Source of the DNA: an uncultured Hyphomicrobium sp.
GTDB taxonomy: Bacteria > Pseudomonadota > Alphaproteobacteria > Rhizobiales > Hyphomicrobiaceae
Assembly (NCBI RefSeq): GCF_902826555.1
Contig: NZ_CADEFI010000006.1
Coordinates: 69,723-120,958, forward strand
Direction of reading: 5' to 3'
Length of the DNA stretch: 51,236 bases
Shown: in pieces, positions 1-51,236 of the stretch
Layout of the letters: every line of letters starts with the position of its first letter
How positions within the stretch are numbered: position 1 is the stretch's first letter
The notes under the pieces: generated by a model
Told to the model about the DNA's origin: nothing
Databases searched by the model: none
What the model saw: the letters and a program-made list of their open reading frames with translations, nothing else
Made by a program: the position numbers and the translations under genes

Positions 1-8
1 CGGGAATT

Positions 9-1640
9 TCACCCGGCGATGGCCGCCCGATGCGTGACCTTGATATCGAAAGCCGCCGCGAGAAGTGCCTTTGTATAGTCGGCCTTTGGCGAATCGAAGA
101 TATCGGCGGCCGGTCCTTCCTCGACGACCCGGCCGTTTCGCATGACGATCACATAGTTGCAGAGCGCCCGCACCACCTTGAGGTCGTGGCTGATGAACAC
201 GTACGCGAGATCACGCTTGGCCTGCAAGTCTCGCAGGAGGTCGACGATCTGCGCCTGCACGCTCATGTCGAGAGCGCTGGTCGGCTCGTCGAGCACGATG
301 AATTTCGGCTCCAAGGCCATCGCCCGGGCAATCGCGATGCGCTGCCGTTGCCCACCGGAAAATTCGTGCGGATAGCGATCGAGCGCGGATGCGTCGAGAC
401 CCACCTCCTTGAGCGCGCGGGCCGCCTGCTCGCGACGCTGCGCCTCGGTCCATTCCGGCTTCTGGATCAGCAGCCCCTCCTCAATGATGCCGAAGATCGA
501 GAGACGAGGAGAGAGGGAGCCGTAGGGATCCTGGAACACCACCTGCATCTCGCGCCGGAGCGGACGCATCTCCTTGGACGACAGTCCATCGATGCGGCGA
601 CCCATGTAGACGATCGGCCCTTGCGACGAGATGAGCCGCAGGATGGCAAGCCCAAGCGTCGTCTTGCCGGATCCGGATTCGCCGACCACACCCACCGTCT
701 GCCCGGCGCGGATCTTGACCGAGAGACCGTCCACGGCCTTCACATGGTCCACCGTCTTCTGCAGAAAGCCACGCTTGATCGGAAACCAGACCTTCAGATC
801 CTGCGTCTCGGCGACGACCGGCGCGTCGGCATTGAAGGCCGGCGGATGTCCCTTGGGCTCGGCAGCAAGCAGATGGCGCGTATAGGGATGCTGCGGGGAG
901 TCGAAAAGCGCCTCCGTCGGCTGCTCTTCGACGATCAGCCCATTCTGCATCACGTAGACCCGCTCGGCCATCCGCCGCACGATGCCGAGATCGTGCGTGA
1001 TCAGCAGCATCGCCATGCCCATCTCGCGCTGAAGATTGCGCAAGAGTTCGAGGATCTGCGCCTGGATCGTCACGTCGAGCGCCGTCGTCGGCTCGTCGGC
1101 GATCAAGAGGTCCGGCTCGTTGGCGAGCGCCATGGCGATCATGACGCGTTGGCGCTGCCCACCGGAAAGCTGGTGCGGGAAGGCATCGAGCCGCTTCTCG
1201 GGCTCCGGGATGCCGACCTTGGCTAGAAGCTCGAGCACGCGCGTTCGCGCCGCCGCGCCAGTGATGCCGCGGTGCAGTCTCAGGATCTCGCCGACCTGCC
1301 GCTCGATCGTGTGTAGCGGATTGAGCGACGTCATCGGCTCCTGGAAGATCATCGAGATCCGCCCGCCGCGGATGCGCTTGAGCTCCGGCTCCGAAGCCGC
1401 GAGCAGGTCCTTGCCCTCGAAGAATATCTGCCCCGTCGGATGCGATGCCGCGGGATAAGGCAGCAGACGCAGGATCGAAAGCGCCGACACGGATTTCCCG
1501 CTGCCGGACTCGCCGACGAGCGCCACCGTCTCACCTTTGTTGATGCGGAAAGACACGCCCTTGACCGCCGTCGTCGTCCCGCCGTTCGCCCGGAACGCAA
1601 CGGAGAGGTTCTTGACGTTGACCAGCACCTCTTTCGACAT
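9..1640 (-). CDS. yejF: ABC transporter, fused dual ATPase subunit (YejF-type)
   Basis: Cytoplasmic ATPase that powers a peptide/microcin C-type importer. It is a 543-aa protein with two complete ABC domains in tandem: Walker A GESGSGKS near residue 43 and GESGSGKT near 320, signatures LSGGQRQR and FSGGQRQR, and Walker B segments LLIADEPT and FIVLDEPT. Each half ends with the oligopeptide-transport C-terminal extension (for example DSPQHPYTRHLL). I chose ATG 1640 because GAGGAG lies 8 nt upstream; a GTG at 1649 would add three residues but sits too close to that site. It follows yejE by about 12 nt and is the last gene of the yej operon inside the window. The fused two-domain form is typical of YejF, whereas Opp/Dpp systems use two separate ATPases. 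Substrate is inferred from family only. Confidence 0.93.
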   Translation of the reverse strand: MSKEVLVNVKNLSVAFRANGGTTTAVKGVSFRINKGETVALVGESGSGKSVSALSILRLLPYPAASHPTGQIFFEGKDLLAASEPELKRIRGGRISMIFQEPMTSLNPLHTIERQVGEILRLHRGITGAAARTRVLELLAKVGIPEPEKRLDAFPHQLSGGQRQRVMIAMALANEPDLLIADEPTTALDVTIQAQILELLRNLQREMGMAMLLITHDLGIVRRMAERVYVMQNGLIVEEQPTEALFDSPQHPYTRHLLAAEPKGHPPAFNADAPVVAETQDLKVWFPIKRGFLQKTVDHVKAVDGLSVKIRAGQTVGVVGESGSGKTTLGLAILRLISSQGPIVYMGRRIDGLSSKEMRPLRREMQVVFQDPYGSLSPRLSIFGIIEEGLLIQKPEWTEAQRREQAARALKEVGLDASALDRYPHEFSGGQRQRIAIARAMALEPKFIVLDEPTSALDMSVQAQIVDLLRDLQAKRDLAYVFISHDLKVVRALCNYVIVMRNGRVVEEGPAADIFDSPKADYTKALLAAAFDIKVTHRAAIAG

Positions 1641-1652
1641 CGCCCGCACTCC

Positions 1653-2891
1653 TCACGAAAAGGTTTTGCGGGGATCGAGCGCATCGCGAACCCCTTCGAA
1701 GATAAAGATCAGCAGCGACAGCATGATCGCGATCGAGAAGAACGCGCTGAGGCCCAGCCACGGAGCGTTGAGATCGCCCTTGCCTTGCAGCAGCAGCTCG
1801 CCGAGCGACGGCGAGCCCGGCGGCAAGCCCAATCCGAGGAAGTCGAGCGATGTGAGCGTCGTGATCGACCCGGAGAGCTGGAACGGCATGAAGGTGAGCG
1901 TCGCCACCGTGGCATTCGGCAACACGTGCTTCCACATGATCGTTCTGTCCGAAAGTCCCAGCGCCCGCGCCGCGCGCACGTACTCGAAATTGCGCGCGCG
2001 CAGGAACTCCGCCCGCACCACGCCGACCAGCGATGTCCACTGGAAGGCGAGCAGCACGAACAACAGCGTCCAGAACCCCGGCACCAGTACCGCGGCGATG
2101 ATGATCAGCACGTAGAGCGTCGGAATGTTGCCCCAGATCTCGAGGAAGCGCTGCAGGACGAGGTCGATCCAGCCGCCGTAGTATCCCTGCACCGCACCGG
2201 CCGCCACGCCGATCACGCTCGACAGCAGCGTCAGGATAAGGCCGAACAGCACCGAGATCCTGAACCCGTAGATCACGCGCGCCAGAACGTCTCGCCCTTG
2301 GTTGTCGAGCCCAAGCCAGTTCCAGTTGCCGATCGCCTGATAGCGCGCCATCTGATCCGGCGCCGCCTCGCACAACTTTGCACGCGCCGCCCATTGCGGC
2401 GGCGCCGGATAGCCGAGTCCGCCCTGTTGCTTTACGCCGTCCCGCTCCACGAAGCAGCGCCCGTCGGCGTCGACCCGGTTGGGATAATCCTTGTTGATGG
2501 TATCGTAGGAATAGCGGATCGGCGGCCAGAGCATCCAGCCGTTGGCCTCGATCTCGTCGATGATGACGGGATCGCGATAATCGGTCACCGCAAGAAAGCC
2601 GCCGAACTTCGATTCCGGATAGTCCACCAGCACCGGGAACAGCGTCTCACCCTTGTAGCGCGCGATCAGCGGCCGGTCGTTCGCGATTACCTCCGCGAAC
2701 AGCGTCAGGAAAAACAGGATCAGAAAGGCGACGAGGCTCCAGTAGCCCCGCCGGTTGTTCTTGAAGTTCGCCCAGCGCCGCTCGTTGATCGGCGAAAGAT
2801 CGAAGCGCGGCAGCATGCGCTGGAACAGGCCCGGGCGCACGGGATCGACCACCACCTTCTGCTCGACATCGTCTTCGCGCCGCGCGTCCAT
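1653..2891 (-). CDS. yejE: ABC transporter permease (YejE-type)
   Basis: Inner-membrane permease, 412 aa. One hydrophobic segment lies near residues 50–70 (SLVAFLILFFLTLFAEVI), followed by a periplasmic stretch of roughly 150 residues and then the transport domain with about five more helices. The EAA-type loop that contacts the ATPase reads YVRAARALGLSDRTIMWKHV, and the end LDPRKTF is typical of DppC/OppC permeases. The long periplasmic loop is the known difference between YejE and shorter DppC proteins. ATG 2891 has GGAGG 9 nt upstream, inside the end of yejB, which indicates translational coupling. It pairs with YejB as the heterodimeric channel. Confidence 0.93.
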   Translation of the reverse strand: MDARREDDVEQKVVVDPVRPGLFQRMLPRFDLSPINERRWANFKNNRRGYWSLVAFLILFFLTLFAEVIANDRPLIARYKGETLFPVLVDYPESKFGGFLAVTDYRDPVIIDEIEANGWMLWPPIRYSYDTINKDYPNRVDADGRCFVERDGVKQQGGLGYPAPPQWAARAKLCEAAPDQMARYQAIGNWNWLGLDNQGRDVLARVIYGFRISVLFGLILTLLSSVIGVAAGAVQGYYGGWIDLVLQRFLEIWGNIPTLYVLIIIAAVLVPGFWTLLFVLLAFQWTSLVGVVRAEFLRARNFEYVRAARALGLSDRTIMWKHVLPNATVATLTFMPFQLSGSITTLTSLDFLGLGLPPGSPSLGELLLQGKGDLNAPWLGLSAFFSIAIMLSLLIFIFEGVRDALDPRKTFS

Positions 2892-2895
2892 GGGG

Positions 2896-4014
2896 CTAGA
2901 CCTCCCGGCTTTCGAAGTCGATGCGCGGATCGACCAGCGTATAGATGAAATCGGTCACCACGTTCACCACGAGCCCCATCAGTGCGAAGATGTAGAGCGT
3001 TGCGAACACCACCGCATAGTCGCGCTTGATGGCGCTCTCGAAGCCGAGCAAGCCCAGGCCGTCGAGCGAGAACACTGTCTCGATGAGCAGCGCGCCGGAG
3101 AAGAAAGCGCCGATGAACGCCCCCGGGAATCCGGCGATGATCAACAGCATGGCATTGCGGAAGATGTGTCCATAAAGCACCTCGCGCTCGCCGAGCCCTT
3201 TCGATCGCGCCGTAATGACGTACTGCTTGCGGATCTCGTCCAGAAAGCTGTTCTTGGTGAGAAAGGCCATCGTCGTGAAGGCCCCGAGCGACATGGCGAT
3301 GATGGGCAGCGTCAGGTGCCAGAAATAGTCGATCGTCTTGCCGACGAGCGAAAGCTGCTCCCAGTTGTCGGACGTGAGCCCCCGCGACGGGAACCACTGG
3401 AAGAACGAGGAGCCCGCGAACACGATGAGAAGCAACACGGCGATCAGGAAACCCGGCACCGCATAGCCGACGATGAGCACCGTGCTGGTCCAGGTATCGA
3501 ACGGCTCTCCATCGCGCACGGCCTTGCGGATCCCGAGCGGGATCGAGATGAAGTACGTGATCAGCGTCATCCAGAGTCCGAGCGAAATCGAGACCGGCAT
3601 CTTCTCCTTGACCAGCTCGATCACCGAAACGTCGCGGAAATAGCTCTTCCCGAAATCGAACATCAGGTAGTTTTTCATCATGAGCAGAAACCGCTCATGA
3701 GCCGGCTTGTCGAAGCCGAACTGCTTCTCGAGGCTCTTGATGAACTCGGGATCGAGACCCTGCGCCCCGCGATACTTCGACGTGACGCTGTCGCCGGCAC
3801 CTTGACCGATCTGGGACTGACTGCCGCCGCCGAGCGTATCGCGCCCGCCGCCGCCCAACCGGTCGGAGATCGACGTATCGCTGCCGGTGAGCTTGGCGAT
3901 CATCTGCTCCACCGGTCCGCCGGGTGCGAACTGCACGATGACGAAGCTGATCAGCATGATGCCGATCATCGTCGGGATGATGAGAAGCGTTCGTTTTAGG
4001 AGATAGGCAGCCAT
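2896..4014 (-). CDS. yejB: ABC transporter permease (YejB-type)
   Basis: Inner-membrane permease, 372 aa. The N-terminus AAYLLKRTLLIIPTMIGIML is the usual first helix of DppB/OppB-type permeases, with the conserved FVIVQFAPGGPVEQ right after it. The EAA loop is present (YVITARSKGLGEREVLYGHI) and the protein ends in DPRIDFESREV. A glycine/serine-rich stretch near residues 50–75 precedes the larger periplasmic segment seen in YejB proteins. It lies 4 nt from yejE and about 75 nt from yejA2, so it is transcribed with both. Confidence 0.93.
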   Translation of the reverse strand: MAAYLLKRTLLIIPTMIGIMLISFVIVQFAPGGPVEQMIAKLTGSDTSISDRLGGGGRDTLGGGSQSQIGQGAGDSVTSKYRGAQGLDPEFIKSLEKQFGFDKPAHERFLLMMKNYLMFDFGKSYFRDVSVIELVKEKMPVSISLGLWMTLITYFISIPLGIRKAVRDGEPFDTWTSTVLIVGYAVPGFLIAVLLLIVFAGSSFFQWFPSRGLTSDNWEQLSLVGKTIDYFWHLTLPIIAMSLGAFTTMAFLTKNSFLDEIRKQYVITARSKGLGEREVLYGHIFRNAMLLIIAGFPGAFIGAFFSGALLIETVFSLDGLGLLGFESAIKRDYAVVFATLYIFALMGLVVNVVTDFIYTLVDPRIDFESREV

Positions 4015-4089
4015 CGTATGATCATATCCCCATTCGCCCGCAGCGCGTCAAACATCGGCTAACGTCTGCGTTGTCTCCTGCTGGGAGGG

Positions 4090-5925
4090 CTACTTCCGCT
4101 CCGCCAGCGCTTTGTCTTTGGCGGCGTCGTACCACCATGTTTCGAGCGCGCCGCGCTCATACTTGGGTTTTACCTCGGGCCACGAGAACTTGTCCCAGAA
4201 CGCCAGATTGTGAGCGCCTTTGTACCATTGCGGTACCCAGTAGTAGCCGGCCCTCAGCACCCGGTCGGCCGCCCGCGTCGCCGTCTCGAGCTCCGCGCGC
4301 GATTTCGCCGCAACGACCTTGTCGATGAGCTGATCGAGCACCGGATCGGCAATCCCGGCCAGATTGAAGCTGCCCTTGGTCTCCGCCGACTGGGAGCTCC
4401 AGTAGTTCTTCAGCTCGACACCGGGCGTCAGCCGCAACGCATAACGCTGTGTCGTGAGATCGAAATCGAAGTCCTTGATCCTGCGTTCGTACTGCGCATC
4501 ATCGACCATGCGGATGGTGGCATCGACACCGATCGCGCGCAGATTTTTGACGTACGGCGCCGCGATCCGTTCAAAGGTCGGGGAATCGATCAGCACTTCG
4601 ACCGAAAGCGGCTGCCCCGCCGCGTTGCGCACGCCTTCCGGCGTCTGCGTCCATCCGGCATCCGACAGAAGCTTCACCGCTTGCCGCAGTTGCTCGCGGT
4701 TATTGCCGCTGCCGTCCGTGACTGGCGGCGACACCGGCTCGCCAAATACGGCCGCCGGCAGCTTGTCGCGGAACGGCTCGAGCAGCTTGAGCTCCTCGGG
4801 CGAAGGCGGACCGACGGCCTTGAGATCCGAGTTCTCGAAGTAGCTCGCCGTGCGCGTATAGAGCTTGAAGAAAAGCTTCTGGTTGCTCCACTCGAAATCG
4901 AAGGCGAGGCCGAGCGCCTGGCGCACGCGCACGTCCTTGAATTTCTCTCGGCGCGTATTGATGAAGAACCCTTGCGCACCCGAAGGCCGCTCGTCCGGCA
5001 GCGTGAGCAGCTTGACGCGCCCATCTTTCACCGGCTTGCGGTCATAGCCCGTTGCCCAGTCTTTGGATGTGAACTCCTCACGGAAATCGATGTTGCCCGC
5101 GAGCAGCCCTTCGAGCTCGAGCGGGCGGTCGCGATAATACTCGTAACGCACCTCGTCGAAATTGTACTGACCGACGTTGACGGGCAAATCCTTCGCCCAA
5201 TAGTCCGACCGCCGGACATAGGTGACGTAGGTCCCGGCCTTGAATGGCCCGACCTTGTAGGGACCCGACCCGAGCGGCGGCTCGAGCGACGTCTTTTCGA
5301 AGTCGTGCGCCGTGTAGTAGGCCTTCGACAGGATCGGCAGCGTCGCCACCGCGATCGGAAGATCGCGAACCAGCGTCCCCTGGAACGTGAACCGAACCGT
5401 GTGCGGGTCGAGCGCCTCGGCCGATTTCACGTCGCGGATCGGGATAGCGAGCGCAGGATGCCCCTTGGCTTTGATGGTCTCGAGCGAAAAGGCGACATCC
5501 TCGGCGGTCAATGGCGACCCGTCGGCGAACTTGGCCTCGGGCCGCATCTTGAACGTCGCCGACATTCCGTCGGGTGCCACGTCTGCCGTCTCCGCCACGA
5601 GCCCATAGACCGCGTCCGGCTCGTCGTTGGCGCGCACCATCAGGCTGTCGAAGCAGAGCTCCATGCCCTGCGCCGTGTCGCCCTTGAGGATGAACATGTT
5701 GAAGCTGTCGAAGGTCGTGACGCCCCCGGGTCCGATCTGCGAAGCCTTGCCGCCCTTGGGCGCGTCCGGATTGACGTAGTCGAAATGCTTGAAATCCGCG
5801 GGATACTTGAGATCGCCGAACACCGACAAGCCGTGCCGCGGCTCGGCGTGGAGCGGCGCCGCTGCAGCGAACCCGAGAGTGAGGAAGAGCGCGAGACCTG
5901 CTCGCCCGGAGCCGAAAGCTTTCAT
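4090..5925 (-). CDS. yejA: Extracellular solute-binding protein, family 5 (second YejA)
   Basis: Periplasmic peptide-binding protein of the Yej importer, about 611 aa from ATG 5925. That start gives a clean signal peptide (KAFGSGRAGLALFLTLGFAA, cut near PLHA-EP) and has a GGGGGG ribosome-binding stretch 3 nt upstream. ATG 5961 (ATGA overlap with the stop of the preceding gene) and ATG 5952 are in frame and would lengthen the cytoplasmic n-region by 9–12 residues. SBP_bac_5 hallmarks are present: YPADFKHFDYVNPDAPKGG at the mature N-terminus, GSGPYKV, and AFDFEW. It is clearly paralogous to the preceding gene (NPDAPKGG, LPVxxGQYNFDE and NTRREKFKDxRVRQA shared) but diverged. One permease pair with two receptors suggests a broadened peptide range. 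Confidence 0.9.
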   Translation of the reverse strand: MKAFGSGRAGLALFLTLGFAAAAPLHAEPRHGLSVFGDLKYPADFKHFDYVNPDAPKGGKASQIGPGGVTTFDSFNMFILKGDTAQGMELCFDSLMVRANDEPDAVYGLVAETADVAPDGMSATFKMRPEAKFADGSPLTAEDVAFSLETIKAKGHPALAIPIRDVKSAEALDPHTVRFTFQGTLVRDLPIAVATLPILSKAYYTAHDFEKTSLEPPLGSGPYKVGPFKAGTYVTYVRRSDYWAKDLPVNVGQYNFDEVRYEYYRDRPLELEGLLAGNIDFREEFTSKDWATGYDRKPVKDGRVKLLTLPDERPSGAQGFFINTRREKFKDVRVRQALGLAFDFEWSNQKLFFKLYTRTASYFENSDLKAVGPPSPEELKLLEPFRDKLPAAVFGEPVSPPVTDGSGNNREQLRQAVKLLSDAGWTQTPEGVRNAAGQPLSVEVLIDSPTFERIAAPYVKNLRAIGVDATIRMVDDAQYERRIKDFDFDLTTQRYALRLTPGVELKNYWSSQSAETKGSFNLAGIADPVLDQLIDKVVAAKSRAELETATRAADRVLRAGYYWVPQWYKGAHNLAFWDKFSWPEVKPKYERGALETWWYDAAKDKALAERK

Positions 5926-5957
5926 CTGCCCCCCACGAGACCGCGCGCCCATCGTCG

Positions 5958-7958
5958 TCATTTCCTGTGCGCGGAAAGCGCCTGCTCTTTCGCAGGATCG
6001 ACCCACCACACCTGCGAGAATGCGCTCGTCAGAGACGGTAGCTTCTCGGGCCGGCCGAACATATCCCACGTCGCGAGCCACTCGTAGGGATTGTACCACT
6101 GCGGCACCACATAGTGGCCCCACAAGAGAACCCGGTCCAGCGCACGCGTGTGCGCCACCACCTCGTCACGATCCTTGGCCTGCACCAGCTCCTCGATCAG
6201 CGCATCGATGACCGGGCTCTTGATACCGATCGTGTTGCGGCTGCCCTCCTGATCGGCAGCAGCCGATCCCCAGTAGTCGCGCTGCTCGTTGCCCGGCGAG
6301 TTTGACTGCGGGAAGCTGTCGACGACGATATCGAAATCGAAACTACGCTCCCGCTGCTGGTACTGCGCCGGATCGACGACGCGAATGGTCGCCTGCACGC
6401 CGATCTTCGACAGATTCGAGATGTAGTGGGCGACGTGCTTCTGGAAGGCGTCGTCGCCGAGCAGGAATTCGACCGAGAACGGCTCGCCCTTGGCATTGCG
6501 CAGTACCGTCTGCGTCTTTGCCGACCCCAGTCCGATCGCACGCCCGACCTTGCAGAACGTGCCGCAGTCGGGATCCGCGACCTCCTCCTGGCGCACCTCC
6601 CAACCGGCTTCCTTGAACAGCCTCATCGCCTCGGCAAGGTTCTTGCGCAGATCGTCCCGCGACGCGAACGTCGGGTTCTTCCACTCAGTCGTGAACACTT
6701 CCGGCGGAAGATCCTTTTCGTGCTTCTTCAGGATCTCGAGCTCGCGCCCTTGCGGCAGCCCCTTCGCGGCCAGCTCCGAATTGTCGAAATAGCTGGCGAC
6801 CCGCGTGTACTGTCCGAACAGCACCGATCTGTTGAGATCCTCGAAGTCGAACGCGTAGTTGAAAGCTTGGCGCACGCGCGGATCTTTGAACTTCTCGCGC
6901 CGCGTGTTGAACGCGAAGCCCTGCATGCGCGCCACGCCTTGGGTCGGGATGGCTTCCTTCTTCACGAAGCCCTTCTGGATGGCGTCGAAGTTGAACTGCG
7001 TCGCCCACGCGCTCGCCATGCGCTCGCGCCACATGTCGGCGCGGCCCGCCTTGAAGTCCTCGAAGGCCGCCGTACGGTCGCGGAAATACTGGAAGCGCAT
7101 CTCGTCGAAGTTGTACTGCCCGATCATGACAGGCAGATCCTTCGCCCAGTAGTCCTTGACGCGTTCGAGCACGATGCGGCTGCCGGGGCTGAATTCCTTG
7201 ATCTTGTACGGCCCCGACCCCAGAGGCACTTCGAGCGTGCTCTTGGTCAAGTCGCGCGGCTCGCCGTTCTTTCCGGTCGCCTCCCAATAGTGCTTCGGCA
7301 GGATCGGCAGCTGACCGAGAATTTGCGGCAGCTCGCGGTTGCCGGTCTGGTCGAATGTGAAGGTCACCTCGTGGTCACCGGTCTTCTCGGCCTTGACCAC
7401 GTTCTTGTAGTAGCGGCCGCGCATGGGATCGGCCTTCTTCAGCGCCTCGAGGCTGAAGATCACGTCTTCAGGCGTAATCGGCTTGCCGTCGTGAAAGCGC
7501 GCTTCCGGCCTCAACCCGAACTTCGCCCACGCGATGTCCGGAGGATAGGAGACCCACTCGGCCACGAGGCCGTACTCGGTCGACTCTTCGTCGGGGCTTC
7601 CGGTCATCAGCGAGTCATAGATCGACGACGATCCCACGGCCGGCACGCCCTGCACCGAGAAGGGATTGAGGGAGTCGAACGTCCCTTCGACGGTGAAGCG
7701 CACCACGCCGCCCTTGGGCGCATCCGGATTGACCCAGCCGAAATGCTTGAAGTCCGGTCCGTAGTTCGGCTCTCCGATCAGCGAAAGCGCACGGTGTTTC
7801 GGCAGCTCCACCGCAGGAGCCGCGGGCTGCGCGCCGCCGGCATCTTGCGCCATCGCGAAACTGCTTGAGACGACGGCTATGGCCAGAGCGGCAAAGACCG
7901 GAAGCAGGAACGTCGTTCGCCGTTCAACCATGTCTCGTACAGCCATCGTCACCTTCAT
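5958..7958 (-). CDS. yejA: Extracellular solute-binding protein, family 5 (first YejA)
   Basis: Periplasmic substrate-binding protein, up to 666 aa, first gene of the yej operon. The N-terminus has a charged n-region and a hydrophobic core (TFLLPVFAALAIAVVSSSFA) with cleavage likely after AMA. Alternative ATGs lie at 7946 and 7931; the one at 7946 has AAGGTG just upstream and may be the true start. Family 5 features include HFGWVNPDAPKGG, VPLGSGPYKI and YAFDFEDLN. A cysteine pair in DPDCGTFCKVG near residue 500 is absent from its paralogue and could form a disulfide. Its stop overlaps an ATG of the next gene. It heads the operon, so a promoter is expected in 7959–8240, where I see no clear hexamers. 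Confidence 0.9.
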   Translation of the reverse strand: MKVTMAVRDMVERRTTFLLPVFAALAIAVVSSSFAMAQDAGGAQPAAPAVELPKHRALSLIGEPNYGPDFKHFGWVNPDAPKGGVVRFTVEGTFDSLNPFSVQGVPAVGSSSIYDSLMTGSPDEESTEYGLVAEWVSYPPDIAWAKFGLRPEARFHDGKPITPEDVIFSLEALKKADPMRGRYYKNVVKAEKTGDHEVTFTFDQTGNRELPQILGQLPILPKHYWEATGKNGEPRDLTKSTLEVPLGSGPYKIKEFSPGSRIVLERVKDYWAKDLPVMIGQYNFDEMRFQYFRDRTAAFEDFKAGRADMWRERMASAWATQFNFDAIQKGFVKKEAIPTQGVARMQGFAFNTRREKFKDPRVRQAFNYAFDFEDLNRSVLFGQYTRVASYFDNSELAAKGLPQGRELEILKKHEKDLPPEVFTTEWKNPTFASRDDLRKNLAEAMRLFKEAGWEVRQEEVADPDCGTFCKVGRAIGLGSAKTQTVLRNAKGEPFSVEFLLGDDAFQKHVAHYISNLSKIGVQATIRVVDPAQYQQRERSFDFDIVVDSFPQSNSPGNEQRDYWGSAAADQEGSRNTIGIKSPVIDALIEELVQAKDRDEVVAHTRALDRVLLWGHYVVPQWYNPYEWLATWDMFGRPEKLPSLTSAFSQVWWVDPAKEQALSAHRK

Positions 7959-8240
7959 CCCGTGTCAGGAAAGAGCGGCACCACCGGCATCGGCGCGCCG
8001 CCGCCGCGAAAGCCCGCCCGCCGCAGAGAGCGAACCCCAGGAAGGTTCAGTTCCTAGCACGCCACGACCCGAATTCGGATTAAAGATCGGCAAGATGGCA
8101 GGCGCCAGCGACCCCCGAGGCACCGGGCGGAACCGCCGGAAATCTCGCGAGAAAATGGCCCGTCGGTAGACACGGCGTATCCCATGTCGGAGGGCAGCGG
8201 CACGCCCGCCGCAACGAGGAGAGCGCCTATCCGCCTCATC

Positions 8241-8804
8241 CTAGGGCAGCGGCGGCGGATTGTCCGAGAGCGTATCGATGTAGGCGATGAGATCCGCAAG
8301 CTCTCCGGTATCCGAGATGCCCTTGAAAATCATCTTGGTTCCCGGCACGAATTCGGTCGGTTTGTGGATGAAATGCGCGAGATCCTCGAAGGTCCAGGCA
8401 CCCTTCTTGTTCTTCATCGCCTCCGAGTAGCCGGCGAAGTCGGCGCGCGTGCCACGCTCGCGGCCGATCACGCCCCAAAGGTTGGGGCCGACCTTGCTCG
8501 CGGAGGCTTTGTCTGCCGTATGGCAGGTCTGGCAAGCTTTGAAGATGCCTTTGCCATTCTCGGGGTTGGCCCCCTTGAGGGCCGCCACCACCGTCGCGGG
8601 ATCGAACGCGGCTGGCGCTGCAGCACCCTCCGCCCCTGCAGGAGCCGCAGCCTCGGTCGCGGCCGGAAGCGCATAGCCGTCCTTCACCTCGTGATGGTGA
8701 TGCCCCTGGCGAGCAAGGTCGATGAACGTCTTCGGCAGGAAGATCACGAGAAGGGCCGCCAGAACACCGCCCGCGATTTTGCTCAGTTCGAAAGAGTCTA
8801 TCAT
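8241..8804 (-). CDS. Membrane-anchored class I cytochrome c (CycM/c552-like)
   Basis: Electron carrier on the periplasmic face of the inner membrane, 187 aa. An uncleaved N-terminal anchor (KIAGGVLAALLVIFLPKTF, residues 9–27) is followed by a His cluster (GHHHHE), an Ala/Pro-rich linker to about residue 85, then a cytochrome c domain. The haem site is CQTCH near residue 96 and the distal Met ligand lies in PGTKMIFKG, followed by the C-terminal helix ADLIAYIDTLSD. In alphaproteobacteria such proteins pass electrons from the bc1 complex to aa3 oxidase. ATG 8804 has AGGTGA 5 nt upstream. It stands alone, divergent from kdsB. Confidence 0.92.
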   Translation of the reverse strand: MIDSFELSKIAGGVLAALLVIFLPKTFIDLARQGHHHHEVKDGYALPAATEAAAPAGAEGAAAPAAFDPATVVAALKGANPENGKGIFKACQTCHTADKASASKVGPNLWGVIGRERGTRADFAGYSEAMKNKKGAWTFEDLAHFIHKPTEFVPGTKMIFKGISDTGELADLIAYIDTLSDNPPPLP

Positions 8805-9145
8805 CTCGTCACCTGCCCCTGCCGCCGCTCATCGATCCCGACATCGAAAGGTCCGTATTAGTTAATGGCAAATATGAAGGTGTCGTTTCAACCCCGATTT
8901 GGTCTCGTCCCACCCTCATCAGCCATCCGTCGGCGTTACCGATCGGACGCATCTACAAGACGCTTGCCATGCCTTGCAACCCCGCGCACCCCCGGTCTAC
9001 AGCTCTTTGCCTATCGCGGGCTGACGCCACGTACCGAATCCGGGCTGAACCGCACCCAGCATACGGAAGCGCGGCTCCCCATCCATAGGGCCAAATGTCC
9101 GCTAAACCCGACTTTGCCGGTCGGCGGACCGTCGAGAGACTGAGA
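8805..9145. other. Divergent intergenic region between cytochrome c and kdsB
   Basis: This 341-bp gap separates divergent genes and must hold both promoters. I see no convincing sigma-70 hexamer pair, hairpin or small gene with a ribosome-binding site. The reading frames that cross it look like random high-GC frames. Confidence 0.4.
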
Positions 9146-9892
9146 ATGACGAGAACCCTGATCATCATTCCCGCGCGCATGGCCTCGACCCGCCTGCCGG
9201 ATAAGCCGTTGGCGGACATCGAGGGCGAGCCGATGATCGTGCGCGTCTGGCGCCAGGCTCATGCCGCCGAGATGGGCCGCGTCGTCGTCGCCGCCGACGC
9301 CGAGGAGATCTGTAACGTCGTCCGCGCCGCGGGAGGCGAGGCCTTGATGACGCGTCCGGACCACGCATCGGGATCCGACCGCATCTTCGAGGCGTTGAGT
9401 CGTGTCGACCCGGATGCCGAAGCCGAAATCGTCGTCAACGTGCAGGGCGACCTCCCGACAATCGATCCGGCCCTCATCCGCTCCTGCGCCGCGTTGCTGG
9501 AGGCCAAGGGTCCGCACATTGCCACGCTTGCCGCCGCGATTACCGAGCCCGAGGAGCGTACCAACCCTAACGTCGTCAAGGTTGTCGGCACGCCGCTCCC
9601 GGAGAAAAACCGCCTGCGCGCGCTCTATTTCACGCGGGCCACCGCGCCCCACGGCGATGGCCCCCTTTACCATCACATCGGCCTCTACGCTTACCGGCGC
9701 ACGGCGCTCGAGCGCTTCATTTCTCTGCCGCCGTCTCACCTCGAAAAACGCGAGCGCCTGGAGCAGCTCCGGGCCCTCGAGGACGGCATGCGCATCGACG
9801 TGGCCGTCGTTGACACCGTTCCCCTCGGTGTCGATACTCCGGCCGACCTCAGCCGGGCGCGCCAGCTCGTCAAAAAGGCGCGTCGGGCATGA
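9146..9892 (+). CDS. kdsB: 3-deoxy-manno-octulosonate cytidylyltransferase
   Basis: Makes CMP-Kdo from CTP and Kdo, the activation step before Kdo is added to lipid A; cytoplasmic. The protein is 248 aa, the usual length. The nucleotide-binding start [18 protein letters not shown] is classic, followed by [25 protein letters not shown] and [11 protein letters not shown], and near the end [15 protein letters not shown] 9146 places the IPARMAS motif at residue 8, as in other KdsB proteins; the frame is open further upstream but lacks conserved sequence. It is followed 99 nt later by pheA on the same strand. Confidence 0.95.
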
Positions 9893-9991
9893 TCTTTCCC
9901 ACCTTCGACACGTCGCCCGGCAGCGTCGAGGCCTAGGCCCGGTCACGCTGCGCCTGCATACGTTCCTTTCGCTTTTTCGAGCCAGACACCC

Positions 9992-10891
9992 ATGTCCACG
10001 AAGCCCCCCGCCGCACGTATCGCCTACCAGGGCGAGCCCGGCGCCAACTCCCACCTCGCCTGCACCGAAGCCTATCCGGACTTCGAGCCTCTGGCCTATC
10101 CGACCTTCGAGGACGCACTGGCCGCCGTGAAATCCGGGGACGTTCTCTACGCCATGATCCCCATCGAGAACTCCGTCGCGGGCCGCGTCGCCGACATCCA
10201 TCACCTGCTGCCCAACGCCAATCTCTACATCGTCGGCGAGCACTTCCTGCGCGTGCGCCATCAGCTCATGGGCCTCAAGGGCACCTCGCTCGCGGCCGTC
10301 AAGAAGGTGATGAGCCATACCCAGGCCCTCGGACAATGCCGCAAGACGCTGCGAACGCTGGGTCTGACACCGGTCCCGGAAGCCGATACCGCCGGCTCCG
10401 CCCGCCTCGTCGCCGAGCAGAAGGATCCGTCGCTGGCCGCCATTGCCTCGAGACTCGCTGCCGAGATCTACGGGCTTGAAATCCTGCGCTCCGACATCGA
10501 GGACGAGCAGCACAACACGACACGCTTCCTCATTCTCGCCAAGGACCCGGACGACGCCGAGCCCGAGGACGGTCCGGTGATCACCACGTTCCTGTTCCGC
10601 GTCCGTAACGTGCCGGCCGCGCTTTACAAGGCCCTGGGCGGCTTCGCTACCAACGGCGTCAACATGACGAAGCTCGAAAGCTACCAGCTCGAGGGCAGCT
10701 TCAACGCCACCATGTTCCACGCCGATATCGAAGGCCACCCCGCCGAGCGCCTCGTTCAGCTCGCGCTCGAGGAGCTGTCGTTTTTCTCGAGCGAGGTTCG
10801 CCTGCTAGGCACCTATCCGGCGAGCCCCTATCGCATCGAGGCGGCGCGCGCCTCCGCGCCACCCATCGACCGGAACGGCAACCAGCGCTGA
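9992..10891 (+). CDS. pheA: Prephenate dehydratase
   Basis: Converts prephenate to phenylpyruvate in phenylalanine synthesis; 299 aa, monofunctional with no chorismate mutase domain. The catalytic periplasmic-binding-like fold starts RIAYQGEPGANSHLA and contains IPIENSVAGRV and the TRF substrate motif (HNTTRFLILA near residue 178). A C-terminal ACT domain (VPAALYKALGGFATNGVNM, then KLESYQ) should bind phenylalanine for feedback inhibition. The ACT motif reads ESYQ rather than the enterobacterial ESRP, as in other alphaproteobacteria. The SDR gene follows 10 nt later, suggesting cotranscription. Confidence 0.94.
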   Translation: MSTKPPAARIAYQGEPGANSHLACTEAYPDFEPLAYPTFEDALAAVKSGDVLYAMIPIENSVAGRVADIHHLLPNANLYIVGEHFLRVRHQLMGLKGTSLAAVKKVMSHTQALGQCRKTLRTLGLTPVPEADTAGSARLVAEQKDPSLAAIASRLAAEIYGLEILRSDIEDEQHNTTRFLILAKDPDDAEPEDGPVITTFLFRVRNVPAALYKALGGFATNGVNMTKLESYQLEGSFNATMFHADIEGHPAERLVQLALEELSFFSSEVRLLGTYPASPYRIEAARASAPPIDRNGNQR

Positions 10892-10901
10892 GGAAGACAC
10901 C

Positions 10902-11651
10902 ATGAGGCTCGCCGGCAAAGTCGCGATCGTGACCGGAGCGGGCTCTGGCTTCGGCCGCGGCATCGCCGAAGCCTTCGCCGAGGAGGGCGCCAAGCTCGTC
11001 GTCGCCGACATCGACGAGCGCCGCGCCAAGGACGTTGCCAAGGAGATCGGCTCGCGCGCCGTCGCCGTGACGGCAGACGTCGCGCGAAGCGCCGACGTGG
11101 CATCCATGATCCAAGCCGCCGTGAGCGCGTTCGGCGGCCTCGACATCCTGGTCAACAACGCCGGCATCACCCACAAGAACCAGTCGCTGATGACGGTCTC
11201 CGAAGAGGAGTTCGATCGCATCTACGCGGTCAACGTGAAGTCGATTTACCTGACCACGCTCGCCGCCGTGCCGGAGCTTGAGAAGCGCGGCGGCGGCTCG
11301 ATCATCAACACGGCCTCGACGGCAGGCGTGCGCCCGCGGCCCGGCCTCACCTGGTACAACGGCTCCAAGGGCGCGGTGATCGCGCTCACGAAATCGATGG
11401 CCGTGGAGCTGGCCCCGCGCAACATCCGCGTCAACGCCATCAATCCCGTGATCGGCGAGACGGGCCTGCTCGAAGAGTTCATGGGAGTTCCGGATACCGC
11501 CGAGAACCGCGCCCGCTTCATCGCCGGCATTCCGCTGGGGCGCATGTCGAAGCCGACCGACATCGCTAACGCGGCCGTCTTCCTCGCCGACCCGGCGTCC
11601 GCCTTCGTCACCGGCATCGCCATCGAGGTCGACGGCGGCCGCTGCATCTAA
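10902..11651 (+). CDS. SDR family NAD(P)-dependent oxidoreductase
   Basis: Classical short-chain dehydrogenase, 249 aa. The cofactor motif is TGAGSGFGRG at residues 12–21, with NNAG near 90, the catalytic Ser in INTASTAG and the YxxxK pair in YNGSKG near residue 153. The C-terminal VTGIAIEVDGGRCI is standard. Aspartate in VVADIDERRA after the second strand suggests NAD rather than NADP. The substrate cannot be read from sequence; 3-oxoacyl or sugar/alcohol dehydrogenases share this pattern. It sits 10 nt after pheA and converges on the rRNA methyltransferase gene. Confidence 0.9.
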   Translation: MRLAGKVAIVTGAGSGFGRGIAEAFAEEGAKLVVADIDERRAKDVAKEIGSRAVAVTADVARSADVASMIQAAVSAFGGLDILVNNAGITHKNQSLMTVSEEEFDRIYAVNVKSIYLTTLAAVPELEKRGGGSIINTASTAGVRPRPGLTWYNGSKGAVIALTKSMAVELAPRNIRVNAINPVIGETGLLEEFMGVPDTAENRARFIAGIPLGRMSKPTDIANAAVFLADPASAFVTGIAIEVDGGRCI

Positions 11652-11670
11652 GCAATCACGGTCGCAAGAG

Positions 11671-12483
11671 CTACAATTTGAGCGCGCCGCCGCGGATCTG
11701 GTACAGCGTCAGCGCCGTTGCCACCGCGAGGTTGAGGCTGTCGAGCTTGCCCGCCATCGGGATCTTCACCAGCCGCGAGCACGCCCGCGTCAGGCTGTCT
11801 GACAAACCGGGCCCCTCGCTGCCCATGATGAGCAGCACCGGCCCCTTGTACGCCGCACGCCGGAAATCCTCGCGGCCGTCGAGATGCGTGCCCACCACGT
11901 CGCCGCGCCAGTCCGCGCGCCAGGCCAGAAACTCTTCCCGCGACGCCTTGATCATGGGCACCGAGAATACCGATCCCATCGTTGCCCGCACCGCCTCTCG
12001 CGAATAGGGATCGCACGAGTTGCCGATCAGGATGACGCCCTTGGCGCCGACGGCATCCACCGTGCGGATGATGGTGCCCAGGTTGCCGGGATCGCGCACT
12101 TCTTCGAGCGCCAGCCAGCAGTCTTCGCTCGCAGCCTTTTTCGGAAGTCCGGTCCAGCGCTGCTTGAACACCCCCAGCATCGCCTGCGGATTGTCCTTCG
12201 AGGAGAGTTTGGACAGCACGTCCTCCGACACCTCGAGCACGTCCGCGCCGCCTTTGAGCGCCCAGCCGACGAGGCTGCGTGCGACCGGGCTCTCGGCTGA
12301 GCCTGCCTGATAGACGAGGCTCGTCGGCACGAAGCCCGCATCCCGGGCCGTCACGAGGATCGACGCACCTTCGACCACGAACAGACCCGTCTCGCGGCGC
12401 TCCTTGCGCATGTCGAGCGCCCGGATCGCCTTGATGCGATCGTTGGTGAGGCTCGTGATAAGGCGCGGCGCAGGTCCACTCAT
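11671..12483 (-). CDS. TrmH/SpoU-family RNA 2'-O-methyltransferase
   Basis: SPOUT-fold methyltransferase, about 270 aa, that would methylate a ribose in rRNA or tRNA. An N-terminal substrate-binding domain (LITSLTNDRIKAIRALDMRK) resembles RlmB and TsnR. The catalytic knot motifs are clear: DPGNLGTIIRT, LLIMGSEGPGLSD and IPMAGKLDSLNLAVATAL. I take ATG 12483 because upstream codons carry no conserved sequence and overlap the previous gene. It follows the class I methyltransferase by 10 nt, so two RNA-modifying enzymes are likely made together. The target nucleotide is unknown. Confidence 0.9.
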   Translation of the reverse strand: MSGPAPRLITSLTNDRIKAIRALDMRKERRETGLFVVEGASILVTARDAGFVPTSLVYQAGSAESPVARSLVGWALKGGADVLEVSEDVLSKLSSKDNPQAMLGVFKQRWTGLPKKAASEDCWLALEEVRDPGNLGTIIRTVDAVGAKGVILIGNSCDPYSREAVRATMGSVFSVPMIKASREEFLAWRADWRGDVVGTHLDGREDFRRAAYKGPVLLIMGSEGPGLSDSLTRACSRLVKIPMAGKLDSLNLAVATALTLYQIRGGALKL

Positions 12484-12493
12484 GACGGCACGC

Positions 12494-13432
12494 TCATGAC
12501 GACCACCGCACGAACAGCGAGGTCGGCACGGCTGCGCCGCCACCCTCCGCCGAGAGCGCCAGCTCGCCCGCCGTGAGCCGCCCGCCGCGTCCCGCGAGCA
12601 CGTCTGCCGCAAGCTGCTCGAAGGCCAGCGCGGATGCGCGGATGGCATAAACCGTAAGAACCAGCGCCGAGGTCTCGGCCGCGAGAAGCAGCGCTGCGTT
12701 CCTCATCAACCCCGGCAATCCCTGGAACAGGTCCCAGACCTCGCCCTCGGGGCCACGCCCGAACTTCGGCGGATCGATCAGGATGGCGTGGTAGGTTTTG
12801 CCCCGCCGCACCTCGCGCGCGACGAACTTGGCGGCGTCGTCCAGTATCCAGCGGATCGGCGCGTCCGCGAGCCCCGACGCAGCCTGGTTCTCCTTGGCCC
12901 ACTGGATCGCCTTTTTCGACGCATCAACGTGCGTCACCTCCGCTCCGGCTTTGGCCGCCAGGAGCGACGCTGCCCCCGTGTACGCAAAGAGGTTGAGCAC
13001 GCGCGGGCGCTCACCCTCGACCCGCCCGATCTGCTCCAGCATCCAGTCCCAGTGCGGCCCCTGTTCGGGAAACAGGCCCACATGCCAGAGTCCCTGCAAT
13101 CGGCAACTCACGGTCACGTCGCCGACCGCAACCGGCCACCGCTCGGGCACCGGCTTGTCGAGCCGCCACTTTCCCTTCTCTTCGTCGTCCGCCGACGCCG
13201 AGAACACGCCATGCGCTTTGGCCCACACGTCTGCCCCGCGCTGCCGGCTCCAAAGCGCCTGTGGTTCGGGGCGATCGACGACGATGCCGCCGAAACGTTC
13301 GAGCTTGCGGCCGTCGCCGCTGTCGATCAGCGCGTAGCCCTTGGGACCCTCCGTGCGGATCACGTCGAGGCGCCCGCTGCGCTCGAGCGCACGCGTCCGC
13401 CGTTCGGCCGTATGTCCGTCGCTCTTCACCAC
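12494..13432 (-). CDS. Class I SAM-dependent methyltransferase, RlmI/RlmK-like
   Basis: Predicted rRNA methyltransferase, 312 aa from a GTG start. The N-terminal third is a small beta-rich domain; the Rossmann part has VLNLFAYTGAASLLAAKAGA for SAM binding (near residue 155), VDASKKAIQWAKEN, and the catalytic-loop motif ILIDPPKFGRGPEGEVW near residue 225. The DPPKF signature is shared by RlmI (m5C1962) and RlmK/L-type enzymes. It lies 36 nt after aat and 10 nt before the SpoU enzyme. The exact position modified is not predictable. Confidence 0.85.
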   Translation of the reverse strand: MVKSDGHTAERRTRALERSGRLDVIRTEGPKGYALIDSGDGRKLERFGGIVVDRPEPQALWSRQRGADVWAKAHGVFSASADDEEKGKWRLDKPVPERWPVAVGDVTVSCRLQGLWHVGLFPEQGPHWDWMLEQIGRVEGERPRVLNLFAYTGAASLLAAKAGAEVTHVDASKKAIQWAKENQAASGLADAPIRWILDDAAKFVAREVRRGKTYHAILIDPPKFGRGPEGEVWDLFQGLPGLMRNAALLLAAETSALVLTVYAIRASALAFEQLAADVLAGRGGRLTAGELALSAEGGGAAVPTSLFVRWSS

Positions 13433-13468
13433 GTCCGAGGGGATCCTGCGTTCGCCGCGCCACCGAGG

Positions 13469-14152
13469 TTAGCGGGCGTTGTCCTGTGCCTGTTCGATGA
13501 TATCGAGGATGGCCGCACCCGACGCATCGGGCGGCACCCGCATGAAGTCCGCTTTCTGCCCCAGCGCGCTGTCGAGATGACGGTGAAAGTCCTCCCTGTC
13601 GATCTCGATGGTGCCGAACTGCCGCAAATGGTCGGTGACGAACTGCGTATCGAGCAACGTAAACCCGCCGCCGATCAGACGCCCCGCCAAATGCACGAGC
13701 GCAATCTTGGACGCATCCCGGACATACGAGAACATGCTCTCGCCGAAAAACACCCCGCCGAGCGCCACGCCGTAGAGCCCGCCAACCAGGCGCTCGCCCT
13801 CCCACACCTCGACCGTGTGGCAATGCCCGAGCCGGAACAGATCCCGGTAAAGTCCGCGGATCCGCGCGTTGATCCAGGTCGAACGCCGCCCGGCCCGTTC
13901 CGCCGCGCAGCCCTCGATGACGCCTTCGTAGTCCGTGTCGATGGAGACCCTGAGCACGCCCTGCCGTACCGTCTTGGCCAGCCGCTTCGGCACATGCATG
14001 GCGCTGAGAGGCAGGATGCCGCGATGCTGCGGCTCGATCCAATAGAGAGCCGGATCGTCGGCGCTTTCGGCCATGGGGAAGATGCCGCAACTGTAGGCCT
14101 TGAGCAGGACCTGCGGCGTGATCTCGATCATGATGTCGTCGCGCGACGCCAT
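13469..14152 (-). CDS. aat: Leucyl/phenylalanyl-tRNA–protein transferase
   Basis: Transfers Leu or Phe from aminoacyl-tRNA to N-terminal Arg or Lys of proteins, creating an N-degron for ClpS/ClpAP. 227 aa from ATG 14152 (GGGAG about 10 nt upstream); a TTG at 14173 and ATG 14131 are in frame. Canonical motifs are present: [47 protein letters not shown] and the catalytic strand [12 protein letters not shown], which keeps the Asp-x-Gln pair that I recall as Asp186/Gln188 in E. coli. It lies downstream of accC, as in many Hyphomicrobiales. Two divergent relatives lie at 39634 and 40607. Confidence 0.94.
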
Positions 14153-14270
14153 CAACGAATTGCTCCCGTGCAAACTCCTACGACCGGCCCCCGAGCCAAA
14201 ACCCGAATTCTAACGAACTTATGATTCGAAGTGGACCCTGTCCATCAAAGCACCATCCGTCGCTACGGGC

Positions 14271-15611
14271 TTAGCTCTTGCCGAGATACTTCTCCAGCCA
14301 ATGGATGTCGTAGAGACCGTTGGCGATGTCGGGCTGCCGGATCAGCTCGTTGAACAACGGGATGGTTGTCTCGATCCCGTCGATGACGAACTCCGAGAGC
14401 GCACGCCGGAGCCGCATCAGGCACTCGTTGCGGTTCTTGCCGTGCACGATCAGCTTGCCGATCAAGCTGTCGTAGAACGGCGGGATGCGATAGCCCTGAT
14501 AGACACCGCTGTCGACGCGCACGCCGAGCCCACCGGGCGGATGCCAGTACGTGATCTGCCCCGGCGACGGGCGGAAGGTGCGCGGGTTCTCCGCGTTGAT
14601 GCGGCACTCGATGGCATGCCCCGAAAAGGTGATCTCCTCCTGCTTGTAGGAGAGGTTCGCCCCGGAGGCGACGCGCAGCTGCTCGAGCACGAGGTCGATG
14701 CCGGTGACGGCTTCCGTCACCGGATGCTCGACCTGGAGCCGCGTATTCATCTCGATGAAGTAGAACTCGCCGTCCTCGAACAGGAATTCGACCGTGCCCG
14801 CGCCGCGATACTTGATCTTCTTCATCGCCGCGGAGACGACTTCGCCGATCTTCTTGCGGGATTCGGCGTTGAGTGCCGGCGACGGGCTCTCCTCCAGAAT
14901 CTTCTGATGACGCCGCTGCAGCGAGCAATCGCGCTCGCCAAGGTGCACGGCGTTGCCGCGGCCGTCGCCAAACACCTGAATCTCGATGTGGCGCGGCTTC
15001 TGCAGATACTTCTCGATATAGACGGAATCGTTGCCGAACGCCGCTTTGGCTTCCGCCCGTGCCGTCGACAGCGCCAGGCCAAGGTCGGCCGCCGTGTGCG
15101 CGACCTTCATGCCGCGCCCGCCGCCGCCGGCCGTGGCCTTGACGAGCACCGGGAAGCCCATGTCTTTGGCGATCTTCATCGCCTGGGCCTCGTTCACGAC
15201 CTCGCCTTCGGACCCCGGCACCACCGGAATGCCGAGCTTCCTGGCGGTCTCCTTCGCGGTGATCTTGTCGCCCATGATCCGGATGTGCTCGGAGGTGGGC
15301 CCGATGAAGGTGATCGAATGCTCTTCCAGGATTTCGGCGAAGCGGGCGTTCTCCGACAGGAAGCCGTAGCCCGGATGCACGGCATCGGCGCCCGTGATCT
15401 CGCAGGCAGCCAGCAAGCGCGGGATATTGAGGTAGCTGTCGCTCGCGGGCGGCGAGCCGATGCACACGCTTTCGTCGGCGAGCCGCACGTGCATCGCGTC
15501 GGCGTCCGCCGTCGAATGCACCGCAACGGTCGCAATGCCGAGCTCCTTGCACGCACGCTGGATGCGCAGCGCGATCTCACCCCGGTTGGCAATCAGAACC
15601 TTGTCGAACAT
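14271..15611 (-). CDS. accC: Acetyl-CoA carboxylase, biotin carboxylase subunit
   Basis: ATP-dependent carboxylation of biotin on AccB, first half-reaction of acetyl-CoA carboxylase in fatty acid synthesis. 446 aa, the usual length. The start [20 protein letters not shown] is diagnostic; the ATP-grasp glycine loop AGGGGRGM lies near residue 165, [12 protein letters not shown] carries the bicarbonate/ATP contacts, and [14 protein letters not shown] near 288 is the family signature. The C-terminal domain has [17 protein letters not shown]. It lies 93 nt after accB in the conserved aroQ-accB-accC order; the spacer contains an unusual inverted repeat. Confidence 0.97.
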
Positions 15612-15638
15612 TCTTTTGTTTTAGGCGCTGAGCCAGTT

Positions 15639-15687
15639 GGGCAGTGAGGCAGCGGGATTGGACACCGCGACTGCCTACTGCCCGCTG
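15639..15687. repeat. Overlapping inverted repeats between accB and accC
   Basis: GGGCAGT (15639) and AGGCAG (15647) pair with CTGCCT (15671) and ACTGCCC (15677), giving 13 bp with one bulged G. A second, mutually exclusive pairing joins CAGCGGG (15650) with CCCGCTG (15681), 7 bp perfect. No U-run follows, so this is not an ordinary terminator. It lies in the accB–accC spacer and could set the ratio of the two subunits, or be a REP-like element. Confidence 0.5.
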
Positions 15688-15704
15688 TCTACGGCCTATC
15701 TCCC

Positions 15705-16199
15705 TTATTCAATGATCACGAGCGGCTCGCCGAACTCCACCGGCTGGCCGTTCTCGATCATGACGGCCGTGACGGTGCCCGCGCGCGGGGCGGGAATCTG
15801 GTTCATGGTCTTCATCGCTTCGATGATCAGCAGCGTGTCGCCCTGCTGAACGCGACTGCCGACTTCCACGAACGGCGGCGCCTTTGGATCAGGCGAGCGA
15901 TAGGCGGTGCCGACCATTGGCGACTTCACGGCGCCCGGATGCTTGGCAGGGTCTGCCACGCCGGGAGCCGCAGGGGCTCCAGGACCAGCCGGTGCTCCTG
16001 CCGGTGGCGGAGCGCTTGCGGGCACATAGGCCGCGGTCGGCACGCTCGCCGCAACCGTTACCGACCGGGCGACGCGAAGCTTGAGACCGCTTTTCTCGAT
16101 CTCGATCTCCGAGAGCCCAGTATCATTGAGGAGCTGCGCAAGCTCCTTGATGAGTTTCTTCTCCTCACTCGGCTTCTCGGCCTCGTCTTTCGCCGTCAT
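15705..16199 (-). CDS. accB: Acetyl-CoA carboxylase, biotin carboxyl carrier protein
   Basis: Carries biotin for acetyl-CoA carboxylase. From ATG 16199 the protein is 164 aa, the normal size; a GTG at 16256 would add a Lys-rich 19-residue leader. The N-terminal segment [20 protein letters not shown] and the Ala/Pro-rich linker (residues 60–90) are typical. The biotinyl domain has [13 protein letters not shown] and the biotinylation site [11 protein letters not shown] near residue 130, where Lys is modified. EAMKTMN rather than EAMKMMN is common in alphaproteobacteria. It is cotranscribed with aroQ upstream and accC downstream. Confidence 0.95.
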
Positions 16200-16262
16200 G
16201 CGCGCTAGCCCTTTCCCTTTCGGCTTCTTGTCGCTGTCTTTGGTTTTTCGTTTCACCGTAGT

Positions 16263-16700
16263 CTATGCCACCAGTTTTGCCATCGCTTCGAGCGCGAGCT
16301 CGTAGCCTTGGACTCCAAGACCACAGATGACGCCCTTGGCGCCAAGGGACACATAGGAATGGTGACGAAAGCTCTCGCGACGGAAAATGTTCGACAGATG
16401 CACCTCGATCACCGGCACCTCGGCCGCTGAGAGAGCATCGAGAATGCCGATAGAGGTATGCGTGAGCGACCCCGCATTGAGGATGATGCCGGAGGCTGCG
16501 CCCCGCGCCTCCTGGATCCAGCCGATAAGCTCGCCCTCGTGGTTGCTCTGCCGGAATGCGATCGAAAGCCCAAGCGCCGCCGCACGGGCTTCCGCTCGCT
16601 TGCGTACGTCGTCCAGCGTATCGCGGCCATAGATCTCCGGCTCGCGCACGCCGAGCATGTTGAGGTTCGGGCCGTTGAGGACGAAAACCGGTTTGGCCAT
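16263..16700 (-). CDS. aroQ: 3-dehydroquinate dehydratase, type II
   Basis: Third step of the shikimate pathway, 145 aa, the standard size for the dodecameric type II enzyme. Motifs include [20 protein letters not shown] with the catalytic Tyr, [30 protein letters not shown] with the catalytic His region, and [19 protein letters not shown]. It precedes accB closely on the same strand, a conserved pairing in this group. The promoter of aroQ-accB-accC should lie in 16701–16909, together with a strong inverted repeat. Confidence 0.96.
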
Positions 16701-16864
16701 TGCGAGGTCGGTCTAAGCAGGCTGAGGATGTCGGGAGAGGAACCGTGTCGCGGACGTTTCCGCCCGCGAGCAAAAGCCTCCCCGGCAGCCGAGGAAGCCC
16801 GTAAGGTTCCCTAGCAGCTTTACCGCAGCCGCGAAAGGACGCCAAGCCAAAGGTTGTTGGGACC

Positions 16865-16890
16865 GTTTACCGGCGTAAAAGCCGGTAAAC
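16865..16890. repeat. Perfect 10-bp inverted repeat between dsbA-like gene and aroQ
   Basis: GTTTACCGGC (16865–16874) and GCCGGTAAAC (16881–16890) form a perfect hairpin with loop GTAAAA. Neither strand has a U-run after it. It lies 20 nt past the stop of the DsbA-like gene on the minus strand and so may be a transcript-end or stability structure, or an operator ahead of aroQ. Confidence 0.6.
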
Positions 16891-16909
16891 GCAGGCAAAT
16901 CAAAGGCCT

Positions 16910-17764
16910 TTAGCAATAGTTGCAGCCGGCCTTCCTCAGATCCACCACATGTCCTTCCAGCACGTCGAAAAGGTTGTCGGGGGCCCCCCCGATAGCCTTG
17001 TCGCCAACCAGGAAGTGGGGCGTGCCGTTGATGCCGAGCTTATTGGCCAGATCCTTGACGCGGTCGATCTCCGCTTTGACCTCCGGCGAGGCCATATCGA
17101 CCCTGAGTTTCACCATGTCGAGGCCGTGCTTTTCGGCGACCTTGAGTGCCACGGCCTCGTTGACCGCCCCCTTGGTCTGAATGAGGTCGCGGTGGACCTC
17201 CCAATATTTGCCCTGCATCCGCGAAGCGAGTGCGACCCGCGCCGCCTGCTCGGAGCCTTCGGTCAGGATCGGGAACTCCTTGAATACGACGCGTACGTTC
17301 TTGTCCTGCTCGACCAGCTTGGCCACCTCGGCGAAGCCGCGCTTGCAGTAGCCGCAGTTGTAGTCGAAGAACTCGACGACCGTGATGTCGCCGTCCGGGT
17401 TTCCGGCCACCGGGGCGTTGGGCGCGCGATAGATCTCCTTCGCATGCTCTGCCACCATCTTCTTGGTGCGCTCGGCTTCCTGATCCGCCATCTTTTTCTC
17501 GAGCGCGGTCTGGATCTCGAGGAAGATCTCGGGATTCTCGACCAGATAATCTTTGACGATACCCTCGATCGCCCTCTTCTGATCCGGTGAGAACGACGTC
17601 GTGTTGGCACCGATCAAGCCCGCGGTCTGCGGCGATCCGCTGTCCTTGCCGTCGCCTGCGAGCACGAACCAGAGGCCCGCGAGCAGAAGCAGCGGAGCGG
17701 CGATAAGCGCGCCGAGACTGAGCCGCGAAGGCGGGTTCGGCTTGTCGGAATCGGGGTCTGTCAT
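16910..17764 (-). CDS. DsbA-family thioredoxin-fold oxidoreductase, membrane-anchored
   Basis: Periplasmic disulfide-handling protein, about 284 aa. From ATG 17764 a short acidic cytoplasmic tail is followed by one membrane anchor (LGALIAAPLLLLAGLWFVLA), a helical segment with EKKMADQEAERTKKM, and a DsbA/DsbG-type thioredoxin domain. The active site is CGYCK in FFDYNCGYCKRG near residue 145, and the cis-Pro loop is NGTPHFLVGDK. The C-terminus CNYC adds a second CxxC pair at the very end of the protein, which is unusual and may be a second redox or metal site. It resembles the Com1/BdbD class. Its substrate is unknown. Confidence 0.88.
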   Translation of the reverse strand: MTDPDSDKPNPPSRLSLGALIAAPLLLLAGLWFVLAGDGKDSGSPQTAGLIGANTTSFSPDQKRAIEGIVKDYLVENPEIFLEIQTALEKKMADQEAERTKKMVAEHAKEIYRAPNAPVAGNPDGDITVVEFFDYNCGYCKRGFAEVAKLVEQDKNVRVVFKEFPILTEGSEQAARVALASRMQGKYWEVHRDLIQTKGAVNEAVALKVAEKHGLDMVKLRVDMASPEVKAEIDRVKDLANKLGINGTPHFLVGDKAIGGAPDNLFDVLEGHVVDLRKAGCNYC

Positions 17765-17846
17765 AAAGGCTCCATGTGCATGACGCGCGAACAACGCCTG
17801 TCCGGCGCTCTACGGTTAGGATCAGGGAACAAGCGCTCGCATCACG

Positions 17847-19244
17847 TTACGTTTGCGGCTTGTAGTTGATGATGTCGTCGGCTTTCACCCAATCGGGTGA
17901 GCCGGGCTGAAGACCGCCTTGCGCGCGCTTGGCGAACTCCTGCGCTTGCTTTACGGCGCCAAAGTAGAAAAGTCCCTGCGCCCGCGCGAGCTCGGACTGA
18001 GGCAGCAAGCCCTTGTCGTAGTACGCCTGGGCCAACGTTTTGGCGGCCGTTGTAGTGTAGGGCTCGCGCTGAACGGCCTTGCGCAGGAGATTGATGGCCT
18101 CGTCCGAAAACTGCGGCTCTTTGGTTTGCAGAAGCGACTGAGCCAGCTGCACGCCGACCAGCGGCGCGTCCCCCTTGTGGAGTTGCAGCGACTTCCGAAG
18201 CGGCGCGATGGCTTCTTTCGGCCGGCCGGCTTTCTGCAGGAAATCGCCCTTGATCTCCCAGAAGTAGGGATTGGTCGGATAGTCGCGGATCAGCGAATCA
18301 GCTCCCGCCAGCGCCTGGTCGAGCCCACCGGCCCCGAGCCGGAACGAGGCGATCGCGCGGGCATACCTGGCCGGCAGGCTGGTGTCCGATGCCGGATAGC
18401 GGTTGAACACGATCGATGGCGGTTCCATGTAGCCCGAGAGCTTGGCGCGCATCATGTCGTGGCGCAGCTGCAGCTCCGGGGAATCCTTGTTTTTGTAGTA
18501 CGGACTGGTCTCCACCAGCTGCCTCAACCGCGCAAGGCGGTCCGTCGCCACCGGATGCGTGCGCGCGAACGCATCCCGATGCGCGTCCGAGAACAGCTCC
18601 TGGCCGGCGAAGCGCTCGAAGGTCGAGAGCATCCCGAGACCGGATTGCTGCGTCGCATCGAGGAATTTGAGGCCAGCCTGATCGGCAGCCGATTCCTGCG
18701 AGCGCCGCTCCGCCGTGAGCCCGCGCATGATGAGCTCGTTACCGCCCATCATCACGCCCTGCCCAGCGCTGCCGACCTCCTGGTTGCCCGAGGCTGCGCC
18801 CCCGATCATGGCACCGATGCCGAGCAGCTGGATGAGCAGAGCCCGTGTTTGATCCTTGGCGATGCGCGCGCGCAAAGCCGCCATGTGCCCGCCGGAGATA
18901 TGGCCCGCCTCGTGCGCGATCACGCCGATCACCTCGTTCGGGGTGTTCGACTGCATCAGCGTGCCGGTGTGCATGAATACGTTGCGCCCGTCGATGACGA
19001 ACGCGTTGAAGGCCTCGTTGTTGACGATCCTGACCGTGACGCGGCCCGTGCCGAGCCCGGCGGCCCGGAAGATGCTCTGCGAGTAGTCGTTGAGAAGAAG
19101 CTCGATCTCAGTGTCGCGAATGAGCGGCAATCCCTGGGCGCGCGCGGAGCCGGCAGGCCAGAGTCCGGCGAAAATCCCGGCCACGAGACCGACCACCAGA
19201 AGAGTGCGGAAAGAAAACTTTGATTGGGATGTCGTCATGCTCAT
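17847..19244 (-). CDS. M48 family metalloprotease with TPR repeats (BepA/YfgC-like)
   Basis: Periplasmic zinc protease/chaperone that in E. coli (BepA) assists and degrades outer-membrane protein intermediates. 465 aa from ATG 19244 (19238 also possible). A signal peptide (FSFRTLLVVGLVAGIFAGLW, cut near SARA-QG) precedes the M48 domain: NAFVIDGRNVFMHTGTL, then HEAGHISGGH as the HExxH site near residue 120 and RSQESAADQAGLKFL supplying the third ligand Glu. The C-terminal half holds TPR-like repeats (GRPKEAIAPLRKSLQLHKGD and similar). It is divergent from the aminotransferase gene, leaving a 262-bp promoter region. Confidence 0.9.
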   Translation of the reverse strand: MSMTTSQSKFSFRTLLVVGLVAGIFAGLWPAGSARAQGLPLIRDTEIELLLNDYSQSIFRAAGLGTGRVTVRIVNNEAFNAFVIDGRNVFMHTGTLMQSNTPNEVIGVIAHEAGHISGGHMAALRARIAKDQTRALLIQLLGIGAMIGGAASGNQEVGSAGQGVMMGGNELIMRGLTAERRSQESAADQAGLKFLDATQQSGLGMLSTFERFAGQELFSDAHRDAFARTHPVATDRLARLRQLVETSPYYKNKDSPELQLRHDMMRAKLSGYMEPPSIVFNRYPASDTSLPARYARAIASFRLGAGGLDQALAGADSLIRDYPTNPYFWEIKGDFLQKAGRPKEAIAPLRKSLQLHKGDAPLVGVQLAQSLLQTKEPQFSDEAINLLRKAVQREPYTTTAAKTLAQAYYDKGLLPQSELARAQGLFYFGAVKQAQEFAKRAQGGLQPGSPDWVKADDIINYKPQT

Positions 19245-19506
19245 GGATCGTTCAAAGGATCGCGCGGGACAGCTTCCGGACATCTGACTGGACGAAGTAG
19301 ATGGGCATAGTGCGCCCGCCAAAGCAAGACTGCGGGCGAAGCTCTGGTCAGCCTTGCGGCGGCCCCCTATAAGCCCTGCGGAGACGGCAATCGAAGCCGA
19401 TTTTGCAAGGCGCCGGAAACGGTTGCCGAAGCGCCAGCGTCGGTTTCGAGTTTCAATACGGCCAAAGGAAGGCGCTTTGCGCCCGAACGAGCCCCGAGGC
19501 GGATCG

Positions 19507-20709
19507 ATGGCATTGCAGGACGAGACATCAGACGGCACCGCCCTCGGCGGGCGCGCCCCTTCAAAGCGCAGTGACATCGCCAGCTTCATCGTCATGGACG
19601 TCATGCGCGCCGCGGCGGATCTCGAAGCTCAAGGACGCAGCGTCATTCACATGGAGGTCGGCCAGCCCGGCACCGGCGCCCCGGAAGCGGCCCTCGCCGC
19701 CGTCCGTAATTCCCTCGAGACAGATACTTTGGGGTATACTGCCGCGCTCGGCATCGGCCCATTGCGGGCGCGTATCGCCGCGAGCTATCGCGAGCGTTAT
19801 GGCATCGATGTTGCCGAAAGCAGGGTCGTGGTTTGCACGGGATCGTCCGCAGCATTCATCCTGGCCTTCCTGGCGCTCTTCGACGCCCGCGCGCGCGTTG
19901 CGCTCCCCTCTCCGGGTTACCCCTGCTACCGCCATATTCTGTCGGCACTCGGCTGCGCAACGCCGCTGATCGAGACTGGAGCCGAAACGCGCTGGATGCC
20001 GACGCGCGATGCGCTAGCTGCCCTGCATCGCGACCAGGCCCTCGACGGCCTCCTGATCGCGAGCCCGGCCAACCCCACCGGCACGATGATCGAGCCCGCG
20101 CGCCTCGCAGAGCTTGTCCGCTTTTGCGACGAGCACGGCCTTTGGTTCGTCTCGGATGAGATCTACCACGGCCTCACCTATGAGGCTCCTGCCACCACCG
20201 CCCTTGCCGTTTCCGACAACGTCGTCGTCATCAACAGCTTCTCGAAATACTATGCCATGACGGGCTGGCGCATCGGCTGGCTGGTCGTGCCGCCGTCCCT
20301 CGTCCGCACCGTCGAGCGCCTGCAGCAGAACCTTTTCATCTCCCCACCCGCCGTTTCGCAGGTCGCAGCCCTCGGCGCCTTCCGGGATTCAGCCGAGCTG
20401 GAACGCAACCGCGAGGTCTACGCGCAGAACCGCGCGCTCCTGCTGGAAGCGCTCCCACAATCCGGGCTGACGGAACTCGCACCGGCGGACGGCGCCTTCT
20501 ACCTCTACGCCGACGTTTCGGCCTTCACCGGGGACTCCCGCGCCTTCGCGACCGCCATGCTCAACGAGATCGGCGTGGCCGTGACCCCGGGCCTCGATTT
20601 CGACGAGCGGCGCGGCCACCGCTTCCTGCGCTTTTCGTACGCCGGAACCACGAGCGACATGGCAGAGGCTGCGCAGCGCATCAAAGGCTGGTCGCGGCTG
20701 AAACCCTGA
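19507..20709 (+). CDS. Pyridoxal-phosphate aminotransferase, class I/II
   Basis: About 400 aa from ATG 19507. The fold-type I hallmarks are HMEVGQPGTGAP near the N-terminus, ASPANPTGTM with the Asn contact to PLP, SDEIYHGLTY with Asp and Tyr, and NSFSKYYAMTGWRIGWL carrying the PLP lysine near residue 240; the C-terminal Arg lies in RFLRFSYAG. This matches aspartate/aromatic-type aminotransferases; the amino donor cannot be fixed from sequence. No close downstream partner exists on its strand. Confidence 0.9.
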   Translation: MALQDETSDGTALGGRAPSKRSDIASFIVMDVMRAAADLEAQGRSVIHMEVGQPGTGAPEAALAAVRNSLETDTLGYTAALGIGPLRARIAASYRERYGIDVAESRVVVCTGSSAAFILAFLALFDARARVALPSPGYPCYRHILSALGCATPLIETGAETRWMPTRDALAALHRDQALDGLLIASPANPTGTMIEPARLAELVRFCDEHGLWFVSDEIYHGLTYEAPATTALAVSDNVVVINSFSKYYAMTGWRIGWLVVPPSLVRTVERLQQNLFISPPAVSQVAALGAFRDSAELERNREVYAQNRALLLEALPQSGLTELAPADGAFYLYADVSAFTGDSRAFATAMLNEIGVAVTPGLDFDERRGHRFLRFSYAGTTSDMAEAAQRIKGWSRLKP

Positions 20710-20778
20710 GCTTGATCAAACACGAAGCGTCATGCCGCCACGGGCAGGGCACTCACGCAAGGCAGACGAAAACGCGGC

Positions 20779-20813
20779 GGCTGTGATGTTCACAGCCACC
20801 GGTCGCAGCCGGT
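20779..20813 (+). repeat. Two back-to-back hairpins after the aminotransferase gene
   Basis: GGCTGTGA-tgt-TCACAGCC (20779–20797) is a perfect 8-bp stem, directly followed by ACCGG-tcgcag-CCGGT (20798–20813). No U-run follows on either strand. They lie 70 nt beyond the aminotransferase stop and probably protect or end that transcript. Confidence 0.5.
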
Positions 20814-20824
20814 GTCGTCTGACG

Positions 20825-20859
20825 CGGGAAAGAGAAAGGGGACGCGTGCACGCCCCCTT
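20825..20859 (-). terminator. Possible terminator of the M15-like peptidase gene
   Basis: Read on the minus strand, AAGGGG and CCCCTT (20836–20859) close a stem that also contains the palindrome CGTGCACG, followed by a pyrimidine-rich TTTCTCTTTCCC. It starts 9 nt past the gene's stop. The U-tract is interrupted, so efficiency is doubtful. Confidence 0.4.
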
Positions 20860-20867
20860 CCGATAGC

Positions 20868-21497
20868 CTAGCCCTTGCGGCGGCCGCCGCCGGCACCGAG
20901 CGACACGAAACGCGGACCGATGTCGACGTGGATGTGGCTCATGCGGGCATATGTCATGGTGCCGCCCGCGTGATGGTTGGCGCGCAGCCAGTTGACGATT
21001 GCCGCCTTGCGGCCGCCCGCCTCGAAATCGACGGCGAGGCCGAAGCCGTGCTTCGACGGCTTGCCGCTTCCGGCGATGCGTGCGCCAGGGCGGCAGGTGG
21101 AGATGACGTTCACCGGCCCGAACTGGGCCTCGATGCGATCGAGAAGCGCACGCGCCGACGCCTGCAGGCAGCCGCGCGAGGCTCCGCCTCCGCCGCCACC
21201 CGAATGGCTGGCCGTCACGGCACGAGCCGCAAGCTGCTTTTTGGCGCCGCTCGATGCGTACTTCTTCTTGCCACCGGCAGCGTACTTGCCGGTACCGCGA
21301 TGCTTTGCGGACTTCCGGTACGTACCGGTCCGCCGCGCGGTCGCCTGCTTCTTGGCACGCTGCGGACGCGCGCTGGCCCGTCCATCGTTCTCGTAAAGCG
21401 AGCTGATCGGTCCGTGATCGACCCGTGCTTCGGCAGGCGCGGAGAGGCAGGCGGCAGCGCCCATAGCCAGCACCGCAGCAATAATAGGCTTACTCAT
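20868..21497 (-). CDS. M15-like (YcbK-type) peptidase domain protein, exported
   Basis: Likely periplasmic peptidoglycan peptidase, about 209 aa from ATG 21497 (AAGGGAG 6 nt upstream). A signal peptide (KPIIAAVLAMGAAACLSAPA) is followed by a very basic, Ala/Lys/Gly-rich low-complexity region (residues 35–105) that could bind the wall, then a six-Gly run and the peptidase domain. Zinc-site residues are visible as SKHGFGLAVDFE (His and Asp) and SHIHVDIG (His). CRPGARIAGSGKPSKHG matches the YcbK/M15_3 type. It sits between an aminotransferase and rne; no operon partner. Confidence 0.82.
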   Translation of the reverse strand: MSKPIIAAVLAMGAAACLSAPAEARVDHGPISSLYENDGRASARPQRAKKQATARRTGTYRKSAKHRGTGKYAAGGKKKYASSGAKKQLAARAVTASHSGGGGGGASRGCLQASARALLDRIEAQFGPVNVISTCRPGARIAGSGKPSKHGFGLAVDFEAGGRKAAIVNWLRANHHAGGTMTYARMSHIHVDIGPRFVSLGAGGGRRKG

Positions 21498-21887
21498 GAA
21501 AGACTCCCTTGATGTCTTGCTAGTTCCGGAATTGTCAAACAGAGCCAAAGACCCACCCGGCTCCGCATCCGGAAGACTTCAAGTCATGCGAGGACAATTA
21601 GTCGAACGAGACAAAATTCATCCACGTGACATCATGTGAAGGATCACCGCGTTATCCAGCAGGGCGCTGGATTTGCATGCTGCGGCCCCCCGATCACTCG
21701 ACATGACCAGCGGCAGTCACCAGCGGGTTATGGTGAAAATGAGACGAGTTCCGCGACATCCGGCAGCAGCAGCCGACCGCGAATACGTAGAACTCCTGAT
21801 ATCGCTAGAAAAATTAGCGCCGGAAAGCGAAACGAGAAAAATTGTCGCGCCGGCCGCACGTTGAGCGGCGACAGTGAAATCAAAATG
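21498..21887. other. Intergenic region between the M15-like gene and the rne terminator
   Basis: About 390 bp that should include the promoter of the minus-strand M15-like gene. Short open frames on the plus strand (for example 21673–21864) lack a ribosome-binding site and any recognisable protein. A TTGACA on the minus strand near 21533–21538 lacks a matching −10 element. Nothing else is supportable. Confidence 0.35.
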
Positions 21888-21918
21888 TGAAAAAGGCCGG
21901 GCTTTTGAGCCCGGCCTT
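21886..21918 (-). terminator. Rho-independent terminator of rne
   Basis: On the minus strand AAGGCCGGGC and GCCCGGCCTT form a perfect 10-bp stem with loop TCAAAA, followed by TTTCACATTTTG. It begins 28 nt after the rne stop. Confidence 0.85.
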
Positions 21919-21946
21919 CGTCTTATGAACCTAAGATCCAATGCAG

Positions 21947-24900
21947 TCAGCCGCCGAGACGGCGCTGCCACCAGCCGCGCTTCGCCGGTCCCTCGCCGTT
22001 CGCATCTGCGCCTCCGGCTTGATCCGGCGACACCACCACCCGCTCGAGCTTGGGCTCGGCAGATGCGGCCTGGCGAGCCCTGACCCGCGCCAGCACCGTG
22101 CTTCCTTCTTCGACCGCAGGTTCGCGCTCCTCGGAACTCGCCGGCGGCGAAGCCGCGGCCGCAGGCGCAGCCGGCTGCGCTTCACGCTGCGGACGCGAGC
22201 GACGTCCATCGTCCTCGCGCGGCCCGGAACCCCGGCGACGCGGCTCGCGCGCCGCAGGCGGCTCACCCCCACTCCGCTCCGAAGCCGTATCGCTCTGGCT
22301 GATCTCGCCGGCAGCTGTCTCCTGGCCGTCCGCTTCGCCGGCGTCTTCAGCTTGAAAACCAGCTTCGCCCGCGCCGACTTCACCCTCGTGGCGAGCCCGG
22401 TCTCTCCCGCGCCGTCCACCGCGACGGCCGCGACGGCGACGGCGACCGCCATTGCCGTCCTCGTGACCATCATGCTGACCGCCCGCGCCATTGCGCTGGC
22501 CGCCTGCGCCTTCACGTTCGCCGTCCGCCGCGCGCGGAGCATCGTCCTCATGGAACTCGTCGCGGGTTTCGGCGGCATCTCCGTTGCCGCCGGCCTCGAC
22601 CGGTCCCTCGTGATCCTCGGCGAACTCGTCGTCATAAGGCTGCGCAGCCTGATCGCCACGGCGCCCGTCGTTGCGCCCATCGCCACGACCTTCGCCGCCG
22701 CGACGGCCACGTCTGCGGCGCTTGCGCCGGCCGCCTTCGCCGCGACCTTCGTCCCCTCGCCCGCGATGCTCGGAGCGCGACTCCGTGCCGACCTGCGTGT
22801 CGGCTTCGTCATCCTCGGCCTCGACCTCCGACGAGTCGGCCTCGGCCGATTCCCCGGCAAAGCCCCAATCCATGTTGACGGCAGCGCGATCCGGACGGCG
22901 TGCCGCCACGGGAGCCGCATGCCCCTTCTCGATCAGGAAGTTTGCGCCCTGCAGCTTGTCGCTCGCCTGCACGGTGACGAACACGCCCTGGCGCACCTCC
23001 ATCTCGTTGATGAAGTGGCGCTTGTTGTTGAGGATATAGAGCGCGACGCTCGACGTGGTGGTCGCGACCAGCGACGTGCGCGCGCCCGCCATCAGCGCAT
23101 CCTCGATGGCGCGCAACACGGCAAGTGCCACGCTTTCCGTCGAGCGGATGATGCCGGTGCCCTGGCAATGCGGGCACTGCGAGGTCGAACCCTCGAGCAC
23201 GCCCGAACGCAAGCGCTGGCGGCTCATCTCCATCAGACCGAAGTGGCTGATGCGCCCGAGCTGGATGCGGGCCCTGTCGAAGCGCAGCGCGTCCTTGAGA
23301 CGGCGTTCCACGGCGCGGTTGTTGCGCTTCTCCTCCATGTCGATGAAGTCGATGACGATCAGGCCGGCGAGGTCGCGTAGCTTGAGCTGGCGCGCGATCT
23401 CGTCCGACGCCTCAAGGTTGGTGTTGAGCGCCGTCTCCTCGATCGAGAACTCGCGCGTCGACTTGCCCGAGTTGACGTCGATCGCCACCAACGCTTCCGT
23501 CTGGTTGATGACGAGGTATCCGCCGGACTTGAGCGTCACATAAGGATTGAACATCGCATTGAGCTGGCGCTCGATGCCGTACTTCGTGAACAGCGGTTCC
23601 GGATCCTGGTGCGGGATGACGTTCTTGGCATGGCTCGGCATGAGCATGCGCATGAAGTCCTTCGCATCCTTGTGGGCATGCTCGCCCGCGACCACGATCT
23701 CCTCCACGTCCTTGTTGTAAAGGTCGCGGATCGAACGCTTGATCAGATTGCCTTCCTCGTAGACGAGGCTCGGCGCCGTGGATTCGAGCGTCAGGTCACG
23801 CACGCTCTCCCACAGGCGCAGGAGATATTCGAAGTCGCGCTTGATCTCCTGCTTGGTGCGCGAGGCACCCGCCGTGCGGATGATGAGCCCCATGCCCTCG
23901 GGCACTTCGAGCTCCTGCGCGATAGCCTTGAGGCGCTTCCTGTCCTGCGGATTTGTGATCTTGCGCGAGATGCCGCCACCGCGCGCGGTGTTGGGCATCA
24001 GCACCGTGTAACGGCCGGCAAGCGACAAATAGGTCGTGAGCGCCGCACCCTTGTTGCCGCGTTCCTCTTTGACCACCTGCACCAGAATGACCTGGCGGCG
24101 TTTGATGACTTCCTGGATCTTGTAGCTGCGCGGACGTCGGCGCGGACGCGAGGGCAGCTCTTCGAGAGCGTCTTCGGACCCGGCACTCTCGACAGACTCC
24201 GGCTCGGCAGCGGCTCGGGCAACAACCTGCACCCCGCCCTCTCCACCTTCGCCGGGAGCCGCCTCGGAAGTGGCACCCGCCGATGCAGCCGCGGCCTCCG
24301 GAGCCGCATCCTCGGCATGGGGCTCGTCGTGGTCGTCGTCGGTCGCGGAGGCGTCATCAGCCCCTTCGAAGCCGCCCGCGCTTTCCGGCGCAGCAACCTC
24401 CTCGACAAGCGTTTCGTCGCGCTCGACGGCTTCCGAGATCACGTGCGGACGATCGTCCTCCTCGGCGTGGTGATCGTCGTGGTGGTCCGAATGATCGTCG
24501 TCGTCATGGACGTCGACCAGGCCGCTGTCCTCGCCGTGCTCGTCGGCGTCGCTATCCTCGTCGTCGGCGCGGGGCGCGTCATCGCCTGAAGCCTCCGATC
24601 CGCGACTGGTATTCTCGGGACGCCGGCGGCGCGCCAGCCGCTCGGCGCGTGCGTCGGCAGCTGCCTCCTCCTCGGCTTCGGCCAGCGCCTCCTCCTCGAG
24701 GAGCGCCCGGCGGTCGGCCATCGGGATCTGATAGTAGTCCGGATGAATTTCGTTGAAGGCGAGAAAGCCGTGGCGGTTCCCGCCGTAGTCGACGAACGCC
24801 GCCTGCAGCGACGGCTCGACGCGCGTAACCTTTGCCAGATAGATGTTCCCGCGTAGGAGCTTGCGGGCAGCGCTCTCGTAGTCGAACTCCTCTACACGTC

Positions 24901-24970
24901 CGTTACGAAGAACCACCACCCGCGTCTCTTCGGGGTGGGTGGCATCGATAAGCATCTTGTTTGGTGCCAT
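21947..24970 (-). CDS. rne: Ribonuclease E
   Basis: Essential endoribonuclease and degradosome scaffold, 1007 aa. The N-terminus MLIDATHPEETRVVVLRNGR and YLAKVTRVEPSLQAAFVDYG begin the S1 domain. The S1 region is interrupted from roughly residue 105 to 275 by an acidic, His-rich insert (DDDDHSDHHDDHH near 158) before it resumes at YKIQEVIKRRQVILVQVVKE. The catalytic Asp residues lie in LVAIDVNSGKS (near 496) and GLIVIDFIDM (near 538); CPHCQG near 600 is the Zn-link. The last 300 residues are Arg/Gly/Glu-rich and disordered, ending in KRGWWQRRLGG. AGGA lies 10 nt before ATG 24970. A terminator follows. Confidence 0.96.
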   Translation of the reverse strand: MAPNKMLIDATHPEETRVVVLRNGRVEEFDYESAARKLLRGNIYLAKVTRVEPSLQAAFVDYGGNRHGFLAFNEIHPDYYQIPMADRRALLEEEALAEAEEEAAADARAERLARRRRPENTSRGSEASGDDAPRADDEDSDADEHGEDSGLVDVHDDDDHSDHHDDHHAEEDDRPHVISEAVERDETLVEEVAAPESAGGFEGADDASATDDDHDEPHAEDAAPEAAAASAGATSEAAPGEGGEGGVQVVARAAAEPESVESAGSEDALEELPSRPRRRPRSYKIQEVIKRRQVILVQVVKEERGNKGAALTTYLSLAGRYTVLMPNTARGGGISRKITNPQDRKRLKAIAQELEVPEGMGLIIRTAGASRTKQEIKRDFEYLLRLWESVRDLTLESTAPSLVYEEGNLIKRSIRDLYNKDVEEIVVAGEHAHKDAKDFMRMLMPSHAKNVIPHQDPEPLFTKYGIERQLNAMFNPYVTLKSGGYLVINQTEALVAIDVNSGKSTREFSIEETALNTNLEASDEIARQLKLRDLAGLIVIDFIDMEEKRNNRAVERRLKDALRFDRARIQLGRISHFGLMEMSRQRLRSGVLEGSTSQCPHCQGTGIIRSTESVALAVLRAIEDALMAGARTSLVATTTSSVALYILNNKRHFINEMEVRQGVFVTVQASDKLQGANFLIEKGHAAPVAARRPDRAAVNMDWGFAGESAEADSSEVEAEDDEADTQVGTESRSEHRGRGDEGRGEGGRRKRRRRGRRGGEGRGDGRNDGRRGDQAAQPYDDEFAEDHEGPVEAGGNGDAAETRDEFHEDDAPRAADGEREGAGGQRNGAGGQHDGHEDGNGGRRRRRGRRGGRRGRDRARHEGEVGAGEAGFQAEDAGEADGQETAAGEISQSDTASERSGGEPPAAREPRRRGSGPREDDGRRSRPQREAQPAAPAAAASPPASSEEREPAVEEGSTVLARVRARQAASAEPKLERVVVSPDQAGGADANGEGPAKRGWWQRRLGG

Positions 24971-24990
24971 GTGTTTTTATCCTTTGCGCG

Positions 24991-25028
24991 CCGGTGGGCC
25001 GAACCACCGGAACCGGCCAGACGGCCGG
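24991..25028 (-). promoter_or_regulatory. Paired hairpins in the rne leader
   Basis: Two perfect hairpins lie 20–58 nt before the rne start: CCGGTGG/CCACCGG (24991–25010) and CCGGCC/GGCCGG (25013–25028). In E. coli the rne 5' UTR carries hairpins through which RNase E lowers its own mRNA; a similar role here is inference from position and structure. Confidence 0.5.
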
Positions 25029-25851
25029 AGGCGACTTGCGGCCTAGTCGTGGCGCGCGCCTTTGTTGTGGGTGAATGGATGGGGGTTTGAGCGAAAAAGC
25101 TACGGGCGCGCATTCCGTGCACAACCGGAGTGTCCGATTGCGCGATGCCGCGAGCCGTTGTGGGCTCGGAGGCGAAAGGCAGGAATGTGCGGTCGATCTG
25201 CATGTGGACGAATATGGCCTCGAACAATTGATCCGGAGCGCGTGGGCTGGTGCGCGTCGGCAGAAAGCGGTGCCCGGCGTTCCCCCGGCGCGTGCGCGGC
25301 TTTTTTGCTGCACGAGCGCCCAAGTACGTTCCGGATTCACATGAGGACAGCGTCGACCGTCGTCGGGCGTATCGCCCTCGCTCGGCAGGAACACGTGTCC
25401 TGCCCGCCTGCGGCACCCCTTTCGCGGCGCCAGGTCAGGCAAGCTGCACCGTGAGCGAGACCGCTCTCGGACCTGGACGCTGGGGCAACGCAGCTCGGAA
25501 CACCACGAGCCCGGACCCGCATGCGGGAACATTGGGCAAAGATGTAGCCGGTCACGAAGCACGCGCTGCCGTTGTCAGGCCGTGCGCATCGTCCGCTTCG
25601 GGGGACTTGCGGGCTGACATGAAACCGGTCTTCAACCAGACCGAGCAGTCAGCTGCCGACTGAACTCTCGCGCGAAGAGGACGTACTCGAACACGATGCA
25701 GTTTGATTTTGTACGGGTTCGCCGACAGTGTGGCAAGCATGTTTGTAGGCGACAGCGCCATGAAAAGCCGCAGACTTGCGGAATTCGCCCGAATATGACC
25801 TAACTTGTAGCGCCTACGTGATAATTTGCTCACGAACGCGATAGGGGCCGC
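25029..25851. other. Long divergent intergenic region between rne and amiC
   Basis: More than 800 bp without a supportable gene. Open frames here have no ribosome-binding site and unnatural composition. The length fits a long rne leader plus the amiC promoter. A plus-strand GATAAT lies near 25819 without a good −35 partner. Nothing else seen. Confidence 0.4.
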
Positions 25852-27114
25852 GTGCTGCCGGGGATGCAAATGAGGGCCGGAACTGTGGGCCTGCAGGCGG
25901 CGCGTGTTGCCGTCGCGGTGCTGATGCATGTCTGGATCTGCGCGGGAGCCCTGGCGAACGAAACAGCCTCCGCCACGCGCGCCAGCCTGTCGGGCGACCA
26001 GCACCGGACCACCTTCCAGCTCGACCTCTCGCTGGGCGTTCCAGCCGAGATCTACACCCTGGCCAATCCCTATCGCGTGGTCATCGACCTCCCCGACGTC
26101 GAGTTTCGCCTTCCCGACGGCACCGGACAGAACGGCAGCGGTTTGGTCCGCGCGTTCCGTTACGGCCTCTTTGCGGAAAAGAAGGCGCGCGTGGTGCTCG
26201 ACACGACCGGCCCGGTCCGCATCGAGCGCGCAGCCATGACCGCGGCAGCGCAAGGCAAAGGGATCGTCTTTGCCTTCGACATGGTGACGACTGATCCGGC
26301 CAGTTTCGGCGTTGGCACCGGAGCAGCGAAGGCAGCCGAAGACCCCGCTGCCGCACCGCCTGCCGCGACCCAGGAGCCCCAGAAGCCCAAAAGCCATGGC
26401 AAACCCGTCATCATGATCGATCCAGGCCACGGCGGAATCGACGGCGGCGCCGTTAGCGCGTCGAGCCTGCTGGAGAAAGATGTCGTGTTGGCCGTCGGTA
26501 AGGAGCTGGGTCGCCAGCTGACATCCACCGGCCGCTATGACGTACACATGACGCGCTCGTCCGACGTATTCGTTTCTCTCGACCAGCGCCTGGGGCTCTC
26601 GTCCAAGCAGGGCGTTGATCTCTTCATCTCGCTGCACGCGGATTCGCTCTCGGCCGAGAACGGAGCCCAGACCGTTCGTGGAGCGACGATTTACACGCTC
26701 TCCGAGCGCGCCTCCGACGAGCAGGCCCGCCGCATGGCCGAGAAAGAAAACGCCTCCGACCTCGTCGCCGGCCTGAACGTCGCCGACAGCGAAGGCGACG
26801 ATGAGGTGAAAAGCATCCTCTTCGATCTCATGAAACGGGAGACCGCCAACTTTTCCGCCGACTTCTCGAATGCGTTGGTGCGCAAGCTGAAGGCGGCGAC
26901 CCCGCTCGCCCGCGAGCCACAGCGCGCGGCCGCGTTCAAGGTCCTGAAGCAGACCCATGCGCCCTCGGTTCTGGTGGAGCTCGGCTACCTCAGCAATCCA
27001 GAAGACGAGAAGCTGCTCAATTCGCCGCCTTGGAGAAAGAAGATCGCGGGATCCATCACCGCAGCGATCGACAGCTACTTCTCGAGGCGCACGGCCGGCT
27101 CGACCGGCCCCTGA
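25852..27114 (+). CDS. amiC: N-acetylmuramoyl-L-alanine amidase (AmiC-type)
   Basis: Periplasmic zinc amidase that splits septal peptidoglycan during cell separation. Up to 420 aa from GTG 25852; ATGs at 25864 and 25870 give shorter signal peptides and 25870 has GGGG 6 nt upstream. After the signal sequence an AMIN domain (YRVVIDLPDVEFRLP) targets the septum, then a Pro/Ala linker near residues 155–180 leads to the Amidase_3 domain: VIMIDPGHGGIDGGAV (His), LLEKDVVLAVG (Glu), DLFISLHADS (His) and LVELGYLSNPEDEKLL (catalytic Glu). mrcA follows 214 nt later; a 7-bp hairpin (27137–27153) without a U-run lies between. Confidence 0.94.
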   Translation: MLPGMQMRAGTVGLQAARVAVAVLMHVWICAGALANETASATRASLSGDQHRTTFQLDLSLGVPAEIYTLANPYRVVIDLPDVEFRLPDGTGQNGSGLVRAFRYGLFAEKKARVVLDTTGPVRIERAAMTAAAQGKGIVFAFDMVTTDPASFGVGTGAAKAAEDPAAAPPAATQEPQKPKSHGKPVIMIDPGHGGIDGGAVSASSLLEKDVVLAVGKELGRQLTSTGRYDVHMTRSSDVFVSLDQRLGLSSKQGVDLFISLHADSLSAENGAQTVRGATIYTLSERASDEQARRMAEKENASDLVAGLNVADSEGDDEVKSILFDLMKRETANFSADFSNALVRKLKAATPLAREPQRAAAFKVLKQTHAPSVLVELGYLSNPEDEKLLNSPPWRKKIAGSITAAIDSYFSRRTAGSTGP

Positions 27115-27328
27115 GCGCCGGCCGGCCCTCCCGGGACGCCCTGCCGCAGGGCGCGCCACAGGCCCGTTCTCATTGACAAATTAGCGTTTAGGAAATCCCG
27201 GGTTTATGGACGACGTACTGCCACATTCCATGTTAATGTTCGGGCTTGATCCACGGGTTGCTGCAGTGCAATAGCAGTGCGCCGAGACACCAGTTGCACC
27301 TGAACACGGTCGAGCGGACCCAGGCGGA

Positions 27329-29884
27329 ATGCGAGCCCCACCACTGCCACCACCATACCCGGAGCCCCGGAGGCGCACCCGGAAGCGCAAGAGCCTGCTC
27401 TTGAGCTTCATCGGCTGGAGCTTCGCGGCTTTTGTCGTGGTGTTCCTCGTCGGCTCGGCCGGAGCGGGCTACGTCCTGTGGCGGGCATCGAAAGATCTGC
27501 CCGACTACGAAAGCCTTGCCAGCTACGAGCCGCCGGTGATGACGCGCATCCACGCGCACGACGGCTCGCTCATTGCCGAGTACGCGCGCGAGCGGCGCAT
27601 CTTCGTGCCGATCAACACCATTCCGAAGCGCATTGTCGCCGCCTTCCTCTCGGCCGAGGACAGCCGCTTCTACGAGCACGGCGGCCTTGACGTCCAAGGC
27701 ATCGCCCGCGCCGTCTTCAAGATGGTCGAAAGCAAGATCCAGGGCAGCGACCGGCGCACGGAAGGTGCGTCCACCATCACCCAGCAGGTCGCCAAGAACT
27801 TCCTTCTGACCAGCGACCGCACCCTCGACCGCAAGATCAAGGAGGCGATCCTCGCCATCCGCATCGAGCGCGCCTATTCGAAGGACAAGATCCTCGAGCT
27901 CTATCTCAACGAGATCTATCTCGGCATCGGCGCCTACGGCGTCGCCGCCGCCGGTCTCGCCTACTTCAACAAGGAGCTGAAGGACCTCACCGTCGAGGAG
28001 GCCGCCTATCTTGCAGCCCTTCCGAAGGCGCCCAACAATTATCACCCCTTCCGCCAGACCCAGCGCGCCACCGAGCGTCGGAACTGGATCATCGGGCAGA
28101 TGGCCGAGAACGGCTACATCACCGACGAAGAGGAGACCGAGGCCAAAGCCAAGCCGCTCACCGTCAACATCCGTCCGGGCGGCGCGCACATTTTTGCAGC
28201 GGAATACTTCGCCGAGGAGGTGCGCCGCTCGCTCTTCAACGCCTATGGCGAGGCCAAGCTTTACGCGGGCGGCCTGTCCGTGCGCACGACACTGGATCCA
28301 CGCCTGCAGAAGATTGGCCGCAAGGCCCTGATCGACGGCCTGATCGCCTACGACCGCAAGCAGGGCTGGCGCGGCCCGGTGAGCAAGATCGACGTCTCGG
28401 GCGACTGGGGCGTGCCGCTGGGCGCTGTCGACGCTCCCCCCGACATTGCACCCTGGCGCCTCGGCGTCGTGCTCTCGATGGAGAAGGCGAAGGCTGTCGT
28501 CGGGCTGAAACCGGCGCGCCAGCAGGACGGCAAGCTGACCGAGGAGCGCCACGCCGTCGAGATCACGCTCGACGAGATCAAGTGGGCGAAGACCCCGAAG
28601 CGTACCGAGGCAAAGCAGATATCCGACCTGCTCTCCGCCGGCGACGTCATCTATGTTGCTCCCAAGGACGAGGCCAACCTCGCCGGCGCCTGGTCGCTGA
28701 TGCAGATCCCGGAGGTCTCCGGAGGCCTCATCGCCATGGACCCGCACACGGGCCGCGTGCTCGCCGTCTCCGGCGGCTTCTCCTTCGCCATGAGCCAATT
28801 CGATCGCGCGCTCCAGGCCAAGCGCCAGCCCGGCTCCTCGTTCAAGCCGTTCGTCTACGCGGCCGCCCTCGACAACGGCTACAAGCCGACCTCGATCGTG
28901 CTCGACGAGCCGATCGAGATCGAGCAGGGCCCCGGTCAGGATATCTGGAAGCCCCAGAACTACGAGAAGGACGAAAGCCACGGCCCTTCGACGTTGCGCG
29001 TCGGCATCGAGAAGTCCCGCAACCAGATGACCGTGCGCCTCGCCCAGGACATGGGCATGCCGATCATCACGGAGTACGCGCGCCGGTTCGGCATCTACGA
29101 TGACCTCCTGCCGGTGCTTTCGATGTCGCTCGGCGCCGGCGAGACGACTCTGCTCCGCATGGCGACCGCCTATTGCATGCTCGCCAACGGCGGCAAGACC
29201 GTGCGCCCGACGCTGATCGATCGCATCCAGGATCGCTGGGGCAAATCGGTCTGGCGCCATGACGCCCGCGAATGCACCGGCTGCGCGGCGGACCATTGGG
29301 CCAACCAGGAGGAGCCCGACATCCCCGACGATCGCCAGCAGATCGTCGATCCTCAAACGGCCTACCAGATGACGTCGATCATGGAGGGCGTCATTCAACG
29401 CGGTACCGCGACGTCGCTCAAGAAGCTGAACCGTCCGATCGCCGGCAAAACTGGCACGACCAACGAGGAAAAGGACGCCTGGTTCATCGGCTACACGCCG
29501 GATCTCGTCGTCGGCGTCTTCGTAGGTTTCGATACGCCGAAGGCCATGGGCAAGGGCAACACCGGCGGCGCCGTGGCGGCACCCATTTTCGGCGCTTTCA
29601 TGCAGGAGGCTCTTGCCGATCAGCCGCCTGTGCCGTTCCGCATGCCGCCCGGCATCAAGCTGGTGCGCGTCAGCCTCAAAACCGGTTTGCGCGCCGCGCC
29701 TGAGGACACAACCGCGGTCCTGGAGGCGTTCAAATCGGACGAGGAGCCGGACGACGCTTACTCCGTCATCGGCTTCACCGATCCTTACGCACAGAGCTCG
29801 GACGCGAGGCCCTCGGGCGACGCCTGGCGTCCCGCCCCTTCCGCTTCGCCGGGCTACAGCGGCAGCCCCGGCGGCCTTTGGTGA
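27329..29884 (+). CDS. mrcA: Penicillin-binding protein 1A
   Basis: Bifunctional peptidoglycan synthase, 851 aa. A short basic cytoplasmic tail and one anchor (FAAFVVVFLVGSAGAGYVL) lead to the glycosyltransferase domain: SAEDSRFYEHGGLDVQGI with catalytic Glu near residue 112, STITQQVAKNFLL and KDKILELYLNEIYLG. An OB-like insert (about 320–450) precedes the transpeptidase domain with SxxK as GSSFKPF near 506, SRN near 566 and KTGTTNEEKDAW near 705. The C-terminal tail is Pro/Ser/Gly-rich. Position between amiC and prfB is conserved in alphaproteobacteria. It provides the polymerase matching the amidase next door. Confidence 0.95.
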   Translation: MRAPPLPPPYPEPRRRTRKRKSLLLSFIGWSFAAFVVVFLVGSAGAGYVLWRASKDLPDYESLASYEPPVMTRIHAHDGSLIAEYARERRIFVPINTIPKRIVAAFLSAEDSRFYEHGGLDVQGIARAVFKMVESKIQGSDRRTEGASTITQQVAKNFLLTSDRTLDRKIKEAILAIRIERAYSKDKILELYLNEIYLGIGAYGVAAAGLAYFNKELKDLTVEEAAYLAALPKAPNNYHPFRQTQRATERRNWIIGQMAENGYITDEEETEAKAKPLTVNIRPGGAHIFAAEYFAEEVRRSLFNAYGEAKLYAGGLSVRTTLDPRLQKIGRKALIDGLIAYDRKQGWRGPVSKIDVSGDWGVPLGAVDAPPDIAPWRLGVVLSMEKAKAVVGLKPARQQDGKLTEERHAVEITLDEIKWAKTPKRTEAKQISDLLSAGDVIYVAPKDEANLAGAWSLMQIPEVSGGLIAMDPHTGRVLAVSGGFSFAMSQFDRALQAKRQPGSSFKPFVYAAALDNGYKPTSIVLDEPIEIEQGPGQDIWKPQNYEKDESHGPSTLRVGIEKSRNQMTVRLAQDMGMPIITEYARRFGIYDDLLPVLSMSLGAGETTLLRMATAYCMLANGGKTVRPTLIDRIQDRWGKSVWRHDARECTGCAADHWANQEEPDIPDDRQQIVDPQTAYQMTSIMEGVIQRGTATSLKKLNRPIAGKTGTTNEEKDAWFIGYTPDLVVGVFVGFDTPKAMGKGNTGGAVAAPIFGAFMQEALADQPPVPFRMPPGIKLVRVSLKTGLRAAPEDTTAVLEAFKSDEEPDDAYSVIGFTDPYAQSSDARPSGDAWRPAPSASPGYSGSPGGLW

Positions 29885-29949
29885 GGATTCCTCGCGCCAC
29901 GTAAAGGCTTTGCGCCGTGGACGAAAGCCCGGTGCATCGCCACGCCGCG

Positions 29950-29978
29950 TTTACAGTCGGCGGCGCGGGTCTTATATG
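29950..29978 (+). promoter_or_regulatory. Candidate sigma-70 promoter of prfB
   Basis: TTTACA (29950–29955), 17-nt spacer, TATATG (29973–29978). Predicted start near 29985 leaves a 35-nt leader with GGGAGG ahead of ATG 30021. Confidence 0.5.
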
Positions 29979-30020
29979 TCAGCCAACAATCCCCGATATT
30001 GTCGACGCTGGGAGGCAGCC

Positions 30021-31152
30021 ATGCGCGCTGAAGCGCAAAAAGTCGTGACCTCGATCGAAGAGGCGCTCGTCCTCTTGAGGAGGTCTCTTTGACCCGGATC
30101 AGGCTGAGGCACGCCTAGCCGATCTCAACCGGCGCGCAGAAGATCCTGCGCTCTGGAACGACCCCGCGCAGGCCCAGAAAGTCATGCGCCAGCGCCAGCA
30201 GCTCGAACGCTCACTCAATGATTTTCGCCGCTTGGAGCGCGAGTTCGAGGACAATCTCACCCTGATCGAGCTTGGCGAAGCCGAGGACGACGAAGCCACC
30301 GTCACCGAAGGCGAAGGCGCGTTGAAGCGTCTCGACGAGGAGGTTCAGCGCAAGAGCGTCGAAGCCATGCTATCGGGCGAGGCCGACGGTATGGATACCT
30401 ATGTCGAGGTCCATGCCGGCGCCGGCGGCACCGAAAGCCAGGACTGGGCGCAGATGCTGGCCCGCATGTACATGCGGTGGGGAGAGCGCCGCGGCTTCAA
30501 GGTCAAGCTCATCGACGAGAGTCCGGGCGAAGAGGCGGGCATCAAATCGGCCACCCTCGAGATCGAAGGCGAGAATGCCTACGGCTGGCTGAAGACCGAA
30601 GCCGGCGTGCACCGGCTGGTCCGCATTTCGCCGTTCGACTCCAACGCTCGCCGCCACACCAGCTTCGCCTCCGTCACCGTCTACCCGGTGATCGACGATA
30701 CGATCGACATCGAGATCAATCCCGCGGACGTCGAGGTGAGCTTCGCCCGTTCGAGCGGCGCCGGCGGTCAGCACGTCAACCGCACCGAATCCGCAGTACG
30801 GCTGGTGCACAAGCCGACCGGGATCGTCATCTTCGCCCAGGAGCAGCGCTCGCAGCACCAGAACAAGGACATCGCCTTCAAGCGGCTCAAGGCGCGTCTC
30901 TACGAGCTGGAGCTGAAAAGGCGCGAGCAGAAAGCCTCCGCCGACCAGGCGGCGAAGACCGACATCGGCTGGGGCCACCAGATCCGCTCGTATGTTCTGC
31001 AGCCCTATCAGCTGGTGAAGGATCTGCGCACCGGAACACAGAGTTCGAGCCCGGACACGGTGCTCGACGGCGACCTCGATCCCTTCATCGAGGCAACGCT
31101 CGCCCAGCGCATGCGCGGCGGCTCCACCGTCGAAGTCGCCGACCTCGACTAA
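30021..31152 (+). CDS. prfB: Peptide chain release factor 2 with programmed +1 frameshift
   Basis: Ends translation at UGA and UAA. The gene is in two frames: ATG 30021 through CTT 30089 (23 codons), then a +1 shift skips T30090 and reading continues from GAC 30091 to the stop at 31152, for 376 aa in all. After the shift, [20 protein letters not shown] matches the RF2 N-terminus, confirming that both parts belong together. The tripeptide anticodon-like motif SPF ([12 protein letters not shown]) and the catalytic GGQ ([17 protein letters not shown]) are present. GGGAGG precedes the start. Annotated without the frameshift, the gene would wrongly start at 30184. Confidence 0.97.
30078..30093 (+). 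promoter_or_regulatory. prfB programmed frameshift site
   Basis: AGGAGG-TCT-CTT-TGA-C: internal Shine-Dalgarno, 3-nt spacer, slippery CTT, in-frame TGA followed by C. Spacing equals the E. coli site (AGGGGG-TAT-CTT-TGA-C). Low RF2 slows termination and lets the ribosome slip, so RF2 sets its own level. Confidence 0.97.
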
Positions 31153-31256
31153 TGTGTCACACGAGGCCGTAGGCCACGGATTCTGACGGCCGCTGCCTCG
31201 CTCTTTTGCCCTGTTCCCCAAGGGACAGCGCGCACCTCACAAAAGTTTAAGGTCCG

Positions 31257-31421
31257 ACCCGTGGGAACCAAAGCGCCCTCCCCGCTGTTCCCACTGTCCG
31301 CTAGAGCCGCTACCCCCGCGCTCTAGTGTGAGCGAGCGCCACTGCGGTTTCCCCCCAACCGCCTTGGTGGCGCTCATGACACGGTCGGCCCCCCAGTTCC
31401 CCGCTGGGGGGCCACTTTTTT
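31257..31421 (+). ncRNA. Predicted small RNA with four C-rich heptaloop hairpins
   Basis: About 165 nt with four successive stem-loops. H1 (31261–31294): 8 bp GTGGGAAC/GTTCCCAC plus inner 4 bp AGCG/CGCT, loop CCCTCCC. H2 (31301–31326): 7 bp CTAGAGC/GCTCTAG plus inner GC/GC, loop TACCCCC. H3 (31334–31375): 9 bp GAGCGCCAC/GTGGCGCTC plus inner 6 bp GCGGTT/AACCGC, loop TCCCCCC. H4 (31387–31413): 10 bp GGCCCCCCAG/CTGGGGGGCC, loop TTCCCCG, then a U-run. All four loops are 7 nt and C-rich, an anti-Shine-Dalgarno design known from C-rich-loop sRNAs. A weak promoter (GGGACA 31222, 17 nt, GTTTAA 31245) would start it near 31257. It could instead be a prfB 3' end or a leader of the next gene. Confidence 0.7.
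31387..31421 (+). terminator. Strong rho-independent terminator (3' end of predicted sRNA)
   Basis: Perfect 10-bp stem GGCCCCCCAG/CTGGGGGGCC with a 7-nt loop, followed by ACTTTTTT. It lies 235 nt past the prfB stop and about 100 nt before the aldo/keto reductase start. Confidence 0.92.
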
Positions 31422-31522
31422 GCGCGCAAGCACGGCGAGCCTCGGGAATTCACCGGATTGGCGGGCACGAGCCGGAGCACCTATATCCGTCTGCATCGAT
31501 CTTGCGACGGGAGAGGGCCATC

Positions 31523-32467
31523 ATGCAGTCGATGCAAACCCGCCGGAGTTTCTTGGGCTCCGCATCCGCCTTGTCCGCTGCGCTCGCGTTCGCCGCTTGG
31601 CAACGGACGGCGCATGCCGGTGCCTCATCCACAACCGAGGGCGCCCTCGCCATGCGGGCCATTCCGTCCACCGGAGAGAAGATCCCCGTCATCGGCATGG
31701 GCACCTCCGGCAGTTTCGAGGTCGCGGTTGGGAGCGAGGAATATACGGCACTGAAAGAGGTGCTGAAGATATTCTTCGCGGGAGGCGGCACCGTCATCGA
31801 CACCGCACCGACCTACAGCAATGCCGAGGACGTACTCGGCGCGCTGATCGCCGAGCAGAGCCTGCGGCCGAAAGCCTGGATAGCCACCAAGCTCTCGGGC
31901 GTCAGCGGTCGAGAAGCCGGCCGCGCCCAATTCAAAAGCACGCTTCAACGCCTGAAGACCGACAAGGTCGAGCTGCTCCAGGTTCACAACCTCGGCGATC
32001 TCAAGACGCAGCTCGCGCTCGCCCGCGAGCTCAAATCCGAAGGCCGGACCCGGTACGTCGGCGTGACCCACTATCTCGAATACGCCCACGACGAGCTTGC
32101 CGACATCGTCGCAGCCGAGAAGCCGGACTTCCTGCAGATCAACTATTCGGTGGTCACGCGCGGCGCGGAGAAGCGCATCTTCCCGCTGGCCAAGGATCTC
32201 GGCATCGCCATCATGATCAATCGCGCGTTCGAGGACGGAAAATTGTTCGCCCGCGTGAAGGACAAGCCGCTGCCGAACTGGACCGCGGCCGCCGGCATCA
32301 CCTCCTGGGCGCAGGCGTTCCTGAAATTCGCGCTGAGCAATCCGGCCGTGACGGTCGTGATCCCCGCCACCGGCAAACCCCACCGCCAGGCGGACAACTT
32401 GAAAGCCGGGCTCGGCCCCGACCTCACGGAAGACCAGCGCGCGTCCCTCGTCGCGGCCCTGGCGTGA
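31523..32467 (+). CDS. Aldo/keto reductase with Tat signal
   Basis: NAD(P)H-dependent carbonyl reductase, 314 aa from ATG 31523 (GGGAGAGGG upstream). A twin-arginine leader (TRRSFLGSASALSAALAF, cut near AHA) suggests export in folded form, unusual for an AKR that needs cytoplasmic cofactor. The tetrad is visible: Asp and Tyr in VIDTAPTYSNAED, Lys in ATKLSG, His in LLQVHNL. The barrel ends with NPAVTVVIPATGKPHRQADN, binding the cofactor phosphate region. The MFS gene begins 2 nt after its stop, so they form an operon. Substrate unknown. Confidence 0.88.
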   Translation: MQSMQTRRSFLGSASALSAALAFAAWQRTAHAGASSTTEGALAMRAIPSTGEKIPVIGMGTSGSFEVAVGSEEYTALKEVLKIFFAGGGTVIDTAPTYSNAEDVLGALIAEQSLRPKAWIATKLSGVSGREAGRAQFKSTLQRLKTDKVELLQVHNLGDLKTQLALARELKSEGRTRYVGVTHYLEYAHDELADIVAAEKPDFLQINYSVVTRGAEKRIFPLAKDLGIAIMINRAFEDGKLFARVKDKPLPNWTAAAGITSWAQAFLKFALSNPAVTVVIPATGKPHRQADNLKAGLGPDLTEDQRASLVAALA

Positions 32468-32469
32468 CG

Positions 32470-33780
32470 ATGGAGCAGCCCGCACATCCTGCCGAGCGCA
32501 TCCGCGTTGCAGACCTCTTCAGGATCACACGCGAGGAGTGGCCTGCGGTGCTCGCCGGCGCCGGCATGTTCTTTCTCCTGTTCACAGGCTACTTCATGCT
32601 GCGGCCCGTACGCGAGACCATGGGCATCGCCGGTGGCGTCGAGAACCTGCAGTGGCTCTTCACCGGGACCTTCGTCGCCACGCTCGTCGCGCTCCCCGTC
32701 TTCGGATGGATCGCCTCGAAGGCCAGCCGGCGTCGCATCGTCACCTGGACCTATGCCTTCTTCGCCTTGAACCTCGTCGGCTTCGCCGCCGCCTTCCTGG
32801 CCAATCCCGACGATGTCTGGATGGCGCGCGCCTTCTACATTTGGCTCTCGGTCTTCAACCTGCTGGCCATATCGCTCGCCTGGAGCGTGCTGGCGGATCT
32901 CTTCGCCGCGCAGCAAGCCAAGCGCCTGTTCGCCATCATCGCGGGCGGCGCAAGCGCGGGGGGGCTCACCGGACCCATTCTCGGCACGCTGCTGGTGGCA
33001 CCGATCGGCCACGCCGGGCTGCTCTTGCTCGCCGCCGTCCTTCTCCTGCTGAGCGCCGGCGCCGCCATGTGGTTGCATCGCTGGCGCGACATGAACCCCG
33101 CACCGGGAGACGACGGGAGCACACCCCGCAACGCGCCGCTCGGCGGTCATCCCTTCGCCGGCGCAAGCGCCGTCGTCCGCTCGAGCTACCTTGCCGCCAT
33201 CGCGCTGTTCGTCGTCTTGCTCGCCGTTGTCTCGACGTTTCTCTATTTCGAGCAGGCCCGCCTCGTCGCCGAAACCTTCCCCGACAAGACGCGCCAGACG
33301 CAGGTGTTCGGCTTGATCGACACCCTCGTACAATCGCTGACCATTTTCGTGCAGGTTTTTCTGACGGGACGCATCGCCGACCGTTTCGGCATCGGCACGT
33401 TGCTGGTTGCTGTGCCGCTCGTGATGGCCGCGGGATTCCTGTGGCTCGCCGCCGCGCCCGTGTTCGCCGTACTGGCGGTGATCATGGTGGTGCGCAGGGT
33501 CGGCGAGTATGCCCTGGTGCGCCCGGGCCGGGAGATGCTCTACACGGTGGCTGAGCCCGAGGAAAAATACAAAGCCAAGAACTTTATCGACACCGTGGTC
33601 TACCGCGGCGGCGATGCCATCGGCGGCTGGGTCAAACGTGGGCTCGATGTCTTCGCCGAGCACCCCGCCATCGCCATGATCATCGGCACGGGGCTCGCGC
33701 TCGGATGGGCCGCAACCGGCGCCTGGCTCGGCCGCCAGGAACGCGCACGGGAAGAAGCAGTCGCGGCAGTACCGTCTTAA
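32470..33780 (+). CDS. MFS-type carrier resembling NTP/NDP (ATP/ADP) translocases
   Basis: Polytopic inner-membrane protein, 436 aa, about 11–12 helices. The first helix with YFMLRPVRETMG resembles the YFMLRPLRD motif near the start of ATP/ADP-translocase-like MFS proteins. The loop FGWIASKASRRRIV is the MFS motif A position, and RLFAIIAGGASAGGLTGPIL recalls that family too. It follows the Tat-AKR gene directly and ends tail-to-tail with tetR, sharing 4 bp (33777–33780). A nucleotide substrate is a family suggestion, not shown. Confidence 0.78.
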   Translation: MEQPAHPAERIRVADLFRITREEWPAVLAGAGMFFLLFTGYFMLRPVRETMGIAGGVENLQWLFTGTFVATLVALPVFGWIASKASRRRIVTWTYAFFALNLVGFAAAFLANPDDVWMARAFYIWLSVFNLLAISLAWSVLADLFAAQQAKRLFAIIAGGASAGGLTGPILGTLLVAPIGHAGLLLLAAVLLLLSAGAAMWLHRWRDMNPAPGDDGSTPRNAPLGGHPFAGASAVVRSSYLAAIALFVVLLAVVSTFLYFEQARLVAETFPDKTRQTQVFGLIDTLVQSLTIFVQVFLTGRIADRFGIGTLLVAVPLVMAAGFLWLAAAPVFAVLAVIMVVRRVGEYALVRPGREMLYTVAEPEEKYKAKNFIDTVVYRGGDAIGGWVKRGLDVFAEHPAIAMIIGTGLALGWAATGAWLGRQERAREEAVAAVPS

Positions 33781-34331
33781 ACGCCAAGCCGGAGCTGAAG
33801 CCGCTTCAGCGCCCGGCCGAAGAGGCTGGGATCGCGCAAGGCGCGCGCCAGAACCAACGCACCCTGGATTCCGAAAACGGCTTCCTCGGCATCCATCGTC
33901 GCAGCCTTGTCCCCGCGTCCGTGTCGCACAAGGGCATCGCGCAACGCCTCGATCCAGCGGCGAAAATACCCATCGATGGCATCCGAGAACATGTCCCGCG
34001 TGCCATCGAGTGCGAAGGCACCCACGAGACAGACACGCCCCCCCGATCGGAAATAGCCATCGACGGCCGCCCACATCCCGGCAACGGCACTCGCGGGATC
34101 ATCCTGTCTCAGCGGCTCATAGACGAAGCGTTCGAACCATTGATCGACGTCGGCGAGCACAGCCGTCGCCATCTCCTCTTTCCCGCCGGGAAAGAAGTGA
34201 TAAAGGCTGCCCTTGCCGAGGCCCGTCTTCTCGGTGATCCGGGAGAGCGACGCCCCCTCATAGCCGAACTCACGAAACACCTCGGCTATGAGCGGGACGA
34301 CATCGGCGCGTTCATTGATCGTGCGGGCCAA
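33777..34331 (-). CDS. TetR/AcrR family transcriptional regulator
   Basis: 184-aa repressor from a TTG start (AGGGG about 10 nt upstream; no Met exists near the N-terminus). The helix-turn-helix is SLSRITEKTGLGKGSLYHFF (residues 28–47), followed by an all-helical ligand domain of the type seen in TetR_C proteins with GGRVCLVGAFAL. It lies 27 nt downstream of the DUF1348 gene, and the operator pair upstream of that gene is the natural binding site, giving autoregulation. Its end overlaps the MFS gene. Confidence 0.88.
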   Translation of the reverse strand: MARTINERADVVPLIAEVFREFGYEGASLSRITEKTGLGKGSLYHFFPGGKEEMATAVLADVDQWFERFVYEPLRQDDPASAVAGMWAAVDGYFRSGGRVCLVGAFALDGTRDMFSDAIDGYFRRWIEALRDALVRHGRGDKAATMDAEEAVFGIQGALVLARALRDPSLFGRALKRLQLRLGV

Positions 34332-34358
34332 ATCAAAATCCCCTGGGATTCGCGCGCA

Positions 34359-34820
34359 TCACAAACCGAGATCGGAGAGACCCGGGTGATCGTCTGGACG
34401 CCGCCCGAGCGGCCAGTGGAATTTCCGGTCCTGCTCTTTGATTGGAAGATCGTTGATGCATGCGAACCGCCGCTGCATCAACCCGGCCGCGTTGAATTCC
34501 CAGTTCTCGTTGCCGTAGGAACGAAACCAGTTGCCGCTGTCGTCGTGCCACTCATAGGCATAACGGACGGCGATCCTGTCGCCGGTGAAAGCCCAAAGCT
34601 CCTTGATCAGACGATAGTCGAGTTCCTTGGCCCACTTGCGGGTGAGAAAGGCGACGATCTCGGCGCGTCCCTTTACGAACTCGGAGCGGTTTCTCCACTG
34701 GCTGTCCTCGGTATAGGCGAGCGATACCTTCTCAGGATTGCGACTGTTCCAGCCGTCCTCGGCGAGACGGATCTTCTGGATGGCGCTTTCACGCGTGAAC
34801 GGCGGGGCGATGATCGACAT
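34359..34820 (-). CDS. DUF1348 (NTF2-like) protein
   Basis: 153-aa small protein from ATG 34820. Conserved family pattern: [55 protein letters not shown] and [16 protein letters not shown]. The cone-shaped NTF2 fold binds small hydrophobic ligands; members of this family are often next to TetR regulators of detoxification genes. No catalytic function is established. It shares an operon with the TetR gene and carries the double operator just upstream. Confidence 0.85.
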
Positions 34821-34834
34821 GGGCACTCTCCGAA

Positions 34835-34874
34835 TTTGTACCAGTCGGTACAAATTATACCGATTGGTACAAAA
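34835..34874 (-). promoter_or_regulatory. Tandem TetR-type operators ahead of the DUF1348–tetR operon
   Basis: A perfect 20-bp palindrome, TTTGTACC-AGTC-GGTACAAA (34835–34854), is followed by a second site with core TACC-GATT-GGTA (34858–34869) and outer match GGTACAAA. Centres are 19 bp apart. The first site ends 15 nt before the ATG, so repressor binding would block the promoter or early transcription. Confidence 0.8.
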
Positions 34875-35149
34875 TGGGAGCCCCTGTTGGTCGCACCTGA
34901 CCAAGCGCCGGAAGCGAGCAGAAGCGCCCCAATCGGCTCACGCCAACGATCTGTACTCAAAGAGATTTCCCGCGAGCCGTTGAGCCGGTGGGATAAATTC
35001 TGGCCCACACACTCCGATTTGCCGGAATAAACGACGCGGATTTCCGTTTTGCTCTGAGTGCGGTCCGAATGCCTATGTCCCCGCGTTGGCAATCGAGCCG
35101 CATACCACGTCCCGCCGAAGGACTTCGAGTCGCGGAGGGCACGTCAATG
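34875..35149. other. Intergenic stretch before an orphan terminator
   Basis: About 275 bp with no convincing protein gene. It lies between divergent signals: the operator-controlled promoter (minus) and a plus-strand terminator at 35150. A short hairpin CGAAG-ga-CTTCG lies at 35116–35127. It may encode a small plus-strand RNA. Confidence 0.35.
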
Positions 35150-35191
35150 GACGGGACAGGCCCCGCACACCTGTCCCGTCTCTTGTTTTTT
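35150..35191 (+). terminator. Rho-independent terminator without an obvious plus-strand gene
   Basis: GACGGGACAGG (35150–35160) and CCTGTCCCGTC (35170–35180) form a perfect 11-bp stem with a 9-nt loop, followed by TCTTGTTTTTT. The U-run is on the plus strand only. It also lies 18 nt beyond the end of the minus-strand epimerase-like gene, where it could act as a weak 3' hairpin. Confidence 0.85.
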
Positions 35192-35209
35192 GGCTCCGTC
35201 TCAGCGCAT

Positions 35210-36547
35210 TCAGTACGGAGCGAGTTCAACACCCGCTTTTGCATAAAGCGGCATGCCCGGCCACATCGCGGCATACGTCTTCCATTTCGCAGCATAGGAA
35301 GCGAACGACGGCTCGCCCGTTTTCGACGCCAGCTTCTCAAGCAGTGAGATATGCATGTAGTGATAGACGTTGTAGAGCTTGCCGGCGAGCTTCTTGCTGA
35401 ACAACGTCGGATGGATCACGTCGCCAAGCTCGCTCCAAGGAAGCTCGACCGTCGCCAAACGGGAATTCGGACCTGCCGGCAACGTCGCGATCGTCTGCCA
35501 TTCATTATCGGACGAAACGCTTTGAACCGTGTAGACGTGCTTCCGGATCTGAACCTCGGCTGTCGTCTCCTTGTCTGCCCCCAACGTGACGTGAAGTTCG
35601 TTAGGGCGTGGCGTGGAGATATAGTTCACGAGCACATTGGCAGTCACCGACGAGTCACTGCTCTTTGAGAAGTAATTGTTCCATCCGCCATGATCCTTCG
35701 TTTCCACGATGGGCATCTTGCCCTCTCCAGGAACGAAGATGCTCGCGCTTTCAACTCGGCCAGCATCCTTGAACAAGATTCTGATCTTGGTCTTTCCCGC
35801 GAGCTTGTAGCGGCTGTTGGCGATCTCCGGTATGTCGAAAAGTGGCAGCATCTCACGCAAAGCGTCGACGTTGCGAGCGAATATCTCCTTCGCCTGCGCC
35901 GAGCCTGTGGCCTCGGCATACTCACTGACGATAATCATCGCCGTGAGCCATCCATTGAGCGTGTAGGTGCCCATCGCCTCGAGCGGCAATTCCTCGATGG
36001 TTGCTCCGCCCATGACTTGTCGCGACACCCCACCCTTGCTCGTGGGCACCGAAAGACTTGCGAGCACGCGCTCGGAGGCATCGCGGTAAGCCGGATCGCT
36101 GGTCGCCAGATACAGCTGATGCAGAGTTTCGAGATAGCGAGATTGCGTAAGGCCGGAATATTTCCCGGCGGGAAAGCTAGACAGCTCCGCTGGATAGCGG
36201 AACACAAGCGCTCCTTCGTGGCGCTCCATTCTACTCAGCGCAGCGTCGGCGACGCGACGCGCGGCACGCAGAAACCGATCTTCCTTAAACCGGTCCCATT
36301 GCCTGATGTAATCGGCAATCACGTAGGGCCCATAGATCGGATGCGCGACGAGCCCATCAGAGGTACGACGGCCGGGCATCCCATCGGGCAGGAACCCAAG
36401 CTTGTAGTACGCATAGACATCATCTTGATCTTTCGGAAGCGGGGGCATATCGGGCTCGCCTTCCGCACGAAAATGCACGACGCTCGCGAGAACCAGCGCG
36501 GCCAGGACGGCAACCGCTGACACGCGCTTTAAAAGGGAAACATTCAC
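35210..36547 (-). CDS. D-glucuronyl C5-epimerase-like protein
   Basis: About 445 aa from GTG 36547; the frame stays open upstream but runs into arsC. An N-terminal signal/anchor (VSAVAVLAALVLASVVHF) suggests periplasmic or membrane location. An alpha/alpha-barrel pattern covers the rest: YVIADYIRQWDRFKE, ALVFRYPAELS, GTYTLNGWLTAMIIVSEYA and YNVYHYMHISLLEKLASKTG, resembling the C-terminal domain of heparosan/alginate-type glucuronyl C5-epimerases. Sampled lines run about 50–58% G+C, lower than neighbours, and weak codons are common, suggesting transfer. No other polysaccharide genes are adjacent. Fold call is moderate; activity is unproven. Confidence 0.7.
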   Translation of the reverse strand: MNVSLLKRVSAVAVLAALVLASVVHFRAEGEPDMPPLPKDQDDVYAYYKLGFLPDGMPGRRTSDGLVAHPIYGPYVIADYIRQWDRFKEDRFLRAARRVADAALSRMERHEGALVFRYPAELSSFPAGKYSGLTQSRYLETLHQLYLATSDPAYRDASERVLASLSVPTSKGGVSRQVMGGATIEELPLEAMGTYTLNGWLTAMIIVSEYAEATGSAQAKEIFARNVDALREMLPLFDIPEIANSRYKLAGKTKIRILFKDAGRVESASIFVPGEGKMPIVETKDHGGWNNYFSKSSDSSVTANVLVNYISTPRPNELHVTLGADKETTAEVQIRKHVYTVQSVSSDNEWQTIATLPAGPNSRLATVELPWSELGDVIHPTLFSKKLAGKLYNVYHYMHISLLEKLASKTGEPSFASYAAKWKTYAAMWPGMPLYAKAGVELAPY

Positions 36548-36653
36548 GACTGACCCGCCACTCGACGTTCTCGGCGCGGCATCCCGCCCGAATTCCCAAT
36601 ACACGCAACCAAAGAGCGTAAAAAAGCCATTCGCGCAATCGCCGACCGAGCGC

Positions 36654-37016
36654 TCACGCCCTGAATGAGGCGGCATAGATGTCGGGCTTGAAACCCACGA
36701 GGAGTTTCGCACCGCCGAGCTCCAGCACAGGCCGCTTGATCACCGACGGATGCGCAAGCATCAGCGCGATGGCCTTCTTCTCATCGAGATCGACTTTGTC
36801 CGCATCCGGAAGCTTTCGGAACGTTGTCCCTGCGCGATTGAGCAGAGCCTCCCAGCCCACGGCACGGCACCACCGCTCGAGACGCGTACGATCAATGCCC
36901 TCTTTCTTATAGTCGTGGAACGCGGTGTCGATCCCGTGCTCGCTGAGCCACGCGCGCGCCTTCTTCATCGTGTCGCAGTTCACGATCCCGTAGATTGCAA
37001 TCGATTTCTTTGTCAT
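36654..37016 (-). CDS. ArsC/Spx-family reductase (YffB-like)
   Basis: 120-aa thioredoxin-like protein from ATG 37016. It starts IAIYGIVNCDTMKKARAWL, with one Cys at residue 14 in the CDT position of the family, and continues FHDYKKEGID, GTTFRKLP and HPSVIKRPVL, all standard for YffB/ArsC. With no other Cys near the active site it would use glutathione, as proposed for YffB. Despite the name it need not reduce arsenate; no arsenic genes lie nearby. It follows the GNAT gene by 49 nt. Confidence 0.9.
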   Translation of the reverse strand: MTKKSIAIYGIVNCDTMKKARAWLSEHGIDTAFHDYKKEGIDRTRLERWCRAVGWEALLNRAGTTFRKLPDADKVDLDEKKAIALMLAHPSVIKRPVLELGGAKLLVGFKPDIYAASFRA

Positions 37017-37065
37017 CGCGAGGAGTATCCTCAGAAGCGCTAAGCGTTGGTCAAGAGAGCAGGTC

Positions 37066-37677
37066 CTAGTCCAGAATAGGCACATGGGGCGCCACCGTAC
37101 GCGGCAGCTCGCCGGTGATGCGCGGATCGTCGAAAACCTCGACCCAGAACGCGTAGGGACGAAGCCCGAAGCGTTGATAGAACGCCAGCGCCTTCGGATG
37201 ATCCAAGTGGCAGGTGTGCAGCCAGAAGCGCCGGATCGGATGAGCCCACGCAAGGGCGAGCGCCTGCCGCATCAGAAAACTCCCTCCTCCCCTGCCGATC
37301 GCCGGCTTGACCACGCCGAGAAAGACGAGCTCGCACTCCCCTGGCTCCCGGAAATCGAGCTCGAGCATCCCGATCTGGTGCCCTCCATCCGAGAGCACGT
37401 AGATCTCAACCTTGGGATTCCGCACGACCGCACGCAACGCCTCGTCCGTGATCGCGAGGCGGGACGACCACAGCCAGTCTTCCCCGACCGAACGGAAAAG
37501 ACGACGATAGGCCTGGAGATCCGATGCATCGAGGCGCTGCAGAGACAGGCCGCTCGCGTCATCCGCGACGGCCGGCGAAGGCTTGTCCCGCATTTCGAGA
37601 CAGGTCACCGCGCTCGCGAGCTTGCCCGGCGGCACGAGCGAAAACCCCGGCGGCAGCGGCGGATATGAGCGTGTCAT
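37066..37677 (-). CDS. GNAT family N-acetyltransferase
   Basis: 203 aa. The acetyl-CoA binding loop is GVVKPAIGRGGGSFLMRQAL (near residue 125, Q/RxxGxG/A-like), preceded by the beta-strand ECELVFLGVV and followed by LHTCHLDHPKALAFYQRFGL, the usual GNAT end. The N-terminal 35 residues are Pro-rich and not conserved in type. Substrate unknown. It lies 100 nt after guaA, beyond the 30-bp repeats, and 49 nt before arsC-like. Confidence 0.88.
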   Translation of the reverse strand: MTRSYPPLPPGFSLVPPGKLASAVTCLEMRDKPSPAVADDASGLSLQRLDASDLQAYRRLFRSVGEDWLWSSRLAITDEALRAVVRNPKVEIYVLSDGGHQIGMLELDFREPGECELVFLGVVKPAIGRGGGSFLMRQALALAWAHPIRRFWLHTCHLDHPKALAFYQRFGLRPYAFWVEVFDDPRITGELPRTVAPHVPILD

Positions 37678-37702
37678 GCATGAGCCTCACGGACGGAACG
37701 CG

Positions 37703-37792
37703 CTTGCCGGAGGCAAGCTAGTCCCACTCAGTCTTGCCGGAGGCAAGCTGTTCCCACTCGGTCTTGCCAGAGGCGAGCTATTCCCACTCAAT
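37703..37792 (-). repeat. Three tandem 30-bp repeats overlapping the guaA end
   Basis: Copies at 37703–37732, 37733–37762 and 37763–37792 differ at a few bases. Each contains the hairpin CTTGCC-GGA-GGCAAG (third copy with a compensating G·U). The third copy includes the last codons and stop of guaA. Since the unit is ten codons, the reading frame continues as LASGKTEWEQLASGKTEWD before a second stop. Confidence 0.9.
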
Positions 37793-39364
37793 AGTGCCCG
37801 GTGGCTTCGAGGTCACGTCGTAGACCACGCGATTGATGCCGCGCACCTCGTTGATGATGCGCGTCGCGGCTCGCCCGAGGAACCCCATGTCGAACGGAAA
37901 GAAGTCGGCCGTCATGCCGTCGACGCTCGTCACCGCGCGCAGCGCCAGTACGTGGTCGTAGGTGCGCCCATCACCCATGACGCCGACCGTGCGCACCGGC
38001 AGCAACACCGCAAACGCCTGCCAGATCGCGTCATAAAGCCCGGCGTTGCGGATTTCCTCGAGATAGATCGCGTCTGCCTTGCGCAGGATATCGAGCTTCT
38101 CGACCGTCACCTCGCCCGGAATACGGATGGCGAGGCCGGGGCCGGGAAACGGATGCCGCCCGACGAACGCCTCCGGCAACCCGAGCTCGCGCCCGAGCGC
38201 CCGCACCTCGTCCTTGAACAGCTCGCGCAAGGGCTCGACGAGCTTCATGTTCATGCGTTCCGGCAGTCCGCCGACGTTGTGATGCGACTTGATGGTGACC
38301 GACGGCCCGCCGCTGAACGACACGCTCTCGATCACATCCGGATAGAGCGTGCCCTGCGCCAGGAACTCCGCGGGTGCTGCGTCGGCACCTGAAGCGCCCG
38401 CCGAGGAGTCGCCGCCGATCTTCGCAGCCTCAGCTTCGAACACGTCGATGAAGTGCTTGCCGATCGCCTTGCGCTTGCTTTCCGGATCGGACACGCCGGC
38501 GAGCGCATCGAGGAAAAGCTTCGACGCATCCACATGCACGAGCGGAATATTGTAATGATCGCGGAACAGGCCGACGACCTGCTCGGCCTCGCCAAGTCGC
38601 ATCAGCCCGTGATCGACGAACACGCAGGTGAGCTGACCGCCGATCGCCTCGTGGATCAGCACTGCCGCCACCGCGCTGTCGACACCGCCCGAAAGACCGC
38701 AAATCACGCGCCCCGTGCCGACCTGCTTGCGGATGCGCTCCACCATCTCGCGCCGGTAGGCAGCCATGGTCCAGTCGGCCTTGAGACCGGCGATGCGATG
38801 CACGAAATTCTGGATCAGCTTCTCGCCGCCCGGCGTATGCACGACCTCGGGATGAAACTGCACGGCATAGAAGCGCCGCGCTTCATCCGCCACTACCGCG
38901 AACGGCGCATTCTCGCTCGTCGCGATGACTTCGAATCCGGCGGGCAACCGCGTGACGCGATCGCCGTGGCTCATCCAGACCTGATGACGCTCGCCCTCCG
39001 CCCACACACCCTCGAACAGCGGGCTCGGTTGTGCGATCGTAAGCAGGGCGCGGCCGAACTCGCGGTGATGCCCGCTTTCCACCTTGCCGCCGAGCTGCTC
39101 GGCCATCGTCTGCTGGCCGTAGCAGATGCCGAGCACCGGAACACCCGAGGTGAAGACGGCCTCCGGCGCTCGCGGGCTCCCGGCCTCCGGGACGGATGAC
39201 GGCCCCCCCGAAAGGATGACGGCAGCCGGCTTGAGCTTGGCAAAGGCCGCGGCCGCACTCTGAAAGGGATGGATTTCGCAGTAGACCCCGGTTTCTCGCA
39301 CGCGGCGCGCAATGAGCTGCGTCACCTGGCTGCCGAAGTCGATGATCAGGACGGTCGAGGACAT
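37778..39364 (-). CDS. guaA: GMP synthase (glutamine-hydrolysing)
   Basis: Converts XMP to GMP with glutamine and ATP; 528 aa from ATG 39364. The N-terminal class I amidotransferase has [17 protein letters not shown] with the nucleophile Cys near residue 86 and His/Glu in [13 protein letters not shown]. The ATP pyrophosphatase domain carries [15 protein letters not shown] near 235, and the C-terminal dimerisation domain ends [14 protein letters not shown], the usual terminus. A 17-residue segment rich in Ala/Ser/Gly ([17 protein letters not shown] near 370) looks like an insertion. The stop lies inside a tandem repeat. guaB, the preceding pathway step, is 6.6 kb away. Confidence 0.97.
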
Positions 39365-39633
39365 GGAGGATTCGTCACTCCCGAGGCACCGGGACTCGCG
39401 CCCCGGTCGGCAAAAAGGGGGTAGACCACCCCGCGCCCCGAGCGTCAAGCGGGCCACGAACGCACCAAAGCCGCAGGGTCGAGCCCGCCCGGCCGCACTG
39501 GCGCGACTTTTGCGATGCCCTAGCCATTCCTTCACCTCTGGAAGGCATAGTCCACGTCATGCTGGCCCATCGCCGAGCCCTCATCCCAGCCGGACCCGGC
39601 GCGATTTCCGCGGCCCGGGACAAGGGCATTGGC

Positions 39634-40494
39634 ATGTCCGCAGGGATCCTCCCCTTGCGTGAAACACCCGTAGCCGTGGCCAAAAGGTGGCTCCTCGGCA
39701 TCGCTTACGCTTTGCAGCCGCAACGAATTGCGAGCCTGCCGAACCTCCTGCTCTGGACGGCCGTCGATCTCGTCCGCGGCAGAACCTTGGTACCGGATCA
39801 AAACCGGACGAAATCCCGCCCTGACACGTTTGGCGGCGTGGTGCGGGAGCTCGCGCCCGAAACCTACCTCGCCGCCCTGCGCCTCGGCTTCTTCCCGTGG
39901 GCGCATTGTGGCCCCCTCAAATGGTGGACGCGAAGCAAACGCATGGTGCTGTTCTTCCCGGAGCTGCACGTGTCCCGCAAGCTCAAGCGCCTCATTGTAT
40001 CCGGCCGATACCGCGTCACCTTCGACACCGCCTTCGACGACGTGCTCCTCGCCTGCAGCGCACCCCGGGCCTACAACTGGCATTCGCTGACCTGGATCAC
40101 GCCTCGTTTCCTCCACCTGTTCTCCGAGTTGCACCGCCAGGGACACGCCCACTCGTTCGAGGTCTGGAACGCGGATGGCGGCCTCGTCGGCGGCGGCTTC
40201 GGCGTTGCCATAGGCCGCGTCTTCATCGGCGAATCCATGTTCAGCCTCGAGCCCGAGACGTCCAAGCTCGCGGCCGCCGCGCTATATGCCCACCTCGAGA
40301 CCGCGGGCTTTGCCCTGGTCGATGCCAGGGACTTCACGCCGGTTCTGGCCAATGCCGGCTATCGCGAGATCTCTCGCACCGAGTACGAGGAACTCCTGAG
40401 ACAGCACGCACACGACACCGATCGTGTCGGCCCATGGTCCGTTGAGGGCAGTCCCGGCGCGACCGCAGACGCAACGCTCTTCAGAGATTCCTAA
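39634..40494 (+). CDS. Divergent Aat-family (leucyl/phenylalanyl-tRNA transferase-like) protein, copy 1
   Basis: About 286 aa from ATG 39634 (AAGGG 7 nt upstream); ATG 39559 is in frame. The C-terminal 200 residues follow the Aat fold: LGFFPWAHCGPLKWWT, HSLTWITPRFLHLFSELHRQ, GHAHSFEVWNADGGLVGG and IGESMFSLEPETSKLA. In the catalytic strand, where true Aat has DTQ, this protein has LVDARDFTPV: the Asp stays but Gln becomes Arg. About 65 extra N-terminal residues (WLLGIAYALQPQRIASLP, VPDQNR, RPDTFGGVVREL) are absent from Aat. A bona fide aat exists at 13469, so this is a paralogue with probably different acceptor or donor. The next gene is its sister. Confidence 0.82.
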   Translation: MSAGILPLRETPVAVAKRWLLGIAYALQPQRIASLPNLLLWTAVDLVRGRTLVPDQNRTKSRPDTFGGVVRELAPETYLAALRLGFFPWAHCGPLKWWTRSKRMVLFFPELHVSRKLKRLIVSGRYRVTFDTAFDDVLLACSAPRAYNWHSLTWITPRFLHLFSELHRQGHAHSFEVWNADGGLVGGGFGVAIGRVFIGESMFSLEPETSKLAAAALYAHLETAGFALVDARDFTPVLANAGYREISRTEYEELLRQHAHDTDRVGPWSVEGSPGATADATLFRDS

Positions 40495-40606
40495 CCACGT
40501 CGCCGAAGTCTCCCGTCCAGATCGTCCCCGGTCACGAACTAACGAGAGATACTTGGTACGTAGGTAACTCGAGATATCCCGGCCGAGACCTAGAGGACGA
40601 AAAAGT

Positions 40607-41563
40607 ATGATGTCCCACACGACGACACCCTCCGTCGAAATGACCGCAACGCCCATCGAGGCACAAGCATCCACCGTGGGAGCGCGTCGGGATGCGCTGT
40701 TCACGGAGAGCTGGAACACGTGGGCCCAGCGTTGGGTGCTCGGCGCGGCGTATGCCCTGATGCCGAGCCGCGTCGCCGCATTTCCCCATCTCGTCGTGCA
40801 CACGGCGGCCGATGCATTGCGCGGCGGCACGCGCGTACCCGACCGAGCGCACACCAAAGCGGCGCCCGACACCTTCGGCGGTATCTGCCGCAACGTCTCC
40901 GCAGAGACCGTGCTCGCCGCCGGCCGCAACGGGTTTTTTGCGTGGTGCCACTGCGGCCCGCTGAAATGGTGGACTCGCAAGCAGCGCATGGTCTTGTTCT
41001 ACGGCGAACATCACATCGGCAAGCGCCTGCGCCGCGACATGAAGAAGTCCACCTACCGGGTGACGTTCGACCAGGCGTTCGAGGATGTCATCACCGCCTG
41101 CGCCGGCCACCGCAGCTATAACAAGCATTCGCTGACCTGGATCACGCCGCAGATCATGCGGCTCTACGCCGACCTCTTCGATCAGGGCCACGCCCATTCG
41201 TTCGAGGTATGGGACGCCGACGGCAAGCTGGTCGGCGGCGGCTACGGCCTGTCCATCGGCCGCATCTTCGTCACCGAATCCCAGTTCAGCCTCGCCCGCG
41301 ACACCTCCAAGATGGGCTTCGCGGTGCTGAACTATCACCTCGCCAAATGGGGGTACATTCTCAACGACGGCAAGGATTTCACACCCACCATCGAGGCCAT
41401 GGGCTTCCGGCTCATTTCGGGCAGCGAGTACGATGCTATCTTGAAGGACAACACCGCCGTCGGCGAGATGGGCGGTGCAGTCGGCCGCTGGAAGACGGAA
41501 GCGGATCTGGCCACCGTCGCCGGATGGGACCCCAAGGCCGCGCCTCAGAAGACTGCGGCCTAA
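40607..41563 (+). CDS. Divergent Aat-family protein, copy 2
   Basis: 318 aa from ATG 40607 or 40610 (GAGG upstream). It is colinear with copy 1: AQRWVLGAAYALMPSRVA, APDTFGGICRNVSAETVLAA, GFFAWCHCGPLKWWTRKQRM, HSLTWITPQIMRLYADLFDQ, GHAHSFEVWDADGKLVGG and VTESQFSLARDTSKMG. The Asp-x-Gln of Aat reads NDGKDFTPT, so Gln is Lys. GESMFS becomes TESQFS. An acidic/Ala-rich C-terminal tail extends past residue 280. Both copies keep WITP and the GHAHSFEVW core that shapes the aminoacyl pocket. Likely an ancient tandem duplication. Function unknown; tRNA-dependent transfer to a non-protein acceptor is one idea. Confidence 0.82.
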   Translation: MMSHTTTPSVEMTATPIEAQASTVGARRDALFTESWNTWAQRWVLGAAYALMPSRVAAFPHLVVHTAADALRGGTRVPDRAHTKAAPDTFGGICRNVSAETVLAAGRNGFFAWCHCGPLKWWTRKQRMVLFYGEHHIGKRLRRDMKKSTYRVTFDQAFEDVITACAGHRSYNKHSLTWITPQIMRLYADLFDQGHAHSFEVWDADGKLVGGGYGLSIGRIFVTESQFSLARDTSKMGFAVLNYHLAKWGYILNDGKDFTPTIEAMGFRLISGSEYDAILKDNTAVGEMGGAVGRWKTEADLATVAGWDPKAAPQKTAA

Positions 41564-41578
41564 GTCAAATCCTGAGGC

Positions 41579-42043
41579 TTAAACCGGCGCGTTGGGATTG
41601 AGCTGCCAGATGGCGAAATTAAGCGCCGCTGCGTAGCTGACCCACGCCAGATAGGGAACGAACAGGACGCTCGCGACCCGGTTCGTCTTCCACGTCAGCG
41701 CGATGAACGCCACGATGGAGAGCCACAGCGCCGCGATATCGGCCGCCGCAAGACCGATCTGATGCTCCTTGAACATCAGCACGGACCACGCGGCGTTGAG
41801 CTGCAACGACACCGCCCACACGATCAGCGCCGGCACGAAGCCGTGTTTCTCGAAAACCCGCCATCCTGCGACGGCGATCATCACATAGAGCACCGTCCAC
41901 GCCGGCGGGAACAGCCAGTTCGGCGGCGTCCAGTCGGGCTTGGCGAGCGCCTCGTACCACGCGCCGGGCCGGAAGCTCATGCCGGTCAACGCAGCCGCAG
42001 CCACAAGCCCAAGAAAGATGAGGAGAGTAAAGGCCGGTCTCAT
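41579..42043 (-). CDS. tspO: TspO/MBR family protein
   Basis: Inner- or outer-membrane protein of five helices, 154 aa from ATG 42043. Signature pieces are YEALAKPDWTPPNWLFPPAW, TVLYVMIAVAGWRVFEK, QLNAAWSVLMFKEHQIGLA and VPYLAWVSYAAALNFAIWQL. In Rhodobacter TspO represses tetrapyrrole-linked gene expression and binds porphyrins; a similar role is possible. It begins 5 nt after the stop of the methyltransferase/ATP-grasp gene, so they are cotranscribed and probably coupled. Confidence 0.92.
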   Translation of the reverse strand: MRPAFTLLIFLGLVAAAALTGMSFRPGAWYEALAKPDWTPPNWLFPPAWTVLYVMIAVAGWRVFEKHGFVPALIVWAVSLQLNAAWSVLMFKEHQIGLAAADIAALWLSIVAFIALTWKTNRVASVLFVPYLAWVSYAAALNFAIWQLNPNAPV

Positions 42044-42048
42044 GATCG

Positions 42049-43989
42049 CTACTGTGCTGCCTCGGCCTGCGGCACCTGTGGCCTGGCCACGATGTTGAGC
42101 CGCTCCACCGCCGCCTGAAGAATTTGCGTCAGAAGCTCCGGATAGCGCATTCCCTGCCAGCCCGCCATGATGTTGATCTTTCCGTCCCAGCACCAGCCGG
42201 GATTGGGATTGACCTCGAGCAGCTTGATCTCGCCCCGCGCGTCCGCACGGAAATCGAAGCGCGCATAGTCGCGGCAGCCAAGCCGCTCGAAAAGCCTGGT
42301 CGAATGCTCGACGAGCTGCTGCTGGGCAATCTCGGAAAGCGACGCTTCGCGATAACGGATCTGCGTCCAATACGGACTGTCCGGCTCCCACTTGCTTTCG
42401 TAGCCGAGAATTTTGGGCAGGCTCGAATCGAGCCCGGAATAGTCGACCTCGAGGATCGGCAACGCCCGCAGCCCCTGATCCGGATTGCCGATCAGGCCCA
42501 CCGAATACTCTGCGCCTGTCAGGAACTCCTGCACCAGCACCGAGCGCTTGGGAAACTCTGCCCGCAACCGCTCAAGATAATCGAGCAGCCCTTTCTCGTT
42601 GCGCACCACCGCGTCCATGGTGATGCCCTGCGAGCTGTCGCCCGTGTTGGGCTTCAGGATGGCCGGAAACACGGACGGCAGCGTCGCACCCTGATCGCCC
42701 GGGCGCACATACGTTTCGAGCGGCACCGGCACGTCGAGCGTCATGGCGACGGCCCGCACCAGCCCCTTGTCGTAGCAGGCCGCCAGCGCCGCCGGCGCAC
42801 CGCCCGTATAGGGAAGCCCCAGCGCATCCAGCATCGCCGGAACGTGCAGCTCCTTGAAGGGATCGTTGTTGAAGCCCTCGTCGCAAAGATTGAAAACGAG
42901 GTCCGTGCGCAGATCCGTAAGATCGCGGTCGAGCGTTGCATGGTTGTCGAGGTAGCGGAACTTGTACTGCGTGAGCTCCGCCAGCGCATCCTTGAGGCGC
43001 CGCACCGTCTCCATGTCCTCGTCCTGGAACGCTCCGCCACGCTTCACCTGATCGGGCAGCCTGGGATCGCCGAGCAGCACGGTCACGTCGAGCTGCTGCA
43101 GCTTGCCGCGCGGCTTGCGGGCCGGAAGCTGCGGCGCGTCCGCGGAAAGCAGGAGCCGCCGCGCCATCATGCCGAGATCCTGGTCGCGGTCGGAGACCGA
43201 CTCGGCATTGCCATGATGGCGGACATTGCGGAACCCGCACCGCTCAAGCACCTTCGTGATGCTGTCGCGGGTATAAAGGCGCTCCGCGTAGAACTGATCG
43301 GCGATGACGCCGATCTCGTCATGCACGATGACTTCGCGCGAAATCAGTCGCTCTCGGTCCGCCGAGAGAGACCGCTCGCGGCACACGAAATGATGCTCGT
43401 CGATCCATTCCCAGCTGCGGCGATCGAAGTGATCGGCCATGTAAGCGCCGTCCGTGATGTCGAGCACGAGCTGGCCGGAAGGCCGCAACAGCTTGCCGAC
43501 CGTCGTCAGCACCTTCTCGTCGTCCGTTTTATTGGAGAAGTAGCCGAACGAGTTGCCCATGATGGCCACGCAGTCGAAGCTGCTTTCGGCGAGTCGCGGA
43601 TTGCGCGCATCGCCCTCCTTGAAGATCACCGACAATCCCTCGGTCTGCGCCCGCTTCTTCGCGAGGCGGATCAGATAGCGCGAGCGGTCGACGCCGGAAA
43701 CGTTCTTGAAACCCCTCCGCGCCAGCTCGAGGCAGTGCCTCCCCTGCCCGCAGCAGAGATCGAGGATGGAGCTGTGCGGCTGTATGGCGGCCGCGGCGAT
43801 GATGAAATCGACCTCGCGGCGCGTGTTCTCGTTGTTCTCGACCACGTCGCCGTCGGTCTTGACGTAAAGCGCGTTGAAGAGTTTGCGCCACCACTCGGCG
43901 GGCAGATGCTGTTCGAGATCCGCCACGGGTCCAAGACAGGAACGCGGCGGGGTCCGCTTAGGCTTCTTCGCCTTTGGCACCGTGGCCAT
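42049..43989 (-). CDS. Fusion: SAM methyltransferase + D-Ala-D-Ala-ligase-like ATP-grasp
   Basis: 646 aa with two domains. Residues 1–270 form a class I methyltransferase: ILDLCCGQGRHCLELARRGF for SAM, GVDRSRYLIRLA, VAIMGNSFGYFSNKTDDEKV and VLDITDGAYMADHFDRR. Residues 300–640 form an ATP-grasp ligase like Ddl: LVFNLCDEGFNNDPFKELHV, LDALGLPYTGGAPAALAACY, FPAILKPNTGDSSQGI, and metal-binding KLLEVNPNPGW with Asp in YARFDFRADARG. Such a ligase activates a carboxylate and joins it to an amine; the methyltransferase may act on the same product. It forms an operon with tspO and converges on the Aat-like pair. Product unknown. Confidence 0.88.
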   Translation of the reverse strand: MATVPKAKKPKRTPPRSCLGPVADLEQHLPAEWWRKLFNALYVKTDGDVVENNENTRREVDFIIAAAAIQPHSSILDLCCGQGRHCLELARRGFKNVSGVDRSRYLIRLAKKRAQTEGLSVIFKEGDARNPRLAESSFDCVAIMGNSFGYFSNKTDDEKVLTTVGKLLRPSGQLVLDITDGAYMADHFDRRSWEWIDEHHFVCRERSLSADRERLISREVIVHDEIGVIADQFYAERLYTRDSITKVLERCGFRNVRHHGNAESVSDRDQDLGMMARRLLLSADAPQLPARKPRGKLQQLDVTVLLGDPRLPDQVKRGGAFQDEDMETVRRLKDALAELTQYKFRYLDNHATLDRDLTDLRTDLVFNLCDEGFNNDPFKELHVPAMLDALGLPYTGGAPAALAACYDKGLVRAVAMTLDVPVPLETYVRPGDQGATLPSVFPAILKPNTGDSSQGITMDAVVRNEKGLLDYLERLRAEFPKRSVLVQEFLTGAEYSVGLIGNPDQGLRALPILEVDYSGLDSSLPKILGYESKWEPDSPYWTQIRYREASLSEIAQQQLVEHSTRLFERLGCRDYARFDFRADARGEIKLLEVNPNPGWCWDGKINIMAGWQGMRYPELLTQILQAAVERLNIVARPQVPQAEAAQ

Positions 43990-44202
43990 GATGGACGGTC
44001 GTCCTGGAGCAGGAACAAGCCTGACGCCGGATCCTCAAAGCCGATCGAGACGGCCTCTGCAATATCTGGCCTCTCGTCGCCGGGGACATACGGCGGGCGC
44101 GCGATGGACCGCTCGCCGTCCTCGCAGCGCGCGCAACCTAGTCGAAGATTGTGACAAAGCAAGCGAGATGTTTGGGTCATCCCCGGAGGAAAGGAAAGCC
44201 GC

Positions 44203-45498
44203 TCACGCCGCCCGTTTGAAGCTCGCAACGAAGAAGCCGTCGGTTCCATGCGAGGCAGGTGTAAGCAGCAGCGTTTGCGTCGAACCGTCGGCTGAGGCGG
44301 GCGCCGCGCCGCCAACCGTCGCTGGCCAGATGTCGCCGTAAGGCACGGTGGCGAAATTTGGAAACGCTCCAACAAACCACGCAACCTGATCGACATTTTC
44401 CTCCGGCAGCACGGAGCACGTGACGAAAGTGAGGCGTCCGCCCGGCTTGACCAGCCCCGCCGCGAGCGAAAGCACGTCCCGCTGCTCGGTCTGCCGGATC
44501 GCGAGCGCCTCCGGCCGGAGCCGCCACTTCGCGTCCGGCTTGCGCCGCCAGGTTCCCGATCCCGAGCACGGGGCATCGACGAGAACGGTATCGAAGCGCG
44601 GCCCCAACGCGTCCAGAGCCGCGCGGTCGCCGGCCTCCAGCACCTGGACGTTCCTCACGCCGGCCCGCTGCAGACGCTCGAAGATAGGCCGGAGTTGCCC
44701 CTTGTCGGCGTCGTAGGCGTAGATCTGACCAGTGTTTTGCATGGCCGCCGCGAGTGCCAAGGTTTTGCCACCGGCGCCGGCGCAGAGATCGAGCACCTGC
44801 TGGCGCGGCCCGGCACCCGAAAGCGCTGCCGCGATCTGGCTGCCTTCGTCCTGCACCTCGAACCAGCCCTTGCCGTGCGCCGCCTCAGCCTCGACGTGCG
44901 GGCTCTTGGCGGACCCCTCGGGCGCAGGGATGCGCACACCGAAAGGCGCAAATCGTGCCGGCGTGGCGCCAATCTTGGCGAACGCACCGAGCAGCTTCTC
45001 CCGCGTCGCCTTGATCGCGTTGGCCCGGAGATCGATCGGCGCCCGCTCGGCCATGGCCCGCCCTTCCGCGATCGCACGCTCGCCGAAGGCCCGCACGAAC
45101 GACGGCATCAGCCATTCGGGAACGTCGGCGGCCACATGCGCCGCAGCGTCGGCCGGAAGCCCGGCCACCAAATGCGCCCGCTCCTCGTCGCTCAACGGCT
45201 CCGGTGCATGCGGACTGCCGTCGCACACCGCGATCACATCGTCGGCCGAAAGCCCGAGCGCCCTTGGCGCCGCCGCAATGGCCATCGCGCGTGGTGTGTG
45301 CGCACCCATCTGCGCCGCAAGCGACAGTCGCCGCCGAAGAACGTCATAGACCAGCGTGCCGATCGCTGCGCGGTCGCCCGAGCCCGCGAACCGATGCCGC
45401 TTGCCCCAGTCCTGCAGCGCCGTCGAAGCCGGCTGATGGCGCGCGAAGATATCCTCCAGCACCTCGGCCGCGGCTTTGATACGCCCACCCGGTCTCAC
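44203..45498 (-). CDS. RsmB/NOP-family 5-methylcytosine RNA methyltransferase
   Basis: 431 aa. An N-terminal NusB-like helical domain (AAEVLEDIFARHQPASTALQ, GDRAAIGTLVYDVLRRRL) precedes the catalytic domain: VLDLCAGAGGKTLALAAAMQ, TVLVDAPCSGSGTWRRKPDA with the PC motif, and RLTFVTCSVLPEENVDQV with the second catalytic Cys in TCS. This matches RsmB-type enzymes methylating C967 of 16S rRNA, though RsmF-like targets are possible. It is last in a guaB–MAPEG–rsmB operon with gaps of 19 and 30 nt. Confidence 0.92.
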   Translation of the reverse strand: MRPGGRIKAAAEVLEDIFARHQPASTALQDWGKRHRFAGSGDRAAIGTLVYDVLRRRLSLAAQMGAHTPRAMAIAAAPRALGLSADDVIAVCDGSPHAPEPLSDEERAHLVAGLPADAAAHVAADVPEWLMPSFVRAFGERAIAEGRAMAERAPIDLRANAIKATREKLLGAFAKIGATPARFAPFGVRIPAPEGSAKSPHVEAEAAHGKGWFEVQDEGSQIAAALSGAGPRQQVLDLCAGAGGKTLALAAAMQNTGQIYAYDADKGQLRPIFERLQRAGVRNVQVLEAGDRAALDALGPRFDTVLVDAPCSGSGTWRRKPDAKWRLRPEALAIRQTEQRDVLSLAAGLVKPGGRLTFVTCSVLPEENVDQVAWFVGAFPNFATVPYGDIWPATVGGAAPASADGSTQTLLLTPASHGTDGFFVASFKRAA

Positions 45499-45528
45499 GA
45501 GCTTGGTCCTGCGCTTGAAGGGGACGGC

Positions 45529-45963
45529 CTAGGCACCGGTGGCCGAGAAGAAGATGATGCGGATGGCGAACAGCACCCACATGACGAGGAGCACCGCAGA
45601 ACCCGCGAGGTAAGCGTAGGAGCGGTGCGGTTGCTTGTTCGGGCCCGTATGAATGTAAGCGTGATAGAGACGAGCCGCCACGAACAGCCAGGCCAGGATC
45701 ACGAACACGATGTTGACCTGGCTCGTGATCATGAGAAACGCCACGACGGCATAGAACAGGATCGGCGTCTCGAGCTGATTGTGGAAGGCGTTCGAGATCT
45801 GCATCGCGCGCGCCGGCCACTTCTGCTGGCGGAGTGAGACGTCGCTGAACTGCACGTCGCCCCGCTTGTAGGCGCCCACGCGCTCGATGCGCATCCAGAC
45901 CTGCAGGAAGAACGTCAGCGCGACCTGAACAAACACCGGATAGAGAATGGCGGTCTGGGTCAA
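45529..45963 (-). CDS. MAPEG family membrane protein
   Basis: 144-aa protein with four transmembrane helices. MAPEG landmarks: FVQVALTFFLQVWMRIERVG, ISNAFHNQLETPILFYAVVA and RLYHAYIHTGPNKQPHRSYA, where eukaryotic relatives bind glutathione. It may be a glutathione-dependent membrane transferase; bacterial members are mostly uncharacterised. It lies 19 nt after guaB and 30 nt before the rsmB-like gene. Confidence 0.9.
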   Translation of the reverse strand: MTQTAILYPVFVQVALTFFLQVWMRIERVGAYKRGDVQFSDVSLRQQKWPARAMQISNAFHNQLETPILFYAVVAFLMITSQVNIVFVILAWLFVAARLYHAYIHTGPNKQPHRSYAYLAGSAVLLVMWVLFAIRIIFFSATGA

Positions 45964-45982
45964 GGTCGTGCCCTCCTGAGGC

Positions 45983-47784
<1,802 letters not shown>

Positions 47785-47874
47785 ATGAAGATTTGGTCCA
47801 AGCCCGCCGTGCGCGAGCAGGAAGTTGGCCTCGAGGTGACGAGCTACCTCCCGGCAGAGATCGACATCATCTGA
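47785..47874 (+). CDS. pqqA: Coenzyme PQQ precursor peptide PqqA
   Basis: A 29-residue peptide, MKIWSKPAVREQ… with the conserved block GLEVTSYLPAEIDII. PqqA is the ribosomal precursor of pyrroloquinoline quinone; the Glu and Tyr that are cross-linked by PqqE correspond to Glu17 and Tyr21 in the E-V-T-S-Y motif. Length and motif closely match methylotroph PqqA (EVTSYESAEID in Methylorubrum, as I recall). AGGAGG lies 8 nt upstream, an excellent ribosome-binding site. No pqqB, C, D or E follows; rlmE converges on it, so this is an orphan copy whose processing enzymes must be elsewhere. Confidence 0.9.
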   Translation: MKIWSKPAVREQEVGLEVTSYLPAEIDII

Positions 47875-47887
47875 TTGATGATGAAGA

Positions 47888-47911
47888 TTGGCTCGCGCAC
47901 TGGCGAGTCGA
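47888..47911 (+). repeat. Hairpin just downstream of pqqA
   Basis: TTGGCTCGC (47888–47896) pairs with GCGAGTCGA (47903–47911) using two G·U pairs, loop GCACTG. It starts 14 nt past the pqqA stop and may stabilise or end the short pqqA message; no U-run follows. Confidence 0.4.
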
Positions 47912-47979
47912 AGTGGCACGGCGGTCGAGCAAGCGGCCGCCGTTGCCTTTTGTGGGCACCGCCGTTCTGAGTATCGGCC

Positions 47980-48726
47980 CTATGCGCGCCCCTTGAAGCC
48001 CGTCGCGAGCACGTAGAGCTCCGCACTTCCGGACCGGCTGGCCGGTGGCTTCACATGACGGACGATTGCAAAGCGCTGCTTGAGAAAATCCAAGAGATCG
48101 CGCTCCGTCCCGCCCTGAAAAACTTTGCAAAGAAACGCGCCGCCCGGTGCCAGCACGTCCCCGGCAAAGTGCGCGGCCGCTTCCGCCAGCATCATGATTC
48201 GCAAGTGATCGGTCTTGGTGTGCCCGACCGTCGACGCCGCCATGTCGGATAAAACGACATCCGCTGCGCCATCGCGCAGCTTGTCCTTGAGCCACGTCTC
48301 GGCGCCGTCCTCCATGAAATCGAGCGTCGTCGATACGACGCCCGCGAGCGGCTCCATATCGAGAATGTCGATGGCGATCACCTGCCCGCGCCCTGCGATC
48401 GACTGCACGCGCTCGGCTGCGATCTGGCTCCAGCCTCCGGGCGCCGCCCCGAGATCCACCACGCGCCCGCCGGGTTTCAGAAAGCGGTACTTGTCATCGA
48501 TCTCGATCAGCTTGTAGGCAGCCCGCGACCGGAAACCCGCGCGCTTCGCCGCCGCCACATAAGGATCGTTGAGCTGGCGTTCGAGCCATCGCTGCGACGA
48601 CGGCGTGCGGCTGCGCGCCGTCTTGAGCCGCACATTGAGCTCGCGCTGCCCTCCCGAGTGATCGAGCGCGCTCCCGGAGCCCTTCTTGCTGCCGGACCCC
48701 CGTCCTGATTTACCCTTCATGCGCAT
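47980..48726 (-). CDS. rlmE: 23S rRNA (uridine2552-2'-O)-methyltransferase
   Basis: FtsJ/RrmJ-type enzyme, 248 aa from ATG 48726 (48720 also in frame). A basic Gly/Ser/Lys-rich leader of about 25 residues precedes the domain. SAM motif: RVVDLGAAPGGWSQIAAERV. The K-D-K-E tetrad is visible: Lys in SRAAYKLIEIDD, Asp in VLSDMAASTVGHTKTDH, Lys in FLCKVFQGG, Glu in SAELYVLATGFK. Its start lies 5 nt after the ppx/gppA stop, indicating one operon. Confidence 0.95.
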   Translation of the reverse strand: MRMKGKSGRGSGSKKGSGSALDHSGGQRELNVRLKTARSRTPSSQRWLERQLNDPYVAAAKRAGFRSRAAYKLIEIDDKYRFLKPGGRVVDLGAAPGGWSQIAAERVQSIAGRGQVIAIDILDMEPLAGVVSTTLDFMEDGAETWLKDKLRDGAADVVLSDMAASTVGHTKTDHLRIMMLAEAAAHFAGDVLAPGGAFLCKVFQGGTERDLLDFLKQRFAIVRHVKPPASRSGSAELYVLATGFKGRA

Positions 48727-48731
48727 GAAAA

Positions 48732-49922
48732 CTACCCTGGGCGCTGCCGGCGCCGGCGGCGTCCGGCGCGATAGACGCCATCCTCGTTCATCAGCGTCGC
48801 GAGAATCCCCTCCCGCAGACCACGATCGGCCACACGCAGGCGCTCCGCGGGCCACATCCTGAGAATGGCTTCGAGAATCGCGCAACCGGCCAGCACCAGG
48901 TCCGCGCGCTCCTGACCGATGCAGGGCTCCGCGACACGCTCCTCGTAGGAGCACCGCAAGAGCCCGGACGTGACCGCCTGGATATCATTGATCGCGAGCC
49001 AGCACCCGTCGACACGGGCCCGGTCGTAGCGCTTGAGGCCGAGGTAGATGCCGGCGACCGTCGTCACGGTGCCCGAAGTGCCGAGCAGGTGCACGTTCCC
49101 GCCATTCGCCAGTGCGCGAAATTCGTGCAGCGATTCCCACGGCTTCACGAGACCGGTGACATACGCCACCATGTCCTCGAAGCTCTCTGGCGTCACATTG
49201 TGGCCGCCGAACCGCTCCGCGAGCGTAACCACACCGACCGGCAACGAGGTCCAGGCGCGGATATGCGGTTTGACGCCCGGACGTTTGCCGCCGTTGTTGT
49301 CGTCGGCGGCTCGGCCGCCCTGCGTAAGATCGAGCCAGATCAGCTCCGACGATCCGCCACCGATATCGAACACCAGAACGTAGTCCGCGCGGTAGTCGAT
49401 CAGTGAGGCACAGCCCGAAACAGCGAGGCTCGCTTCCGTCTCCCGGTCGAGCACCTCGAGCTTCAAGCCGACCTCGCGCTCCACGCGGCGCAGGAAATCG
49501 CGTCCGTTGCTGGCGATCCGGCACGCCTCCGTTGCAACGCATCGCGCGCGCGCCACGTCGTTACGCTGAAGCTTGGCGGCACAAACCCTGAGCGCGTCGA
49601 TCGTGCGCCGCATGGCGGCGTCCGAGAGCCGCCCGGTCTGCGAGACCCCCTCGCCCAGCCGGATGATGCGCGAAAACGCATCGACCACGCGAAAGCCGCG
49701 CCGCGAGGGCCGCGCCAGCAGCAGACGGCAGTTGTTCGTTCCAAGATCGAGAGCGCCGTAGATCGGGCCGCGATCGCCGCCAGCCCCTTGATGAGCGTTC
49801 CGGATGCGGCCCGCGTGCGGGGGACCGTCAGAACGAGCCTTGCTGCCTCCCGATTTGTCGGAGGCACGCTGCGGATCTTGAGAGGGAGCGCCGACTCGCT
49901 CGTCGTCTGTCAATTCCGACAC
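48732..49922 (-). CDS. Exopolyphosphatase/guanosine pentaphosphatase family (Ppx/GppA)
   Basis: 396 aa from GTG 49922 (GGGAAAA upstream). After about 50 low-complexity residues the ASKHA fold begins with IYGALDLGTNNCRLLLARP, then SRIIRLGEGVSQTGRLSDAA, ATEACRIASNG, and the second phosphate loop VLVFDIGGGSSELIWLDL. The catalytic Glu is expected in RETEASLAVSG. LLGTSGTVTTVAGIYLGLKR completes the nucleotide-site pattern. Members hydrolyse polyphosphate or pppGpp; which cannot be told. It is a short, two-domain form without the HD-like C-terminal domain. Confidence 0.92.
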   Translation of the reverse strand: MSELTDDERVGAPSQDPQRASDKSGGSKARSDGPPHAGRIRNAHQGAGGDRGPIYGALDLGTNNCRLLLARPSRRGFRVVDAFSRIIRLGEGVSQTGRLSDAAMRRTIDALRVCAAKLQRNDVARARCVATEACRIASNGRDFLRRVEREVGLKLEVLDRETEASLAVSGCASLIDYRADYVLVFDIGGGSSELIWLDLTQGGRAADDNNGGKRPGVKPHIRAWTSLPVGVVTLAERFGGHNVTPESFEDMVAYVTGLVKPWESLHEFRALANGGNVHLLGTSGTVTTVAGIYLGLKRYDRARVDGCWLAINDIQAVTSGLLRCSYEERVAEPCIGQERADLVLAGCAILEAILRMWPAERLRVADRGLREGILATLMNEDGVYRAGRRRRRQRPG

Positions 49923-50145
49923 GTCTTTTCCCCAGAGCCTGGATCCGGGGGACGGGCGTCGAGCGCCGGCTCACCCTCTCGTCAGGCCATTGTCTGGCTG
50001 CATCTGGAGCCAATGTAGCAGCTGGCCACGCCCCGTAAAGCGAAAGCGCGCGTATCGGTTTACATCGGGGAAAACCGGCCCGTGACAACGGTGCGGACAT
50101 CATGTCAGATCCTGCCCGTCCAGAGTTTTACGAACACCTTTCCCG

Positions 50146-51000
50146 ATGCAGCGATCCGCCACCCGGCTCACGGTCCTCGCCCTCCTTGCCATCTCGGCGA
50201 TCTCGCGCGACGCGTGGGCCGAAGCAGAGAGCAAGCCGGCAAAGCGTCCTGAAGCCGTTGCGGGCCAGCGCATCGCCGCGGCTTATCCGGAAGCGATCGA
50301 AAAGATCGACGGCAATTGGCTGGTCTGGCGCGACGGAACCCGCATGCCCCTCGACGACGGAGTGGGCGCGAAATCGTTCACGGCCTGGCTCGACAACCCT
50401 GACATCGAGGACATGCTGCGGCTGCCTTACGTCGCGGGTGCCGGCCCGGCAGAGCCCGCGCCCGACGACGATCCCGGCCGCGCCCGCAACGCGGCGTTCT
50501 TTGACAAGATGTATGGCGACTGTCGCAAGGGCGAGGTGAAAGGCAAGCTGACGACCATCACGTGGCTGCCGTCGACGGCGGGCCAGCGTCTCGAGGTCAC
50601 GACCGTGAACGGTGTAGCCCAGCGCCTCGAGGCGATTTCGAAAGAGCTCGATAGCCTGCCGCCGTCGTTCCGCAAGTTTCTTGCCCCCGCGGGCGGAACC
50701 TACAATTGCCGCTCCATCGCCGGTACGCCCCGGACATCCGCCCATGGCTACGGCATCGCCATCGACATCGCCGTGGGGCAGTCCGACTACTGGCGGTGGG
50801 CGGGCGGCGCGTCGGGCAAAATCGCCTACCGCAACCGCATCCCGCTCGAGATCGTCCATATCTTCGAGCGCCACGGCTTCATCTGGGGTGGCCGCTGGTA
50901 CCACTACGACACCATGCATTTTGAGTATCGTCCGGAGCTCTTGCCGCTTTTGGAACCCGGCGCCGGTCCTGAGCCTCCGCCCGCGCCCGCGGAAAAATAA
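50146..51000 (+). CDS. M15 family D-alanyl-D-alanine carboxypeptidase-like protein, exported
   Basis: 284 aa. A signal peptide (TRLTVLALLAISAISRDAWA, cut near WAEAE) suggests periplasmic location. The C-terminal half contains M15 zinc-site residues: TSAHGYGIAIDIAV (His, Asp) near residue 204 and YHYDTMHFEYRPEL (His) near 260, with ERHGFIWGGRWYH between, matching the VanY/M15_4 type. The N-terminal part with WLVWRDGTRMPLDDG resembles a small sheet domain. A Pro/Glu-rich tail ends it. Ribosome-binding site is weak. Likely cleaves wall peptides. It is the second M15-type protein here. Confidence 0.85.
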   Translation: MQRSATRLTVLALLAISAISRDAWAEAESKPAKRPEAVAGQRIAAAYPEAIEKIDGNWLVWRDGTRMPLDDGVGAKSFTAWLDNPDIEDMLRLPYVAGAGPAEPAPDDDPGRARNAAFFDKMYGDCRKGEVKGKLTTITWLPSTAGQRLEVTTVNGVAQRLEAISKELDSLPPSFRKFLAPAGGTYNCRSIAGTPRTSAHGYGIAIDIAVGQSDYWRWAGGASGKIAYRNRIPLEIVHIFERHGFIWGGRWYHYDTMHFEYRPELLPLLEPGAGPEPPPAPAEK

Positions 51001-51162
51001 GCCTTTGGGGAGACAGCCGCCTGCCGTTCTTGCGCGACCGGAGGCGAGCTGTTATACGGCCCCACTCGGCGCGCCGGATCCTGAACGGCGTCAGATCCTA
51101 TCCGTCTGACGCTCGGCACGGTCCAAGCCGGTTTACACCGGACGCGCGCCCGATCCCGGCTT

Positions 51163-51236
51163 TGGGGGATCGTCTAATGGTAGGACTGCAGACTCTGACT
51201 CTGCCTGTCTAGGTTCGAATCCTAGTCCCCCAGCCA
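51163..51236 (+). tRNA. tRNA-Gln (anticodon CUG)
   Basis: Full cloverleaf of 74 nt including encoded CCA. Acceptor stem TGGGGGA/TCCCCCA, D arm GTCTAATGGTAGGAC, anticodon arm GCAGA-CTCTGAC-TCTGC with anticodon CTG, variable CTGT, T arm CTAGG-TTCGAAT-CCTAG, discriminator G. It ends at the last base of the window. Reads CAG codons. Confidence 0.97.

Follow-up and report, generated by a model that had tools for sequence, protein, structure and literature searches.

We report a small RNA (sRNA) locus of Hyphomicrobium that is probably the gene of a new multi-C-loop, anti-Shine-Dalgarno-type RNA, which would be transcribed under a Clr-type activator of the Crp family and would pair with the start regions of several mRNAs. 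The window, which is the whole stretch of 51,236 bases analysed, comes from a genome of 3.72 Mb in 81 contigs; the closest named relative by prfB, among the 80 prfB loci kept, is Hyphomicrobium sp. LHD-15 (91%). The C-loop sRNA unit, from an upstream dyad to a terminal U-run, occupies 31212-31421 of the plus strand in the spacer between prfB (release factor 2; 30184-31152, plus strand, Pfam PCRF and RF-1) and an aldo/keto reductase (AKR) gene with a Tat-like signal (31523-32467, plus strand, Pfam PF00248). These two genes are its usual upstream and downstream neighbours and lie outside the unit. Conservation, covariation, promoter-like elements and the terminator strongly support the view that the locus is an unrecognised sRNA, as a previous sequence-only reading had claimed. 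That reading delimited the feature to 31257-31421, which holds for the hairpins and terminator, but the unit extends upstream to the dyad and the -10 element (31212-31253). It mentioned neither the dyad nor related units in other genera, and it did not recognise that the unit is independent of prfB.

The four consecutive hairpins with C-rich loops that had been noted from the letters are borne out on the plus strand: hairpin 1 (H1) at 31261-31294 (loop CCCTCCC, 31276-31282), H2 at 31299-31328 (loop TACCCCC, 31311-31317), H3 at 31334-31375 (loop TCCCCCC, 31350-31356) and H4 at 31387-31413 (loop TCCCC, 31398-31402). H4 is the stem of an intrinsic terminator that begins 235 nt past the prfB stop, as previously described, and both the sequence and a terminator scan place a U-run (U6) on the plus strand at 31416-31421. 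The 201-nt segment folds with -97.1 kcal/mol compared with -72.2 ± 4.3 kcal/mol for its shuffles (z = -5.8, 0/200 as good). The stems had been called perfect, but H1 and H3 contain 3-nt bulges (31363-31365 in H3) and H2 contains one bulged base. The claim that every loop is exactly 7 nt long is correct for H1-H3 in this genome, whereas H4 closes with a U-G pair and thus has a 5-nt loop unless this pair is ignored. Across the eight genomes of the genus, the loops measure 6-7 nt in H1, 7-10 nt in H2, 5-13 nt in H3 and 5-8 nt in H4. Because the lengths vary in the relatives, the equal size is incidental, and the C-tract is the conserved feature of the loops. When counted by a strict rule, the plus strand has 1.15 C-loop hairpins per kb and the 165 nt of the locus contain three; the minus strand also shows one cluster of three elsewhere in the window. 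We therefore did not accept equal 7-nt loops as evidence in themselves, since their lengths vary and the local count is only moderately unusual. From the argument that four equal C-rich loops are beyond chance, the conserved C-tracts survive; counting hairpins alone is weak evidence, so their reality has to be shown comparatively.

BLASTN detected the unit once in each of the eight genus genomes and in none of the 52 other relatives searched. In the alignment of these eight genomes, from which the consensus structure of 45 pairs was itself derived, 95.2% of the cells are paired, compared with 44-51% in slid controls. Two-sided changes are observed in 15 of the 45 pairs (6.5 ± 1.6 in shuffles, none of 500 reaching 15), and the loop C-tracts are kept in all eight genomes, so that the alignment proposed in the sequence-only reading as a check came out in its favour. 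One of five covariation measures, the number of further pair types, is the same as in the shuffles (26 versus 25.7). The covariation is concentrated in H2 (two-sided changes in 8/11 pairs) and H3 (5/10 outer pairs). H4 says little in this respect because its 11 pairs are without two-sided changes. In H1, GTGGGAAC pairs with GTTCCCA(C/T) in the four genomes without an insert, and a shifted helix forms around the same loop in the four that carry an insert of 3-4 nt. At the level of aligned sequences, covariation thus shows the predicted structure for H2 and H3 and for a small part of H1. Invariant columns make up 17/28 of the loop positions, 30/68 of the H1-H3 stem positions and 4/40 of the linker positions. 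The tracts fixed in all eight genomes are CUCCC in H1 and CCCC in H2 and H4, and CUCC is present within the H1 loop of all five sister-genus RNAs. On this comparative evidence, we conclude that the terminator and all four C-loop hairpins are genuine biological features.

No family of Rfam 15 matches the locus at its gathering score, in agreement with the RNA having been called unrecognised. A relaxed scan of 31150-31550 returned five families, all far below their cutoffs, the best being Rhizobiales-2 (17.9 bits versus 40), and the top matches listed in the literature on Hyphomicrobium sRNAs contained no description of this RNA. The reverse complement has G-rich loops, and the minus strand had accordingly been offered as an alternative functional RNA whose GGA loops sequester CsrA. 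This sponge is hardly credible, for the promoter-like elements and the U-tail are on the plus strand, and a scan of 31100-31540 found no minus-strand terminator.

In the spacer, conservation upstream of the RNA is highest in TGT-N10-ACAGC. Here, a 16-bp dyad, TGTTCCCCAAGGGACA, with the core GTNNCNNNNGNNAC at 31213-31226, occupies 31212-31227 on the plus strand and is a putative activator site by its match to the Clr consensus. Clr of S. meliloti is described in PMC10127613 as a cAMP/cGMP-dependent CRP-like activator, with the core site GTNNCNNNNGNNAC taken from HGTYHCNNNNGRWACA. On both strands of the window, the only full match to HGTYHCNNNNGRWACA is at 31212-31227, read on the minus strand; the plus strand has one departure from the full consensus (G for W) at these positions. 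The core occurs 17 times in the window (0.33 per kb). Counting the RNA together with its relatives, 19 of 21 loci carry the strict core: 8/8 in this genus and 5/6, 4/4, 1/2 and 1/1 in four others. The two loci without it are G085, a match of the R2 model described below, and G116, a training locus of that model that departs by one base.

A candidate -10 element, TAAGGT ([TC]ANNNT), is located at 31248-31253 on the plus strand at a fixed offset from the dyad core. The [TC]ANNNT motif recurs 21-23 nt past the core in 19 of 20 loci (G002 is the exception), compared with at most 2/20 in three-offset bins starting at 0-18 or 24-44. By -10 geometry only, with the start set 12 nt downstream of the element's first base, transcription would begin at 31260-31261 on the plus strand. 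A start around 31260 would put the dyad centre near -41. With the start so deduced, the position of GTNNCNNNNGNNAC near -42 and its constant distance to the -10 element correspond to the arrangement of a class II Clr/CRP promoter. Most Clr-activated promoters carry the site at -42 to -76 according to PMC10127613, and the predicted position of -41 is at the very edge of this published range. A sigma-70 scan gave no promoter at the sRNA locus, and no good -35 element was seen by eye. These sequence elements strongly suggest that the unit has its own Crp-type promoter.

The dyad could also be drawn as a fifth RNA hairpin. This was rejected because the RNA would contain a C-A mismatch in G002, G003 and G004 and a C-U mismatch in G001 while the DNA dyad core remains intact, and the dyad is therefore read as a protein site. 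An EcfG promoter (GGAAC/CGTT) was rejected as well, as the GGGAC/GGAAC in most rows is the right arm of the dyad and no CGTT follows at the required spacing in 20 rows. We infer from the consensus match that the protein reading the site is Clr-like; a different Crp-Fnr protein may read it instead. Homologues of Clr are patchy among rhizobia (PMC10127613). In a Filomicrobium MAG, the gene behind prfB (L078:5090-5461) encodes a protein of 124 aa that contains a cyclic-nucleotide-binding domain (PF00027), and the related RNA of G072 is probably located on this contig as well, at a distance of some 8-9 kb from prfB.

Dyads of the form CTGTYCCNNNNGGRACAG with at most one mismatch number 8-24 per genus genome compared with 4-10 for the reversed control, an excess as expected of a regulon. 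Thus, the genus-wide dyads perhaps constitute a Crp-type regulon. Several of them (e.g., L107, L118, L110, L113, L116 and L119) are intergenic by eye, and L107 and L118 have a common CTGTYCCNNNNGGRACAG dyad at orthologous places. At L160 (G115:C136:4811-4837), GTCACCGGCGGAAC is found together with AGCGC and the C-loop RNA is absent behind it; this site is perhaps another target of the same regulator.

The sRNA unit has prfB in front in seven of the eight genus genomes and the AKR gene behind in seven. In G002, the 18 kb retrieved contain no prfB upstream of the unit, which adjoins a divergent gene of cytochrome-c-like appearance (assigned by eye) and still has the AKR gene behind it. In G004, prfB precedes the unit, genes other than AKR are downstream, and the genome has no match to the AKR gene at E 1e-60. 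Both genomes keep the dyad, the hairpins and the terminator stem. Because the unit is kept where prfB (G002) or AKR (G004) is missing, we regard 31212-31421 as an autonomous gene, as judged from these comparisons. A role as direct regulator of the adjoining AKR gene only was rejected because G004 keeps the RNA without an AKR match. A CTATAT sequence at 31481-31486 of the window, which also occurs in the relatives and precedes the AKR start in five of seven genomes, probably serves the AKR gene as a promoter of its own, downstream of the sRNA terminator.

The hairpins might alternatively belong to the 3' UTR of prfB, as a read-through tail that protects or terminates the prfB transcript and is possibly processed to an sRNA. 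The prfB stop is on the same strand only ~60 nt from the dyad, and prfB is upstream in most of the genus (7/8), which agrees with such a tail. It is nonetheless unlikely, because the G002 unit, dyad included, stands beside a divergent gene with prfB absent from the fetched 18 kb, because copies of the unit in a sister genus adjoin different genes, and because conservation is poor between the prfB stop and the dyad, in contrast to the dyad itself, which is conserved.

Relatives in other genera were searched with two RNA models, whose E-values are rough according to the tool's own note. R1 was built from this genus with the promoter left out, and R2 from five sister-genus loci (G029, G116, G117, G118 and G119) with the dyad included. 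Of 103 genomes from the family, R1 matched eight, each belonging to this genus; with strict filters, it matched one of 297 genomes from the order, namely the genome itself. Laxer filters applied to 24 other genera gave weak matches in 3/24 genomes at E up to 1. Matches in G024 (a long GC palindrome pair) and G009 (inside a coding frame) were judged to be chance. At L149 (G024:C73:42853-43014), which is the best R1 match outside the genus, near-identical long GC palindromes, GGCCCGGCGGATCCCCCGATCCGCCGGGCC, are ~50 nt apart. The match in G029 (E 0.17) has the same dyad, -10 element and C-loop hairpins at a different locus. A BLASTN search with this G029 stretch matched 9 of 102 genomes, including four further genomes of its genus, three of them via the terminator alone and G119 over a longer span that includes the dyad. 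The dyad is upstream in the loci of the G029 genus, with one mismatch in G116. Places in G031, G028, G088 and G115 and a second place in G118 were dropped, as the C-loop RNA was not visible there.

R2 matched the window at 31211-31421, from the dyad to the U-run, with E 4.6e-7, which was the best match in 167 kb. In direct searches of the other genus genomes, five matched at E 2e-6 to 2e-4 and G002 at 0.011; in G006, the match at E 0.0037 covered just the terminator, and a full-length one had E 0.22. Genome-wide with strict filters, R2 recovered the locus in only one of the eight genus genomes (G007) and missed it in G000. Over the 80 prfB loci (79 from other organisms and one from LHD-15), R1 and R2 matched only LHD-15 at E up to 1. 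On the sister-genus loci, R1 gave one full-length match (E 0.0016) and otherwise mainly terminators, and it scored the chance palindrome locus and the ar14-like L121 and L122 about equally. R1 alone therefore separates the sister-genus loci poorly from other C-loop RNAs. When applied to other C-loop RNAs and dyad loci, R2 reached 18.6 bits at best, in a partial match to L122.

A family search with R2 matched 27/102 genomes with an E cutoff of 0.5. Below 1e-3, there were 14 places in 11 genomes, which comprise the five training loci and nine new places in six genomes. Outside its training genomes, R2 matched units in three more genera and in one more genome of the sister genus. The strict core is present in seven of the eight new places read (G121:C53 was left out) and absent from G085. 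Among four weaker matches inspected (G119:C45, G061, G108 and G011), those in G061 and G011 resemble other C-loop RNAs, and the matches in G001, G003 and G004 fall at places other than the sRNA locus. Because R2 includes the promoter, its matches are biased to carry the dyad; this bias does not apply to the dyads of this genus or of G029, G116, G117 and G118, because R1 and the terminator-only BLAST matches did not use the dyad. Five genera of the family have units with the same promoter at other loci; the RNA bodies differ among these units, and three of the genera show clear C-loop hairpins. Two copies of the unit are ~300 bases apart in G022 and G121. The loops are longer or less clear in the single dyad-bearing copies of G083 and G072 and in the second copies of G022 and G121.

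The changing neighbours of the unit and the paired copies ~300 bases apart in two genomes of another genus would fit a REP-like hairpin element, mobile or repeated, that plays no part in regulation. We consider such an element very improbable: the unit is single-copy in its own genome, where the second R1 match has E 7.4, and the dyad, loops and terminator are kept together as one unit with compensatory changes. Beyond the single sRNA gene that we favour, a family-wide interpretation can be put forward tentatively, in which a relocating gene encodes a multivalent anti-SD RNA that serves as the post-transcriptional repressing arm of a cyclic-nucleotide-dependent, Clr-like regulon. With the same reserve, it proposes stronger conservation of the promoter than of the RNA body, in which hairpins would undergo gain, loss and duplication and C-rich loops would keep reappearing.

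Other C-loop RNAs were observed in the genus. L121:1501-1615 (G004:C4) and L122:1501-1581 (G006) each have two C-loop hairpins, with the loops TTCTCCTCCCT and TCCCCCC in L121, and are weak ar14 matches under the cutoff; their flanking genes, identified by eye, resemble a phage/GTA major capsid gene on one side and a head-tail connector gene on the other. A further C-loop RNA of a different kind, seen in three genus genomes (L123:1501-1613, L124:1501-1614 and L125:65-175), consists of GTCCCACCTATCCCCCCTAGGGGCGTCA followed by a C-loop hairpin and has no Rfam match. L174, from another genus, looks similar to it.

For the unit itself, we propose that a Crp-family activator of the Clr type, responsive to cAMP or cGMP, would bind the dyad at about -41 and activate transcription from ~31260, both positions being deduced from sequence. 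The transcript of ~160 nt would fold into three C-loop hairpins and the C-loop terminator, and the exposed CUCCC and poly-C loops would base-pair with several mRNAs, at Shine-Dalgarno or start regions rich in G, and reduce the translation of these mRNAs. The pairing step is deduced from the conservation of the loops and from precedents, and an anti-SD action is plausible. The CUCCC of H1 is complementary to GGGAG and the loops of H2-H4 to G-tracts; the SD-complementary core is present only in H1. With starts chosen mechanically, and hence crudely, GGAG or GGGG precedes 10 of 32 window starts compared with 431 of 4000 random 19-mers, and GGAGG precedes 1 of 32 compared with 74 of 4000.

The four repeated C-loops are also a multivalent design, and those of H2-H4 are plain poly-C without the SD-complementary CUCC core, as might be expected if the C-tracts of the sRNA served to titrate another RNA or an RNA-binding protein and did not pair with start regions. 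We know of no poly-C binding protein in this bacterial group, which counts against titration, as does the CUCCC of H1 kept in all eight genomes. Similarly shaped sRNAs, sX13 and ar14/NfeR1, are moreover reported to pair with mRNAs (PMC3771888, PMC10746234), and we regard titration as rather doubtful.

Hyphomicrobium is a methylotrophic, denitrifying group. If the proposal of an anti-SD RNA under a Clr-type activator is true, this group would have its own undescribed regulatory RNA family, and cyclic-nucleotide signalling in Alphaproteobacteria would be linked to translational silencing by C-loop RNAs. The combination of a constant promoter with relocating C-hairpins would also make a clear case for the evolution of multivalent SD-targeting RNAs. 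By the account in PMC10127613, there are only few studies of sRNAs under a CRP, and the one Clr-induced sRNA named there, SMelC181, is of unknown function.

Among known RNAs, ar14 (NfeR1; RF02344) and the cuckoo, SmelA075, SmelA099 and CcsR anti-SD (aSD) RNAs of Alphaproteobacteria resemble the Hyphomicrobium sRNA in having two to four hairpins with C-rich loops, in which the stems vary and the loops are kept. ar14/NfeR1 silences ntrB via redundant aSD loops, has an identical CCUCCUCCC motif in every hairpin and is controlled by LsrB and NtrC (PMC10746234). The H1 loop of the Hyphomicrobium sRNA shares the CUCC core of this family, but CUCC(C) is confined to H1 and the remaining loops are poly-C rather than CCUCCUCCC; in addition, the Hyphomicrobium sRNA would be under a Crp-type site. 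The ar14 model (gathering score 58.8 bits) exceeded its cutoff in 0/8 genomes, had no match at the sRNA locus among the matches listed for these genomes at E up to 10, and was not among the relaxed Rfam matches on 31150-31550. Membership in ar14 was thus rejected, as the loops CCCUCCC, UACCCCC, UCCCCCC and UCCCC lack CCUCCUCCC and the model has no match. SmelA075 and SmelA099 have three and four aSD hairpins (PMC3927594). Their hairpin number, C-rich loops and free stems, as traits of the cuckoo/SmelA075-SmelA099 kind, are present at the locus, and the aSD core CCUCC is found in H1 only, in 6/8 genomes.

sX13 of Xanthomonas has three stable stems with apical 4C/5C loops and represses mRNAs with G-rich motifs (PMC3771888). 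These loops are very like those of H2-H4, whose plain C-tracts are closer to sX13 than to the CCUCCUCCC of ar14, although its host belongs to another class of bacteria than Hyphomicrobium. No sX13 family appeared among the relaxed Rfam matches, and Rfam may have no sX13 model. GsrN of Caulobacter activates katG, and its single 5' C-rich loop pairs with mRNA G-tracts; it is transcribed from a sigma-T promoter, GGAAC/CGTT (PMC5869019). The Hyphomicrobium sRNA shares the C-rich loop and the proposed pairing with G-tracts, whereas, unlike in GsrN and other EcfG-dependent sRNAs, no CGTT follows the dyad at the GGAAC-N16/17-CGTT spacing (20 rows). SMelC181 of Sinorhizobium meliloti is directly induced by Clr with cAMP or cGMP (PMC10127613). 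The likeness to SMelC181 concerns only the Clr-type control, which in Hyphomicrobium is predicted from the site. CyaR and Spot 42 of E. coli are CRP-controlled sRNAs from another class of bacteria, and the CyaR loop is SD-complementary; they are likened here by description and not by sequence. By analogy, the Hyphomicrobium sRNA may at most work like ar14, sX13, GsrN and SmelA075/SmelA099, and the description that suits it best is that of a new multi-C-loop RNA family, set apart by a Crp-type promoter and by C-tract rather than CCUCCUCCC loops.
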